DNA from: an uncultured Ferrovum sp.
GTDB taxonomy: Bacteria > Pseudomonadota > Gammaproteobacteria > Burkholderiales > Ferrovaceae
Length of the DNA stretch: 64,000 bases
Direction: 5' to 3'
Assembly: GCA_903893215.1 (NCBI GenBank)
Contig: CAITLJ010000032.1
Coordinates: forward strand, 1 to 64,000
Below the pieces are notes generated by a model that saw only the letters and a program-made list of their open reading frames with translations, was not told the origin of the DNA and searched no databases. Positions 1 through 64,000 of this stretch are shown piece after piece. A program made the position numbers and the translations under genes. How positions within the stretch are numbered: the first letter of the stretch is position 1; each line of letters begins with the position of its first letter.

Positions 1-144
1 AGCCTCTACCTCCGCAATCTACTCGCCTTCCGCAACAAACTTCGAGACATCGGAGAACCAGACGTGCCCGCAAAGGTAGCTCTCAAGAAGAACCAGATGG
101 TCAGTGAGCTCGAGAAACAGTTTAGGAAAATGATGGACGGCTGA
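1..144 (+). CDS. 3' end of an unidentified protist-type gene (partial)
   Basis: An open frame enters at base 1 and runs 47 codons to a TGA at 142-144. The product fragment is hydrophilic and Lys/Arg/Glu-rich, with a helix-like C-terminus that ends MMDG. I do not recognise the protein. It is treated as a real gene end for three reasons. The frame is open from the window edge, it stops at TGA like the neighbouring TPR gene, and it faces that gene tail-to-tail across only 69 bases of A+T-richer spacer. Such spacing suits a compact protist genome. Codon use (AAG, GAG, CTC) resembles the TPR gene. No TAG or TAA falls in this short frame, so it does not itself test the genetic code. Function unknown. 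Confidence 0.5.
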   Translation, partial: SLYLRNLLAFRNKLRDIGEPDVPAKVALKKNQMVSELEKQFRKMMDG

Positions 145-213
145 TTCTAATATTTGCCAAGGGGAGGGAGGGGTAGTAAAGTAATATGATGGTGGGGAGT
201 AAGTAATTTGATA
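145..213. other. Convergent intergenic spacer, A+T-richer
   Basis: These 69 bases lie between the TGA stops of two convergent protist-type genes. They mix G-rich runs with TAA/TAG-rich sequence, and their composition is visibly different from the coding sequence on both sides. No bacterial terminator hairpin is visible. The stretch presumably carries both 3' UTRs. Confidence 0.45.
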
Positions 214-1254
214 TCATTTGAGACGGTTGCAGCTCCAGTTGCTGGAGAGCTCGCTGACCTTGCGTTCGTTGCCGTCCTTGCGGTACTCCTCGAGGGAGAG
301 GCAGATGTACTTACGGTGCTCGGCCATCTTACCGATCTACAGGTAGACCTTGGCCACGCTCTCGAAGATGAAGCCCTTCGTCTTGCCGGCCTTCTCGTAC
401 AACGCGTGCATCCGCTCGTAGAACTCCAACGCTTCCTCCCACTTGCCCTCCAGCTCCTTCACGTAGGCGCACTGCCGTAGCAACTAAACAGCCTACCCGC
501 TTCTCCCCACCGCTAGCTTCAACGCCTTGTGCAGGTTCCCCAGTGCCTCCCCGCACTTCCGCTGCTCGATCTGGGCGAGACTGAGCTTGGAATGCGCATG
601 GAAGAGGAGGACCTTGTCGTGGGGGTTCTTGGCCTCGCGTTCGAGAATGGCCTGCTCGTAGTATCGCTCGCAAACGTCGAACATCTGGCAGTTGAAGTAG
701 ACATTGGCGATGTTGTAGAGCAGCGAGGAAGTGTCCGTCCCCACAGACTTTCCGTAGATCTTCAGCGCCTCGTTGTAGCAGTTCATCGACAGCTTCTCGT
801 AGCCGAGCTTGCCGTAGCAACACCCCAGGTTGTTGTAGAGTCGCCCCTTGATGCGCTGGTCACTGGCACTGCCATCGGCGGCGTACTCGCGGATGAGTTG
901 CTTGTAGATGGTCACTGCCCTGTCGTACTGCTCGAGTCGGAAGTAGCAGTTGCCCAAATTGTTGAGGATCTCCTTGTACTCCTCCTTGTACTACTCGCCA
1001 GCGTTTTCCAGCGGGAACTCCTCCCGCAGCTCCTCGAAGATGCCCGCCGCCTCGCTGAAATCGCCCATGCGGTAGAGCTTCACGCCCAGGTCCTTGGGAC
1101 TCTCTGGGAGTCCGTCGTCGTCGAAGGAGTCGTGGGAGTAGTCGCGGTGGGTGGTGGCGGACTTCTTGAGGTTGAGGAAGTGGGAGGTGCGGTAGAAGCG
1201 GTCGATGGTGGAGGACTTGGGGCGGGTGGTGAGGGCGTCGGCGTTTGCTGCCAC
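214..1254 (-). CDS. TPR-repeat protein in a TAG-reassigned genetic code, 5'-truncated
   Basis: Read on the minus strand, one frame runs about 346 codons to TGA at 216-214. It is interrupted only by four TAG triplets (993-991, 495-493, 486-484, 339-337). Reading TAG as glutamine gives a continuous protein with at least four tetratricopeptide-like helical pairs. Typical segments are LNNLGNCYFRLEQYDRAVTI, LYNNLGCCYGKLGYEKLSMN and LLYNIANVYFNCQMFDVCER. The sequence stays TPR-like on both sides of each TAG, and VYLQIGKM reads through the last one, so these are sense codons and not decay. TAG/TAA as Gln with TGA as sole stop is the nuclear code of many ciliates and some other protists. Only TAG is seen here, so the TAA meaning is untested. 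No intron interrupts the frame. The 5' end is lost at the junction near 1254 and no convincing ATG remains. TPR proteins usually scaffold protein-protein contacts; the partner is unknown. Confidence 0.75.
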
Positions 1255-1262
1255 GCATCGCT
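1245..1262. other. Junction between protist-type and bacterial sequence
   Basis: To the left, the minus-strand TPR frame is intact up to about 1254. To the right, the plus strand reads HRWRYALP, a recognisable piece of a bacterial FAD-dependent amine oxidase whose earlier part is missing. Both genes are cut here. The exact breakpoint cannot be fixed from sequence alone but lies within about ten bases of 1254. No transposase, target-site duplication or telomere-like repeat (such as CCCCAAAA) is visible. A chimeric contig is the simplest explanation. Confidence 0.7.
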
Positions 1263-1420
1263 GGCGTTACGCCTTGCCGCTTGCCATCAATGCGGGTGCT
1301 CTGTTTGACCGTACCCGCGGTCTTGGCGTGTGCGGTGACTGGCTGATCGGTGGTCGGGTGGAAGCTGCCTGGCAGTCAGGCACCGCGCTGGCGGCGCTGG
1401 TCGCCGCGAAGGGCGGGTGA
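1255..1420 (+). CDS. C-terminal fragment of a FAD-dependent amine oxidase-like oxidoreductase
   Basis: About 54 codons are left, ending in TGA at 1418-1420. The fragment contains HRWRYA followed by GLGVCGDWLIGGRVEAAWQSG. That matches the C-terminal FAD-binding segment of bacterial NAD(P)/FAD-dependent amine oxidases (the YobN-like group), where GD contacts the FAD ribityl/pyrophosphate and the following helix closes the active site. The N-terminal Rossmann fold and substrate domain are absent because the junction near 1254 removes them. In the intact genome this gene would run toward the convergent transaldolase gene. The family call is good; the substrate cannot be inferred. Confidence 0.7.
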
Positions 1421-1434
1421 TCAGGGACGGTCGG

Positions 1435-2499
1435 TCAGGCCACCACTTGCAGCAGCTTGTCAAACGCCTGATCGAATTGCGCCAACCCCTCGGTTTGCAA
1501 CTGCACGCCGACAGCTTCCAGGTCGATGCCCAGCGCCGGCAAGGCCTGCAGCGCCGAATGGGCCGCCGCCAGCCCCTGGGTGAGGGTGAGCGCAGCTTCG
1601 CCATGGTCAGCAAACGCAGCCAGCGTGGCGTCCGGAATGGTGTTGACGGTGCCGGGGCCGATCAGCTGTTCCACGTAAAGCACGTCGCGATAGGCCGGAT
1701 TTTTGGTGCCGGTGCTGGCCCACAGCAAGGCGGGCGGGTGTGCACCGGCTGCGCGCAGGGCGCCAAAGCCGTCACCGCCATAATGCGCCACCCAGGTGGC
1801 GTAGCAGGTGCGCGCCGACGCCAATGCAATGGTGCCACGCAGGGATGAGCCTTCGGGCAGGCGCGCGTCTACGGCAGTGTCGGTGCGGCTGACGAACACG
1901 CTGGCCACCGAGCGCACCTGCGCCAGCGGCAGGCCTCGCATCAGCCGTGTGGCCAGCCCACGCTGGCAGGCCACAAATACGGCGCGCGCCTGCTGCACGC
2001 TGAAGATCATGGTCACATTGACGTTGATGCCCGCGGCCAGCGTCTGCTCGATGGCAGGCAGGCAGGCAGGGGTGGCCGGAATCTTGATCATCACGTTGGG
2101 ACGATCGATTTCTGACCACAGGCGTTGTGCCGCCGCTACCGTGCCAGCGGTGTCCTGCGCCAGATGCGGGGACACTTCAAAGCTGACGTAGCCCATCTCA
2201 CCGCCGGTTTCGCCATACAGGGGTGCGAACAGGTCACAGGCCGCCTGGATGTCGGGGATGGCCAGCCGCTCGAAGCGCCGCTCGAGGGACGGCTCGGTGG
2301 CGCGCAGCGTGCCCAGGTCGGCCTGATAATCCGTGCCCTTGGACAAGGCGTTGAACAGGATCACCGGATTCGAGGTGACGCCCGCCAGTCCGTCGTCGGC
2401 AATCATGGCAGCCAACTGCCCGCTGGCCAGCAGGTTGCGCGAAATGTTGTCCAGCCAGACTTGCTGGCCGAGGGCACGGATTTGGCGGAGGCGGTTCAT
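1435..2499 (-). CDS. tal: Transaldolase
   Basis: The product is 354 aa. It transfers a dihydroxyacetone unit between sugar phosphates in the non-oxidative pentose phosphate pathway, in the cytoplasm. Visible marks are WLDNISR (15-21), the GVTSNP strand (40-45), and NVMIKIPAT (135-143) with Lys139 as the Schiff-base lysine. Further on come a WASTGTKNP segment and an YVEQLIGPGTVNT phosphate-site region. The length and the long N-terminal RQIRALGQQVWLDNISR helix suit the longer transaldolase subfamily and not the short TalC/fructose-6-phosphate aldolase type. It starts at ATG 2499, which begins MNRLRQIR. It is convergent with the truncated amine oxidase (14-base spacer) and divergent from the GST gene at 2629. 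No promoter is obvious. Confidence 0.95.
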   Translation of the reverse strand: MNRLRQIRALGQQVWLDNISRNLLASGQLAAMIADDGLAGVTSNPVILFNALSKGTDYQADLGTLRATEPSLERRFERLAIPDIQAACDLFAPLYGETGGEMGYVSFEVSPHLAQDTAGTVAAAQRLWSEIDRPNVMIKIPATPACLPAIEQTLAAGINVNVTMIFSVQQARAVFVACQRGLATRLMRGLPLAQVRSVASVFVSRTDTAVDARLPEGSSLRGTIALASARTCYATWVAHYGGDGFGALRAAGAHPPALLWASTGTKNPAYRDVLYVEQLIGPGTVNTIPDATLAAFADHGEAALTLTQGLAAAHSALQALPALGIDLEAVGVQLQTEGLAQFDQAFDKLLQVVA

Positions 2500-2628
2500 G
2501 GCAACAGGTGTCCTGATTCTGGTCTTGGGGCGCTCGGCAGTCTAACCGGTATACCACGTCCGGCCCAATTCGCCGGTGCGCCGGCTTTATGTCACAGTGC
2601 GCTCTTTTGCATTTCTGGCGGGGTCTCC

Positions 2629-3324
2629 ATGCTGACGGTCCTTCACCTTGAAAACTCGCGCTCCCAGCGCATCCTGTGGTTGCTGGAAGAGCTGCAGGTA
2701 CCCTACGAGGTGGTGGTGCACCGGCGTGATCCCAAGACCATGCTGGCACCAGAGGCCTTGCGCGCCTTTCATCCGCTCGGCAAATCGCCAGTGATCCAGG
2801 ATGGCGCGCTGATCGTGGCCGAGTCGGGCGCGATCATCGAGTATCTGGTGGAGCGCTACGCTGCGCCCTGGGGCATGGAGGCGCCGGGCAGCATGGCGGG
2901 GCTGCCGCCTGCCGGACGCGATCGTCTCGATTATCGTTACTGGCTGCATTACGCCGAGGGCACGCTGATGCCCCTGCTGGTGATGACGCTGGTCTTCAGG
3001 AGGATTCCGCACAACCCCATGCCGTTCTTCGTGCGGCCGATCGCGCGAGCCATTTGCCGCAAGGTCCAGCAGACCTTTCTTGATCCCCGCCTGAACGACA
3101 ACCTTGATTTTCTGGAAGCGGCACTGGCCGGCCGTGACTGGCTGCTCGGCACCCATCTGAGCGGCGCTGATGCGCAGATGAGCTTTGCGGTGCTGGCCCT
3201 GCTGGGACGCCGCCCGGTCGGCACCAGCTACCCCATCCTGCAGGCCTATCTGGCCCGGATCGAGGCGCGGCCCGCCTATCAGCGTGCGCTGGAGCGTGGT
3301 GGCCCGTTCAGCATGCTGGGTTGA
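2629..3324 (+). CDS. Glutathione S-transferase family protein
   Basis: The product is 231 aa with an N-terminal thioredoxin-fold GST domain and an all-helical C-terminal domain. The N-terminus reads LHLENSRSQRILWLLEEL, with Ser10/Ser12 near the usual glutathione-activating position. The glutathione gamma-glutamyl contact is seen as SPVIQDG...AES (53-66; Glu65, Ser66). The open frame extends far upstream, but the ATG at 2629 is preferred because the conserved domain begins at once. The protein resembles bacterial and fungal GSTs annotated only at family level, so the substrate is unknown. The insertion around residues 100-150 (hydrophobic, Pro-rich) is somewhat longer than in compact GSTs. It stands alone between tal and yceI. 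Confidence 0.88.
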   Translation: MLTVLHLENSRSQRILWLLEELQVPYEVVVHRRDPKTMLAPEALRAFHPLGKSPVIQDGALIVAESGAIIEYLVERYAAPWGMEAPGSMAGLPPAGRDRLDYRYWLHYAEGTLMPLLVMTLVFRRIPHNPMPFFVRPIARAICRKVQQTFLDPRLNDNLDFLEAALAGRDWLLGTHLSGADAQMSFAVLALLGRRPVGTSYPILQAYLARIEARPAYQRALERGGPFSMLG

Positions 3325-3516
3325 CCGGCGCTTGCGATGGTGGGTCAACGCACGGTGCGGGGTTCATCAAACTTGAACGCTGTCGTGAACCTTGCGGCGG
3401 CGGCACCACTCTACCGCAGGCCTATACTCAGCGCTTGCGCGTCGTCCTGATGATTTACGCCCGTTTTTCTGTCACCGCGGCCAACCCTGCGGTAACCAAC
3501 CTTCAAGGAGTGTCCA

Positions 3517-4080
3517 ATGAAACAAGTCCTCGCTGCCGCCCTTTCCCTGTTGGCCCTGTCGGCCGTCGCCGCCCCGGAAACCTACGAACTGGAAGGCAAC
3601 CACAGCTTTGCGCGCTTCGGTTACAGCCATCTGGGCTACAGCACGCAGATCAGCCGTTTCAACAAGGTGGGCGGCACGTTCACGTTTGACCGTGCAGCCG
3701 GCACCGGCAGCGCCGACATCACCATCGACACCACCTCGGTGGACACCGGTTCGGCCCTGTTCGACAAGCACATCCAGGCCGAGGATTACCTCGACACTGC
3801 CAAGTTCCCCAAGGCGACCTTCAAGGCGGCCAAGGCCGTGTTCAAAGGCGATACCCCGGTCAGCCTGGAAGGCGAATTGACCCTGAAGGGCGTGACCAAG
3901 CCGGTCACCCTGACCATCACCCACTTCATGTGCATGCCGCATCCGATGCTGAAGAAAGAGGCGTGTGGCGCGGATGCCACCGCCATGGTCAAGCGCACCG
4001 ATTTCAACATGGGCAAGAACGCGCCGTACGTTGGAGATGATGTGACCATCTCGATTGCGGTAGAGTCGGTGAAGAAGTAA
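3517..4080 (+). CDS. YceI-family periplasmic lipid-binding protein
   Basis: The product is 187 aa. The first about 19 residues (MKQVLAAALSLLALSAVAA) form a Sec signal peptide with a likely cut before Pro-Glu-Thr. The mature part opens YELEGNHSFARFGYSHLGYS and continues with GTGSADITIDTTSVDTGSAL and FPKATFKA, the pattern of the YceI lipocalin-like beta barrel that binds polyisoprenoid-type lipids. A strong Shine-Dalgarno AAGGAG sits 8 bases before the ATG. A CMPHP...KEACGAD segment carries two cysteines that could form a disulfide in the periplasm; this is known for some proteobacterial members. It is followed after 22 bases by the response regulator gene, possibly in one transcript. Confidence 0.93.
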   Translation: MKQVLAAALSLLALSAVAAPETYELEGNHSFARFGYSHLGYSTQISRFNKVGGTFTFDRAAGTGSADITIDTTSVDTGSALFDKHIQAEDYLDTAKFPKATFKAAKAVFKGDTPVSLEGELTLKGVTKPVTLTITHFMCMPHPMLKKEACGADATAMVKRTDFNMGKNAPYVGDDVTISIAVESVKK

Positions 4081-4102
4081 TCACCAGCATGCAGGGAGCG
4101 CG

Positions 4103-4771
4103 ATGCGCATACTCGTTGTAGAAGATGATCCCACCATCGCCGAGGCGGTGGTGGGTGCCCTGCGTCTTGCCGGGCATGAGGTCGACCATACCGAACGCGG
4201 TGAGCCGGTGGTGCGGTCGGTCGAGCGCGACCATTACGATCTGGCGGTGCTCGACCTCGGGCTGCCCGGCATGGATGGCATGACCGTGTTGCGCGAACTG
4301 CGCAACAACAAGCAATCCATTCCGGTGCTGGTGCTGACCGCGCGCGATGCCATCGAGGACCGCGTGCGTGGCCTCGAGGACGGCGCAGATGATTACATGG
4401 TCAAGCCCTTCGCCCTGCCCGAGGTGCTGGCACGCATCAATGCCCTGCACCGGCGATGGCTGTCCACCCGGGGCGATCGCCTCACCAACGGATCGCTGGT
4501 ACTCGAACTGGCCTCGCGCCGGGCCAGCCTGGCCGGCGCAGCGCTCGACCTGCCCACGCGTGAGTGGCAGGTGCTGGAATGCCTGATGCGCCGCCTCGAA
4601 AAGGTGGTAAGCAAGGAAGAAATCAACGCGGCCCTGGCTCGTGATGCCGACGTGCTGTCTGACAATGCCGTCGAAGTCTACGTGTCCCGTCTGCGAGCCA
4701 AGCTGGACCAGTCCGGCATCCGTATCCGCACGGTGCGCGGTTTCGGCTATCTGCTCGAGGCCGCCAGCTGA
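4103..4771 (+). CDS. OmpR-family response regulator
   Basis: The product is 222 aa. The receiver domain (about 1-115) has the acidic pocket Glu7-Asp8-Asp9, phosphoacceptor Asp51 in VLDLGLPG, Thr79 and Lys101 in VKPF. The C-terminal OmpR/PhoB winged helix (about 125-220) ends in the usual VSRLRAKL...IRTVRGFGYLL. It is a cytoplasmic DNA-binding regulator phosphorylated by the histidine kinase encoded directly downstream. The kinase's TctE-like architecture suggests the TctD/QseB group. Targets are unknown; the YceI gene just upstream is a reasonable candidate. GGGAG lies before the ATG. The stop TGA overlaps the kinase's probable CTG start. Confidence 0.95.
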   Translation: MRILVVEDDPTIAEAVVGALRLAGHEVDHTERGEPVVRSVERDHYDLAVLDLGLPGMDGMTVLRELRNNKQSIPVLVLTARDAIEDRVRGLEDGADDYMVKPFALPEVLARINALHRRWLSTRGDRLTNGSLVLELASRRASLAGAALDLPTREWQVLECLMRRLEKVVSKEEINAALARDADVLSDNAVEVYVSRLRAKLDQSGIRIRTVRGFGYLLEAAS

Positions 4772-6246
4772 TCTGGTGGCGTCAGTCCCTGGCCGGTCCG
4801 CGCGAACCCGGCAGCCTGCGCGGGCGATTGCTCCGGGGGCTGCTTCCGCCGGTATTCCTGATCATCCTGATCACGGCCATCCTGCCCTTCGCATTAACCC
4901 TGGGCCCGGCTGAGCAGGCGTTTGACCGTGCGCTGGGCGATGGCGCCTACGCCATCGCCACCATCATTCACACCACCGCACCCGCCGACGTGATGATTGA
5001 TCCGCAGGCCGAACGCGCCATTCGCGCCGACTCGCTCGATCGCATCCTGTTTGCCGTGATCGGTCCGGATGGGCGTTTGCTGGCCGGTGACGCAGCGCTG
5101 GCCGCCGCTCCGCGTCCTGGCGATGCCTTGCCCAATCCCTGGATCCACACCGAGCAGGTCGGGGCCGAGCCGCTGCGCATCTTTGCGCTGCTGGCGCCCT
5201 GCGCACGGTTCACTTGCCAGATCCGCATCGGCGAAACCCTGCACAAACGCGATGCCCTGCAGCGCGGCGCGTTGCTGGCCTCGATCCTGCCAGCCTGCCT
5301 GCTTGGTGTGTTCATCGTGCTGTTTGTGGTCTACGGCGTGCGGCGTGCACTTGAGCCACTGCAGGGATATACCTCCGCCCTGCTGCGCATGGACACGGCC
5401 GGGTGGCAGGCGCTCGATCCCGCGCAGGCCGCAATGGAAGTGCGGCCACTGATCCAGGCGCTCAACCTGGCCGGCGAGCGATTGCGCTCGGCCACGGCCA
5501 GTCAGCAGCGTTTTTTGTCCACCGCGGCGCACCAGTTGCGCACCCCCCTGGCCGGACTGAAGGGTACCGCCGATCTGGCCGGCGTTTCGACCGATCCGGA
5601 ACAGGTGCGCCATCTGTTGCGCCAGGTGAGCCGGTCAGCTGACCGGGTGGCCCGGCTGGCGGGGCAGTTGCTGGCCATTGCGCGTTCCGACCAGCAGATA
5701 CAGGACCCTGCGCAGCGACGTGACTGCGATCTGGCCGAACTGGTCGAGGATCTGATGGAAGATGCCCTGCGTCAGGCTGCGGCTGCAGAGATCGACCTGG
5801 GTTTCGAGCTGAAGCCGGCGCCGCTGCTGGGCCATCCGCTGCTGCTGCGTGAAATGATGGCCAACCTGCTCGACAATGCCATCCGCTACACCCCGCCGGG
5901 GGGGCGCGTTACCTTGCGCACCGGAACCGGAACAGCCCACGTACCCGATGGCGCAACCTCCGCTTCGGTCGGCAAGCCCGGTGTCGTGTCAGCTGTTCAG
6001 TCCCCGCAGGTGCCGATGGCGTGGATGGAAGTGGAAGACGACGGCCCGGGCATTCCAGCCGAGCATCACAGCAGCGTGCTTGACCGATTTGTGCGCCTGC
6101 CCGGTTCTGGCGGTCATGGCAGCGGCCTCGGGCTGGCGATCGTGCAGGAGATTTGCCAGGCGCATGACGCCGCGCTTTCGTTCAGGGAGGGGGCCGGACA
6201 CGATGCCGCCCGACCGGGCCTTTGCGCCCATGTGGCGTTTCGCTGA
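4768..6246 (+). CDS. TctE/QseC-like sensor histidine kinase
   Basis: Two membrane segments (about residues 25-45 and 170-195 from the earlier start) flank a periplasmic 2CSK-like sensor region. A HAMP-like linker follows. The phosphoacceptor motif is FLSTAAHQLRTPLAG; the histidine codon is at 5530-5532. The N box is MMANLLDNAIRYTP, and the G boxes are DDGPGIP and GSGLGLAIV. The start is uncertain. A TTG at 4828 gives 472 aa. A CTG at 4768 gives 492 aa, overlaps the regulator stop as CTGA, and adds IWWRQSL plus a basic stretch before the first membrane helix. The longer form is drawn because it restores the positive-inside N-terminus. The signal sensed is unknown; TctE relatives sense carboxylates or cations. 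Confidence 0.88.
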   Translation: MIWWRQSLAGPREPGSLRGRLLRGLLPPVFLIILITAILPFALTLGPAEQAFDRALGDGAYAIATIIHTTAPADVMIDPQAERAIRADSLDRILFAVIGPDGRLLAGDAALAAAPRPGDALPNPWIHTEQVGAEPLRIFALLAPCARFTCQIRIGETLHKRDALQRGALLASILPACLLGVFIVLFVVYGVRRALEPLQGYTSALLRMDTAGWQALDPAQAAMEVRPLIQALNLAGERLRSATASQQRFLSTAAHQLRTPLAGLKGTADLAGVSTDPEQVRHLLRQVSRSADRVARLAGQLLAIARSDQQIQDPAQRRDCDLAELVEDLMEDALRQAAAAEIDLGFELKPAPLLGHPLLLREMMANLLDNAIRYTPPGGRVTLRTGTGTAHVPDGATSASVGKPGVVSAVQSPQVPMAWMEVEDDGPGIPAEHHSSVLDRFVRLPGSGGHGSGLGLAIVQEICQAHDAALSFREGAGHDAARPGLCAHVAFR

Positions 6247-6253
6247 CGCGGGT

Positions 6254-6577
6254 TCAGACCGTGAAGCTTTCGCCGCAGCCGCAGGCGTCCTTCACATTCG
6301 GATTCAGGAAGGCAAAGCTGGCGTTCAGCCCCTTGCGCTGATAATCGATGCAGGTGCCGTCCACAAAGGGCAGGCTGTCGGCGTCGACCAGCACGGCCAC
6401 GCCTTCAGTATCGAAGCGCAGGTCGCCGGCCTGGGGCGCGTCGGCATAGTCGATCTGGTAAGCCCAGCCGGAGCATCCGGCCTTACGCACACCAAACCGC
6501 AGGCCGAGCCCGTTTCCGCGCTGGGCCAGCGCCTTGCGCACATGTTCCAGGGCGGCGGGAGACAGGGTAACTGCCAT
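6254..6577 (-). CDS. iscA: IscA/ErpA-type iron-sulfur carrier
   Basis: The product is 107 aa, an A-type Fe-S carrier that receives clusters or iron and delivers them to apoproteins. The three conserved cysteines are in place: Cys35 in KAGCSGWAY, and Cys99 and Cys101 in DACGCGESF near the C-terminus. The ATG at 6577 is preferred over the one at 6586 because AAGGA lies 8 bases before it. No isc or suf genes are nearby, so this is a stand-alone copy and its exact subtype is inferred. GCSG and the C-terminal CGCGESF fit the IscA group best. It is convergent with the histidine kinase gene, with 7 bases between the stops. Confidence 0.9.
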   Translation of the reverse strand: MAVTLSPAALEHVRKALAQRGNGLGLRFGVRKAGCSGWAYQIDYADAPQAGDLRFDTEGVAVLVDADSLPFVDGTCIDYQRKGLNASFAFLNPNVKDACGCGESFTV

Positions 6578-6641
6578 GGTGACCATCCTTGCTATTGCCA
6601 AACCCCTATTATCCGCTGCTTCGGCAGCGGAGGCCATGCCT

Positions 6642-7481
6642 TTAGTGGGTGTCGTCCGACCTGATGACGGTTCGCGGCGCGTCGCCATCGATGCCGGCCT
6701 CGGTGGGCTGCCCCAGCGTGGTCTGAAAGGACTTGAGCAGGCCGCGCAGCAGGCTGACTTCCTCGTGTTCCAGGCGGGCGCGGGTGAGCAGGCGGCGCAG
6801 TCGTTCCATCAGCCGCTTCGGTCGGTCCGGTCGCAGGAAGCCGGTCTGGGTGAGTGCGCGCTCCAGATGGGCGAACAGGCCTTCCACGTCCTGATGGCGC
6901 GCAGGCGGCTGGGCATAGGCCTCCAACGGACGGTCGCCGAGTGCGGCCAACCGCATTTCGTAGCACACCAGTTGCACCGCCGAGCCCAGATTGAGTGAGC
7001 CGAATTCCGGATCGGTGGGAATGTTGACCAGCAGGTTGCAGCGTTCCAGTTCTGCATTCGACAGCCCGGACATCTCGGTGCCGAACACGAAAGCCACCTT
7101 GGCCGCAACGCCGTCGGCGCCGGGGGTGGCGAGTTCGCGGGCGGCGCGTTCGGCAGCCACGCGCAGCGAGACCATGTCGTGCGACAGGTCGCGCCGTCGC
7201 GCCGTGAGGCCAGCGATATAACCGCAACCAGCCAGCGCCTGGTCCAGCGTGTCGTGCACGGTGGCGGTCTGGAGCAGGTCAGCTGCGCTGACAGCGCGTG
7301 CGGTAGCCTCAGGATCGGGAAAGTGGCGCGGCGTGACCAGCGCCAGGTCGCGCAGCCCCATGGTTTTCATGGCGCGTGCGGCGGCGCCGATATTGCCCGG
7401 ATGGGTGGTGGTGCAAAGGACGATACGTACCGACAACATCGGTGCATCGGTTGCGGAGGGGGCGGCCAAGGGCGTGCTCAT
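6642..7481 (-). CDS. trmJ: tRNA (cytidine/uridine-32-2'-O)-methyltransferase
   Basis: A SpoU-type (SPOUT) knot methyltransferase that uses S-adenosylmethionine to 2'-O-methylate position 32 of the tRNA anticodon loop. The N-terminal catalytic domain has [20 protein letters not shown], the [12 protein letters not shown] motif and [20 protein letters not shown], the knot that binds AdoMet. The C-terminal helical extension is typical of TrmJ. From ATG 7481 the protein is 279 aa with a 14-residue Ala/Pro-rich lead. From ATG 7440 it is 265 aa and begins MLSVRIVL as in relatives. No clear ribosome site separates the two. It is divergent from suhB, an adjacency I recall as common in beta- and gammaproteobacteria. 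Confidence 0.93.
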
Positions 7482-7520
7482 GGTAAACTGCGAGGTTATT
7501 CGAAAAGCGCGAGGACAGCC

Positions 7521-8390
7521 ATGCATCCGATGATCAACATTGCCGTCAAGGCTGCACGTCGGGCGGGCGGCCTGATCAACCGGGGCGCCCTCGACATCGA
7601 CCGCATCGCGGTGGCCCGCAAGCAGCCGTTGGACTTTGTCACCGAGATCGATCGCGCCGCCGAGCAGGCCATCATTGCCATCCTGCGCGAAGCCTATCCT
7701 GATCACGCTATCTTAGCAGAGGAGAGCGGGGTGTCCGAAGGCGCCGCGCAGGCCGAATACCAGTGGGTGATCGACCCGCTCGATGGCACCACCAACTTCA
7801 TCCATGGTTTTCCGCAATACGCGGTGAGCATCGCCTGTTTGCATCGTGGCCAGCTCACCCACGGGGTGATTTACGACCCGGTGCACAACGACCTGTTCAC
7901 GGCATCGCGCGGCAAGGGCGCGTATCTGAACGACCGCCGGCTGCGCGTCAGCCGCGCCAACCGTCTGGAGGAGGGGCTGATCGGCACCGGCCTGCCGTTT
8001 GGCGAGTCGAAGCATATGACGCGCTACCTGCGCGTATTGCGCGAGGTGATGGTGCGCGCGCCCGGTGTGCGCCGGGCGGGCGCTGCCAGCCTCGACCTGG
8101 CCTATGTGGCCGCGGGCCGTCTCGACGCCTTCTGGGAATTTGGCCTGAAGCCCTGGGACCTGGCGGCTGGTGCGCTGATGATCCTGGAAGCCGGTGGGCT
8201 GGTGTCCGACAGCGAAGGCGGCGAGAACTTCCTCGACAGCGGTAATCTGGTGGCGGGCACACCGAAGGTATTCGCCCCGCTGCTGTCGATCGTGCAGCGC
8301 AGTGCCACCCCTGGGGCGCCGGCCAGCCCGGGCGAGCCTGATGCGGTGGCGGACGCCGACGATACGTCTACCGCGCAGGGCACCGACTGA
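7521..8390 (+). CDS. suhB: Inositol-1-monophosphatase family protein
   Basis: The product is 289 aa, a Mg-dependent, lithium-sensitive-type phosphatase. Metal ligands are visible: Glu67/Glu68 in AEESG, then Asp85 and Asp88 in [11 protein letters not shown], and the C-terminal [11 protein letters not shown]. In E. coli SuhB also takes part in rRNA antitermination and ribosome assembly; that role here is inferred from family only. The last about 30 residues (Ala/Pro/Asp-rich) extend beyond the usual fold and are probably disordered. The ATG at 7521 follows GAGGA. It is divergent from trmJ with a 39-base gap, so the two promoters must overlap. Confidence 0.94.
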
Positions 8391-8464
8391 GGCAAACCAC
8401 TGCGCTGTTTGTCGTCGCGCTGGCAGCCACCCTGCGGCACGCTGTGGCATGTCAGGCTGCTGTC

Positions 8465-8495
8465 ACACTCACGGCACCGGATGCCGTTACAGTGT
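8465..8495. promoter_or_regulatory. Imperfect inverted repeat, candidate operator
   Basis: The left arm ACACT..ACGGCA and the right arm TGCCGT..AGTGT flank a 5-base centre. The inner half is perfect over 6 bp and the outer half perfect over 5 bp, with a small asymmetry between them. It lies 100-130 bases upstream of the metal-efflux operon start. It could be a binding site for a dimeric regulator, but no regulator gene is adjacent. Inference only. Confidence 0.3.
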
Positions 8496-8540
8496 CCGCT
8501 TGTTTTTTGATCGACGACAGCGCGCAGCCTCTGTGATCTG

Positions 8541-8561
8541 CCGGGGGGCCGTCCCCCCCGG
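8541..8561 (+). promoter_or_regulatory. Very GC-rich hairpin before the efflux operon
   Basis: CCGGGGGG pairs with CCCCCCGG around a 5-base loop, an 8-bp perfect stem about 35 bases before the adaptor start codon. No T-run follows, so it is not an ordinary intrinsic terminator for suhB. It may mark the end of the suhB message or form structure in the efflux leader. Confidence 0.35.
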
Positions 8562-8595
8562 GCACGGTGATGCGTCTGCCTCATGGACGTATCCG

Positions 8596-9750
8596 ATGGC
8601 CGTTCTGCCAGTTTTCCCGTCTTGCCGGTTTTTCCGGCACCGCCTGCGCTTTGCCATTGCACTGCTGGCCTTGTCCGGTGCTGCGTCGCCAGCGCTGGCC
8701 CAGCCGCCTGCGGCCGCCGACTCCGCCCCGTTGCTGGTGCACGAAGGCAAGCGTGTGCGCATTCCGGCGCAGAGCCCCCTGCGCACCCGGATACAGACTG
8801 GTGCGGTGCACACGGTCAATGCGCCCCACACGGTCACCGTGCCCGGGGTGATCGAAGCCGACCCGGCGCGCAGTGTGAACGTGTTGTCACCACTGGCCGG
8901 TCGCCTGGTCGAACTGCGCGTGCATCTGGGAGAGGCCGTGACGGCAGGCATGGTGTTGGGACGCGTGCAATCGCCCGACCTGCTGCAAGCCGGCTCTGAC
9001 CTGGTGAAGGCGCGCGACGCCAGCGATCTGGCCTTGCGGGCGCGCGATCGCGCCCGTCAGGTGAATGCCGCCGGTGGCAATGCCGTCAAGGATCTCGAAG
9101 CGGCCGAGAGTGCAGTGGTGCAGGCGCAGGTCGAGCTTGACCGGGCGCGCACGCGGATCAAGGCGCTGGGCGCGGACGAGAATCTGCCGGTGGCACAGCT
9201 CAGCCTGCCGTTGGTGGCGCCGATCAGCGGCGTAGTGGCCGCGGTGAACATTGGCCAGGGCAGCCAGCTGAACGATCTGACGGCGCCGGTCCTCGCCCTG
9301 ACCAACGTGGAGCAGATGCTGGTGACGGCGCAGGTGCCGGAGCAATACCTGGCCCAGGTGCGTGTCGGTCAGTCGATCACCGCGGTGACAGCCGCCTGGC
9401 CGGAGCGCCCGCTGCATGGCACGGTGACCAGCGTTGGCGCTGCGCTCGACCCGGTGACGCGTCGCACGCCCGTGCGCGCCCGCTTTGCCAACCCGGGGGC
9501 CTGGCTGCGTGCCAACATGTTCGCCACCGTCCAGCTCAATGTGGCGCAGGCCGCCCAGGTGATGGTGCCCGCTTCGGCGCTGGTGATGAGCAATGATCGT
9601 GTGCTGGTGTTTGTGGAGGTGCAGCCCTGGGTGTTCGAACCGCGCGAGGTGGAACTGGGGCTGGAAGAAGGGGACCAGGTACGTGTCCGTCGAGGTCTTG
9701 CCGCTGCCGAGCGCGTGGTGGTGCGTGGCGGGGTGCTGCTGAATGATTAA
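8596..9750 (+). CDS. RND efflux periplasmic adaptor (membrane fusion protein), CusB/CzcB-like
   Basis: The product is 384 aa. A signal or anchor helix (about 15-35, RFAIALLALSGAASPALA) is followed by the split lipoyl domain (VNVLSPLAGRLVELRVHLGEAV and LPLVAPISGVVAAVNIGQGS). A helical hairpin (about 135-195) lies between the lipoyl halves, and beta-barrel and membrane-proximal domains complete it. It would link the inner-membrane pump at 9743 to the outer-membrane channel at 12835. The ATG at 8596 is chosen because the signal-like helix follows. No His-rich or Met-rich metal-binding N-terminus is visible, unlike some CzcB and CusB proteins. Its end overlaps the pump start by 8 bases, so translation is probably coupled. 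Confidence 0.9.
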   Translation: MAVLPVFPSCRFFRHRLRFAIALLALSGAASPALAQPPAAADSAPLLVHEGKRVRIPAQSPLRTRIQTGAVHTVNAPHTVTVPGVIEADPARSVNVLSPLAGRLVELRVHLGEAVTAGMVLGRVQSPDLLQAGSDLVKARDASDLALRARDRARQVNAAGGNAVKDLEAAESAVVQAQVELDRARTRIKALGADENLPVAQLSLPLVAPISGVVAAVNIGQGSQLNDLTAPVLALTNVEQMLVTAQVPEQYLAQVRVGQSITAVTAAWPERPLHGTVTSVGAALDPVTRRTPVRARFANPGAWLRANMFATVQLNVAQAAQVMVPASALVMSNDRVLVFVEVQPWVFEPREVELGLEEGDQVRVRRGLAAAERVVVRGGVLLND

Positions 9751-12700
9751 CCAGCTGATCCAGCTGTGTTTCAAGCGCAGGCATCTGGCCTGGGTGGTGG
9801 CGGTGTTGCTGGCCGTGTATGGCTATGTGTGCTGGATCAACATGACGGTGGAGGCCTACCCGGAAATTGGCGACGTCACCACGCTGGTGACCACCCAGGT
9901 GCCCGGCCTGGCAGCCGAAGAAGTGGAGCAGCAGATCACCACGCCGTTGGAGCGCGCCCTGCGCAATACGCCGGGCCTGGTCACCATCCGCTCCAGCAGC
10001 ACGTTTGCGCTGTCGCTGATCACCCTGGTGTTCAGCGATCATGTGGACGACTACTTTGCCCGTCAGCGGGTGCTTGAACGGATTGCGACGGTGCCCCTGC
10101 CGCCCGGCGTGCAGGCGGGGCTCGGTCCGGTAGCCGGACCCGGTGGCGAAATCCTGCGCTACACCCTTGAGTCCGATACCAGGAACCTGCAGGAGCTGTC
10201 CGAACTGCAGCGCTGGGTGGTGATTCCGGCGTTCAAGGAAGTGGCGGGCGTGGTCGATGTCAACAACTTCGGCGGCTACACCAAGGAGTTTCAGCTCGAA
10301 CTCGATCCGGCCAAGCTGCAGCAGTTCAACCTCACCCTGAATGACGTGGTGGCGGCCATCAACAGTAACAGCGTGAACGCCGGGGGGGGGCGCGTGGTGC
10401 GCGGCGAGCAGGGGTACGTGGTGCGTGCCATCGGGCAGATCCACAGCCTGCAGGACCTTGGCACGGTGGTGATCAACCAGAAAGACGGCAATCCGGTGCT
10501 GGTGCGTGATCTGGGGCGACTGCAGATTGGCCATCAGGAGCGCGAGGGGGTGCTGGGCAAGAACCAGAACCCCGATACCATCGAAGGCATCGTGCTGATG
10601 CTGAAATACCAGAACCCCTCGCGCGTGCTGGAGGGGGTGCATGCCAAGCTGGACGACCTGAAAAAGCGCCTCGATCCGATGGGGGTGCGTATCGTGCCGT
10701 ACATTGATCGTGATGATCTGGTGCACCTCACCGTGGACAAGGTCACCCACACCGTGCTGGAAGGCATCGGACTGGTCTCGCTGGTGCTGATCCTGTTCCT
10801 CGGCAGTCCGCGCAGCGCGCTGGTGGCCGCCGTGGCGATTCCCATCGCGCTGGTCAGTGTGTTCATCCTGATGACCTGGACGCGCATGCCGGCCAACCTG
10901 TTATCGCTGGGGGCCATCGACTTTGGCATCATCGTGGACGGCGCCATCGTGGTGATGGAAACCATCCTGCGACGGCGCGAGGAAGACGCCACCGCCACCA
11001 TGACCCAGGAAGACGTGCTGGAGATGACCAGCCATGTGGCGCAGCCCATGTTCTTCGCCACCCTGATCATCATCACGGCCTACTGTCCCCTGTTTGCCTT
11101 CGAGCGCGCCGAGGGCAAGCTGTTCTCACCAATGGCCTGGACTGTAGGGTATGCACTGTTCGGTGCGCTGCTGTGCGCACTCACCCTGATTCCGGGGCTG
11201 GCCTATGTGGCGTTGCGCAAGCCGCGTCGCATCTTTCACAACACGCCCCTGGTGTGGCTCACCCGGCGCTACCATGCGGCGCTGGCTTTCCTGCTGCGTC
11301 GCACCTGGATAGCCTATGTGGTCAGCCTGCTGGTGCTGGCAGCCGTGGTCACGCTGGGCACCACCGCCGGCCGGGAATTCCTGCCAGAACTTGACGAGGG
11401 CTCGTTGTGGCTGCAGGTAGACCTGCCGAGTGGCATCTCGATCGAGAAGGCCAACGAGATGGCCGCAGAGTTGCGTCGCACCGTGCTCGAATTTCCCGAG
11501 GTCAGCCATATCGTCACCCAGCTTGGTCGCAACGACGACGGCACCGACCCCTGGACCCCCTCGCACATCGAATGTCCGGTGGGACTCAAACCCTACGAAA
11601 CCTGGCCCGACCACGAGTCGAAGGCCGAATTCGTGCGCCGTATCAACGCGCGCCTGCAGCGCCTGCCCGGCATGTCGGTGGGCATCAGCCAGCCGATCAT
11701 TGACGGCGTGAATGACGCCATCGGTGGTGCGCACAGCCCCCTGGTGTTGAGGGTGTACGGCCTCAACCTGGCCGAGGACCGTCGCATCGCGGAACAGGTG
11801 GTCGACATCCTGCACACCATCCGTGGCACTGCCTCCGCCTCGATTTTCCAGGCGCCACCGATTCCGCAACTGGTGGTCAAAGTGGACCGCGAGGCCGCAG
11901 CCCGCTATGGCGTGAACGTGGCCGACATCGCCAACCTGATCCAGACCGGGGTGGGCGGCGCGCCGGTGATTTCGGTTTACGTGGAAGACCGTGTCTACAA
12001 CGTGGGGGTACGTTTTCCGCGCGAAGCCAAGCAAAGTCCGGAGGCGCTGGGTGGTTTGCTGCTGCGCTCCAGCACCGGGGCCACCATTCCGCTGGCCCAG
12101 CTGGCAAAGATCTCGCTGCAAAGCGGTGAAGCCACCATCTCGCACGAGCTGAATGAACGCCAGCTCACCGTTCGGGTGGACAACCGCGATCGCGACCTCA
12201 CGTCGTATCTGGAAGACGCGCAGGCACGCATCGACAAAGAAGTGAAATACGACCATCAGTCCCACCGTCTGCAATGGGCCGGCCAGTTCGAAAACCAGCA
12301 GCGCGCACAGTCGCGGCTGGTGGTGATCCTGGCCATCGTGCTGCTGGTGATGGCGATGCTGCTGTTTTTCCAGTTTGGCAAGATCCGCCAGACCCTGCTG
12401 ATCCTTGGTGTGGTGCCGCTGGCCACGCTGGGTGGCCTGATTGCCATCCATCTCACCGGCGAAACGCTGAACGTGGCCACGGCGGTGGGCTTCATCGCCC
12501 TGTTTGGTGTCTCGGTGCAGAATGCCATCATCATGGTGTCGAATTTTCGGCGCGTGCGTGGGGAAGGGTTGCCGCTCGACCAGACCGTGCTGGTGGCGGC
12601 GACCGAACGGCTGCGTCCGGTGCTGATGACGGCCACGGTGGCATCGATCGGCATGCTGCCAGCCGCCATGGCCAGTGGCGTGGGCACGGATGTGCAGCGC

Positions 12701-12838
12701 GGGTTGGCCACGGTGGTGGTGGGGGGGCTGATCGTTTCCACCCTGCTCACCCTGTTCATCCTGCCCACCCTGTATTTTTCGGTGGAGGCTTTCTTTGAAC
12801 GGCGCGGCTTCCAGGGTCTGCGCAGGAACCAGCGATGA
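9743..12838 (+). CDS. Heavy-metal efflux RND transporter, CzcA-like
   Basis: The product is 1031 aa, full length for an RND pump. Two repeats each contain a large periplasmic domain; about 12 membrane helices are expected. Helix 4 reads DFGIIVDGAIVVMETI, with Asp393, Asp399 and Glu406 at the same spacing as the proton/cation-relay residues Asp402, Asp408 and Glu415 of CzcA. CusA-type Cu/Ag pumps have a different helix-4 pattern, so a divalent cation such as Zn, Co, Cd or Ni is favoured; this is inference. Helices near the C-terminus (VGFIALFGVSVQNAIIMVSN) are typical of the HME group. A run of nine G at 10382-10390 lies in the coding sequence. It overlaps the adaptor gene (8 bases) and the outer-membrane gene (ATGA). 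Confidence 0.93.
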   Translation: MINQLIQLCFKRRHLAWVVAVLLAVYGYVCWINMTVEAYPEIGDVTTLVTTQVPGLAAEEVEQQITTPLERALRNTPGLVTIRSSSTFALSLITLVFSDHVDDYFARQRVLERIATVPLPPGVQAGLGPVAGPGGEILRYTLESDTRNLQELSELQRWVVIPAFKEVAGVVDVNNFGGYTKEFQLELDPAKLQQFNLTLNDVVAAINSNSVNAGGGRVVRGEQGYVVRAIGQIHSLQDLGTVVINQKDGNPVLVRDLGRLQIGHQEREGVLGKNQNPDTIEGIVLMLKYQNPSRVLEGVHAKLDDLKKRLDPMGVRIVPYIDRDDLVHLTVDKVTHTVLEGIGLVSLVLILFLGSPRSALVAAVAIPIALVSVFILMTWTRMPANLLSLGAIDFGIIVDGAIVVMETILRRREEDATATMTQEDVLEMTSHVAQPMFFATLIIITAYCPLFAFERAEGKLFSPMAWTVGYALFGALLCALTLIPGLAYVALRKPRRIFHNTPLVWLTRRYHAALAFLLRRTWIAYVVSLLVLAAVVTLGTTAGREFLPELDEGSLWLQVDLPSGISIEKANEMAAELRRTVLEFPEVSHIVTQLGRNDDGTDPWTPSHIECPVGLKPYETWPDHESKAEFVRRINARLQRLPGMSVGISQPIIDGVNDAIGGAHSPLVLRVYGLNLAEDRRIAEQVVDILHTIRGTASASIFQAPPIPQLVVKVDREAAARYGVNVADIANLIQTGVGGAPVISVYVEDRVYNVGVRFPREAKQSPEALGGLLLRSSTGATIPLAQLAKISLQSGEATISHELNERQLTVRVDNRDRDLTSYLEDAQARIDKEVKYDHQSHRLQWAGQFENQQRAQSRLVVILAIVLLVMAMLLFFQFGKIRQTLLILGVVPLATLGGLIAIHLTGETLNVATAVGFIALFGVSVQNAIIMVSNFRRVRGEGLPLDQTVLVAATERLRPVLMTATVASIGMLPAAMASGVGTDVQRGLATVVVGGLIVSTLLTLFILPTLYFSVEAFFERRGFQGLRRNQR

Positions 12839-14325
12839 TGATGCGACCGTCCCCCCTGGCAGTGTCCGTGCTGCTCCTCCTGTCGGCCTGCACCACCGTC
12901 GGCCCCGATTATCAGCGTCCCGCGCAGGTGTTGCCGCAACAGCTGGCTGCGCCGGACAGCGCCAGTGTTGCGGCGCTGGCGGATGCCGGTGTGACGATGC
13001 GACCGGATCCGTTCAAGGCGCCGGATGCAAGCTGGTGGTCGCTGTTCGGTGCGCCCCGGCTGGATGCGCTGGTGGCGCGTACCCTGCAGAACAATCCTGG
13101 CGTCATGGCCGGGCAGGCCGCACTGCGCGCGGCCAATGAGCAGGTGACGGCGCAGCGCGGCCTGTTTCTGCCGCAGCTGGGGGCCGGCTATACCGTCACA
13201 CCGCAGCGTATGGCCACCACCCTGTCGAGCAGCCTGACCAACAATGACAATGTGTTCAACCTGCACACCGCGCAGTTTGTGGTGAATTACACGCCGGATG
13301 TGTTCGGTCTGAATGCGCGCACGGTGGAGGGACTGCAGGCACAGGCCGACGGTCAGCGTTATCTGCTCGACGCCACCCGCAATCTGCTGGCTGCCACTGT
13401 GGTGGGGGCTGCCATCAACGAAGCCCTGACGCGCTCGCAAATCGAGGCCGTGCAGGCGCAACTCGACCTGCAGCAGCGCCAGCTGACCGCACAGCAGCAA
13501 CTTTACCGTGCCGGTGCAATGGGGGAGGCCGACCTGCGCCTGCAGGAGCAGGCGGTGGCTACCAGTCAGGCCGCCCTGCCGCCGTTGCGCAAACAGCTCG
13601 ATACCTTGCGTGACCAGCTCAAGGTGCTGGCTGGCCTGTTTCCCGGCGATACGCTCGAAGAAACTTTCACGCTGGATGACCTGCATCTGCCGGCCGACAT
13701 TCCGCTGGTGCAACCGTCCAGCCTGCTGGAACGGCGCCCGGACATCATGGCGGCCGAGGCCAACCTGAAGGTCGCCAGCGCGGCCATCGGCGTGGCGGCA
13801 GCCAACCGGCTGCCCACCGTGTCGCTGGGCACGGATTACCTTGGCAAGGCGGCCCTCTCGTTCGGCGACCTGTTCAAATCGGACGGCCTGTTCTGGAGTG
13901 TCACGGCGGGCATTGCGGGACCGCTCTATGATGGTGGTACGCTGGCAGCCAGGGAGCGGGCGGCCCGCGCCACCTATGAACAGGCGGCAGCGCAGTATCG
14001 TCAGGCGGTGCTGAACGCCTTTCAGAATGTGGGTGATGCACTGGTTGCGGTGCGCGCCGATGCCGATGCCCTGCAGACTCAGCAACGCCTGGCGGTTGCC
14101 GCCGGGCGCAGTGTGCAGATTGCACGTGCGCAGCAGGCTGCAGGTGATCTGAGCGCCCTGGCGGTGTTTCCGCTCGAGCAGGCCCTGTTGCAGGCCCGGC
14201 TGAACGTGCGCCAGGCGCAGGCCAACCGCCTGCTCGATGCGGCGGGGGTCTGCGTGGCGCTGGGCGGAGGGTGGTCGGACGCCGGCACGGCAGCGTCAGC
14301 GGTGACGGCCGCGTCGCCAAGATAA
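12835..14325 (+). CDS. NodT-family outer-membrane efflux lipoprotein
   Basis: The product is 496 aa. A lipoprotein signal peptide ends in LLSAC, with the lipidated Cys19 followed by TTVGPDYQRP, the common start of NodT/OprM-type channels. Two outer-membrane-efflux repeats follow (about 60-270 and 290-480), rich in long Ala/Gln/Leu helices that form the periplasmic tunnel. LLERRPDIMAAEANLKVASA is the conserved junction segment of this family. It completes the tripartite metal pump encoded upstream. The start overlaps the pump stop as ATGA. The last residues become Ala-rich and low in complexity. Confidence 0.94.
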   Translation: MMMRPSPLAVSVLLLLSACTTVGPDYQRPAQVLPQQLAAPDSASVAALADAGVTMRPDPFKAPDASWWSLFGAPRLDALVARTLQNNPGVMAGQAALRAANEQVTAQRGLFLPQLGAGYTVTPQRMATTLSSSLTNNDNVFNLHTAQFVVNYTPDVFGLNARTVEGLQAQADGQRYLLDATRNLLAATVVGAAINEALTRSQIEAVQAQLDLQQRQLTAQQQLYRAGAMGEADLRLQEQAVATSQAALPPLRKQLDTLRDQLKVLAGLFPGDTLEETFTLDDLHLPADIPLVQPSSLLERRPDIMAAEANLKVASAAIGVAAANRLPTVSLGTDYLGKAALSFGDLFKSDGLFWSVTAGIAGPLYDGGTLAARERAARATYEQAAAQYRQAVLNAFQNVGDALVAVRADADALQTQQRLAVAAGRSVQIARAQQAAGDLSALAVFPLEQALLQARLNVRQAQANRLLDAAGVCVALGGGWSDAGTAASAVTAASPR

Positions 14326-14343
14326 TCAATGGAGATGGGCACA

Positions 14344-14757
14344 ATGGAAATTTCCCGATACGACATGGGGGAGCGCTTCAGCGAGATGACGGTGGTGGAC
14401 CATGGTCACGGCAAGATGATTTTTATCGCCGGCCAGGTAGCGGAGAACACCTCGCTCGACATCACCGGCCAGACCCGGGAAGTGCTGCGCTTCATCGATG
14501 GCCTGTTGAAACGTGCCGGCGCCAGCAAGGCACATATCGTGCAGGCACGCATCTACCTGGCGTCGGTAGGGGATTACGTGGCGATGAATGCCGTCTGGGA
14601 CGACTGGGTGGCACAGGGACATACGCCATCGCGCGCCACCATCGGTGTCAAGCTGATCAGCCCCGAATACCGTATCGAGATCGAGTGTGTGGCAGCGGTC
14701 GCCAAGGAAGTGCACGACCACGCAGAAGGCCCCACCAAGTCGATCTTCAGCAATTGA
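14344..14757 (+). CDS. RidA/YjgF-family protein
   Basis: The product is about 137 aa (142 aa from ATG 14329). The fold is recognised from FIAGQVAEN, the GASKAHIVQARIYLASVGDY helix-strand unit and PSRATIGVKL...IEIECVA, which carries the conserved arginine that in true RidA holds the imine substrate's carboxylate. RidA hydrolyses reactive enamines or imines made by PLP enzymes; several subfamilies do not, so the activity is uncertain. GGAG lies 9 bases before ATG 14344, which favours that start. It follows the efflux lipoprotein gene by a few bases and may be the last gene of that operon, though a functional link to metal efflux is not obvious. Confidence 0.88.
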   Translation: MEISRYDMGERFSEMTVVDHGHGKMIFIAGQVAENTSLDITGQTREVLRFIDGLLKRAGASKAHIVQARIYLASVGDYVAMNAVWDDWVAQGHTPSRATIGVKLISPEYRIEIECVAAVAKEVHDHAEGPTKSIFSN

Positions 14758-14783
14758 ACATGCGCGTGGTGTGCCCAGCCCGC

Positions 14784-17700
14784 TCAGGGCTCGCTGGGCT
14801 GACGTACCGCGCGCAGCAGTTCCTTCAGCACGCCCTTGGCCTGACTGGCGCGTAGCAGGGCATCGTCGCTGGCCATCACCACCCGGATCCTGTCCTGACC
14901 ATCCAGTCGCCAGTTGCCGTGCTGCTTGAGCAGCAGGATCAGGTCGGCCGGGTCGAGCGGCGTAGTGCGGTCGAAGTGCAGGCGGATCGAATCGCCATTG
15001 GCATCCAGCTTGCGTACCCCCAGCCGGCGTGCCTGCACCCGCAATCGATGACATTCGAGCAGCACCTGCGCCGAGGGCGGCAGCAGCCCGAAACGGTCGA
15101 TCAATTCCTCACGCATGTCGTCGAGCTGGCGGTCGTCGTCGCAATTGGCGAGGCGTTTGTAAAGCACCAGGCGTTCGTGCACATCGCCGCAATACTCGAG
15201 CGGCAGCAGTGCCGCGGCATGCAGGTTGATCTCGCTGGTCACGCCGAGCGGTTCCTCGGCATTCCATTTCTCACCCTTCTTCATTGCGCGGACGGCGTTG
15301 TTGAGCATCTCGGCGTAGAGGCCGAAGCCGATCGCCTGAATCTCGCCGCTCTGGTTGTCGCCCAGGACCTCGCCCGCGCCGCGGATTTCAAGGTCATGCA
15401 TGGCGAGGAAGAAGCCGGAGCCGAGCTCTTCCATCATCTGGATGGCTTCCAGCCGTTTCCTGGCCTGCTCGCTGAGCGCCTCGGTGGGGGGCGTCAGCAG
15501 GTAGGCATAGGCCTGATGATGTGAGCGTCCCACCCGACCGCGCAGCTGATGCAACTGGGCCAGACCGAATCGGTCGGCGCGATGCATGATGATGGTGTTG
15601 GCCGTGGGCACGTCGATGCCGGTTTCGATGATGGTGGAGCACAGCAGCACGTTGTATTGCTGATGGTAGAAATCACGCATCACCCGCTCGAGTTCGCGCT
15701 CTGGCAACTGGCCATGGGCCACGCCGATGCGCGCCTCCGGCACCAGCTTGGCCAGCGTCTCGCGCATGTTTTCGATGGTGTCGACTTCGTTGTGCAGGAA
15801 GTACAGCTGGCCGCCACGTTTCAGTTCACGCAGGCAGGCCTCGCGGATCACCCCGTCCGATTGCGGATAGACGAAGGTCTTGATCGCCAGCCGCTTTTGC
15901 GGGGCGGTGGCAATCACCGAAAAGTCGCGCAGGCCTTCCATGCTCATGGCCAGCGTGCGTGGAATCGGGGTGGCGGTGAGGGTGAGTACATCCACCTCGG
16001 CCCGCAGCGCCTTCAGCCGTTCCTTCTGGCGCACGCCAAAGCGGTGCTCCTCGTCGATGATCACCAGTCCCAGGTTGCGGAACTTGACGCCTTCGCCGAT
16101 CAGCTTGTGGGTACCGATCACGATGTCGATGCGGCCATCGCTCAAGCCTTCCAGCGAGGCGCTGATTTCCTTGGCCGAACGGAAACGCGACAGTTCGGCC
16201 ACTTTCACCGGCCATTCGGCAAAGCGGTCGCTGAAATTCTGGAAGTGTTGCTCGGCCAGCAGCGTGGTCGGCACCAGGATGGCTACCTGTTTGCCTGCAT
16301 TCACGGCAAGAAAGGCAGCGCGCATGGCCACCTCGGTCTTGCCGAAGCCCACGTCACCGCAGACCAGCCGGTCCATCGGGCGGCCCGAACGCATGTCGTC
16401 CATCACTGCAGCAATGGCGGCCCTTTGATCAGCGGTTTCCTCAAAGGGAAAGCTGGCCGCAAACTGGGCGTAGTCGCTGTCGCGCATGGGGAAGGCAAAG
16501 CCCTGTCGCGCGGCACGCCGCGCATACAGGTCGAGCAGTTCGGCAGCGGTGTCGCGTACCTGCTGCGCCGCCTTGCGCTTGGCTTTGTCCCAGTTGCCGG
16601 AACCCAGCTTGTGCAGCGGCGCGGATTCCGGCGGGCCACCGGTATAGCGGCTGATCAGATGCAACTGCGACACGGGGACGTAGAGGATGTCCTTGTCGGC
16701 GTACTGCAGGTGCAGGAATTCGTTGTCGCCCTCGCCAAGGTCGATGTTGAGCAGACCCAGGTAGCGGCCCACACCATGTTCGATATGCACCACCGGATCG
16801 CCAATGCGGACTTCGGACATGTCCTTGATCAGGCTGTCGCTGTTGGTGCGGCCACGCCCGTCGCGCCGGCGCGTCTGGCGCACCTGGCTGGCATACAGTT
16901 CGCCCTCGGTGAGGATGCTGAAGCCTTCCCCTGGTGCGATGAAACCGGACCCGAGCGGCGCGACCACCAGCCCGAGGGTCGGCTTGCGCGCTACGAAGTC
17001 TGCCCAGTCGGTCACCGGCGCGTTGGGCAGGTCCTGCTCTTGCAGCAGGCTGGCAATTGTCTCGCGGCGCCCCAGGCTTTCGGCGACCAGCAACACCGGT
17101 CCCGGATGGCTGGCGAGGAAGGCGCGCAGGCGGTGCAGCGGTGCATCGGCACCGCGTGCCACCTCCAGTGGCGGCAGTTCTTCGCTGCGCACGAAGTAGC
17201 CGCGGGTGGCCTGGTCTTCCTGGCTGGAAGGCAGGTTAGCGTCACTTTGCGGGCCTGCTGCGCTGGCGCCCGGAGCACCAGCTGCGGGGCCACTGGCGGA
17301 GGCGACCGGAGCCGGCATTTCCAGGCGTGGCCAGCGGTTCAACTGCACAAAAAACTCGTCTTCCGCCAGGAACAGGTCGCGCGGTGCCATCACGGGCCGG
17401 GTGCGGTCGCCCTGCAGCAGTTTGTGACGCGAACTGGCCGACTCCCAGAACTCGCGCACCGCTGCTGCAGCATCGCCATGGGTGACGCACAACGCGTCCG
17501 CCGGCAGGTAATCGAACAGGGTTTCGGTCTGCTCGAAAAACAGCGGCATGAAATATTCGATGCCGCCGGGCACGATGCCGTTGCTCACGTCCTTGTAGAT
17601 CTGCACACGCGAAGGGTCACCCTCGAAGTAGTCGCGGAAGCGCTCGCGAAAGCCCACCCGGCCGGCCTCATCAGTCGGAAACTCGCGTGCCGGCAGCAGG

Positions 17701-18332
17701 CGTATTTCGCTGACCGGGTAGATGGTGCGTTGGCTGTCGACGTCGAAGGTGCGGATGGTTTCCACATCTTCATCCATCAGTTCGATCCGGTAAGGCACCA
17801 GGCTGCCGGTGGGAAACAGGTCGATCAGCCCGCCGCGCACGCAATACTCGCCTGGGTGGAATACCTGCTGCACGTGGTTGTAGCCAGCCAGGGTGAACTG
17901 CGCCTTCAGCGCATCGGGCTTAAGACGCTGGCCCTTGCTGATCTCGAAAGTGCGGGCGGCCAGATAGCTGCGCGGCGCCAGGCGGTTGAGGGCGGTGGCA
18001 ACCGGCACGATCAGCGCCTGGCAGCGTGCGGTGGCGATCTGCCATAAGGTGGCGAGGCGCTCCGAGATCAGGTCCTGGTGTGGCGAGAAGTTGTCGTAGG
18101 GCAGCGTTTCCCAATCCGGCAGCACGTGTACCTGCTGGCCCGGCGCAAACCAGGCCAATTCCTCGGCCAGTCGGTGGGCCTGCCAGGCACCTTCGGCCAG
18201 GATCACCAGCGGTCTTTCCTGGCCTTGCAGCAGGCGCGCCAGGATCAGGGCATCCGCGCTGCCATGGACGGAGGCCAAGCGGGTGCGGCTGCCTGGCCTG
18301 AGAGATTTGGGGGGGAGGAGCGGTGCGTTCAT
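14784..18332 (-). CDS. mfd: Transcription-repair coupling factor
   Basis: The product is 1182 aa, normal for Mfd. It removes RNA polymerase stalled at DNA lesions and recruits UvrA. Domains in order: UvrB-like N-terminal module (about 1-350), a Pro/Ala/Ser-rich linker (about 345-375, including SASGPAAGAPGASAAG) that is longer than in E. coli, and the RNA polymerase interaction domain (about 480-560, with DPVVHIEHGVGRYLGL). Then come the RecG-like translocase (Walker A GDVGFGKTE; DEEH box IIDEEHRFG; VLTLTATPIPRTL) and motif VI region LHQLRGRVGRS. The C-terminal TRCF domain closes it. It starts at ATG 18332. It is convergent with the RidA gene and divergent from the response regulator at 18382. 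Confidence 0.97.
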   Translation of the reverse strand: MNAPLLPPKSLRPGSRTRLASVHGSADALILARLLQGQERPLVILAEGAWQAHRLAEELAWFAPGQQVHVLPDWETLPYDNFSPHQDLISERLATLWQIATARCQALIVPVATALNRLAPRSYLAARTFEISKGQRLKPDALKAQFTLAGYNHVQQVFHPGEYCVRGGLIDLFPTGSLVPYRIELMDEDVETIRTFDVDSQRTIYPVSEIRLLPAREFPTDEAGRVGFRERFRDYFEGDPSRVQIYKDVSNGIVPGGIEYFMPLFFEQTETLFDYLPADALCVTHGDAAAAVREFWESASSRHKLLQGDRTRPVMAPRDLFLAEDEFFVQLNRWPRLEMPAPVASASGPAAGAPGASAAGPQSDANLPSSQEDQATRGYFVRSEELPPLEVARGADAPLHRLRAFLASHPGPVLLVAESLGRRETIASLLQEQDLPNAPVTDWADFVARKPTLGLVVAPLGSGFIAPGEGFSILTEGELYASQVRQTRRRDGRGRTNSDSLIKDMSEVRIGDPVVHIEHGVGRYLGLLNIDLGEGDNEFLHLQYADKDILYVPVSQLHLISRYTGGPPESAPLHKLGSGNWDKAKRKAAQQVRDTAAELLDLYARRAARQGFAFPMRDSDYAQFAASFPFEETADQRAAIAAVMDDMRSGRPMDRLVCGDVGFGKTEVAMRAAFLAVNAGKQVAILVPTTLLAEQHFQNFSDRFAEWPVKVAELSRFRSAKEISASLEGLSDGRIDIVIGTHKLIGEGVKFRNLGLVIIDEEHRFGVRQKERLKALRAEVDVLTLTATPIPRTLAMSMEGLRDFSVIATAPQKRLAIKTFVYPQSDGVIREACLRELKRGGQLYFLHNEVDTIENMRETLAKLVPEARIGVAHGQLPERELERVMRDFYHQQYNVLLCSTIIETGIDVPTANTIIMHRADRFGLAQLHQLRGRVGRSHHQAYAYLLTPPTEALSEQARKRLEAIQMMEELGSGFFLAMHDLEIRGAGEVLGDNQSGEIQAIGFGLYAEMLNNAVRAMKKGEKWNAEEPLGVTSEINLHAAALLPLEYCGDVHERLVLYKRLANCDDDRQLDDMREELIDRFGLLPPSAQVLLECHRLRVQARRLGVRKLDANGDSIRLHFDRTTPLDPADLILLLKQHGNWRLDGQDRIRVVMASDDALLRASQAKGVLKELLRAVRQPSEP

Positions 18333-18381
18333 GGGTTGCCCGGATTATACGGCCATCCGCCGGCAGTGCTACGATCACGCA

Positions 18382-18801
18382 ATGGCCCCACTACAGCGCA
18401 TCCTCTACATCGACGATCATCAGGACATCCTGGAAATCGGCAAGCTGGCGCTGGTCAAGCTCGGGCGTTTTCAGGTGGACACCTGTGACACCTCGCAGGC
18501 CGCGCTGGCGCTGGCCACGGCCGCGCCGGACAGCCCGCCCGACCTGATCGTGATGGACTACAGCATGCCGGAGATGGACGGCCGCACCCTGCTCGACCTG
18601 CTGCGTGCGTTGCCCGGCTGGACCGACGTGCTGGCGGTGTTCAGCACCGCCCACGGACCGGAAGACCAGCACGGGCGCCTGCAGGGGCCGGGCATCATCG
18701 GTCAGGTGCGCAAGCCGTTTGACCCCCTGCAGCTGGCGCAGCGCCTGCGTGACCTGTGGCAGGCGCATCACGACGGGGTGGCGGGTACGCCCGCCGCATA
18801 A
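18382..18801 (+). CDS. Single-domain response regulator (CheY-like receiver)
   Basis: The product is 139 aa and is a receiver domain with no output domain. Asp11-Asp12, phosphoacceptor Asp59 in IVMDYSMPEMDG and the Lys of VRKPFD are present. The region that would carry the conserved Thr/Ser reads VFSTAHGPEDQHG, a slightly longer loop than in CheY. Such proteins act by binding a partner or by shuttling phosphate to an HPt. An HPt gene and a receiver-cyclase gene lie just beyond, convergent with this one (51-base gap), so membership in one phosphorelay is a fair inference. It starts at ATG 18382, divergent from mfd. Confidence 0.9.
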   Translation: MAPLQRILYIDDHQDILEIGKLALVKLGRFQVDTCDTSQAALALATAAPDSPPDLIVMDYSMPEMDGRTLLDLLRALPGWTDVLAVFSTAHGPEDQHGRLQGPGIIGQVRKPFDPLQLAQRLRDLWQAHHDGVAGTPAA

Positions 18802-18852
18802 GCGGGCCCGCCGGGTCCGCGTGATCGCGGCGCAGATGGCGCAGCGTGCGCT

Positions 18853-20004
18853 TCAACTCTCCGAGAACACCCGCGCGATGCGGTAGGCATCGATCGGTTT
18901 CGATTTTCCCTTCAGCAGGATGGGCTCGATCGGTTCTGGCTGGTAGTACGCGTCCAGGCCATCGGTCTGTTCCAGCACATTGCGGGAGATCAGGATCTCG
19001 CCGGCCTTGGCCAGCTGCATCAGCCGCGCTGCCACATTCACGGCGTCGCCGATCATGGTGTAGGTCATGTACGTGCGCGAGCCCACGTTGCCGACCACCA
19101 CATTGCCGCCGCAAATGCCGATTCCCAGACCCACTTCGATGCCGTCCTCGCTGCGCCAGCGTTCCGCGATGTCGAGGAACTGGCTCTGCATGGTGCACGC
19201 CGCCAGAATGGCGCGGGTGGCCGAGTCCTCGCGTGCGATCGGCACGTTGAAGCCGATCAGCAGGCTGTCGCCGGCCATGTTGAATACCGTGCCTTCGTAG
19301 GCGTAGGTGACTTCCGTGAGCGTGGTGAAAAACTCGTTGAGCAGCGCGACCACACGATCGGCTTCCAGTGTTTCCGACATGCGCGTGAAACCGCGCAGGT
19401 CGGCAAACAGGGCGATCGCGTCGGTACGTACGTGTCGGGAGAGCAGGCTTTCCGGCGAGTTGCCGGCGGCCAGCACTTCGGACAACACCTCCGGTGCGAT
19501 ATAGCGCTCGAAGGTACGCTGCATCTGGCGGCGTTGCTCCACTTCGCGCTGCAGGCGCTCGTATTCCAGCGCACGGCGCATTTCCGACAGCCGGGCCAGT
19601 GTGCGCACCCGTGCCACCAGTTCTTCGGGATGCACCGGCTTGGACAGGAAGTCGTCCGCGCCGGCCTCGATCCCGCGCACGCGGTCTTCGCGCCGGCTGA
19701 GCGCGGTGACCAGCACCACCGGGATGTCGAGCGTGGCCGGGTCGGCTTTCAGGCGGCGGCAGACCTCCAGCCCATCGATGCCGGGCAGGATGATGTCGAG
19801 CAGCACCACGGAGGGACGCAGCACCGGCACCGACACCAAAGCCTGCTCCCCGTTATCGATCAGGCGCACCACAAACCCGGCACGTTCCAGATACAAGCGG
19901 ATCAGCGCAGCGGTATCCGTGTGATCGTCCACCACCAGCACCTCGGAGGCGTCGGTGATGCGGGGATCGATCGCTGGGCGGATCGCCGGCTGCGGGGCAT
20001 TCAT
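18853..20004 (-). CDS. Response regulator with class III nucleotide cyclase domain
   Basis: The product is 383 aa. The receiver (about 20-140) has Asp26-Asp27, phosphoacceptor Asp70 in VLLDIILPG and a Lys in LSKPVHPEE. A helical linker (about 145-185, RRALEYERLQREVEQRRQMQ, coiled-coil-like) leads to a class III adenylate/guanylate cyclase domain (about 195-375). Metal ligands are visible as ALFADLRGFT and MAGDSLL, and the transition-state Asn/Arg as NVAARL. The usual substrate-site Lys (DKxxGD pattern) is replaced: VFNMAGD has Asn. The usual Asp before YT is Thr (MTYTMIGD). ATP or GTP specificity therefore cannot be read from standard rules. The start overlaps the HPt stop as TGATG, so the two are co-translated. 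Confidence 0.92.
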   Translation of the reverse strand: MNAPQPAIRPAIDPRITDASEVLVVDDHTDTAALIRLYLERAGFVVRLIDNGEQALVSVPVLRPSVVLLDIILPGIDGLEVCRRLKADPATLDIPVVLVTALSRREDRVRGIEAGADDFLSKPVHPEELVARVRTLARLSEMRRALEYERLQREVEQRRQMQRTFERYIAPEVLSEVLAAGNSPESLLSRHVRTDAIALFADLRGFTRMSETLEADRVVALLNEFFTTLTEVTYAYEGTVFNMAGDSLLIGFNVPIAREDSATRAILAACTMQSQFLDIAERWRSEDGIEVGLGIGICGGNVVVGNVGSRTYMTYTMIGDAVNVAARLMQLAKAGEILISRNVLEQTDGLDAYYQPEPIEPILLKGKSKPIDAYRIARVFSES

Positions 20005-20309
20005 CAGGTGATGTAGACCACTTCGACGCACGCCAGAAAATGTTGCAGGTCGCGGATGCAGGTGTCCAGCCCGGCCAGCGACTGCAGCCGCGCCAATTCT
20101 TCCAGTTGTGCGCCCGCCGCGGTGATCTGCATGAAACCGTAGCCGCCGCCCACCCCCTTAAGGTTGTGGCCGATCCTGCCGATGGCAGCCATGTCGCCAT
20201 CAGCCAGAGCCTGCATCAGTGCCTGCACGTCGTGCTGGCGATTGTGCAGAAAGGTGGGCAGCAGCGGCTGCAGTTCTTCAGGAACCTCGACGACGATGTT
20301 GGCGGACAT
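20004..20309 (-). CDS. HPt-domain phosphotransfer protein
   Basis: The product is 101 aa, almost entirely a histidine-phosphotransfer four-helix bundle. The phosphoacceptor is His48 in IGRIGHNLKGVGGGYGF, the standard HxxKG motif followed by a Gly-rich turn. It would carry phosphate between a hybrid kinase encoded elsewhere and a receiver, most simply the receiver-cyclase encoded immediately downstream, whose ATG overlaps this stop. ATG 20309 is chosen; an upstream TTG at 20339 would add 10 residues without a better ribosome site. No cognate kinase is in the window. Confidence 0.9.
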   Translation of the reverse strand: MSANIVVEVPEELQPLLPTFLHNRQHDVQALMQALADGDMAAIGRIGHNLKGVGGGYGFMQITAAGAQLEELARLQSLAGLDTCIRDLQHFLACVEVVYIT

Positions 20310-20373
20310 GACGGCTGACTGGACGTGCGAAACGCTCAAGTTAAGCGCAAACGCCGCACACGTACAGGGTTAA

Positions 20374-21897
20374 TCAGGCCACAACCACCGGAATTCCTGC
20401 AATCTTCGCCTTCCATTCGGCCGGACCGCTCTGGTGCACCGACGTGCCCTGCGCATCGACGGCAACCGTGACCGGCATGTTTTCCACATCGAATTCGTAG
20501 ATCGCTTCCATGCCAAGATCGGCAAAGGCCACCACGCGTGACGACTTGATCGCCTTCGATACCAGATAGGCTGCGCCGCCAACGGCCATCAGATACACGC
20601 TGCGATGGTCGCGGATCGCCTCGATGGCGGCCGGTCCCCGCTCGGCCTTGCCGACCATGCCGAGCAGCCCGGTTTTTTCCAGCATCATGCGGGTGAACTT
20701 GTCCATACGGGTGGCGGTGGTGGGGCCGGCCGGGCCAACTACCTCGTCGCGCACCGGGTCAACCGGCCCCACGTAGTAGATGAAGCGCCCGTTGAAATCG
20801 ACGCCTTCCGGCAGGCTCTCGCCCTTGGCGAACAGGTCGGCGATCCGCTTGTGTGCCGCGTCACGCCCGGTGAGCAGCTTGCCGCTGAGCAGCAGGGTTT
20901 CGCCCGGCTTCCAGGTGGTCACGTCGGCCGCCGTCACGGTATCCAGGTTGACCTTGCGCGCCTCGGCACTGGGGGCCCAGGTCACGTCCGGCCAGTCGCT
21001 CAGCGCTGGCGGTTCGATGATGGCCGCGCCCGACCCGTCCAGCGTGAAGTGGGCGTGGCGGGTGGCGGCACAATTGGGGATCATTGCCACTGGCAGCGAG
21101 GCGGCGTGGGTGGGGTAATCCATGATTTTCACGTCGAGTACCGTGGTGAGACCGCCCAGACCCTGGGCGCCAATACCCAACGCGTTCACCTTTTCGTGTA
21201 GTTCCAGGCGCAGCTCTTCAATGCGATTGGCTGGGCCACGTGCCTTCAGTTCATGCAGGTCGATCGGTTCCATCAGTGATTCCTTGGCCATCAGCATCGC
21301 TTTCTCGGCCGTGCCGCCAATGCCGATGCCCAGCATGCCGGGCGGACACCAGCCGGCCCCCATGGTCGGCACGGTTTTCAGCACCCAGTCGACCAGCGAA
21401 TCGGAAGGATTGAGCATGACGAACTTGCTCTTGTTTTCCGAGCCTCCCCCCTTGGCGGCGAGTGATACTTCCACCGTGTCGCCCGGCACCAGTTCCACAT
21501 GCACCACGGCAGGCGTGTTGTCACGGGTATTGGCACGGCGCCCGGCCGGATCGCTGACGATCGACGCACGCAGGGTGTTGTCCGGGTGCAGGTAGGCGCG
21601 CCGCACCCCTTCGTTGACCATGTCCTGCAATGACAGGGTGGCTTCCCAGCGCACATTCATGCCGACTTTCAGGAACACCACCACGATGCCGGTATCCTGG
21701 CAGATCGGCCGCTTGCCTTCTGCGCACATGCGCGAATTGGTCAGGATCTGGGCAATCGCGTCGCGCGCAGCCGGCGAGGTTTCCTTTTCATAGGCGGCAC
21801 CGAGGGCGCGCAGGTAGTCGGCCGGATGATAATAGGAGATGTACTGCAGGGCGTTGGCCACGCTGTCAATCAGGTCGGCTTGCTTGATCACGCTCAC
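20374..21897 (-). CDS. fumA: Class I fumarate hydratase (Fe-S, FumA/FumB type)
   Basis: The product is 507 aa, a single-chain class I fumarase that interconverts fumarate and malate in the TCA cycle with a [4Fe-4S] cluster. Candidate cluster cysteines are in GKRPICQDTGI, MGAGWCPPGMLGIGIGG and MIPNCAATRH. The C-terminal beta half includes YYVGPVDPVRDEVVGPAGPTTATRMD, a conserved segment of the swivelling domain. Class I enzymes are oxygen-sensitive; a class II FumC may exist elsewhere. It starts at ATG 21897 and is divergent from acs, with a perfect TATAAT facing each way between them. Confidence 0.95.
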   Translation of the reverse strand: MSVIKQADLIDSVANALQYISYYHPADYLRALGAAYEKETSPAARDAIAQILTNSRMCAEGKRPICQDTGIVVVFLKVGMNVRWEATLSLQDMVNEGVRRAYLHPDNTLRASIVSDPAGRRANTRDNTPAVVHVELVPGDTVEVSLAAKGGGSENKSKFVMLNPSDSLVDWVLKTVPTMGAGWCPPGMLGIGIGGTAEKAMLMAKESLMEPIDLHELKARGPANRIEELRLELHEKVNALGIGAQGLGGLTTVLDVKIMDYPTHAASLPVAMIPNCAATRHAHFTLDGSGAAIIEPPALSDWPDVTWAPSAEARKVNLDTVTAADVTTWKPGETLLLSGKLLTGRDAAHKRIADLFAKGESLPEGVDFNGRFIYYVGPVDPVRDEVVGPAGPTTATRMDKFTRMMLEKTGLLGMVGKAERGPAAIEAIRDHRSVYLMAVGGAAYLVSKAIKSSRVVAFADLGMEAIYEFDVENMPVTVAVDAQGTSVHQSGPAEWKAKIAGIPVVVA

Positions 21898-21933
21898 GGT
21901 TCGGATTCCTGACTGTAGTTCGAAGTGGCTGCA

Positions 21934-21939
21934 TTATAC
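21934..21939 (-). promoter_or_regulatory. Candidate -10 box for the fumarase gene
   Basis: ATTATA on the plus strand reads TATAAT on the minus strand, 37 bases before the fumarase ATG. No good -35 box sits 16-18 bases away, so an activator or an extended recognition element may be needed. Confidence 0.45.
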
Positions 21940-22005
21940 GGTGCACCCGTGCGGCGCTGCGGCGAACGCGCAGCCGGGGCGTACCCAAACCGGGTATATC
22001 CCCCG

Positions 22006-22011
22006 TATAAT
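22006..22011 (+). promoter_or_regulatory. Candidate -10 box for acs
   Basis: A perfect TATAAT lies about 110 bases before the acs ATG. The -35 region (around 21983-21988) is not close to consensus, which suits an activated promoter. Downstream, CTTAT...ATAAG (22030-22046) forms an A+T-rich 5-bp dyad in the leader, a possible regulator site. Confidence 0.45.
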
Positions 22012-22120
22012 CGGTGCAGAACTAGAAAAGCTTATGATTATTATAAGAAATTAAAACGGACGTTTACATCGGCACGTGTATCCGTGTCATTTCCGACAGC
22101 AGGAAGGAGAGCATCACTTC

Positions 22121-24082
22121 ATGAGTATTGAATCGGGTCTCAACGAAAACCGCCTTTTCCCCCCCAGCGCCGAATTTGTCGGGCGCGCCCATGTCGACAG
22201 CTTTGCGGCCTACGAGGCTCTCTGCGCGGAAGCGGAAGCGGATTACGGTGGTTTCTGGGCAAAGCAGGCACGCAAGCACATCGACTGGCACAAGCCGTTC
22301 ACCAAATCGCTTGACGAAAGCCGCGCCCCGTTCAATACCTGGTTTGAAGATGGTGAGCTGAACGTTTCGTATAACTGCCTGGACCGTCATCTGGCCACCA
22401 AAGGCGACAAGGTGGCGGTGATCTTTGAGGCTGACGGCGGCGAAGTCACCCGCGTCACCTACCGTGACCTCTACGGCCGCGTGTGCCGGTTTGCCAATGC
22501 GCTGAAGGCCAAGGGCGTGCAGAAGGGCGACCGGGTGGTCATTTACCTGCCGATGAGCGTGGAGGCCATCGTGGCAATGCAGGCCTGCGCCCGCATTGGT
22601 GCCATCCATTCGGTGGTGTTTGGCGGGTTTTCGTCGAAGAGCCTGAACGAGCGCATCGTCGACGCAGGTGCCGTGCTGGTGATCACTTCGGATGGCCAGT
22701 TCCGTGGTGGCAAGGCCATCCCGCTCAAGCCCGCCGTGGACGAGGCGCTAGGCATGGGGGGCGTGGAAACGGTGAAGGGCGTGGTGGTGGTCAGGCGTAC
22801 CGGTGCCCCTACCGCTTTCGACGCGGCGCGCGACATCTGGTGGAGCGATTTTGAAGCCGGCCAGGCCGATACCTGCGTTCCGGAATTCGTGGGTGCCGAG
22901 CACCCGCTGTTCATCCTGTACACCAGCGGTTCTACCGGCAAGCCGAAGGGCGTGCAGCACTCCAGCGGTGGTTACCTGCTGGGTGCGCTGGCCAGCCTGG
23001 ATTGGGTGTTCGACCTGAAGGACAGCGATGTGTTCTGGTGCACGGCCGACGTGGGTTGGATCACCGGTCACTCGTATGTGGCTTACGGTCCGCTGGCAGC
23101 TGGTGGTACCCAGGTGGTATTTGAGGGCGTACCTACCTATCCGGACGCCGGCCGCTTCTGGCGCATGATCCAGGACCACAAGGTCACCATTTTCTACACC
23201 GCCCCCACCGCGATCCGTTCACTGATCAAGGCAGGCGGCGACCTGCCCAGGCAGTACGACCTGTCCAGCCTGCGCCTGCTCGGTTCGGTGGGTGAGCCGA
23301 TCAACCCCGAAGCGTGGATTTGGTACTTCAACGTGGTGGGCGGCGGTCGTTGCCCGATCGTGGATACCTGGTGGCAGACCGAAACCGGCAGTCACATGAT
23401 CGCGCCGCTGCCCGGCGCCGTGTCGCTCAAGCCGGGTTCCTGCACCTTTCCGCTGCCCGGCATCATGGCAGCCATCGTCGACGAGATGGGTGATGATGTG
23501 GAAAAGGGCAAGGGCGGCTTCCTGGTGATCAAGCGACCGTTCCCGTCGCAGGTGCGCACGCTGTGGAACGACCCCGAACGTTTCAAGACCGCCTATTTCC
23601 CGTCCGAGCTGAAGGGCTATTATCTGGCCGGCGATTCGGCCAACCGCGACCTGGACGGCTATTTCTGGATCATGGGGCGGGTGGACGACGTGCTGAACGT
23701 GTCCGGTCACCGCCTGGGCACCATGGAAATCGAGTCTGCGCTGGTGGCCAACCCGCTGGTGGCCGAGGCCGCCGTGGTTGGCAAGCCTCATGACATCAAG
23801 GGTGAGGCGGTGGTTGCCTTCGTGGTGCTGAAGGGCGATCGCGTCGCGGGCGATGCTGCCAAGACCATCGCCGCACAACTGCGTGACTGGGTGGGACAGC
23901 AGATCGGCCCGATCGCCAAACCGGACGAGATCCGTTTTGGTGACAACCTGCCCAAGACGCGCTCCGGCAAGATCATGCGCCGTCTGCTGCGTTCGCTGGC
24001 CAAGGGCGAGGAAATCACCCAGGACACGTCCACGCTGGAAAACCCGGCCATCCTCGATCAACTGAAGGAAGCGGTGAAGTAA
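22121..24082 (+). CDS. acs: Acetyl-CoA synthetase (AMP-forming)
   Basis: The product is 653 aa. It activates acetate with ATP and CoA through acetyl-AMP. The P-loop-like [14 protein letters not shown], the aryl/acyl pocket region [14 protein letters not shown] and the hinge segment [20 protein letters not shown] are present. The catalytic and acetylation-regulated Lys617 lies in [12 protein letters not shown] near the C-terminus. The N-terminal ACAS_N segment (about 30-90) is present. GGAAGGAGA precedes ATG 22121. It is divergent from fumarase, so acetate activation and a TCA-cycle step share a control region. In many proteobacteria Lys acetylation by Pat inactivates this enzyme; the target motif is intact. 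Confidence 0.97.
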
Positions 24083-24083
24083 G

Positions 24084-24137
24084 GTCTGCCCGGCCGGGAT
24101 ACCTCCGCCAACGCGGCGTTGTCCCGGCCGGCCAGAC
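24084..24137. terminator. Long inverted repeat after acs
   Basis: The 16-base arms 24084-24099 and 24122-24137 pair with one mismatch (core CCGGCCGGGA with TCCCGGCCGG) around a 22-base loop. It begins directly after the acs stop codon. No T-run follows, so it may be a Rho-assisted terminator or a message-stabilising stem and not a classical intrinsic terminator. Confidence 0.55.
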
Positions 24138-24159
24138 TGCCTGTCGCCCGCCGGCCCAT

Positions 24160-25236
24160 TTGAAACTCCTCGAACGCTACATTGCCCGCGAAGTGCTGCA
24201 GGGGTTCGGCCTGGTGTTCGCAGGGCTGATCCTGCTGTTCTCCTTTTTTGACCTGATCCACGAGCTGAATGATCTGGGGCGCGGTCATTACACACTCGGG
24301 CGCATGTTCGTTTACGTGCTGCTGGCGATGCCGGCCCATGCGTACGATCTGTTTCCGATTTCGGCGCTGATTGGCACCCTGTACGGGCTGTCCAACCTCT
24401 CGGTCCATTCCGAGATCACCGTGATGCGCGCGTCCGGCATGTCGCGGATTGATCTGGGCATGGCGCTCGCCAAGGTAGGGTCGGTGCTGGTGCTGCTCAG
24501 TTTTCTGGTGGGCGAGGTGGTGATGCCCTTGTCGGAAGGGGCCGCCCAACAATGGCGCCTGTCGGCGCTGAATTCTCTGGTGGCTACCCAGTTCCGTTCC
24601 GGGCTGTGGGTCAAGGACGAGCAAAGCTTCGTCAATATTCAGGAAATCCTGCCGGACAATACCCTGCGCGGCATCCGCATCTACAACTTTGCCAGCCAGA
24701 ATCGGCTGCAGTCGATCCGCTCGGCCGATCGTGGCGAATACGCCGGACCGGACGAATGGAACCTGGAAGGGGTGTCGGAAACCCGCTTCGAGGGCGAGGG
24801 CGCCAGTCAGCACACCTCGACTGACCAGCGCTGGCATTCGGTGCTCACCCCGCAAATCCTCTCGGTCCTGCTGGTCGAACCCGAGCAAATGTCACTGTGG
24901 AGCCTGTTCACTTACGTGCAGCATCTGCGCGAAAACCGCCAGCGTACCACCCGGTTCGAGATTGCCCAGTGGACCAAGGCACTCTATCCGATGAGCATCA
25001 TGGTGATGATGTGGCTGGCCATGCCCTTTGGCCTGCATCGCCAGCGTACTGGCGGTCTCGGTCGGCAGATCATGCTGGGCATCGGTCTGGGACTGGGCTT
25101 TTACCTCACTGCAAGGCTGTTCTCGTACACTGGTGAACTTTACAATTGGCGCCCGATTGCCAGTACTCTGGCCCCCAACCTGCTGTTCATGGCGGTGGCG
25201 TGGGGTGTCACGCGCTGGATGGACCGGCGCGCCTGA
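24160..25236 (+). CDS. lptG: LPS export ABC transporter permease LptG
   Basis: The product is 358 aa with three membrane helices at each end (about 15-40, 60-85, 100-120; 275-300, 305-325, 335-355) around a periplasmic beta-jellyroll domain. This is the YjgP/YjgQ architecture. It extracts lipopolysaccharide from the inner membrane with LptB, LptF and LptC. RASGMSRIDLG is the cytoplasmic coupling-helix region that touches LptB. The N-terminus LLERYIAREVLQGFGLVF is LptG-like. The start is TTG 24160. lptF normally lies directly upstream but acs is there instead, so lptF must be elsewhere. The MarR-like gene follows after 15 bases. Confidence 0.92.
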   Translation: MKLLERYIAREVLQGFGLVFAGLILLFSFFDLIHELNDLGRGHYTLGRMFVYVLLAMPAHAYDLFPISALIGTLYGLSNLSVHSEITVMRASGMSRIDLGMALAKVGSVLVLLSFLVGEVVMPLSEGAAQQWRLSALNSLVATQFRSGLWVKDEQSFVNIQEILPDNTLRGIRIYNFASQNRLQSIRSADRGEYAGPDEWNLEGVSETRFEGEGASQHTSTDQRWHSVLTPQILSVLLVEPEQMSLWSLFTYVQHLRENRQRTTRFEIAQWTKALYPMSIMVMMWLAMPFGLHRQRTGGLGRQIMLGIGLGLGFYLTARLFSYTGELYNWRPIASTLAPNLLFMAVAWGVTRWMDRRA

Positions 25237-25251
25237 GCGGGTGTCCTGCCG

Positions 25252-25665
25252 ATGAGTGCGTTACCCCCTGATCCACGCCGCTCCCCCGCCAACGGTGTCG
25301 ACCCCGGTGGCGAGGCGCGCCGCATGTTGCTGATGTTGCGCGCCATTGATCAGGCGTGGGTGTCTGCCTTCAGCGAGAGTGGTCTGCACGACCTGTACTT
25401 CTCCCGTCTGTTCACCGAACTCTGGCTGCGTGGCAGCGGTGCGATCAGCAAGACCGAGGCGTACGATCTGGTCAAGGAGGTGAGCTTGCAGACCGCGATC
25501 AAGTATGTTCGGCGTGCCGTGGCAGAGGGGTACCTGGAGGAGCTCGATCATCCGGAAGACCGACGCTCGCGCCTGTTGCGCATGACGCCGCGGCTGCTCG
25601 ACCGCATGGACCGCATGATCGCCGCCTTGCAGGCGGCGGTCGCGGCTCTCGATGCCGGTCGTTAA
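25252..25665 (+). CDS. MarR-like winged-helix transcriptional regulator
   Basis: The product is 137 aa. A helical dimerisation part (about 22-60) is followed by a winged helix in which AYDLVKEVSLQTAIKYVRRAVAEGYLEEL is the recognition region. DHPEDRRSRLLRMTPRLLDRM is the typical MarR wing, with the conserved Asp-Arg-Arg. It lacks the long N-terminal helices of classic MarR proteins, so ligand sensing may differ. Its 3' end overlaps the convergent SDR gene by 4 bases. It may control lptG or the SDR/desaturase pair; no operator was identified. Confidence 0.8.
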   Translation: MSALPPDPRRSPANGVDPGGEARRMLLMLRAIDQAWVSAFSESGLHDLYFSRLFTELWLRGSGAISKTEAYDLVKEVSLQTAIKYVRRAVAEGYLEELDHPEDRRSRLLRMTPRLLDRMDRMIAALQAAVAALDAGR

Positions 25666-26417
25666 CGGGCAGTCTTGCCGCCGTCCACCGCGAACGTCGC
25701 GCCGGTGATGAAGTTGGCGTCCGGGCCTGCCAGAAATGCCACCATGGCGGCAATATCGGTCGGGCGTCCAAGCCGGCCCAACGGGACGGTGGCAATTTCG
25801 CCGGCCCTTGCTGCAGCCGGATTATCGGCAATCACGAATTCGGCATCCAGCATTGGTGTGTCGATCGGCCCCGGGCAAACGGTGTTCACCCGGATTCGGT
25901 CAGTGGCGAGTTCGATGGCCAGTGCTCGGCTCCAGGCCAGCACCGCGCCTTTGCTTGCACTGTAAGCCACGTAACCGGGCTGTCCGACCAGCGCCAGTTC
26001 GGAGGCGATGTTCACGATCGCCGGTGACGCACCAACCCTGAGCGGTGGCAGCAGTGCGCGGGTGATACGCATGGCCGCCAGCACATTGATACGCCAGAGC
26101 TGGTCGAGTTGCGTGTCGCTGGTCTCGGCAAACGGCACCACATGACTGATGCCGGCGTTGTTGACCAGCACGTCGCAACGCCCTGGCAGGATGGCCAGAA
26201 GTCGCGTCAGCACGGCGTCCACCTGCGGCGTATCGCCCAGGTCTACCGCGTAGGGCACCACCTGCCCCTGTCCCTCTGCGACCAGTCGGACGAGTCCGTC
26301 GGCGTCGCGGTCGAGGGCATGGACCCGCCCGCCACGGGCCACCATCGCCAGCGTAATGGCGCGGCCAATGCCGCCCGCTGCCCCGCTCACCACCACTTCG
26401 CAATTCAGCCAGGCCAT
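25662..26417 (-). CDS. SDR-family NAD(P)-dependent oxidoreductase
   Basis: The product is 251 aa, a classical short-chain dehydrogenase/reductase with a Rossmann fold. The nucleotide loop is SGAAGGIG (about 11-18). Asp36-Arg37-like residues after the second strand (ALDRDADG) favour NAD over NADP. NNAGIS and the catalytic Ser...Tyr-x-x-x-Lys (VAYSASKGA) are present, as is VNTVCPGPIDTPM. The substrate is unknown. It lies 1 base downstream of the desaturase stop and shares its message, so a lipid or fatty-acyl substrate is possible but unproven. Confidence 0.9.
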   Translation of the reverse strand: MAWLNCEVVVSGAAGGIGRAITLAMVARGGRVHALDRDADGLVRLVAEGQGQVVPYAVDLGDTPQVDAVLTRLLAILPGRCDVLVNNAGISHVVPFAETSDTQLDQLWRINVLAAMRITRALLPPLRVGASPAIVNIASELALVGQPGYVAYSASKGAVLAWSRALAIELATDRIRVNTVCPGPIDTPMLDAEFVIADNPAAARAGEIATVPLGRLGRPTDIAAMVAFLAGPDANFITGATFAVDGGKTAR

Positions 26418-26418
26418 G

Positions 26419-27450
26419 TCATACCACCGTCAGGAATGAGACCCCGTGGGCCCCGACAAACTGGTCGATGTCTGCAATCACCGCATCGCGGGCATCCCCG
26501 GCGCCGCCAGCACCATAGTGCTCCGCACTCACCCGCGCGACACGGTGACGATGCCACGCCCGCAATAGTCTGGACAAGGGCATCAGCGTCGTGGTCTGCG
26601 CGCCATAGAGTTCTTGGTGGACCTGCGCAAGCCGATACCAGGGGGCGGCGGCCCGCTCGTGGTGGGCATTGTGATAGCCAAAATTGAGCGTGAGCAGGTT
26701 GAGCCAACGCCAGCGCGCCGAGACCACGTTGGAGAAGGTGTTGGCCTGCTCGTAAGCGCGGTCACGGGCGCCCGGCGGCACAGGCTGGTCAGCTGCCACA
26801 AAGAACTGGTCGAAGGTGTGGTGGAATGCGTCGAAAAAATTCAGCACATGCAGCAACAGCACCCAGGCGAGCAGATAGAGCAGGAAGGCCTGGGCAGACC
26901 AGGCGGCAAGAGCGGTCAAAAGGGTGCCGCGCAGCAGCAGCATGGCCAGCACCCGACCGCGATGCTGGCGTTGACTGGGTTCCAGAAAAGGCCTGCAGAT
27001 CACCTGGCCATGCATGACCAGTTCGCTGGCCGGAATGTATGCCCATTCGAGCGCCTGCAGCAGTCGCTTCAGCATCGGATGTCGTTGCAGCAAGCCCTTA
27101 AAGTCGAAACAGCTGAGGTCGGCACGATCACGATGGTGGCGCAGATGCATGTGGCGGATACGATCGAAGGAAGCGTAACCCGCACCCGCCATGAAGCCCA
27201 CCCATTCTCCTGCCCGGCGGTTATGCACCAGTTGTGCGAACAGTGTGGTGTGGGCCGCCTCATGCACCAGATAGGCCGCGAGTACCATCGCATGCAGGCA
27301 CAGGAGCAGCCCGAACATGGCGCCAGGCCAGGACGGCTGCCCCATCCACCAGAACGACGCGCCCCAGGCCAGTGACGTCCAGAGCAGGATGCCGCTTGTG
27401 GCGAGCGCTTCATGACGGTCCCGGAACAGGAGGGGCGTGCGCTGATCCAT
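26419..27450 (-). CDS. Membrane fatty acid desaturase family protein
   Basis: The product is 343 aa. The three histidine boxes that hold the di-iron site are present: HEAAH (63-67), HLRHH (102-106) and HNAHHE (about residues 262-267). About four membrane helices are expected (around 20-40, 45-62, 170-205). This is the FADS/hydroxylase superfamily; desaturation of membrane acyl chains or hydroxylation of a lipid or carotenoid are both possible. A strong promoter lies just upstream and the leader is short (about 26 bases). The gene is first in a two-gene unit with the SDR. Cold or oxygen control would fit a desaturase but nothing in the sequence proves it. Confidence 0.9.
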   Translation of the reverse strand: MDQRTPLLFRDRHEALATSGILLWTSLAWGASFWWMGQPSWPGAMFGLLLCLHAMVLAAYLVHEAAHTTLFAQLVHNRRAGEWVGFMAGAGYASFDRIRHMHLRHHRDRADLSCFDFKGLLQRHPMLKRLLQALEWAYIPASELVMHGQVICRPFLEPSQRQHRGRVLAMLLLRGTLLTALAAWSAQAFLLYLLAWVLLLHVLNFFDAFHHTFDQFFVAADQPVPPGARDRAYEQANTFSNVVSARWRWLNLLTLNFGYHNAHHERAAAPWYRLAQVHQELYGAQTTTLMPLSRLLRAWHRHRVARVSAEHYGAGGAGDARDAVIADIDQFVGAHGVSFLTVV

Positions 27451-27482
27451 TGGATACCACCAGTTCAGAATTTACTTGCAGA

Positions 27483-27511
27483 ATTATATATATTTTCATA
27501 GGGTAAGGCAA
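27483..27511 (-). promoter_or_regulatory. Strong sigma70-type promoter for the desaturase
   Basis: On the minus strand TTGCCT (27511-27506) is followed after 17 bases by TATAAT (27488-27483), close to consensus. The surrounding A+T-rich tract (ATATATATTTTCATA on the plus strand) stands out from the GC-rich genome. Transcription would start near 27476, about 26 bases before the ATG. Confidence 0.7.
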
Positions 27512-27699
27512 GGCGCGGCGCACGCTGCTGCTAACGTACCGGCGCCCGGCTGGGCCGCGCCGATCGGGATGGGTTTGCGTGCGCCCGGCGCGGTGACCCG
27601 TCGCAAGTCCCCGCCCTGATTGGTGTAGTCTTGCGACGTCGAAGCGGGGCAGAGCCGGCGTGGCCGGTCCCGTCAGGCGTTTACAGGAGCTTTTACCCC

Positions 27700-28314
27700 A
27701 TGAAGACATGTCTGCGCGTGCTGATGCTGTGGTTGTCGGGTGCAATCACGCTGACGGCGCAGGCGGTTGACGAAGCGCGCACGCCTGCTGTGGAGGCTGC
27801 TGCGCAAGCCGCCGGGGCGGCCCCGGTGACTCCTGCGCAGCTTGCGTATTTTGTCGTGAGCGGTCCACTGCCAGCGCCCCCGCAGGATGTCACCGACCTG
27901 AAGTTTCGCGAATTCGTGAGGACGCCGGTCGGGCCGAATGGTACGGAGCTGACCGGGCGGCTGATCGGCCTGAACGGAAAACGCGTGCGTCTGGTTGGCT
28001 ACATGGCCCGACAGACCCCGCCCACGCCGGGCATGCTGGTACTGAGTCCGTTGCCGGTTGACCTGGGTGACGAGGACGAGTCACTGTCCGATGACCTGCC
28101 GGTGACTGCCACCTTTGTCCATCTGGAGGCCGGCCAGGCCGGAGTGACCTTGCGTTACCTGCCTGGCCTGTTGCAGTTTACCGGCACGCTGAACGTCGGG
28201 CTGGCAGAGGAGGCCGACGGACACGTGTCTGCCTTTCGCCTGCGCCTCGACCACGCGGACAGTCAGCGTTTGGCCGAACTCGGGCGCGCGATCATCACTG
28301 ACCCGGGGCGCTGA
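27700..28314 (+). CDS. Secreted hypothetical protein
   Basis: The product is 204 aa. A Sec signal peptide (about 1-22, MKTCLRVLMLWLSGAITLTAQA) is followed by an Ala/Pro-rich region and a compact domain (about 60-150) containing LTGRLIGLNGKRVRLVGYMA. That segment resembles small secreted OB-like proteins annotated DUF3299 in other proteobacteria; I offer this only as a weak resemblance. It starts at ATG 27700 after TACAGGAGC. The upstream 180 bases hold the divergent desaturase promoter and nothing else I can name. Its 3' end overlaps the convergent RDD gene by 20 bases. Function unknown. Confidence 0.75.
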   Translation: MKTCLRVLMLWLSGAITLTAQAVDEARTPAVEAAAQAAGAAPVTPAQLAYFVVSGPLPAPPQDVTDLKFREFVRTPVGPNGTELTGRLIGLNGKRVRLVGYMARQTPPTPGMLVLSPLPVDLGDEDESLSDDLPVTATFVHLEAGQAGVTLRYLPGLLQFTGTLNVGLAEEADGHVSAFRLRLDHADSQRLAELGRAIITDPGR

Positions 28315-28738
28315 TCCGCACGATGCGGGTGCCCAGCAGGCGATCGTGCAGGAACAGGCCTTCGGGGTCCACCAGCGCCCAGGCAAAGTGCAGTCCGGCA
28401 ATGCCGACGCCAGCCAGTGCAAGACCGAACCGCGCCAGCGCGCGCTGTGGTGACACCGTGCCGCCATCGGCCATGCAAAGGCGCAGGCGCCACGTTTTCA
28501 TCGGCAGGGTCTGCCCGCCGTGGCTCCAGAACCAGGTGAAGTAGATGGTCACAACCAGCAACATCCACGCCTGCGTGTAAAGGTGGCGACTGGCCTCGTC
28601 ATGATTGAGCACAGTGCCGAAAGGCACCAGTACGAAACCAGCCAACATCAGCACGCCCAGCACCAGCAGCATTTCGTAAAGCCCGCACGCCAGACGGACC
28701 GGCAGGTTGGCGTGCTGCGCTGCAAGCGGCGATGCCAT
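28295..28738 (-). CDS. RDD-family membrane protein
   Basis: The product is 147 aa with three membrane segments (about 18-42, 55-72, 100-120). RLACGLYEMLLVLGVLMLAGF carries the Arg near the start of helix 1, and HDRLLGTRIV near the end is the RDD signature Asp-Arg region. WFWSHGGQTLPMKTWRLRL is the typical family loop. The family is poorly understood; some members help ion or osmotic tolerance. It is the last gene of a four-gene operon headed by a sigma factor. Its ATG overlaps the previous stop (TGATG). Confidence 0.88.
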   Translation of the reverse strand: MASPLAAQHANLPVRLACGLYEMLLVLGVLMLAGFVLVPFGTVLNHDEASRHLYTQAWMLLVVTIYFTWFWSHGGQTLPMKTWRLRLCMADGGTVSPQRALARFGLALAGVGIAGLHFAWALVDPEGLFLHDRLLGTRIVRISAPGQ

Positions 28739-29259
28739 CAATGCTGGATGGCGGCAGGCAGGGGGCTCGTGGCAGCAGGCGCGAGGGCGCCGGCGGTTGC
28801 GCTGGAAGCGCCCGGGGAGGCGGGGGCGGCTGTGCCGGTTTCTGGCGGTGTAGTGACCGCCTTGGTCCAGCGCTGTTTTAGCGCTTCACGCTTTTCCGTG
28901 GGCAGGGCATGAAACTTGCGAAAGGTTTCGCGCACCTCGGTGCGTGTTTCGTGCGGCAGTTTGGCCCATTCCGGCAGTCGTGCCACAAAACGCTGCTGTT
29001 CAACCGGCGTGAGCTGGTGAAAATGCTTGGCAGCGTTGACCAGGCGCTGCCGCTGGAAACCGGACATGCCGTTCCATTCGCTGGCGAGCGGCTTGAGCAC
29101 CTGCTGCTGATCGGTCGACAGGGATTCCCAGCGTGGACCGGAGTCAGCCGGACTGGCGGCGGCCGGACCGGCAGCAAGCGCCGGTTGCGACAGCGCGGCG
29201 GACAGGCTGGTCAGGAGCAACAGGCCGAATGCCAGCCTCAGCGCGAGTTGTTGACCCAT
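28738..29259 (-). CDS. DUF3106 periplasmic protein
   Basis: The product is 173 aa. A signal peptide (about 1-30, LRLAFGLLLLTSLSAALSQPALA) precedes a helical domain (about 45-135) with repeated WxxLxxxQxxxLxPL-type heptads, for example WESLSTDQQQVLKPL, MSGFQRQRLV, LTPVEQQRF and LPTEKREALKQRW. These look like repeated LTxxQ-type turns. The tail (about 138-173) is Ala/Pro/Thr-rich and probably disordered. This fits DUF3106. Spy/CpxP proteins use similar helices to sense envelope stress, which makes a sensor role in the sigma operon an attractive guess. It overlaps the DUF3619 gene by 22 bases. Confidence 0.85.
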   Translation of the reverse strand: MGQQLALRLAFGLLLLTSLSAALSQPALAAGPAAASPADSGPRWESLSTDQQQVLKPLASEWNGMSGFQRQRLVNAAKHFHQLTPVEQQRFVARLPEWAKLPHETRTEVRETFRKFHALPTEKREALKQRWTKAVTTPPETGTAAPASPGASSATAGALAPAATSPLPAAIQH

Positions 29260-29645
29260 TCCTTGAAGTCCGGGTGCAGGAAAGTGTAGAGCGGCAGTTC
29301 GCTGGACAGCATCTTGGCATCGAGCAGCCCTTGGTCGCCGCCGTCATCGTCGGTGGCTTGCTGCCAGTAAGCCATACCCGCCATCAACGCAATCAGTGCC
29401 AGTCCGACAAACATGGCGCGCGCATGGTGCGGTTGCTGGTGTTGTGCGCTGTGAAAGCCCAGCACGGCGCTGTTGCCGGCCTGGCTGGCGTGCGAGGCCA
29501 TGATCAGATCGCGTTCGGCCACTCGGGCGCCAGCCAGCGCCCGGGTGCGCGCTTCTTCCAGACGGCCGGCCAGGATACCGTCCATCTGGCGCGAGCCTTC
29601 GGTCAGCCGCTGGCAGATCTGTTGTGCAAATTCCTTTTCATTCAT
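29238..29645 (-). CDS. DUF3619 single-pass membrane protein, possible anti-sigma partner
   Basis: The product is 135 aa. A hydrophilic N-terminal half (about 1-75, with a helical LEEARTRALAGARVAERD) is followed by one membrane helix (about 80-98, AMFVGLALIALMAGMAYW) and an acidic outer segment (about 99-135). The predicted topology is N-in/C-out, the layout of many anti-sigma factors, and the gene sits directly after an ECF-type sigma factor with a TGATG overlap. The domain is DUF3619 by recall of this conserved cluster. No ASD or RseA motif is obvious, so the anti-sigma role is inference. Confidence 0.85.
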   Translation of the reverse strand: MNEKEFAQQICQRLTEGSRQMDGILAGRLEEARTRALAGARVAERDLIMASHASQAGNSAVLGFHSAQHQQPHHARAMFVGLALIALMAGMAYWQQATDDDGGDQGLLDAKMLSSELPLYTFLHPDFKEWVNNSR

Positions 29646-30208
29646 CACTTTACCCCCCGCGCCCCGAGTACTCCTGCCAAAGCGTGTACCGCACGCGAGC
29701 AATGGGTCTTCACGCTCCCTTCGGAGCAACCCATCACCGCGGCAGTTTCAGCCACATCCATTTCCTCCCAGTAACGCAGCAGGAAGGCTTCCCGTTGACG
29801 TGCTGGCAGCTTTTGCAATGCACTTTCAATCTCACCCAGCGTCTGCTGCTGGTCAAGTGCCTGCTCCGGGCCCGGAAAGTGCGGGTGATCCTGCTGGCTT
29901 TCCAGCATTTCAAGCACGTCGTGCTCGTCGTCGTCGTCCTTGCTGAAGAACGAAGAGAACAGCTTGGTCCACGTATTGCGCACTTTGGCGCGGCGAAAAT
30001 GATCGGTGGTAGCGTTTTGCAGGATGCGCTGGAACACCAGTGGCAATTCTTCGGCCGGCCGGTCGCCATAGCGCTCGGTGAGCTTGAGCATGGCGTCCTG
30101 CACCACGTCGAGCGCCGCCTGCTCATCACGGATCGCAAAGAAGGCGTGCTTGTAGGCACGGCGCTCGACGCCGGCCAGAAAGTCGGAGAGTTCCTTGTGC
30201 GTTGCCAG
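29645..30208 (-). CDS. ECF-type RNA polymerase sigma factor
   Basis: The product is 187 aa. Region 2 (about 10-80) contains ALDVVQDAMLKLTERYGD and DHFRRAKVRN. An acidic linker follows (DDDDEHD). Region 4 (about 115-180) contains LPARQREAFLLRYWEEMDVAETA and MGCSEGSVKTHCSRA. The start is unusual: CTG at 30208 has an excellent AGGAAGG 8 bases upstream and begins at the point where relatives start (xATHKELSDFLAGVE). The only upstream alternative, a GTG at 30271, lacks such a site. The order sigma-DUF3619-DUF3106-RDD, divergent from ilvI, is one I recall from Burkholderiales. The regulon is unknown. Confidence 0.88.
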   Translation of the reverse strand: MATHKELSDFLAGVERRAYKHAFFAIRDEQAALDVVQDAMLKLTERYGDRPAEELPLVFQRILQNATTDHFRRAKVRNTWTKLFSSFFSKDDDDEHDVLEMLESQQDHPHFPGPEQALDQQQTLGEIESALQKLPARQREAFLLRYWEEMDVAETAAVMGCSEGSVKTHCSRAVHALAGVLGARGVK

Positions 30209-30254
30209 TTTGCTGCCCTTCCTGCCACCTTGACCTGCGCTACCACAGGGATTA

Positions 30255-30282
30255 TTGTTTCGGGTTCCCACTCAATTATATA
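30255..30282 (+). promoter_or_regulatory. Candidate promoter for the ilv operon
   Basis: TTGTTT (30255-30260), a 16-base spacer and TATATA (30277-30282) lie about 47 bases before the ilvI ATG. The stretch is clearly A+T-rich compared with its surroundings. It lies between the divergent sigma factor gene and ilvI. Confidence 0.5.
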
Positions 30283-30328
30283 CGTGACCTCGCCCGAATG
30301 GCGGAGGTCATGATCAGGGTCTTCCGCA

Positions 30329-32041
30329 ATGCAACTCTCTGGCGCCGAAATCACCCTGCGCTGTCTGGCTGAAGAAGGTGTGGACTACATCTTCGGTTAT
30401 CCGGGCGGCGCGGTTCTGTACATCTATGATGCGATCTTCAACCAGGACAAGGTCAAGCACATCCTGGTTCGGCACGAGCAGGCTGCGGTTCATGCTGCAG
30501 ACGGGTATGCCCGCGCCAGCGGCCGTCCCGGCGTGGCGCTGGTCACCAGCGGACCAGGGGTAACCAATGCGGTGACCGGCATCGCCACCGCTTTCCTCGA
30601 TTCGATCCCGATGGTGATCATCAGCGGACAGGTGCCCACCCGTGCAATCGGCCTGGATGCCTTTCAGGAGGTCGACACGGTGGGCATCACGCGCCCCTGC
30701 GTAAAGCACAACTTTCTGGTGAAAGACGTGGCCGAGCTGGCCACCACCATCAAGAAAGCTTTCTACGTGGCCACAACCGGCCGGCCGGGGCCGGTACTGG
30801 TCGACATCCCCAAGGACGTGAGCCAGCAGCTGGCCGAGTACGACTACCCGAAGAGCGTCTCCATGCGCTCTTACAACCCGGTGCTGAAGGGGCATGCCGG
30901 CCAGATCAAAAAGGCCGTGCAGATGCTGCTCGAGGCCAAGCGTCCGATGATCTATGCCGGTGGCGGCGTGATCCTGGGCGATGCCTCCCCGCTGCTCACC
31001 AAGCTGGTGCGTACGCTTGGGTATCCCTGCACCAACACCCTGATGGGCCTCGGTTGCTACCCGGCCAGCGACCCGCAGTTTGTGGGCATGCTGGGCATGC
31101 ACGGCACCTACGAAGCCAACCTGTCGATGCAGAACTGCGATGTGCTGCTGGCGGTGGGGGCGCGCTTTGATGATCGCGTGATCGGCAATCCGGAGCATTT
31201 TTTCCAGGCCGGCCGGCGCATCATCCACATCGACATCGATCCGTCGTCGATCTCCAAGCGGGTGAAGGTGGACGTGCCGATCGTGGGCAACATCACCGAC
31301 GTGCTGGAAGAAATGTTGCGCCAGCTGGCAGCGCACGAGGCCAAGCCCGACGCGCCGGCGCTGGCCGCCTGGTGGAAGCAGATTGACGAATGGCGCGGCC
31401 GTGACTGCCTGCGCTATGACCGCAGCAATACCGAAATCATCAAGCCGCAAAGCGTGATCGAGCAGCTGTGGCGGGTGACGGACGGTGATGCCTATATCAC
31501 CTCCGACGTGGGTCAGCACCAGATGTGGGCTGCGCAGTACTACAAGTTTGACAAGCCGCGCCGCTGGATCAATTCCGGTGGCCTCGGCACGATGGGCTTT
31601 GGCTTGCCGTCGGCGATGGGCGTGCAGTTTGCTTTTCCCGACGATACCGTGGCGTGCGTGACGGGTGAGGCCAGCATCCAGATGTGCATACAGGAGCTGT
31701 CCACCTGCAAGCAGTATCATCTGCCGATCAAGATCATCAACCTGAACAACCGCTACCTCGGCATGGTGCGGCAGTGGCAGGAACTGCAGCATGGCAACCG
31801 GCATTCCGAGTCGTACATGGAAGCCCTGCCCGATTTCGTCAAGCTGGCTGAAAGCTACGGCCACGTGGGATTCCGCATCGACCGGCCGCAGGACATCGAG
31901 CCGGCCATGCGCGAAGCTTTTGCCCTGAAGGACCGCACCGTGTTCATGGATTTCCAGACCGATCAGTCGGAGAACGTGTTCCCGATGGTGCCTGGTGGCA
32001 AGGGCCTGACTGAAATGCTGCTGGGGTCGGAGGACCTGTGA
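30329..32041 (+). CDS. ilvI: Acetolactate synthase III large subunit
   Basis: The product is 570 aa, the catalytic subunit that condenses pyruvate with pyruvate or 2-oxobutyrate using thiamine diphosphate, Mg and FAD, in valine, leucine and isoleucine synthesis. The N-terminal TPP domain has VDYIFGYPGGAVLYIYD and the activating Glu in RHEQAAVHAADGYAR. The middle FAD-binding domain spans about 190-330. The C-terminal metal/TPP motif reads VTGEASIQM...NLNNRYLG, with Gly-Glu where E. coli has Gly-Asp; I recall the same in betaproteobacteria. It is paired with ilvH through a GTGA overlap. Confidence 0.96.
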   Translation: MQLSGAEITLRCLAEEGVDYIFGYPGGAVLYIYDAIFNQDKVKHILVRHEQAAVHAADGYARASGRPGVALVTSGPGVTNAVTGIATAFLDSIPMVIISGQVPTRAIGLDAFQEVDTVGITRPCVKHNFLVKDVAELATTIKKAFYVATTGRPGPVLVDIPKDVSQQLAEYDYPKSVSMRSYNPVLKGHAGQIKKAVQMLLEAKRPMIYAGGGVILGDASPLLTKLVRTLGYPCTNTLMGLGCYPASDPQFVGMLGMHGTYEANLSMQNCDVLLAVGARFDDRVIGNPEHFFQAGRRIIHIDIDPSSISKRVKVDVPIVGNITDVLEEMLRQLAAHEAKPDAPALAAWWKQIDEWRGRDCLRYDRSNTEIIKPQSVIEQLWRVTDGDAYITSDVGQHQMWAAQYYKFDKPRRWINSGGLGTMGFGLPSAMGVQFAFPDDTVACVTGEASIQMCIQELSTCKQYHLPIKIINLNNRYLGMVRQWQELQHGNRHSESYMEALPDFVKLAESYGHVGFRIDRPQDIEPAMREAFALKDRTVFMDFQTDQSENVFPMVPGGKGLTEMLLGSEDL

Positions 32042-32538
32042 ACAACAATCGCCATATCCTTTCGCTGTTGCTGGAAAACGAGGCGGGCGCGCTGTCGCGC
32101 GTGGCTGGCCTGTTTTCCGCACGTGCCTACAATATCGAGTCGCTGACCGTGGCTCCCACCGAAGACCCCACCATGTCACGGATGACCATCGTGACTTCGG
32201 GGTCGGAAGACGTCATCGAACAGATCACCAAGCAGCTCAACAAGCTGATCGAGGTGGTCAAAGTGTTCGACCTGAACGAAGGCCGCCACATCGAACGCGA
32301 GTTGATGCTCGTCAAGGTGCGCGCCGAGGGCAAGGACCGTGAAGAAATCAAGCGCACGGCCGACATCTTCCGCGGCCGCATCATCGATGTGACCGATCGT
32401 ATTTACACCATCGAACTGACCGGTACCCACGACAAGCTGGATGCCTTCCTCGAAGCGCTGGGCAGCACCCAGATCCTCGAAACCGTCCGCACCGGTGCCT
32501 CCGGCATTGGTCGCGGTGAATGGATCCTGCGCGTCTGA
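32038..32538 (+). CDS. ilvH: Acetolactate synthase small (regulatory) subunit
   Basis: The product is 166 aa. The N-terminal ACT domain (about 3-78) starts RHILSLLLENEAGALSRVAG and binds the feedback inhibitor valine. The C-terminal domain (about 80-160) includes ELMLVKVRAEGKDREEIKR. It activates and regulates the ilvI subunit. The start is GTG 32038, overlapping the ilvI stop. A 10-bp GC hairpin and about 90 bases separate it from ilvC. Confidence 0.96.
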   Translation: MNNNRHILSLLLENEAGALSRVAGLFSARAYNIESLTVAPTEDPTMSRMTIVTSGSEDVIEQITKQLNKLIEVVKVFDLNEGRHIERELMLVKVRAEGKDREEIKRTADIFRGRIIDVTDRIYTIELTGTHDKLDAFLEALGSTQILETVRTGASGIGRGEWILRV

Positions 32539-32550
32539 ACGTGCCCGACC

Positions 32551-33653
<1,103 letters not shown>

Positions 33654-34304
33654 GTGAGTTCTTCGTACTATCCCCATCCCCTCATCGCGCGTGAGGGATG
33701 GCCGTACCTGACCGGCAGCTTTGTGGCTGCCGGGCTGGTCACGGCGGTGGCGGGATGGGCCTGGGCGGCACCGCTCTGGGTCATCACGCTGTTTGTCCTG
33801 CAATTTTTCCGTGATCCGCCGCGACGCGTCACGGCACCCGCGAATGCTGTGGTGTCCCCGGCCGACGGGCGTATCGTTGCCGTGTTGCCGGTCACTGATC
33901 CATGGCTGAACCGCCCGTCGATCAAGATCAGCGTGTTCATGAACGTGTTCAACGTGCACTCCAACCGCAGTCCCGTAGACGGCCAGATCACTGGGGTGAC
34001 CTATCATCCGGGCAAGTTCGTCAACGCCGATCTTGACAAGGCCTCCGAGCACAACGAACGCAATGCGCTGTGCCTGCGCACCACGTCCGGTCATCTGGTC
34101 ACCTGTGTGCAGGTGGCGGGACTGATTGCCCGGCGCATACTGTGCTACAGGCAGGCGGGCGACCACCTGGTGCGGGGCGAGCGCTATGGTTTTATCCGCT
34201 TCGGTTCGCGGGTGGACGTGTATCTGCCCGTAGATGCCCGGGTGCGGGTGGTGATCGGCGACCGCGTGTCGGCGGCACTGAGCACCCTGGCCGAACTGCC
34301 CTGA
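33654..34304 (+). CDS. psd: Phosphatidylserine decarboxylase, short (archaeal-like) type
   Basis: The product is 216 aa. It decarboxylates phosphatidylserine to phosphatidylethanolamine at the membrane. An N-terminal membrane hairpin (about 15-50) precedes the catalytic domain with [24 protein letters not shown] and [16 protein letters not shown]. Self-cleavage that makes the pyruvoyl group would occur at Gly184-Ser185 in [11 protein letters not shown]; short Psd proteins use Gly-Ser. The start is GTG 33654, immediately after the ilvC stop. It is followed 19 bases later by pssA, which makes its substrate. Confidence 0.95.
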
Positions 34305-34323
34305 TCTCATTCCTGCAGGAGTC

Positions 34324-35115
34324 ATGATGGCTGAGCAAACTCCCGACCCGCTCTCTGGCGGGGTTCGCCGGCGCGGCATTTACCTGCTGCCCAACCTGTT
34401 CACCACGGCCGCGCTGTTTTCCGGTTTTTACGCCATCGTGCAGGCGATGAATGGCAATTTTGTCGATTCGGCGCAGGCCATCTTCGTGGCCATGGTGCTG
34501 GATGGCCTGGATGGCCGCGTCGCGCGACTGACCCGCACCCAGAGCGCTTTTGGTGCCGAGTACGACAGCCTGTCCGACATGGTGTCGTTTGGCGCCGCGC
34601 CGAGCCTGCTGATGTACGAATGGGCGCTGCGCGGCATGGGCAAGCTGGGCTGGTTGGCGGCGTTTGTGTACTGCTGTGGTGCTGCCCTGCGCCTGGCGCG
34701 TTTCAACACGCAAATTGGCAGCGTGGACAAACGCTGGTTCATCGGTCTGGCCAGCCCGGCTGCCGCTGCGCTGATTGCCGGTCTGGTCTGGGTGTTGCAC
34801 GCGGAATATCAGGTGGAAGGGCGCGATATCCACTGGTTTGCCTGGGTGCTCACCCTGTTTGCCGGGCTCAGCATGGTGTCGAACATCAAGTTCTACAGCT
34901 TTAAGGACATCAACCTGCGGCGTGCCGTGCCTTTCTGGGTGGTGCTGGTGGTGATGCTGGCGTTTGTGGTGATCACCATCGATCAGGCCCGCGTACTATT
35001 CGTACTGTTTGCGGCCTATGCCCTGCACGGCTATGTGCTGTGGGCGGTGAGCCGGGTCGGGCGACGTCGCCGCCTGCGCCAGTCGCACCTGCGCGTGGTG
35101 TCCCGCGACGAGTAA
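34324..35115 (+). CDS. pssA: CDP-diacylglycerol-serine O-phosphatidyltransferase
   Basis: The product is 263 aa, an integral membrane enzyme of the CDP-alcohol phosphatidyltransferase class, with about 7-8 helices. The full signature D-x2-DG-x2-AR-x8-G-x3-D-x3-D is present at Asp60, Asp63, Gly64, Ala67, Arg68, Gly77, Asp81 and Asp85. It makes phosphatidylserine, which psd directly upstream converts to phosphatidylethanolamine. GCAGGAG precedes ATG 34324. The C-terminus is Arg-rich and cytoplasmic. Confidence 0.95.
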
Positions 35116-35143
35116 CCCGGCGACGAGCCAACAGGAAACTGCG

Positions 35144-36679
35144 ATGACTGACCAGCTGATCATTTTTGACACTACCCTGCGCGACGGAGAACAAAGCCCA
35201 GGGGCATCGATGACGCGCGAGGAAAAGATCCGGATTGCGCGTCAACTGGAAAAAATGCGCGTCGACGTGATCGAGGCCGGGTTTCCGGCCGCCTCACCCG
35301 GCGACTTTGAAGCCGTGCGCGCGGTGGCGGCCACCATCCGTGACAGCACCGTGTGTGGTCTTGCGCGTGCCCAGTTTGCCGACATCGAGCGTGCTGGCGA
35401 GGCCATCAAGCCGGCCGCGCGTGGCCGGATCCATACCTTCATCGCCACCAGCGCCATCCACATGGAAAAAAAGCTGCGCATGTCGCCCGAGCAGGTGCTG
35501 ACGCAGGCGGTGGCGGCAGTGAAACGTGCGCGTGACTTCACCGACGACGTGGAATTTTCGGCAGAAGATGCCGGCCGTTCCGATCCCGACTTCCTGTGCC
35601 GGGTGTTCGAGGCGGTGATCGCTGCTGGTGCGCGCACGGTCAACGTTCCCGACACGGTGGGTTACACCATGCCACAGCAATACGGTGCGCTGATCGCCAG
35701 TTTGCGCGCCCGTATTCCCAACAGTGACCAGGCCATCTTTTCGGTGCACTGCCACAACGACCTCGGACTGGCGGTGGCCAATTCCCTGTCCGCGGTACTG
35801 GCGGGTGCCCGCCAGGTGGAGTGCACCATCAATGGTCTGGGCGAGCGCGCCGGCAATGCCGCGCTGGAAGAAATCGTGATGGCGGTTCGCACCCGCAAGG
35901 ACGTGTTTCCGGTGGAAACCCGCATCGACACCACGCAGATCGTGGCCGCCAGCCGCCTGGTCTCCGGCATCACCGGCTTTCCCGTGCAGCCCAACAAGGC
36001 CGTGGTGGGCGCCAATGCTTTCGCACACGAGTCCGGCATCCATCAGGATGGGGTGCTGAAGAATCGCGAAACCTACGAAATCATGCGTGCCGAAGACGTG
36101 GGCTGGAACGCCAACCGGTTGGTGCTGGGCAAGCTGTCCGGCCGCAACGCTTTCCGAAACCGGTTGCAGGAACTGGGCATCGAGCTTGAGTCCGAGGTGC
36201 AACTCAATTCAGCCTTCCAGCGCTTCAAGGAACTGGCCGACCGCAAGCACGAGATCTTTGACGAAGACTTGCATGCGCTGGTCAGCAATGACAGCCTGAC
36301 CCCCGAAGCCGAGCATTACAGTCTGGTATCGATGCGCGCGCACAGCGAAACCGGCGAGGCGCCGGAGGCGCGCGTCACCTTGCGGGCCGGCATGGTCGAG
36401 CATACCGCCACCAGTACCGGCAGCGGACCGGTGGATGCCACCTTCAAGGCGATCGAGCAGATGGCACCCAGCGGTGCGCAACTGCAGTTGTACTCGGTGA
36501 ACGCCATCACCAGTGGCACCGAATCGCAGGGGGAGGTCACCGTGCGTCTGGCGCAGGGTGAGCGGGTGGTCAACGGCCTCGGCGCCGATACCGATATTGT
36601 GGTCGCGTCTGCCAAGGCGTATCTCAACGCGATGAACAAGCTGCATCACGGTGCTGCGCGACTCAATCCGCAAGCCTGA
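35144..36679 (+). CDS. leuA: 2-isopropylmalate synthase
   Basis: The product is 511 aa, the first committed enzyme of leucine synthesis, which condenses 2-oxoisovalerate and acetyl-CoA. The TIM barrel opens with [14 protein letters not shown], and metal binding is in [13 protein letters not shown]. Linker subdomains follow, and the C-terminal LeuA regulatory domain (about 390-505) that binds leucine is intact. It is the last gene of the ilv/psd/pss/leu run. An inverted repeat follows, then the convergent wrbA. Confidence 0.97.
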
Positions 36680-36685
36680 TCGATG

Positions 36686-36713
36686 GCCGCGCCACGCTGC
36701 GGCAGGGCGCGGC
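36686..36713. terminator. Inverted repeat between convergent leuA and wrbA
   Basis: GCCGCGCC pairs with GGCGCGGC around a 12-base loop that itself has a small CTGC/GCAG element. It sits in the short space between the two stop codons and could serve both genes. It lacks a T-run. Confidence 0.45.
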
Positions 36714-36728
36714 GCTGTGCAATGCGAC

Positions 36729-38688
<1,960 letters not shown>

Positions 38689-38752
38689 TCCCGCCAGCGC
38701 CGCAGGGCGCAGGCGACTGAAGGAAAACTGACTGGTAGCGGTGCCGGCCGAT

Positions 38753-40279
38753 TCAAGTCAGCTTGAATTCGACCATTTCCACGCTTTGGGTGTGATCTTC
38801 CATCCGCATCAGGCGCAGCACGGCGGTCCCTTCGGGGCCGTTGACCCAGCACTGTCGCCCCGGATTGAAGCTGCCGCGCGCCAGCACCAGCAGGGCTGGC
38901 CGTTGCAGGCTGATCATGGCCGGCAGTTGCAGTGCCGGCCTTGGCGGACTGTCGGCGGCGTCCAGGCGCAGGCTCAGCACCTGCAAACGCGGTGCCAGAA
39001 GCTGCACGCCACACTCCAGCAGCGCGTCCTGCTCATCATGTACCCAGCGCACCAAGGCGGGCTGCCAGGTTCCCGTGCCACCATGCCGCACTGCAATCTG
39101 CTCACCCACCGCAACCCGGGTCTGGCCACTGCCGTCGCGACGCAGTGCCAACCCGCCCGGACTCTCGTTCAGGACCTGCCAGCGCTCGATGCCGATTTCG
39201 CTGCCGCCTGCCACTGCGGCGATGGTGGGCAAACCGGGTGCCAGATCCACCGCATGACGCCCAGGCTGTCGCTGGAAACCGCGCCGCGGCGGATCGGACC
39301 AGTGGCGTTCGAGTCGCGCAAGCAGATCGAGCAGCACGGGCCGTCCTTCGCTGACCGGCAACGCCGCCAGTTCGGCAGCACTGCCTTCCTCGCTGCGGCG
39401 GCGAATCAGCTGCAGGTGGGCTACCAGATCGCGCGAATCGAGCAGCTTGTCCATGGGCGACAGGACCGTGCCGCCCAGCGTGCTGAGCGGCCGCGGCGGG
39501 CGGTCCTGGTTGGCCTGGATCAGAAACAGACCGGCACCCTGTGCGTCTTCCCGATAGGGCTGCACCTGCAGGAACTGCTGGAAATGGCTGACCAGTCCGA
39601 TCACCGTGCGCGCCTCGCCGGGTTGCAGGTGGTAGGGATCCATCAACGCAAACAGCAGCACCTCGCGATAAATCGAGGCCAGCGTGTCGCGTTTGCGGGT
39701 CGTTGCGTCCGGAGCCGGGGTGGGCTGATCTGCCGGCAGATCGATCGGATGACTGTCCAGCCCGTAAAACGAAGCGTAGTGGTAAAGGTGATGCAGTTCC
39801 TGCCAGGTGCCGGCGGGGGTGGGCGAGTAGGTGCTGTAGGCCGCCTGCAGGGTATTGGCAAGCAGGCGCATCACCCGGCTGAGCAGGAAGGGCAGGGCGC
39901 GGCGGCCCTCCGCAGTCAGGCGCACGGTGTGTTCCATCAGCACGCGCTTGTAGCCGTAACCCAGTTCCAGCAACAGGTTGCGCGCCTGCGCCGCCGCCTC
40001 GCGCGCTTCTGCCGCCAGGGGCAGCCGACGCGATTCGTATTGCAGCGCCAGTTCGTCGAGCAGGCGCTGACAGGGGCCGTGCAGGATTTCGAGGTCGCTC
40101 AGCCGATCCTCACTGCGCAGTGCCAGCCGGTTGACGGTATGCAGCCAGTCTTCGAGCGCAGCCACTGCGTTTTCCAGTGACGCGTGCGTCAGCTCAGCTG
40201 CCAGCGCTTCGGCGTCTGGCCGGTGGGGCGGCATCTGTACGGCAGTATCCAGATCGGGTACGGCAAAACGAAACGTCAT
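38753..40279 (-). CDS. Hypothetical protein with a PilZ-like C-terminal segment
   Basis: The product is 508 aa. The N-terminal two thirds (about 1-320) are helical and Leu/Ala/Arg-rich with no motif I know. Around residues 333-376 it has RGFQR (Arg333, Arg337) and later VLNESPGG (Asn371, Ser373, Gly375-376). These match the RxxxR and (D/N)xSxxG elements with which PilZ domains bind cyclic di-GMP. The gap of about 34 residues between them is longer than typical. There is no signal peptide or membrane helix, so it is probably cytoplasmic. It is divergent from the TlpA-like gene. A role in c-di-GMP response is inference. Confidence 0.75.
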   Translation of the reverse strand: MTFRFAVPDLDTAVQMPPHRPDAEALAAELTHASLENAVAALEDWLHTVNRLALRSEDRLSDLEILHGPCQRLLDELALQYESRRLPLAAEAREAAAQARNLLLELGYGYKRVLMEHTVRLTAEGRRALPFLLSRVMRLLANTLQAAYSTYSPTPAGTWQELHHLYHYASFYGLDSHPIDLPADQPTPAPDATTRKRDTLASIYREVLLFALMDPYHLQPGEARTVIGLVSHFQQFLQVQPYREDAQGAGLFLIQANQDRPPRPLSTLGGTVLSPMDKLLDSRDLVAHLQLIRRRSEEGSAAELAALPVSEGRPVLLDLLARLERHWSDPPRRGFQRQPGRHAVDLAPGLPTIAAVAGGSEIGIERWQVLNESPGGLALRRDGSGQTRVAVGEQIAVRHGGTGTWQPALVRWVHDEQDALLECGVQLLAPRLQVLSLRLDAADSPPRPALQLPAMISLQRPALLVLARGSFNPGRQCWVNGPEGTAVLRLMRMEDHTQSVEMVEFKLT

Positions 40280-40347
40280 GATAAACCGGCTGACCCAGCA
40301 AGGCAGTTACACTATCCTGAGGCCATATCATAATCGGAACAAGCACT

Positions 40348-40956
40348 ATGCGAGGTTTTTGTAGCTCTTTGTGGAACTTTGCGGCGTTGCTGTCGACCGG
40401 TGTCCAGCGCCTGGCCCTGCCGGCCGGGTGGCTGGCACTGGCACTGGCGCTGGGTCTGGCTGCGCTGCCGGTCCAGGCGGCCAATGCGACCACCCTGCCG
40501 GGTGGTGTGGTGGCGGACGCCACCGGTCTGGCCGTCGCTGCGGCGGGCGCAGTGCCGCCAGCGTTCAGCGTGACCGATACCGGCGGCAAGCAATACACCC
40601 TGCAAAAGCTTGCCGGCAAATGGGTGGTTGTGAACTTCTGGGCGACCTGGTGCGCGCCGTGCGTGGCCGAGATGCCGGATTTCGAGGCGTTCTGGCAGGC
40701 GCGACACGCAACGGATGTGGTGGTGCTGGGGGTCGCCATGGATTGGGATCAGGCCGATGAGATCAGGCAGTTCGCGGCCAAGCTGGGCGTGCACTATCCT
40801 CTGGTGCTGGGCAGCGACCCAATCGCCGCGCAGTTTGGCGAGTTTGCCGGGCTGCCGGCCACCTTTGTCTACGATCCCAAGGGACGCCTGGTGCATTCGG
40901 GTGTGGGCCGCCTGAGCCGCAGCGCACTCGAGAAGCTGACCGGGGGAGCCCACTGA
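40348..40956 (+). CDS. TlpA/ResA-type thiol:disulfide oxidoreductase
   Basis: The product is 202 aa. An N-terminal signal or anchor (about 22-45, LPAGWLALALALGLAALPVQAA) is followed by a short linker and a thioredoxin fold (about 70-195). The active site is Cys102-Ala-Pro-Cys105 in VVNFWATWCAPCVAEMPDF, and the cis-proline region is GLPATFVYDPKG. It acts in the periplasm to keep specific cysteines reduced, for example in cytochrome c or oxidase assembly; the client is unknown. The lytic transglycosylase gene follows after 1 base. Confidence 0.93.
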   Translation: MRGFCSSLWNFAALLSTGVQRLALPAGWLALALALGLAALPVQAANATTLPGGVVADATGLAVAAAGAVPPAFSVTDTGGKQYTLQKLAGKWVVVNFWATWCAPCVAEMPDFEAFWQARHATDVVVLGVAMDWDQADEIRQFAAKLGVHYPLVLGSDPIAAQFGEFAGLPATFVYDPKGRLVHSGVGRLSRSALEKLTGGAH

Positions 40957-40957
40957 G

Positions 40958-41641
40958 GTGAGCCGGCAAGTGTCTGCTGCGCAGCGCCCCAGCGCCCGGA
41001 GGGGCGTTGGTCGCAGCCTGCTGCGGGCGGGTTGCTCCATGCTGGCCGTCGTAGCCGGCTTGCTGTGCGCGCCCGCGCTGGCCGGCGGTCAGCGCGAGGA
41101 ACCCCTGAGCGCATCGGTGCGCTCGCTGCTGGCGCGCAGTGTGGCAGACAGTGCCACCGAGCGCAGCGGTTTGACCGACGCCGGTGCAGAGCAGGCCTGG
41201 CTGGCACGTGCGGAAGCCCGGCTGGCGCAGCGCCTGCAGGATGCGCGCCAGCGCGTCGAACTGCTGCGCACCGTGCATTACGAGGCGACACGGGCAGGGC
41301 TGGAGCCCGAGCTGGTGCTGGCGGTGATCCAGGTGGAGAGCGGGTTTCACAAGTACGCAGTTTCGCGGGTGGGCGCGCGCGGTTTCATGCAAGTGATGCC
41401 CTTCTGGCTGCGCGATCTCGGCACCAGCAACCAGGATCTGTTCCATTTGCGCACAAATCTGCGCTTTGGCTGCACCATCCTGCGCTATTATCTCGACATC
41501 GAGCACGGCGATCTTTACCGTGCGCTTGGACGCTACAACGGCAGTCTGGGGCAGCCGGAATATCCCACGCTGGTGGTCAACGCGTGGCGGCGGGAGTGGG
41601 CATCGGCAGGGCTGGCCAGTACGGCGGGCACCCGACCCTGA
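40958..41641 (+). CDS. Soluble lytic murein transglycosylase-like protein
   Basis: The product is 227 aa from GTG 40958. A signal sequence (about 22-43, LLRAGCSMLAVVAGLLCAPALA) precedes a short helical region and an SLT domain (about 105-215). The catalytic Glu127 is in VIQVESGFHKYAVS, with GARGFMQVMPFWL, the N-loop and the ALGRYNGSLGQPEYP motif following. It cleaves peptidoglycan glycan strands to 1,6-anhydro products. It is tightly linked to the TlpA-like gene. Confidence 0.92.
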   Translation: MSRQVSAAQRPSARRGVGRSLLRAGCSMLAVVAGLLCAPALAGGQREEPLSASVRSLLARSVADSATERSGLTDAGAEQAWLARAEARLAQRLQDARQRVELLRTVHYEATRAGLEPELVLAVIQVESGFHKYAVSRVGARGFMQVMPFWLRDLGTSNQDLFHLRTNLRFGCTILRYYLDIEHGDLYRALGRYNGSLGQPEYPTLVVNAWRREWASAGLASTAGTRP

Positions 41642-41690
41642 GGCTGCCCGGGACGCGTTGATGCGTCCTTCTTTCGAGCATGAGCCTGTG

Positions 41691-43484
41691 ATGCGTGTTG
41701 GTCTTGTATGCCGGGTGGCGGTTGCTGCCCTGACGACTGTCCTGCTGTTACCTCACGCTGCGCTGGCTGCGGATCCTTCGGGGTTGCCGGGCGCGGCGGA
41801 AGTGGGGGCTACTGCACGGGACGTGCCGGGTGGCATGGCCGCCCGGCTGCCATGGTCAGCACATGTCGCTGCCGTATTGCAGGCGTCTTTCGAAATGGAT
41901 CCTGCCAGCGCTGTGCGGCAGGGACGGCATGAATTTGACGGCCAGCTGCCGGACTGGAGCGCTGCCGCGCTGGCGCGCCAACAGGTGGCGCTGGAGCAGG
42001 CGCGGACAGAAACGCTGGCCTATCCCGACGCCGACCTGACGCCGCGCCAACGCTTCGAGCGTGACTACCTGCTCGCCAACCTTGACGGGGCGCTGTTCTG
42101 GCTGCGCGACGTGCAAATGCCCTTGCACAATCCCTCCTGGTACACGGGCGCACTGGACCCCTCGGTCTACCTGTCGCGCCCCTACGCACCCCTGCCAGTG
42201 CGCTTGCAGGCCTTCATCCGCTACCTGCAGGCAGTGCCGCAGGCGGCTGCCCGCATCCGAGCCAACCTGCAGCAACCCATGCCGGCCACCTTTGTCACCC
42301 TGGGCATCAATGGCTTTGGCGGTTATGTGTCGTTCTATCGGGATGACGTGGTCAAGGCCTTTGCCGACGTCAAGGACGAGGCTCTCCAGACGCAGTTGCG
42401 ACAGGCCATTCCGCCTGCTGCCGACGCCATGCAGGCGCTGGCCGACTGGCTGAAATCGCATCAGGCCGAGGCCACCAACGACTTCGCGCTTGGACCCGAG
42501 AAATTTGCCCGCATGTTGCAGGCCAACGAGCGCGTCGACGTGCCACTGGCTGTGCTCAAAGCCACGGCGCGGGCTGACCTGCAGCGTAACCGCAAGGCTC
42601 TGGATGAGGCGTGCGCACGCTATGCGCCGGGCGTCAGCGTGCAGGCCTGCGTCGATCGGGTCAATGACCACAAGGCCCCCGGCGGGGCTGTCGATGGCGC
42701 GCGTGCCCAGCTCGATGGCCTGCGCAGTTTCATTGCCGCGCATGACCTGGTCACCATTCCGGGCACCGAGCAGGCGCAGGTGGCGCAGGCACCGAGCTAC
42801 CAGCGCTGGAATTTTGCCTACATCGATATTGCCGGTCCGTACGACCTCGGCATGCCCTCGGTGTATAACATTGCGCCACCCGACCCGAGCTGGCCGAAGG
42901 CGGAGCAGGATGCGTATACGCCCGGCGCCAGCGCCCTGCTGTTCACGTCGGCGCACGAAGTGTGGCCGGGACATTTCCTGCAGTTCCTGCACGCCAACCG
43001 TTCCGATTTCCAGTATGGCCGGGTGTTTGTCGGCTATGCCTTTGCCGAGGGCTGGGCGCATTACGCCGAGGAAATGATGTGGCAGGCCGGGCTGGGTGAC
43101 GGTTCGGACGAGGTGCATATCGGCCAGTTGCTTGAAGCCTTGCTCCGCAATGTGCGTTTTGTGTGCGCCCTCGGCCTGCATACGGAACACATGACGGTGG
43201 GGGAATGCGAGACGCTGTTCCGTGAGCAGGGTTTTGTCGATGCCGGCAATGCACGCCAGCAGGCAGCGCGCGGCACCTTTGATCCTGCCTATCTGAACTA
43301 CACCCTCGGCAAGCTGATGATCATGAAATTGCGCGAAGACTGGACCGCCACCCATGGTGGCCGGGCCGGCTGGAAGGCGTTCCACGATGCCTTCCTGTCG
43401 TATGGCGGCCCGCCGATTCCGCTGGTGCGCCAGCAAATGCTGGGCGCAGCTGCCGGTGGTGCCGGCGAGTTGCTGCCGCGCTGA
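41691..43484 (+). CDS. DUF885-family secreted protein, probable metallopeptidase-like
   Basis: 597 aa from ATG 41691; an ATG at 41661 would add 10 residues before the signal peptide. The signal peptide (about 1-25, LVCRVAVAALTTVLLLPHAALA) is clear. DUF885 proteins are helical and carry an HExxPGH-type motif; here it is His422-Glu-Val-Trp-Pro-Gly-His428 in TSAHEVWPGHFLQFL. A second acidic region, FAEGWAHYAEEMMWQAG, follows about 35 residues later, as expected for a zinc carboxypeptidase-like site. The activity is not established here. It precedes the second RND operon by 41 bases. Confidence 0.88.
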   Translation: MRVGLVCRVAVAALTTVLLLPHAALAADPSGLPGAAEVGATARDVPGGMAARLPWSAHVAAVLQASFEMDPASAVRQGRHEFDGQLPDWSAAALARQQVALEQARTETLAYPDADLTPRQRFERDYLLANLDGALFWLRDVQMPLHNPSWYTGALDPSVYLSRPYAPLPVRLQAFIRYLQAVPQAAARIRANLQQPMPATFVTLGINGFGGYVSFYRDDVVKAFADVKDEALQTQLRQAIPPAADAMQALADWLKSHQAEATNDFALGPEKFARMLQANERVDVPLAVLKATARADLQRNRKALDEACARYAPGVSVQACVDRVNDHKAPGGAVDGARAQLDGLRSFIAAHDLVTIPGTEQAQVAQAPSYQRWNFAYIDIAGPYDLGMPSVYNIAPPDPSWPKAEQDAYTPGASALLFTSAHEVWPGHFLQFLHANRSDFQYGRVFVGYAFAEGWAHYAEEMMWQAGLGDGSDEVHIGQLLEALLRNVRFVCALGLHTEHMTVGECETLFREQGFVDAGNARQQAARGTFDPAYLNYTLGKLMIMKLREDWTATHGGRAGWKAFHDAFLSYGGPPIPLVRQQMLGAAAGGAGELLPR

Positions 43485-43525
43485 ATACGCACACCGCGCA
43501 CGGCGACCCGCAGGCACCGTCCGTC

Positions 43526-44953
43526 GTGCGCCCCAGGCTTGCCCACATCTGGCTTCTGCGCGCATGGCTGGCGGTAGTGGTCCTGCTACTCGCGGCCTGC
43601 GCTTCAGTTGACCCCGGACCAGTCCCGATGGCACAGGTGCCGGCCAACGACTGGAACGCGCCACTGCCGCACGGTGCCCAGCGCGCGGGGCCGGATGCGT
43701 GGTGGCAGACGTTTCATGACGCCGCGCTGCTGGCACTGCAGCAGGCGGCGCAGGACGCCAATACCGATCTTGCGCATGCGCTGGCGGCGATTCGCCGGGC
43801 GCGGGCAGATCTGGTGGTAGGACAGGCTGCATCCCGGGCCACCGTGGGGCTGCAGTCAAGCGTCACCCGCTCGGGCGACGTGAATGACCCGGCCTATACC
43901 GTCACTGGTACCAGCCACGCGCTGGATGCCAGTTGGGAACTCGACCTGTTTGGCCGCAACCGGCGTAATGTGGCGGCGTTGACGGCCGAGCGTGACGCGC
44001 GCAGCGCCGACTGGCAGGCGGCGCGTGTGAGTGTGGCTGCCGAAGTGGCGGTCAATTACATCGATTTCCGTACCTGTCAGTCACGCTTGCGCGCCTATCG
44101 GGATCAGGAAGTTTCCTATCAGAAAACCCTGACGATCAGCCGCGTCAATGTGGCAGCTGGCTTCACCGCGCCTGCCGACGCCCGTCTGACTGCTGCCGGG
44201 GCGGCGGCGGCCTCGGCGGCAGTCACCGCCGAGGCCGCGCGATGTGCAACGCTGGTCAAGGCCCTGGTGGCACTCAGTGGCTTGACCGAGCCCGCCGTGG
44301 ATCATCTTCTTGGCGAGGCGCCAGCCGCGCTGCCGAGCCCGGCCGACTTCAGCGTGGGGGCACTGCCCGCCGACCTGTTACGCCAGCGCCCGGACCTTGC
44401 GGCCGCGGATCGCCGTCTGCACGCAGCCTGGCAGCGGATTGGCGCCGCCCAGGCTGCCCGCTGGCCAGACCTGATCCTGACGGGCAGCATTGGTGTTGCC
44501 CATGCAGCGCTGACCGCACCATCTCCGTGGTCGATTGCCCCGGCGCTCACCCTGCCGCTCTATTCTGCGGGAGCCAATGCGGCGCGGGTGGATGCTGCCC
44601 GCGCCGACTTCGACAGTGCGCTGGCCGACTTTGACGCGCTGACACGTCGCGCGGTGCAGGAAGTGGAGGTGGCACTGGTCAACCTGGACAGCGCGGTGCA
44701 ACGTGAACAGGATTTGCTTGCCAGCGCCGCTGACTATGCGGCCTATTTCCGTGCTGCAGAAATTGACTGGAAAGCTGGACGCCTGCCGCTGCTCGACCTC
44801 GAAACGGCTCGCCGTAATGCGGTCAACGCGCAGCTGCTGGCCATCGATGTGCAGGATGCGCGGGTGGTCCAGTGGGTGACCCTCTACAAGGCACTGGGTG
44901 GTGGCTGGCAGCTGTCACCCGACGAAGCGCAACCACTACGGAGCACACCATGA
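43526..44953 (+). CDS. NodT-family outer-membrane efflux lipoprotein (second system)
   Basis: 475 aa from GTG 43526. The lipobox is LLAAC with lipidated Cys25. Two outer-membrane-efflux repeats span about 55-270 and 280-465. LDASWELDLFGRNRRNVAAL and LLRQRPDLAAADRRLHAAWQ are the conserved segments. It belongs to the tripartite pump encoded by this gene, the adaptor at 44950 and the RND transporter at 46080. The order channel-adaptor-pump is opposite to the first efflux operon. The stop overlaps the adaptor start as ATGA. Confidence 0.93.
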   Translation: MRPRLAHIWLLRAWLAVVVLLLAACASVDPGPVPMAQVPANDWNAPLPHGAQRAGPDAWWQTFHDAALLALQQAAQDANTDLAHALAAIRRARADLVVGQAASRATVGLQSSVTRSGDVNDPAYTVTGTSHALDASWELDLFGRNRRNVAALTAERDARSADWQAARVSVAAEVAVNYIDFRTCQSRLRAYRDQEVSYQKTLTISRVNVAAGFTAPADARLTAAGAAAASAAVTAEAARCATLVKALVALSGLTEPAVDHLLGEAPAALPSPADFSVGALPADLLRQRPDLAAADRRLHAAWQRIGAAQAARWPDLILTGSIGVAHAALTAPSPWSIAPALTLPLYSAGANAARVDAARADFDSALADFDALTRRAVQEVEVALVNLDSAVQREQDLLASAADYAAYFRAAEIDWKAGRLPLLDLETARRNAVNAQLLAIDVQDARVVQWVTLYKALGGGWQLSPDEAQPLRSTP

Positions 44954-46083
44954 AATCACGATCGGGACCGATCGCGCTGACCACGCTGTGCGTCTGCCTT
45001 GCGCTGACCGCTGCCTGGTGGGGGCAGTCCACCGGACATCTTGCCGGCGCGTTGGCGGCGACGGCAGGCAAGGACGGCAAGGAAGACACCAAGCCCGCCC
45101 TGACCGTGCGCGTCGGGCAAGCGCATGAGGCCATCTGGCCGTTGTCGATCGTGGCCACCGGCCTGATCGCCCCATGGCAGGAAGCCAGCGTCGGCGCAGA
45201 AACGGGGGGGCTGCGCGTTGCCACGCTGGATGTGGATGTCGGCACCCAGGTGCACGCTGGCGACGTGCTGGCCACCCTGGCGAGCGAGAGTGTCGATGCC
45301 GAGTTGCGCCGCCTGCTCGCCATGCAGGCTTCGGCGCGTGCCAGCCTTGCCCAGGCACGCAGCAACGCCGAGCGCGCCGACGTGGCACGCAAGGGTGAGG
45401 CGATCGCCGAACAGCAGTACAACGACTACCAGATTGCCGTGCAGACGGCACAGGCCAGTCTGGCGGCAGTGGATGCCCAACTCGATGCGCAGCGCGTGAC
45501 CAAGGCGCACACGCGCATCGTGGCCGTGGATGACGGGGTGATTTCGGCACGGACGGTCACGCTGGGCAAAGTGGTGCAGACCGGAGAGGAACTGTTTCGC
45601 CTGATCCGCCGCAACCGTCTGGAGTGGCAGGCAGAAGTGGATGCGCGTGATCTTGACCGCATCCGTCCGGGACAGCTGGCGCGTCTGACACTTCCGGGCG
45701 GCATCAGCCTGACCGGACATGTGCGGCTGGCAGCGCCGGGTCTGGTCAGTGCCACTGGTCGCGGCATCGTGTATGTCAGCCTGCCGGCCAGTATTGCGGT
45801 GCGGCCGGGCATGTATGCCAATGGCAGCCTGGAACAGGCCAGTACCAGTGCGCTGGTGGTGCCGCAGACGGCCGTGGTGGTGAGCGATGGCACCAACTAC
45901 CTGTTCGAGGTGCGTCCCGACCATCACGTGTTACGGCGCCAGGTGGCCGTTGGCCGCCGTTTGTCCGGTCAGGTGGAGATCGTGCACGGGATCGCCGCCA
46001 CGGCAACCGTGGTGATCGATGGCGGCGCGTTTCTCGGCGACGGGGATTTGGTGCGCATCAGCCGAACGGACGCCGCATCATGA
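44950..46083 (+). CDS. RND efflux periplasmic adaptor (second system)
   Basis: 377 aa. One N-terminal membrane or signal helix (about 8-25, IALTTLCVCLALTAAWWG) is followed by a lipoyl domain (ASVGAETGGLRVATLDVDVG... and IVAVDDGVISARTVTLGKVV), an alpha-hairpin (about 115-185), and a beta-barrel with RPGQLARLTLPGG. It bridges pump and channel. The substrate is unknown. The sequence differs widely from the first adaptor, so the two operons are not recent duplicates. Both ends overlap their neighbours as ATGA. Confidence 0.92.
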   Translation: MKSRSGPIALTTLCVCLALTAAWWGQSTGHLAGALAATAGKDGKEDTKPALTVRVGQAHEAIWPLSIVATGLIAPWQEASVGAETGGLRVATLDVDVGTQVHAGDVLATLASESVDAELRRLLAMQASARASLAQARSNAERADVARKGEAIAEQQYNDYQIAVQTAQASLAAVDAQLDAQRVTKAHTRIVAVDDGVISARTVTLGKVVQTGEELFRLIRRNRLEWQAEVDARDLDRIRPGQLARLTLPGGISLTGHVRLAAPGLVSATGRGIVYVSLPASIAVRPGMYANGSLEQASTSALVVPQTAVVVSDGTNYLFEVRPDHHVLRRQVAVGRRLSGQVEIVHGIAATATVVIDGGAFLGDGDLVRISRTDAAS

Positions 46084-49000
46084 ATGTCTCGGCATGGGCC
46101 ATCCGCCAACCGGTCCCGGCGATCCTGCTGTTTGCCCTGCTGACGGTGCTGGGTCTGCTCGGCTTCAGTCGCATGGGCATCCAGAACATGCCGGACGTCA
46201 CCTTCCCGGCGGTAATCGTGTCGGCCGGACTGGAGGGGGCCGCCCCGGCGCAGCTGGAAACCGAGGTGGCGCGCAAGATCGAGGCCAAGCTGTCATCGCT
46301 CAACCAGCTCAATCATGTCGAAACGATGATTGCTGATGGTTCAGTGACCATCTCGGTGATCTTCAAGGTGGGCAAGGATCTGGAAGAGGCGCTGGGCGAA
46401 GTGCGCAATGCGGTGGACAGCACCCGTGCCGAGCTGCCGGCCGCGATGCCGCCACCCAGCGTGTTCAAGGTCAATGCCAATGACGACATTACCGTGGCGT
46501 TCACGGTCGAGGCCCCGCAGCTGGACGAGCGGGAGCTCTCGTGGGTGATCGACAACGACATTGCCAAGACCCTGCTCGCCATCCCTGGCGTCAGCGCGGT
46601 GCAGCGCGTCGGTGGGGTCAACCGCGAGGTCCATGTCGACCTGGATCCGGCCGCCATGGCCAGCCTCAACGTGAGTCCGGTGACGGTATCTGCCCAGCTG
46701 CGTGCGATCGAGCGCGACACGTCCGGCGGCCAGGGCGAAGTGGGGGGCGGCCGCCAGTCGGTGCGTACGCTGGCCGCCGCCCAGGGCGTGGAAGACATCG
46801 CCGCGCTGAACCTGCCGCTGGGTGACGGACGGCGCATCCGCCTCGACCAGATTGCCCGGGTGAGCGACACCATTGCCGACCGCTCTTCGCTGGCCTATCT
46901 GGATGGCAAGCCGGTGGTGGGTTTTCAGGTGAACCGCTCGCGCGGCTATTCCGATGTCAGTGTCGGGACTGCCGTACGTGCGGCACTCGATGTTTTCGGC
47001 AAAGCCCACCCCGACATCGTGGTGCGCGAGCCGATCGACTACGTGGCCCCCATCCGGCAGGTCTACGATGCCTCGATGCAGCTGCTGGTCGAGGGCGCGG
47101 TGCTGGCCGTGGCGGTGGTGCTGCTGTTCCTGCGCAACATGCGCGCCACCCTCGTGGCAGCCACCGCGTTGCCGCTGTCGATCATCCCGACCTTCGCGGT
47201 GATGCAGTGGCTCGGTTACTCGTTGAACTTCATCACCCTGCTGGCGCTGGCCATGGTGGTGGGCATCCTGGTGGATGATGCGATCGTCGAGATCGAGAAC
47301 ATCGAGCGGCACATGCGCAGCGGCAAGCCACCGCTGCAGGCCGCCATCGATGCGGCAGACGAGATCGGACTGGCCGTGATTGCCACCTCGCTCACGCTGG
47401 TGGCGGTGTTCCTGCCCACCGCTTTCCTGGGCGGGATCGCAGGACTGTTCTTTCGCCAGTTCGGTATCACGGCCGCCACGGCCGTGCTGATGTCGCTGCT
47501 GGTGGCGCGACTGCTCACCCCGATGATGGCGGCCTACCTGCTCAGGCCAGCAGCGGTGGTCGAGGAGACCGATGGCGGCGCCATGCGCGGGTATGTCGCG
47601 CTGGTCGAGACATGTCTGGCCCACCGCAAGACCACGCTGGCGGTGGCCGGTCTGGTGTTCCTGGGTTCACTTGCGCTCACGCCGCGCATTCCCACCGAAT
47701 TCTTTCCCCCCGATGACGACGGTCGGTCGCGCGTGACGCTGACCCTGCCCCCCGGGGCCAATCTGGAGCAGACGCGCGCCACCGCCGTGGCTGCGGCCGC
47801 CATCCTGCGCCGCACTGCCGAAGTGAAGGCGATTTACACGCTGGTGGGGGAGGCGGCAGCGGCGGGGGATATCGACACGCCGAATGTGGGCACGGCCAAA
47901 CTGCGCATCGTGCTGAGCGACCGACACGATCGCACGCGCTCACGGCAGGAGATCGAGAAGGAGTGGCGCGAGCGCCTGCAGGCGCTGCCGGGTGTGCGCG
48001 TGCAGGTGGCGGAGGGTGCGGACGGCACCAGCATGGCATTGACGCTGGGCAGCGATGATCCGCAGGCGCTGCTGGCAACGGCGGTCGACCTGCAGCGCTC
48101 ACTTCGTACCCTCAATGGCATCGGCAGCGTCACGTCCAGTGCCGAGCTGCAACGGCCAGAAGTACAGATCATTCCCGACTTTGCCCGCGCTGCGGCCCTC
48201 GGTGTGTCGGTGGCTGATCTGTCCGATCTGGTACGCGTGGCCACCTACGGTGATTTTGCCGCCGCCCTGCCCAAGCTCAACCTGCCGCAACGGCAGCTGT
48301 CGGTCCGGGTACGCGTTGCCCCGGAAGCGCGGCGCGACCTCAACCTGCTCGGTGAGTTGCGCCTGCCGGTCGGTGCAGGCAGTGTGGCACTGTCGAGTGT
48401 GGCGGAAGTGCGCATCGGCAGTGGACCGGCGCAGATCGCGCGCCTGGATCGCGAACGCCAGGTGACACTCACGACAGAGCTCAACGGTCGTCCGCTGGGC
48501 GAACTCAACAAGGAGGCGCGTGCGCTGCCGGTGCTGAAAAACCTGCCGCCCCACGTGCATCTGGTCGAGGTGGGCGACCTGCAGCAGATGCAGGAAATGT
48601 TCGCCAGTTTTGGTGTGGCGATGGCGATCGGCGCCTTATGCATTTTTTCGGTGTTGGTCCTGTTGTTCCACGATTTCCTGCAACCCTTCACCATCCTGTC
48701 GGCAGTGCCGCTGTCGGTCTCTGGCGCGGTCGGCGCGCTGATCGTTACCCGTGCGCACTTTTCGATGGCTACCGTGATCGGGCTGATCCTGCTGATGGGG
48801 GTGGTCACCAAGAATTCGATTCTGCTGGTCGAGTATGCGGTGGTGTCGCGCCAGCGCCTTGGCATCGGGCGTCGCGAGGCACTGCTGCTGGCCTGCCGTA
48901 AACGTGCACGCCCGATCATCATGACTACCATCGCGCTGACGGCGGGCATGCTGCCGGTGGCGCTGGGGACCGGCGCCAGCGACACCTTCCGGCAGAACAG

Positions 49001-49142
49001 TGCCATCGTGGTGATCGGCGGCACGATCGCCTCGACGTTTCTGAGCTTGTTGGTGGTGCCGGTGATCTACACCTGTGTGGATGACCTGCAGAACCTGTGC
49101 GGTCGACTGCGCATGCGCTTTCGCGGCCAACCGGCCGTGTAG
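46080..49142 (+). CDS. RND efflux pump, HAE-like (second system)
   Basis: 1020 aa, full length. The N-terminal helix reads MNVSAWAIRQPVPAILLFAL. Helix 4 carries the proton-relay pair Asp399-Asp400 in VGILVDDAIVEIENIERH, as in hydrophobic/amphiphilic (HAE) pumps and unlike the Asp/Asp/Glu pattern of the metal pump at 9743. The region around 900-1000 includes VIGLILLMGVVTKNSILLVEY. MNVSAWAIRQPVPA and the short loops resemble the HAE members of betaproteobacteria that export drugs, dyes or lipid-like compounds. The exact substrate is unknown. No regulator gene is adjacent. Confidence 0.93.
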   Translation: MNVSAWAIRQPVPAILLFALLTVLGLLGFSRMGIQNMPDVTFPAVIVSAGLEGAAPAQLETEVARKIEAKLSSLNQLNHVETMIADGSVTISVIFKVGKDLEEALGEVRNAVDSTRAELPAAMPPPSVFKVNANDDITVAFTVEAPQLDERELSWVIDNDIAKTLLAIPGVSAVQRVGGVNREVHVDLDPAAMASLNVSPVTVSAQLRAIERDTSGGQGEVGGGRQSVRTLAAAQGVEDIAALNLPLGDGRRIRLDQIARVSDTIADRSSLAYLDGKPVVGFQVNRSRGYSDVSVGTAVRAALDVFGKAHPDIVVREPIDYVAPIRQVYDASMQLLVEGAVLAVAVVLLFLRNMRATLVAATALPLSIIPTFAVMQWLGYSLNFITLLALAMVVGILVDDAIVEIENIERHMRSGKPPLQAAIDAADEIGLAVIATSLTLVAVFLPTAFLGGIAGLFFRQFGITAATAVLMSLLVARLLTPMMAAYLLRPAAVVEETDGGAMRGYVALVETCLAHRKTTLAVAGLVFLGSLALTPRIPTEFFPPDDDGRSRVTLTLPPGANLEQTRATAVAAAAILRRTAEVKAIYTLVGEAAAAGDIDTPNVGTAKLRIVLSDRHDRTRSRQEIEKEWRERLQALPGVRVQVAEGADGTSMALTLGSDDPQALLATAVDLQRSLRTLNGIGSVTSSAELQRPEVQIIPDFARAAALGVSVADLSDLVRVATYGDFAAALPKLNLPQRQLSVRVRVAPEARRDLNLLGELRLPVGAGSVALSSVAEVRIGSGPAQIARLDRERQVTLTTELNGRPLGELNKEARALPVLKNLPPHVHLVEVGDLQQMQEMFASFGVAMAIGALCIFSVLVLLFHDFLQPFTILSAVPLSVSGAVGALIVTRAHFSMATVIGLILLMGVVTKNSILLVEYAVVSRQRLGIGRREALLLACRKRARPIIMTTIALTAGMLPVALGTGASDTFRQNSAIVVIGGTIASTFLSLLVVPVIYTCVDDLQNLCGRLRMRFRGQPAV

Positions 49143-49404
49143 GGAGGGAACGGGCGCGCCCCCCGGGGCGATGCGCTGATGTCGTCGCGCAGGATGGCCC
49201 TGCCATGCCGCGCGCTTGGCGATCCCGCCGGGTGTTTCAGAGATACTGGTGCACGGCCCCGCTCCCGGTTTGCACCCAATGGCGATCTAACGATCGATGT
49301 ACGCACGAAAATACATCTCGATGTAGGTATTCGATGGATATTCCGCCGAAGAGGAACGTACCTACATCCATGGTTAAAAGGTCATTGCGAACAAAACCGC
49401 ATGA
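49143..49404. other. Noncoding spacer between the RND pump and the proS repeats
   Basis: These 262 bases carry no convincing gene. The first about 120 are GC-rich. The next about 110 (49270-49380) are clearly less GC-rich and hold several short dyads built on TACATC/GATGTA, then GGTCATTGCGAACAAAAC. That composition change suggests a small acquired or degenerate element, but no ORF, IS end or tRNA is visible. Confidence 0.5.
49312..49368. repeat. Nested inverted repeats (TACATC / GATGTA / TACATC)
   Basis: TACATC (49312-49317) is followed after 2 bases by GATGTA (49320-49325). GATGTAGGTA (49320-49329) also pairs perfectly with TACCTACATC (49359-49368) across 29 bases. The shared middle arm could switch between two hairpins. 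Neither has a T-run. Confidence 0.55.
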
Positions 49405-49524
49405 GGCCCCGGCCAATTGTCCACAGTTGCTGGCCAACCGTAGTCAGTTGCCGGCCAGCCGTCCTCAGTTGCCGGCCAACCGACCTCAGTAGCTGGCCAA
49501 CCGTCCTCAGTTGCCGGCCAAAGC
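49405..49524. repeat. 21-bp tandem repeat, about 5.7 copies, at the end of proS
   Basis: The unit is close to GTTGCCGGCCAACCGTCCTC plus A. Copies start at 49405 (degenerate), 49426, 49447, 49468, 49489 and 49510 (partial, inside proS). On the minus strand each copy reads GGCCGGCAAC-TGA, that is, the last codons of proS plus its stop. The array therefore looks like a repeated duplication of the proS 3' end. Because 21 is a multiple of 3, every copy keeps an in-frame stop, so proS length is unaffected. Confidence 0.85.
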
Positions 49525-51222
49525 CGCCTGAACGGTGGCCAGTGCCTCGCCAACCGGCACCTTGACGGCTTCCACATCGCGACGGCCCTGGAATTCGATC
49601 ACCCCTTCCTTCAGGCCACGCTCACCGATCACGAAGCGGTAGGGCACGCCGATCAGTTCCTGGTCGGCCAGCAGCACGCCGGGGCGTTCGTCGCGGTCAT
49701 CGATCAGCACATCGATGCCGGCGGCCTGAAGTTGGGCATACAAGCCTTCCGCGGCTTCGCGCACCGTCTCGCTGCGTGACAGCCCCATCGGGATGATCGC
49801 CACCTCGAAGGGCGCCAGTGCGCGCGGAAAGATGATGCCGCGTTCGTCATGGTTCTGCTCGATCGCCGCAGCCACCACCCGGCTCACGCCGATGCCATAA
49901 CAGCCCATCTCGGCCACCGTGGACTTGCCGGTGCGATCGAGGAAGGTCACCTGCAGGGCTTCGGAATACTTGGTACGCAGCTGGAAAATGTGTCCCACCT
50001 CGATGCCGCGGCACAATTCGAGCGCCCCCGCCCCGTCCGGGCTCGGATCGCCGGCCACCACGTTGCGCAGGTCCTCCACTGCATCGGGTTCGGGCAGGTC
50101 GCGACCGAAGTTCACGCCGGTCAGGTGCAGCGGCGCCTGGTTGGCGCCGACCACGAAATCGCCCAGGGCGGCCACCGCCCGGTCAGCCACCACCCGGATC
50201 CGGCTTCGATCGATGCCGACCGGACCCATGTAGCCCTTCACGGCACCCAGCAGGTCGATCAGCTCGGCCTCCGTGGCCATGCGCCAGCCCGCAATCCGCT
50301 TGCCTGCCTTCACATCGTTCAGCTCATGATCGCCGCGTAGCAACAGCATCACGGCGCGCCCTTCACCATCCATGCCCAGCAGGGTCTTCACGGTGGTCCG
50401 CAGGTCGATCTGCAGGAAGGCAGCCACGTCAGCACAGGTGGTTTTGCCCGGGGTCGGCACCTGGGTCAGAGCTGCGGCGGGGGCAGGGCGCGCGGTGGCT
50501 GGCGCCACGGCTTCGGCCAGTTCGACGTTGGCGATATAGGGCGAGTCCGGGCAGAAGGCAATCGCGTCTTCGCCGGAGTCGGCCAGCACATGGAATTCGT
50601 GCGAGCCCGAGCCACCGATGGCCCCCGTGTCGGCGGCAACCGCGCGGAACACCAGGCCGAGTCGGCTGAAGATGGCGGAATAGGCGGCATACATGCGGTC
50701 ATAGGTGATCTGCAGCGACGCAAAGTCCTCATGGAAGGAATAGGCGTCCTTCATCAGAAATTCACGTGCGCGCATCACGCCAAAACGCGGGCGGATCTCG
50801 TCGCGGAACTTGGTCTGGATCTGGTAGTAATTGACTGGCAGCTGACGATAGCTGCGCAGTTCGCGCCGTGCCACGTCACAAATCACTTCCTCGTGGGTGG
50901 GGCCGAAGCAAAACTCGCGCTTGTGGCGGTCGCTGATCTTCAGCATTTGCTCGCCAAACTGTTCCCAGCGACCGGATTCCTGCCACAACTCGGCAGGCTG
51001 GACGGCCGGCATCAGCAGTTCGAGTGCCCCGGCACGATTCATTTCGTCACGCACCACGCCCTCCACCTTGCGCAGCACGCGCAGGCCCAGCGGCATCCAG
51101 GTATAGAGTCCGCTGCCGAGACGGCGGATCAGTCCTGCACGCAGCATCAGGCGATGGCTGACCAGTTCGGCCTCGCCCGGAGCTTCCTTGAGGGTGGAAA
51201 TGAAGAACTGCGAGGCGCGCAT
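49507..51222 (-). CDS. proS: Prolyl-tRNA synthetase (bacterial type)
   Basis: 571 aa. It charges tRNA-Pro. Class II catalytic core: motif 1 around [20 protein letters not shown], motif 2 around [21 protein letters not shown], and motif 3 near the C-terminal catalytic segment with [18 protein letters not shown]. The editing insertion (INS) domain (about 225-400) that removes mischarged Ala is present. The anticodon-binding domain (about 470-571) ends ALAGN. It starts at ATG 51222. The stop codon lies inside the first unit of a 21-bp tandem array. It is divergent from the M28 peptidase gene. Confidence 0.97.
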
Positions 51223-51326
51223 GGGCAGGATCCTGAAACGGAAAAAAGCAGTAGTTTAGCTGACCGGGGCCTTCCCACGTTGGGGCAGGTAGACTGATGG
51301 CATCACCAAGGCCGAGGAGCAGGCAG

Positions 51327-53132
51327 ATGGAGGGCAAGGGCGCTTGGCCAGCGGGCCAGGTTGGGGCGCTGCACCGGGGTTGGCCGGGCCTGCGCTGGCG
51401 GTCGCCCGGCCGGGCTGACGCAGGCCGGGTCGGCTGGTGGTCAATGGTGATCTGTCTGCCCTGGTTGGCGGCGTGCGCCGTCGCGCCACCGCAAGGCTCC
51501 GGCCTTGCCGATGGCGCAGTGCCGGTGCGGGCGGCATCGACCATCGACCCGCTCCTGGCGGCGCGTGCCATGATTTCTGCACCCACCATGCTGCAGGATA
51601 TCCGCACTCTGGCTTCCGACGCCTTTGAGGGCCGCGCCCCGGGCACGCCGGGTGAGGACCTCACCGTGGAATGGCTTGGCGCCCGTTTTCGTGCGTTGGG
51701 TCTGCAGCCTGCTGGTGGCGGGGGCAAGTATGGCCAGCCGGTGCCGCTGACGGCCTATACCTCCCAGACCAGCCTCACCCTCACCGTGAAGGGCAAGCCA
51801 CACGTGCTCACCCCGCTGCGTGACTTTGTCACCTGGTCGCCGGTGCCCCTGCGCGACCTGGCCATTGATGCTTCTGAGGTGGTGTTTGTGGGGTACGGGG
51901 TGATCGCGCCTGAATACGGCTGGAACGACTACAAAGGCGTGGATTTGCGTGGCAAGACCCTGCTGATGCTGGTCAACGACCCGCAGGTGCCCGACCCCGC
52001 CAATCCCGACCGGCTGGATCCCGCCATGTTTCGCGGTGATGCCATGACCTACTACGGCCGCTGGACTTACAAGTACGAGATGGCGGCGCGGCAGGGTGCG
52101 GCGGCGGTGTTGATCGTGCATGAGCCGGCGCTGGCAGGGTATCCATGGCAGGTGGTGGCCAACAGCTGGGGTCAGGAAAACTACGTGCTGGCGTCGGCCA
52201 CCACCAATACCGACTATCCGATGGCGCCGGGCTGGATCGAGGGACGGCAGGCGCGCACCCTGCTGCAGGCCGCCGGGCTGGACCTGGACCGCCTGCGCGC
52301 TGCCGCCTTGCGCGCCGATTTCCGGCCCATGCGTCTGCCGATGCAGGCGCGTTTCCGCATCCGCAATCGCTGGCGCGAAGTGCAGAGCGCCAATGTGCTG
52401 GCGCGCGTCGAAGGAAGCGACCCCGCGCTGCGCAACGAGGCGGTGGTGTATACCGCGCACTGGGACCACTTCGGGCGCGACCAGCGTGACGGACAGGACC
52501 GCATCTACCATGGCGCGCTGGACAATGCGGCGGGTGTCTCCGGCATGCTGCAGATTGCCGGGGCCATGGCGGCCATGCAGCCACCGCCCAGACGCAGCGT
52601 GCTGTTTGTGTCCACCACCGCAGAAGAGCGTGGCCTGCTCGGGGCGCGGTGGTATGTGCATCATCCGGCCGTGCCGCTGGCGCAGACGGTTGCCAACATC
52701 AATATCGACGGCATCAACCCCTATGGACGCAGCACCGGGGTCGATGTGATTGGCTATGGCAACAATTCACTGGAAGACATGCTGATAGATGTCGCGCTGG
52801 GACAGGACCGTCAGGTGTTTGCAGAAGCCCGCCCCGAACTGGGCCTGATGTATCGCTCCGACCAATTCGAGTTTGCCCGCGCCGGCGTGCCGTCCTTGTT
52901 CATGAGCGCGCATCCGGTGTTGCGCGGTCGCTCGCAGGAAGCAGCGCGTCAGTTGATCGAGGGCTACGCCGCGCATGATTACCACACGCCCGAAGACAGG
53001 GTACGCGAAGACTGGGACCTCAGCGGCGCGGTGGAAGACCTGCAGCTGCTGCTGGAAGTGGGGCTGCGTGCAGCCAACGCGGAGCGGCGACCGGAATGGA
53101 AGCCCGGGGCAGAGTTTGCCCGGCAGCCCTGA
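51327..53132 (+). CDS. M28-family zinc aminopeptidase-like lipoprotein
   Basis: 601 aa from ATG 51327, chosen for AGGAG 7 bases upstream; ATG 51297 and ATG 51444 are alternatives. Residues about 37-52 (WWSMVICLPWLAAC) form a lipoprotein-type signal that ends in Cys, which gives an unusually long 37-residue basic lead from this start. A PA domain (about 170-310) interrupts the M28 peptidase domain. Zinc-site segments are VVYTAHWDHFG, HGALDNAAGVSGM and VSTTAEERGLLGARWY. The last His ligand is probably in FMSAHPV or YHTPEDR. It probably releases N-terminal amino acids in the periplasm. Confidence 0.92.
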   Translation: MEGKGAWPAGQVGALHRGWPGLRWRSPGRADAGRVGWWSMVICLPWLAACAVAPPQGSGLADGAVPVRAASTIDPLLAARAMISAPTMLQDIRTLASDAFEGRAPGTPGEDLTVEWLGARFRALGLQPAGGGGKYGQPVPLTAYTSQTSLTLTVKGKPHVLTPLRDFVTWSPVPLRDLAIDASEVVFVGYGVIAPEYGWNDYKGVDLRGKTLLMLVNDPQVPDPANPDRLDPAMFRGDAMTYYGRWTYKYEMAARQGAAAVLIVHEPALAGYPWQVVANSWGQENYVLASATTNTDYPMAPGWIEGRQARTLLQAAGLDLDRLRAAALRADFRPMRLPMQARFRIRNRWREVQSANVLARVEGSDPALRNEAVVYTAHWDHFGRDQRDGQDRIYHGALDNAAGVSGMLQIAGAMAAMQPPPRRSVLFVSTTAEERGLLGARWYVHHPAVPLAQTVANINIDGINPYGRSTGVDVIGYGNNSLEDMLIDVALGQDRQVFAEARPELGLMYRSDQFEFARAGVPSLFMSAHPVLRGRSQEAARQLIEGYAAHDYHTPEDRVREDWDLSGAVEDLQLLLEVGLRAANAERRPEWKPGAEFARQP

Positions 53133-53155
53133 GCCGGCTGCGCGCGGGCAGGCGT

Positions 53156-55560
<2,405 letters not shown>

Positions 55561-55611
55561 TCAATTTCCTGCAGATGGCACCGGGCCACCTGCCGTGCCG
55601 TGCTGAAAGCC

Positions 55612-55881
55612 TCAGGCTTCCTGCACGTACGGCTGCACGGATGCCGTCTTGCGCTTCAGCGGGCCCTTGGTGCTGAATACGACGTGACCGTCGACCTTGG
55701 CGAACAGCGTGTGGTCCTTGCCGATACCAACGTTGGTGCCCGGGTGCACGCGGGTGCCGCGTTGACGGATGATGATGCTGCCAGCGGGGATCAATTCGCC
55801 GCCGTAGGCTTTCACGCCAAGACGCTTTGCTTGTGAGTCGCGGCCGTTACGTGAACTGCCGCCTGCTTTCTTGTGTGCCAT
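55612..55881 (-). CDS. rpmA: 50S ribosomal protein L27
   Basis: 89 aa. It begins [20 protein letters not shown], the conserved N-terminus that reaches the peptidyl transferase centre; no cleavable Firmicutes-type extension is present. [11 protein letters not shown]-like and [16 protein letters not shown] segments are intact (here [19 protein letters not shown]). AGGAG precedes the ATG. The rplU gene is 22 bases upstream. Confidence 0.97.
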
Positions 55882-55903
55882 TTGTCAGGTTCTCCTAACG
55901 GAA

Positions 55904-56218
55904 TCAGTTGGCCGAAATGGCGTCGATGCGCACTTCGGTGTAGTTCTGGCGATGGCCTTGGTGCTTCTGGTAGTGCTTGCGGCGACGCATCTTGAAAATC
56001 TTCACCTTGTCGTGGCGGCCGTGCGACAACACGGTGGCGGTGACCTTGGCGCCGGCGATCAGCGGGCGGCCAAAGGTGGTGGTGGTACCGTCGGACACGA
56101 CCAGCACCTGGTCCAGATTGAACTGGGCGCCCACTTCGACTTCCAGTGTTTCGACCTTGAGTTTTTCTCCGGCGGTCACGCGGTACTGCTTTCCACCGGT
56201 TTTGATAACTGCGTACAT
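55904..56218 (-). CDS. rplU: 50S ribosomal protein L21
   Basis: 104 aa. [20 protein letters not shown] is the invariant start, and [19 protein letters not shown] the conserved C-terminal rRNA-binding segment. It is the first gene of the rplU-rpmA(-obg-proB) run. A perfect 8-bp hairpin lies 15 bases before the ATG, where the ribosome site should be, which suggests autoregulation or a leader structure. Confidence 0.97.
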
Positions 56219-56232
56219 GGCTTAACCCCAGC

Positions 56233-56250
56233 GCTTTGCCGTGGCAAAGC
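56233..56250 (-). promoter_or_regulatory. Leader hairpin directly before rplU
   Basis: GCTTTGCC and GGCAAAGC pair perfectly (8 bp) with a 2-base centre, so in RNA it would be about 7 bp with a small loop. It ends 15 bases before the ATG and no clear Shine-Dalgarno lies between except GGGGTTAAG. A role in L21 translational control is possible. Confidence 0.5.
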
Positions 56251-56344
56251 TATCAATGATTGCGACTAATCCGCAACTTTAACTTAAAAGCTGCGCTCGT
56301 GCAAGATGAGTGCGCGTCCGGTTACGTGGTGACGCGCGCCGCCC

Positions 56345-57316
56345 TCAGCTGCTGCGGCTGAGCGCGAATTCGGCCAGCGTGGCCAGGGCCTCGCGATGCG
56401 ATCCGGCCGGCAGGGACTGCAGGGCGGCAATCGCCGCGTCCGCTTCGGTGCGGGCGCAGCGGCGCGCCACATCCAGTGCGCCGGTAGCCTCGATGGCCGC
56501 AAGCACCGCCGTCAGGTCGGGGGCCTGATCGGCGTTTTCGATCACGTCGCGGATCAATGCGGCCTGTGCGGGCGAGCCATGGCGCATGACCGCGATCAGG
56601 GGCAGGGTGACCTTGCCTTCCATCAGGTCGTCGCCCAGGTTCTTGCCGGTATCGGCCACCTGCCCGGAATAATCGAGCACGTCGTCGATCACCTGGAAGG
56701 CAGTGCCGAGATGGCCGCCGTAAGCGGCAAGCGCAGCCTCCTGGGCTTGCGTGCAACCCTGCAGGATGGCCGCCAGCCGGGTGGAGGCTTCGAACAGGCG
56801 TGCCGTCTTGTAGCGGATCACCTGCAGGTAACGGGTCTCGTCCACCTCCGGGTCGCGGCAATTCATCAGTTGCAGCACTTCGCCTTCGGCAATGACGTTG
56901 GTGGCGTCGGCCAGCACCTGCATCACCCGCATCGAGTCGATGCCCACCATCATCTGGAAGGCGCGCGAATAGACGAAGTCACCGACCAGCACGGCGGCCG
57001 GATTGCCGAACGCGTGATTGGCCGTCTTGCGGCCACGGCGCATGTCCGAAGCGTCCACCACGTCGTCATGCAAAAGGGTGGCGGTATGGATGAACTCGAC
57101 CACTGCCGCCAGTGTGTGATGCTGTGTGCCCTGATACCCGACGGCGCGCGCTGCCAGCACATGGATCAACGGACGCAGCCGCTTGCCGCCGCCCGCGATG
57201 ATGTATTCCGCCACCTGGCTGACCAGGAGCACTTCTGAGCGCAGTTCAGTGCGGATCACCGCATCCACGGCGGCCATGTCGGCGCTCGCGAGTTGCAGGA
57301 TGTCGTTGAGAGGCAT
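56345..57316 (-). CDS. ispB: All-trans polyprenyl (octaprenyl) diphosphate synthase
   Basis: 323 aa. It makes the side chain of ubiquinone. The first Asp-rich motif is in LLHDDVVDASDMRRG (about 81-95) and the second in FQVIDDVLDYSGQ (about 205-217). GKRLRPL binds isopentenyl diphosphate, and KTA..LF and GDLMEGK-like segments (LGDDLMEGKVTLPLI) are present. It starts at ATG 57316 (MPLNDILQL). It is divergent from tRNA-Pro and the helicase gene. Confidence 0.94.
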   Translation of the reverse strand: MPLNDILQLASADMAAVDAVIRTELRSEVLLVSQVAEYIIAGGGKRLRPLIHVLAARAVGYQGTQHHTLAAVVEFIHTATLLHDDVVDASDMRRGRKTANHAFGNPAAVLVGDFVYSRAFQMMVGIDSMRVMQVLADATNVIAEGEVLQLMNCRDPEVDETRYLQVIRYKTARLFEASTRLAAILQGCTQAQEAALAAYGGHLGTAFQVIDDVLDYSGQVADTGKNLGDDLMEGKVTLPLIAVMRHGSPAQAALIRDVIENADQAPDLTAVLAAIEATGALDVARRCARTEADAAIAALQSLPAGSHREALATLAEFALSRSS

Positions 57317-57405
57317 TGGGGGCGGCTTGAATTGGCGCGGCCGAGGAAGCCGCTGGGTCGGTCGATGGTAGGTAAGGTGCTGTCTGTCCGTCAATCCCAA
57401 CAAAC

Positions 57406-57436
57406 TTGCTGCGTGGCGGTCATTTTCTGCTATAGT
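57406..57436 (+). promoter_or_regulatory. Candidate promoter for tRNA-Pro
   Basis: TTGCTG (57406-57411) and TATAGT (57431-57436) lie 19 bases apart, about 30 bases before the tRNA. The -10 is good; the spacing is longer than ideal. Confidence 0.45.
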
Positions 57437-57467
57437 AGAGGGCTTCATTGTACGAAATACAGTGAAT

Positions 57468-57544
57468 CGGGGTGTAGCTTAGCCTGGTAGAGCGCCACGT
57501 TCGGGACGTGGAGGCCGGAGGTTCGAATCCTCTCACCCCGACCA
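57468..57544 (+). tRNA. tRNA-Pro (anticodon CGG)
   Basis: 77 bases including an encoded CCA. The acceptor arms CGGGGTG and CACCCCG pair fully. The anticodon stem CCACG/CGTGG holds loop TTCGGGA, so the anticodon is CGG. The T arm contains GGTTCGAATCC. It decodes CCG, a heavily used proline codon in this GC-rich genome. The gene is between ispB (divergent) and the helicase. Confidence 0.97.
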
Positions 57545-57754
57545 GTCTCATCTCCCGCAGTCCCTGAATCTGACCAATCAAGCAGATTCCTGATGAAGCC
57601 TTTCGAGGCCGAATCGCAGAGATCGGCAGCCAGCGTGTCTGGTGCCATTCCCTCCGTGCCCTGTTGGACGATGTGATCCTTGAACCGTTGTTGTCGCAGC
57701 CCACAAGGCTGAGCAGCAGCATTGCCAGTTGCGTTTTGCAGCCGGCACGTCCAC

Positions 57755-57775
57755 AGGAGAGTCCCTCAGAGGGAC
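57755..57775 (+). promoter_or_regulatory. Ribosome site followed by a start-proximal hairpin, helicase leader
   Basis: AGGAGA (57755-57760) is 23 bases before the helicase ATG, too far for normal initiation. Between them GTCCC-TCAGA-GGGAC forms a small hairpin (57761-57775) that would bring the two closer. Structured leaders are known for cold-inducible DEAD-box genes; this one is inferred. The leader from the tRNA end to the ATG is 239 bases and holds no other feature I can name. Confidence 0.4.
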
Positions 57776-57783
57776 GCACACCT

Positions 57784-59274
57784 ATGTCTACGCCTATTGT
57801 TTCCCCTATTGCTGAAAACCTCGTCGAGCCCATGGTGCTTGGTTCCACCGCGGCCGATGTCGCCGTTGCAGCCGTCGCTGTTGCCACCACCAAGCCGTCA
57901 TTCGCCTCGCTGAACCTGGTCGACGACCTGGTGCGTGCCTGCGAACGCCTTGGTTTTACCGCCCCCACGTCGGTGCAGGCTGCGGTCGTGCCGGCCGCGC
58001 TGGCCGGTGGTGACCTGATGGTCAGCAGCCAGACTGGCAGCGGCAAGACCGCCGCCTTCCTGTTGCCCGCCCTGCAAGGCCTGATGCTTGAAGCACGCAC
58101 CAACAATGGTGTGCCGGCACGGGCCGCACCCACCGTGATCGTGCTGTGCCCCACCCGTGAACTTGCCCAGCAGGTCGCGGCTGACGCGATCGAACTGATC
58201 AAGGGCAGCCGTGGCGTGCGCGTCGCCACGATCATGGGCGGCATGCCTTATGGAAAGCAGATTGCCTCGCTGAAGGGGGCCGCACTGGTGGTTGCCACGC
58301 CAGGTCGTCTGCTGGACCTTTGCAACAGCCGTGCCATCCGCCTGGATTCGGTCAAGTGCCTGGTGGTCGATGAAGCTGACCGCATGCTCGATCTGGGTTT
58401 TGCCGACGACCTTCAGTTGATCCACGAACGCAGCGCGCAGCGCCAGCAGACACTGATGTTTTCGGCGACCTTCGCCGGCCGCGTGATGACACTTGCCGAA
58501 GGCATGATGACCAATCCGCAGCGCATCGAACTTGCGACTGCGCACGATCGCCACGACAACATCAAGCAGACCCTGCACTGGGCTGACAGCGCCGACCACA
58601 AGCGGCGTCTGCTTGACCATTGGTTGTCCGATGTCACCCTGGATCAGGCGGTGGTGTTCGCCAGCACGCAGGTAGAGAGTGAAGAAATCGCCGAACAACT
58701 GCGTGCGCGCGGTTTCCAGGCCAGCGCCCTGCACGGCGCCATGCCACAGGCCGTGCGCAATCGCCGCCTGGATGCCCTGCGCAAGGGGCAGACCAAGATC
58801 CTGGTCGCAACCGATGTGGCTGCCCGCGGCATCGATGTGCCCACCATCAGCCATGTGATCAACTATGGCCTGCCGATGAAAGCCGAAGACTATGTGCACC
58901 GCATCGGCCGGACCGGTCGAGCCGGTCGCAGCGGTGTGGCGATCACGCTGGCCGAGCATCGTGAGCGCGTCAAGATTCGCGCCATCGAGCGCTACACGCA
59001 GCAACCGTTGGTCGCCACGGTGATTCCGGGTCTGGAACCCACGCGCACCGAGCGTCCGCGTTCGGATGGTCCGCGTCCGGGGCATCGCCCGGGCGGCGCG
59101 CGTACCGGCCAACGTCCGGGTGGCCCGCGTGGTCATGCCGGTGCAGGTGCAGGCGCTGGCCGTCCGGCCGGCGCGCGTCCGGCAGGTGCCCGTCCGGCCG
59201 GCGCCGGCGCGGGTGCTGGTCGTCCGGCTGGCAACAACGAATTCCGCGGCGCCCGTCGCAGCGGCGAGCGCTGA
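57784..59274 (+). CDS. DEAD-box ATP-dependent RNA helicase (RhlE/DeaD-like)
   Basis: 496 aa from ATG 57784. An Ala/Val-rich N-terminus (about 1-37) precedes the Q motif (FASLNL...GFTAPTSVQ). Motifs: I SSQTGSGKT, Ia PTRELAQQ, Ib TPGRLLD, II VDEADRMLD, III FSATFAG, IV VVFASTQ, V VATDVAARGIDVP, VI HRIGRTGRAG. The C-terminus (about 420-496) is Arg/Gly/Pro/Ala-rich, with GRPAGARPAGARPAGAG-type repeats that bind RNA loosely. It unwinds short RNA duplexes in ribosome assembly or mRNA decay. A strong terminator follows. Confidence 0.95.
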   Translation: MSTPIVSPIAENLVEPMVLGSTAADVAVAAVAVATTKPSFASLNLVDDLVRACERLGFTAPTSVQAAVVPAALAGGDLMVSSQTGSGKTAAFLLPALQGLMLEARTNNGVPARAAPTVIVLCPTRELAQQVAADAIELIKGSRGVRVATIMGGMPYGKQIASLKGAALVVATPGRLLDLCNSRAIRLDSVKCLVVDEADRMLDLGFADDLQLIHERSAQRQQTLMFSATFAGRVMTLAEGMMTNPQRIELATAHDRHDNIKQTLHWADSADHKRRLLDHWLSDVTLDQAVVFASTQVESEEIAEQLRARGFQASALHGAMPQAVRNRRLDALRKGQTKILVATDVAARGIDVPTISHVINYGLPMKAEDYVHRIGRTGRAGRSGVAITLAEHRERVKIRAIERYTQQPLVATVIPGLEPTRTERPRSDGPRPGHRPGGARTGQRPGGPRGHAGAGAGAGRPAGARPAGARPAGAGAGAGRPAGNNEFRGARRSGER

Positions 59275-59308
59275 TGCCTGGCTGATCAGCCTGCGCTGAG
59301 CTGACCAA

Positions 59309-59338
59309 GGCACGCCCCGCAAGGGGTGTGCCTTTTTT
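59309..59338 (+). terminator. Intrinsic terminator after the helicase gene
   Basis: GGCACGCCCC and GGGGTGTGCC form a 10-bp stem with one G-T pair around a GCAA tetraloop, followed by six Ts. Classical geometry. Confidence 0.93.
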
Positions 59339-59425
59339 GCTTTTGGCTGCGCTGGCCACTGGGCAGGCTGGGGTGAAACGCATCCCCTTGAACCTCCGTT
59401 TGGATTTGCGGTCTTTGTTCGTTCT

Positions 59426-59437
59426 GTTGTCGACAAC
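59426..59437. promoter_or_regulatory. 12-bp perfect palindrome before the GST gene
   Basis: GTTGTCGACAAC is a perfect palindrome about 40 bases before the GST ATG, in an otherwise T-rich leader. It could be an operator for a dimeric regulator; no regulator gene is adjacent. Confidence 0.35.
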
Positions 59438-59476
59438 CGTGGTTCCCCTTTCCCTTCTCAAAGAGTGTGCTTCGTT

Positions 59477-60103
59477 ATGATGAAAATCCACGATTTCAAA
59501 GGCTTTCCCAACCCGGCCCGGGTACGTATCGCGCTGGCGGAAAAAGGTCTGACCGACCAGGTCGAGTTCGTGCACGTGGATGTGCCGAATGGCGAACACC
59601 GCACCCCGGCATTCCTGGCCAAGAACCCCAGCGCAGCGGTGCCGCTGCTGGAACTCGACGATGGCACCTGCATCAGTGAATGTACCGCCATCACCGCCTA
59701 TCTCGATCATCTGGTCGGCGAACCGGTGCTGACCGGTACTACCCCGAAAGAGAAGGCGGTGATCAACATGATGCAGCGCCGCGCAGAAGCCGGCCTGATG
59801 GATGCTGTTGGCACATATTTCCACCACGCCACCCCGGGGCTCGGGCCGGACATCGAGATTTACCAGAACCGCGAATGGGGCGAGAAAAACCTGGAACGCG
59901 CCCTGCACACCATGACCTATCTTGATTCGGTGCTGGAACATCGCCCGTTTCTGGCCGGTGAACACTTTTCGATTGCCGATATCACCGCTTTTGCGGCACT
60001 GGGCTTTGCGGCCTTTATCAAGGTGAAGGTGCCGGCCGAGCTGACCCATCTGCTGGCTTGGCAGAAGCGCGTGGCTGCCCGTCCCAGTGTCTCGTTTGCC
60101 TGA
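59477..60103 (+). CDS. Glutathione S-transferase family protein
   Basis: 208 aa. N-terminal thioredoxin fold: KIHDFKGFPNPARVRIALAE, with AAVPLLELDDGTCISECTAI giving the glutathione-binding Glu/Cys-Thr region (most family members have Glu-Ser). Helical C-terminal domain with RPFLAGEHFSIADITAFAAL, the conserved N-capping Asp motif. It is distinct from the GST at 2629. ATG 59477 (MMKIHDF) is preferred over the earlier GTG. Substrate unknown. Confidence 0.9.
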   Translation: MMKIHDFKGFPNPARVRIALAEKGLTDQVEFVHVDVPNGEHRTPAFLAKNPSAAVPLLELDDGTCISECTAITAYLDHLVGEPVLTGTTPKEKAVINMMQRRAEAGLMDAVGTYFHHATPGLGPDIEIYQNREWGEKNLERALHTMTYLDSVLEHRPFLAGEHFSIADITAFAALGFAAFIKVKVPAELTHLLAWQKRVAARPSVSFA

Positions 60104-60190
60104 ATCGGTGGGCACCATCCGGAGGGGTGGGCCGCACGGCCAGTCCAACCGCATGCGGCGTTGCGACAATCGAACGCGGTGTCCCGGTCC

Positions 60191-60865
60191 ATGCATCTGA
60201 ACGCCGATTTCACGCTGGCAGTCACGGTGCAGGCAGGTGGCCTGCCGTGGGTACCATCGCCGGTGGTCGGAGTGGAACGGCGCATGCTCGATCGCATCGG
60301 CGAGGAAGTGGCCCGCGCCACCTCGCTGGTGCGCTACGCACCGGGCAGCCAGTTTTCCCGCCACACGCATGGGGGGGGCGAGGAGTTTTTGGTGCTGGAG
60401 GGCGTCTTTCAGGATGAGCACGGTGACTATCCTGCCGGCACCTATGTGCGCAATCCACCGGGTTCAGCGCATACGCCGGCATCGCTTGGCGGCTGCGTGA
60501 TCCTGGTCAAATTGTGGCAATTTGATCCGGCCGATCGCACGCCGGTGGTAATCCGTCCCGGCGAACGCCAGTGGCAGGATCATCCGGGCCTGCGCCGCGC
60601 CATGCTGCATACCGACCCGCGCGAAGCGGTGTGCCTGGAGGATTGGCAGGGCGGGCACACGGCCCGCCGTCCCTTGCCCGGAGGGGCCGAGGTGCTGGTG
60701 CTGGCGGGCACGCTGCTTTGCGGTGGCGAACACCTGCCGGCGCAGACGTGGCTGCGTCTGCCGGCCGGCAGCACCTTGCACGCGACCGCCGGTGAGGCAG
60801 GCTGTCTGTTGTGGTGCAAGACCGGACATCTGACGCAGACCCTCCCTTTCGATCCTGCGCCTTGA
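60191..60865 (+). CDS. ChrR-type cupin protein
   Basis: 224 aa with two cupin barrels. The first (about 25-115) contains SRHTHGGGEEFLVLEGVF, a full metal-binding set (His, His, Glu), and NPPGSAHTP. The second (about 145-220) is more degenerate (LVLAGTLLCGGE). The ChrR anti-sigma N-terminal zinc domain is missing, so an anti-sigma role is unlikely; a dioxygenase-like or acetylacetone-cleaving activity is possible. A run of eight G lies in the first motif's codons. Its stop overlaps the EamA start (TTGA). Confidence 0.85.
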   Translation: MHLNADFTLAVTVQAGGLPWVPSPVVGVERRMLDRIGEEVARATSLVRYAPGSQFSRHTHGGGEEFLVLEGVFQDEHGDYPAGTYVRNPPGSAHTPASLGGCVILVKLWQFDPADRTPVVIRPGERQWQDHPGLRRAMLHTDPREAVCLEDWQGGHTARRPLPGGAEVLVLAGTLLCGGEHLPAQTWLRLPAGSTLHATAGEAGCLLWCKTGHLTQTLPFDPAP

Positions 60866-61776
60866 CCCCGATCAACCCGACATCCGGCAAGGACTGGCGT
60901 CCGCTGGCGGCTTTGGCGCTGCTGTCGTTCATCTGGGGTGTCACCTGGGTGCTGTCCAAGCAGGCACTGGCCCATGCGCCGCCTTTTGCCTTTGCGGCCC
61001 AGCGCTGCGTGGGTGGTGGGCTTGCCCTGGTGCTGGTGCTCAAATTGTCCGGGCGGTCACTCAGGTTCGCCCATCCTGGTCCGACCATCGCCATCGGCCT
61101 TACCCAGGTCGCCGCCTTCGTGATCCTGCAAACGTGCGCGCTGGTGGTGGCAGGCCCCGGCAAGACCTCGGTGCTGATCTTCACCATGCCAATCTGGACC
61201 CTGCTGCTTGGCTGGATGGTGCTTGGCGAGCGGGTGCGTGGCCTGCAATGGGTTGCGGCGGCCAGTACCCTGGGAGGACTGTTGCTGATCATTGCGCCAT
61301 GGTCCCGCCATGGTCACCTGTTGGGCGACCTGCTGGGCGTCGGTGCCGCCCTGTGCTGGGCGATCGGCACCATCCTGGTCAAGCGTCTGCGCGCCCGCCA
61401 CCCAGCCGACCTGCTCGTGCTGACCACCTGGCAGATGCTGGTGGCCTGCGTGCCGCTGGTGCTGCTGGCGGCCACAGTACCAGAGCGCCCGACCGACTGG
61501 AGTCCAGCCTATGTGGCGCTGCTGACCGTGATTGCGGTGGCCAGCACCGCCGGCGGCTGGTGGTTATGGATTTACGTGCTGGACCGGGTGCCTGCCTGGG
61601 AGGCCAGCCTGTCGGTGCTCGGCACACCGGTGATCGCCATTGTCACCTCGACACTGGTGCTGGGTGAGCGCTTCCATCCGGTGGAAGTGCTCGGCATGCT
61701 GCTGATCGGTGCCGGCCTGGTCTTCATCACCCTCAGTTCCCGTCAGGCGTCGCTTCAGCGTCCAAGCGCGCGGTAA
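60862..61776 (+). CDS. EamA-family (DMT) transporter
   Basis: 304 aa from TTG 60862, coupled to the cupin stop. Ten membrane helices in two EamA repeats are expected (about 12-140 and 155-290). [18 protein letters not shown] is the typical first helix, and [26 protein letters not shown] the conserved end of repeat 2. It probably exports metabolites or amino acids; the substrate is unknown. Its 3' end overlaps the convergent fluoride channel gene by 22 bases. Confidence 0.9.
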
Positions 61777-62138
61777 GTGGCCATACCCGCCGCGGTGAGG
61801 GCAAATGAGCCAGCCAGATGGGTCAGTGCACAGAGGGCGGCCCAACCCACCCGTCCGGTGGTGAGCAGCCCGACCACTTCGGCGGAATACGTAGAGAACG
61901 TGGTCAGCCCCCCCAGAAAACCGGTGATTACCAGCAAACGCACTTCGGGCGGGAATTCAGGATGGCTGCCCAGCCACGCCACGCTCAGGCCGATCAGGTA
62001 GCCGCCGATCAGGTTGGCTGCGAGGGTGCCGGGCGGCAGGCTGGGAAACAGTGCGTTCAGGCTCAGGCTCAGCCACCAGCGCAACAGGGCGCCGATGGCG
62101 GCGCCGCAGCTGATGGCAAGGATCGGCAGCAGGTTCAT
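61755..62138 (-). CDS. crcB: Fluoride channel FluC/CrcB
   Basis: 127 aa with four membrane helices. [27 protein letters not shown] (with the key Asn) and [15 protein letters not shown] (the Phe box and Na site) are conserved. It works as an antiparallel dimer that lets toxic fluoride leave the cell. Arg18-like RWW is present. No fluoride riboswitch could be recognised in the about 75 bases upstream. It is followed, convergently, by the EamA gene. Confidence 0.94.
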
Positions 62139-62214
62139 GGGGTGGTTGTTCCGCGGCGCGGCATGGACAATGCAAAGGCGTCATGGTAGCGCAGCGTCTG
62201 GCCGAAGATCTCTC

Positions 62215-63177
62215 TCAACGCGGACTGGCACTCCCCCGGCTGTTGCGGATGCCGCTGCCGCCGCTGGCGCCCAGCAACGCACCTGCGGTGACCAGCACCG
62301 CACCGGCCAGGGTTTCGGTGGTGAGGGCTTCGTCGAGCAAGGGAACCGCCAGCACTGCGGAAATAGGCGGGACCAGCGCCAGCATCAACGACGCCCGGGT
62401 CGGGCCGATCCGCAAGGTGGCAAAGCTGTAGCAGCCTGCCGCAATCACGCCAGCCACCACGCCCTGGTAGCCCGCCTGCAGCAGGACCTGCGCGTGCGTG
62501 GCGTGCAGGTAGCCTTTTGGCAACCACAGCAGGTACATGGGCAGGTAGATCAGCGCCGAGCAGACCGCAATGTTCGATGCGGCAAGGCCGGGCGGGATCT
62601 GCCAGCGTCGTACCAGCTGACCATAGAACCCCCAGCTGACGGCGGCGAGCAGGAAGCAGGCATCGCCGAGCAGGGTGTGCGCAGGATCGCTGCTGCGCAG
62701 GCCGTGATAGCCCACCAGCACGATGCCGATCAGCGTGACCAGAAGTGCGCTCCACGCGCGCCGGGTTGGCTGCAGTCCGAACAGTTGCCAGCCGATCAGG
62801 GTGGTGGCGAGCGGAATGCCGCCATTCACCAGAACGCCGGCGTGCGCTGCCGGAGCCAGCGAAAACCCGGTGTAGGCAAACAGCGCGTAGGCCATGCCAC
62901 CGGCCAGCGCGAGCAGCAGACGCTGCTGCAGGGTCAGGGTACTGGTGGACCGGCTGCGCAGGAAGACGGGCAACATCAGCAGGGCGGATACCGAGAAGCG
63001 CAACGCGGCCAGGTCGAAGGGCGTGAGTGGGGATTTGCCCCCCATCCGCGAAACGATGTTGAAGCCACTCCAGCACACCACCACCACGCCGGCGGCAAGG
63101 AAGCCACGGCGAACGTCGATGGCGCCCGGTGTGCCGGTTGCGCCGGCCGGTGTGTGCTGGGGGGCCGCTGTGTTCAT
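62215..63177 (-). CDS. EamA-family (DMT) transporter
   Basis: 320 aa, ten helices in two repeats. The N-terminal lead (about 1-24) is Thr/Ala/Pro-rich. Helix 1 is GVVVVCWSGFNIVSRMG, and the second repeat ends IGPTRASLMLALVPPISAVLAVPLLDEAL, a strongly conserved EamA segment. It is only distantly like the EamA protein at 60862. Substrate unknown. The C-terminus is Gly/Ser/Arg-rich. It lies upstream of crcB in the same direction (76-base gap). Confidence 0.9.
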   Translation of the reverse strand: MNTAAPQHTPAGATGTPGAIDVRRGFLAAGVVVVCWSGFNIVSRMGGKSPLTPFDLAALRFSVSALLMLPVFLRSRSTSTLTLQQRLLLALAGGMAYALFAYTGFSLAPAAHAGVLVNGGIPLATTLIGWQLFGLQPTRRAWSALLVTLIGIVLVGYHGLRSSDPAHTLLGDACFLLAAVSWGFYGQLVRRWQIPPGLAASNIAVCSALIYLPMYLLWLPKGYLHATHAQVLLQAGYQGVVAGVIAAGCYSFATLRIGPTRASLMLALVPPISAVLAVPLLDEALTTETLAGAVLVTAGALLGASGGSGIRNSRGSASPR

Positions 63178-63226
63178 GCGCAGAGCGTATCATGCTCGAC
63201 ACCGTGTCCTTTCCGATTCCCCCGCC

Positions 63227-63511
63227 ATGCTGCGTTTTTTGCTGATCCTGATTGCCCTCGTGGTCTTGCTGCGTCTGCTTGGCTGGACACCGCCGGGCGC
63301 GGCGCGGCGGCAGGCGGCCAACCCGGATCCGGTCAGCCGGCCGACGCCTTCGCCGGGGCGTAGCGCGGCCGCCGAACTGGTGGCGTGCGCGCATTGTGCG
63401 GTTTACCTGCCGGCTGACCAGGCCCTTCCGCAGGACGGCATGACCTATTGCTGCGATGCGCACCGGCGGGCCGGCCCGCGCGGTCCGGCTGCCGCGCGCC
63501 GGCCCGGCTGA
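63227..63511 (+). CDS. PP0621-family small membrane protein with a zinc-ribbon-like tail
   Basis: 94 aa. One N-terminal membrane helix (about 3-20, RFLLILIALVVLLRLLGW) is followed by a Pro/Ala-rich linker and CAHCAVYLPADQALPQDG..YCCDAHR, four-cysteine-plus-His spacing that looks like a small zinc ribbon. This family commonly precedes pilS in betaproteobacteria, as here. Its stop overlaps the pilS start (TGATG), which implies a role near the type IV pilus regulators, though none is shown. Confidence 0.85.
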   Translation: MLRFLLILIALVVLLRLLGWTPPGAARRQAANPDPVSRPTPSPGRSAAAELVACAHCAVYLPADQALPQDGMTYCCDAHRRAGPRGPAAARRPG

Positions 63512-64000
63512 TGCAGCGGTCCCTGCTGGCCACCGACTGGAACGAAACACGCGACCAGCCGTGGCGGTCGCTCAGCCTGCTGGGCGGTTACCGGCTGTTT
63601 TCTGCCTTGCTGCTGCTGGTGGTCGGCGGATGGTACGCCACGGTGGGAGGCATCCGTACCGAGCGCATGCTGCCTTACCTGGCGCTGGCCTTTGCCTACC
63701 TGTCACTGGCGCTTGGCATGGCCACGTTTGCCCGCGATTACCGCGCGGGCTTCCATCTGCAGCTGTCGGTGCAGCTGATGGTGGATGTCACCATGATCAC
63801 GGCGCTAGGATTTTTGCTGGGCGGCCTTGGCAGTGGCATCCCCCTGCTGGTGCTGGTATCGATGGCCGGTGCGGCGCTGATCGGCCGCGGCCGGCTGGTA
63901 ATGTTCTATGCGGCCTATGCCAGCATGGCACTGCTGTTCGCCCAGACGCTGGCCATCCTCGATGGCCGCGCGTCGGTCAGCGACTATTTTCAGGCGGGGG
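63511..64000 (+). CDS. pilS: PilS-like sensor histidine kinase, N-terminal part (runs off the window)
   Basis: The first 163 codons are present, no stop, cut by the window edge. The sequence opens with a short cytoplasmic lead and WRSLSLLGGYRLFSALLLLVVGG, then successive membrane helices (about 25-45, 58-75, 90-110, 112-130, 135-155). Five or six N-terminal helices and the PWRSL.....YRL motif are typical of PilS, the kinase for pilin genes. The histidine kinase core is outside the window. The PP0621-like gene before it supports the call. PilR would be expected next. Confidence 0.85.
   Translation, partial: MQRSLLATDWNETRDQPWRSLSLLGGYRLFSALLLLVVGGWYATVGGIRTERMLPYLALAFAYLSLALGMATFARDYRAGFHLQLSVQLMVDVTMITALGFLLGGLGSGIPLLVLVSMAGAALIGRGRLVMFYAAYASMALLFAQTLAILDGRASVSDYFQAG

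Follow-up and report, generated by a model that had tools for sequence, protein, structure and literature searches.

A foreign TPR-repeat gene in which TAG is probably a sense codon at the chimeric end of a Ferrovum contig

The left end of a contig assigned to an uncultured Ferrovum sp. is best explained, with a probability of approximately 0.83, as a protist-type fragment mis-joined to the bacterial contig, in which TAG is a sense codon and TGA a stop codon and which encodes a TPR scaffold protein. In this explanation, positions 1 to 1238 would derive from another organism, which is most likely a protist whose coding sequence is compact and rich in GC, and the fragment would have been joined to the contig end by misassembly or a chimeric read. 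The source organism would read TAG as sense and TGA as stop, and the frame interrupted by TAG codons would be what is left, after truncation at the 5′ end, of an ordinary TPR-repeat scaffold protein similar to the TPR domains of kinesin light chain (KLC) and LGN. The window, i.e., the whole stretch of 64,000 nucleotides that was analyzed, comprises positions 1 to 64000 of the contig (here, C32), and position 1 is the first base of the contig; the host genome comprises 3.27 Mb in 84 contigs. The features discussed below are listed in Table 1.

RESULTS

Translation of the minus strand from 1254 to 214 gave 346 codons followed by a terminal TGA at 216-214. Four in-frame TAGs at 993-991, 495-493, 486-484, and 339-337 correspond to codons 88, 254, 257, and 306, and they are the only interruptions because the frame contains neither TAA nor TGA. 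On these points, our translation agrees with the original prediction, which had placed four TAGs at the same positions in a 346-codon minus-strand frame that lacks TAA and ends at TGA. The extent of that frame has to be corrected at one end: codons 1 to 5 (VAANA; 1254-1240) are bacterial DNA read in antisense, and only the remainder belongs to the TPR gene, which was cut on its 5′ side by the join at ~1238 and has no start codon.

Table 1. Features at the left end of contig C32 and the evidence on which they are based
Feature	Positions	Strand	Evidence
Foreign segment, left end of C32	1-1238		Contig start; homology to C64 from 1236-1239; composition and codon usage unlike those of the host
Second foreign gene, 3′ end, 47 codons, SLYLRNLLAFRNKLRDIGEPDVPAKVALKKNQMVSELEKQFRKMMDG	1-144	+	Stop TGA 142-144; convergent with the TPR gene
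A+T-rich spacer between convergent foreign genes, 69 bp, 39% GC	145-213		GC drop; coding signal lost
5′-truncated TPR-repeat gene	214-1238	-	Translation, Pfam, codon model, AlphaFold; stop TGA 216-214
Chimeric join of foreign and bacterial DNA	1236-1239		Alignment with the end of C64
3′ end of host NAD/FAD-dependent oxidoreductase gene	1239-1420	+	Overlap with C64
Transaldolase gene of the host, the first gene in the window that is entirely bacterial	1435-2499	-	Pfam TAL_FSA 2.4e-77; homologues in relatives

The prediction that TAG is read as sense had been argued from the continuity of the frame and from the reasoning that random decay would not leave TAG as the only type of interruption. By themselves, both arguments turned out to be weak. 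We surveyed 1.79 Mb of the host genome for TAG-containing frames that are bounded by TAA or TGA and span at least 300 codons. Of the 659 such frames, 71 contained at least four TAGs, i.e., TAG-rich open frames are common, and we dropped the open frame alone as proof of recoding. Moreover, under the codon usage of the TPR gene, a random single-base change to a nonsense codon yields TAG in ~67% of cases, and the observation of four TAGs in four interruptions has a p of ~0.2. Therefore, we base the claim that TAG is a sense codon on the coding signal on both sides of the TAGs and not on the openness of the frame or the exclusive occurrence of TAG.

For the coding signal, we used a codon model trained solely on amino acids 89-253 and tested it on codons 6-87 (from segment 1-87), 258-305, and 307-346 with 5,000 shuffles. 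In all three flanking segments, the model was positive in the frame of the gene and negative in the five other frames, and 0 of 5,000 shuffles matched the observed score in any of the segments. The GC content at third codon positions (GC3) is 0.88 (88%) for the entire TPR gene and 0.91, 0.86, 0.92, and 0.88 for the individual segments between the TAGs. Downstream of the TGA at 216-214, the model turned negative, and the 69 bases past this codon have a GC content of 39%. Thus, the coding signal, like the predicted fold described below, runs through all four TAGs, which lie inside the coding sequence without ending it, while TGA acts as the terminator in that it ends both foreign genes and the signal is gone after it in the TPR gene.

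In Pfam searches, the whole frame matched TPR_12 (2.6e-19) and TPR_2 (3e-19), with repeats that start near residues 95, 138, 178, 218, 258, and 298 in a register of ~40 residues that is unbroken by the TAGs. When the pieces between the TAGs were searched separately, TPR profiles matched residues 89-253 (E = 1.8e-15), 258-305 (E = 0.0024), and, weakly, 1-87 (E = 0.035), while the piece 307-346 alone had no TPR profile match. Accordingly, the expectation that the translation is TPR-like on either side of each TAG was borne out for the first three pieces but not for the last one taken alone. AlphaFold2 run on the single sequence gave a best model with a mean pLDDT of 74, and the four other models were of lower confidence. 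The best model is a single TPR superhelix, i.e., a helical solenoid, with helices from residues 53 to 337, and all four TAG residues are located in predicted helices. Specifically, codon 88 is at the start of helix 87-106, codons 254 and 257 are in helix 252-268, and codon 306 is near the end of helix 294-307, which is followed by its partner helix 310-326, such that stopping at any of the four TAGs would cut a predicted helix. The fold matches were to TPR domains from LGN and KLC and to designed TPRs. The protein shares with TPR solenoids of the KLC and LGN type not only the fold but also the TPR_12 and TPR_2 repeats and the ~40-residue spacing; however, the identity to the KLC and LGN matches is just 16-20%, and as far as testable, the protein is not an orthologue of either. 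It combines multiple TPR matches above the curated cutoff with a predicted alpha solenoid, as is characteristic of TPR repeat proteins, and the frame encodes one continuous seven-repeat TPR protein.

Based on the codon bias, the repeat spacing, and the AlphaFold model, TAG is probably a sense codon and TGA a stop codon in the source organism of the fragment; this part of the original prediction is well supported for the fragment by the codon model and the predicted fold. Alternatively, the frame could represent a very young pseudogene, or an erroneous sequence, of a eukaryotic or bacterial gene with the standard code, in which the four TAGs have arisen. The excess of TAG among random nonsense changes (~67%; p ~0.2 for four of four) is compatible with such an origin, and errors could sit in low-coverage chimeric sequence; nevertheless, four nonsense changes would have accumulated with no frameshift, TAA, or TGA and with the codon bias and predicted fold undamaged. 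We consider this origin unlikely; in the explanation that we favor, the in-frame TAGs would reflect reassignment of the codon and not the recent decay of a gene.

The codon usage of the TPR gene is foreign to the host, with CTC and CTG used for Leu 20 and 11 times, respectively, versus a ratio of ~1:5 in clear host genes, and with TAC used for Tyr in 24 of 24 cases. We found no close relatives of the TPR protein in ~85,000 prokaryote genomes, viral contigs, phages, and plasmids, which yielded generic TPR proteins only. For the 47-codon end of the second foreign gene, there was no Pfam match and no meaningful PDB match. Phages that recode TAG (code 15 type) exist, and the compact two-gene layout of the tail would fit a TAG-recoded virus or phage in which TAG encodes Gln, but neither the protein nor the DNA had a match among phage records and viral contigs. 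To our knowledge, a convergent gene pair separated by an A+T-rich spacer and a TPR protein with a GC3 of 0.88 are also atypical of TAG-recoded phages, making a viral source very unlikely. The source that we favor would be eukaryotic, with the TPR gene belonging to the nuclear DNA of a protist.

Searching the host genome with the left end of the window, we observed that window positions 1236-1410 correspond to the 175 bases at the end of contig C64, with identity at 173 of them. The two mismatches are at 1238, i.e., at the join, and at 1300, and the sequences are identical from 1239 except for position 1300. C64 contains the complete oxidoreductase gene from 33633 to the contig end at 34693; the reading frame of this gene crosses the overlap without a shift and closes with the stop codon at window positions 1418-1420, and a homologue from another genome of the order has 39% identity over residues 3-350 and is uninterrupted at the join point. 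Upstream of the overlap, C64 carries host DNA where C32 has foreign sequence. Thus, it is C64 that continues the host gene, and positions 1-1238 are not contiguous with the host genome. Because the overlapping contig holds an intact oxidoreductase gene, positions 1-1238 are best explained as a foreign tail joined by misassembly. In the loci examined in relatives, the oxidoreductase and transaldolase genes were not adjacent; because the neighbor order gave no support, the link between C64 and C32 depends on the overlap and on the gene being in frame across it. Alternatively, protist DNA could truly have been inserted in, or transferred horizontally to, part of the bacterial population; the join interrupts a coding sequence, and the two mismatches to C64 are what a strain variant would also show. 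We consider this very unlikely, given that the foreign DNA is present only at the extreme contig end with no second junction seen, that the intact host version is in the same assembly, and that odd tails are found on other contig ends too.

Recoding in the bacterium itself is ruled out: the host's own genes are read normally, and positions 1-1238 are not host DNA. No protein kinase of the host genome had an internal stop.

Many contig ends in the assembly overlap other contigs by ~80-180 bases. In search of more pieces of the same protist, we screened contig ends (20 kb at the start and up to ~10 kb at the end) for composition and overlaps. The only foreign-looking sequences in this screen were short A+T-rich tails at positions 1-333 of C4 and 1-250 of C45, with no tie to the same source. 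These two tails reach past the overlap points with C46 and C49, and the C45 tail has short tandem repeats. Both tails resemble additional chimeric contig ends, and joins of this kind seem to recur in the assembly. At 1271-1356, C38 matches the beginning of C55, and positions 1-1270 of C38 form a 1.27-kb alternative left arm that is bacterial-looking (phosphate transporter-like) and possibly represents strain variation or another mis-join. Separately, two loci on C82 (5251-7200) and C50 (4501-9450) extend over several kb at a GC content of ~0.46-0.58, markedly below the rest of the genome, and are possibly mobile-element islands.

With respect to the residue inserted at TAG, we repeated the Pfam scan with TAG read as Q, E, L, K, Y, W, S, R, or X. 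With Q, E, K, S, or R in place of TAG, the scores differed by 1-2 bits on most TPR models, while L, Y, and W scored ~4 bits lower on TPR_7 and also lower on TPR_8, and L and W gained on TPR_12; Q, E, and K fit the TPR profiles marginally better than L, Y, and W. From prior knowledge, TAG most likely encodes Gln, with Glu and other residues also possible. Among the plain Gln codons of the gene, seven of eight are CAG, and four of four recoded codons are TAG, i.e., the third-base preferences match. TAA is absent from both foreign frames, and its rarity is expected at a GC3 of 0.88 under NCBI table 6 as well as under a UAG-only code. Because of this shared third-base preference, the missing TAA does not separate the two codes.

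DISCUSSION

In the ciliate nuclear code (NCBI table 6), TAA and TAG encode Gln, and TGA is the stop codon. The fragment shares with organisms using this code the in-frame TAGs, the termination of both genes at TGA, the absence of termination at TAA, and the compact convergent genes. It differs in lacking a TAA codon and in its GC3 of 0.88, which is far above the averages of 0.13-0.62 across 21 ciliate macronuclear genomes (PMC10384029). This speaks mildly against a typical ciliate, as a single gene can be extreme.

Codes in which UAG alone is reassigned have been described for Iotanema spirale (UAG = Gln) and the rhizarian exLh (UAG = Leu) and also occur outside ciliates (PMC5304391), as well as for phyllopharyngean ciliates, namely Hartmannula sinica and Trochilia petrani (UAG = Gln) and the TARA phyllopharyngeans (UAG = Leu) (PMC11687900). 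The fragment resembles all of these in that TAG is the only such codon present in frame; organisms with UAG-only codes mostly stop at UAA, whereas the two stops observed here are both TGA. In the peritrich code (table 30), TAA and TAG encode Glu. The peritrich code and that of Oligohymenophorea sp. PL0344, in which UAG encodes Glu and UAA encodes Lys (PMC10553269), share with the fragment TAG as sense and TGA as stop, and Glu fits the TPR profiles like Gln; however, the PL0344 genome has a GC content of 30.6% (PMC10553269), compared to a GC3 of 0.88 in the fragment. The label ciliate-type that the pattern had been given is fair as an analogy, but it does not extend to the GC3, which is beyond the ciliate range, nor are UAG-only codes confined to ciliates. 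A ciliate is a plausible source lineage.

Overall, positions 1-1238 are probably ordinary contamination carrying a nuclear code of an already known type. An undescribed GC-rich protist lineage from the habitat of the bacterium, which would lie outside the low- to mid-GC ciliates and in which TAG alone would be reassigned or would specify an unusual residue, is an unlikely source.

Our findings serve as a warning in that a genome rated 99.5% complete and 0.03% contaminated nevertheless bears a chimeric, probably eukaryotic contig end, which annotation would call broken bacterial open reading frames or bacterial recoding. They also suggest the presence, in the same sample, of a protist with TAG recoding and highly GC-rich genes, which could be traced in the source reads. 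The TAG recoding, if real, would be of a known type, and it is not a feature of the bacterium on contig C32.
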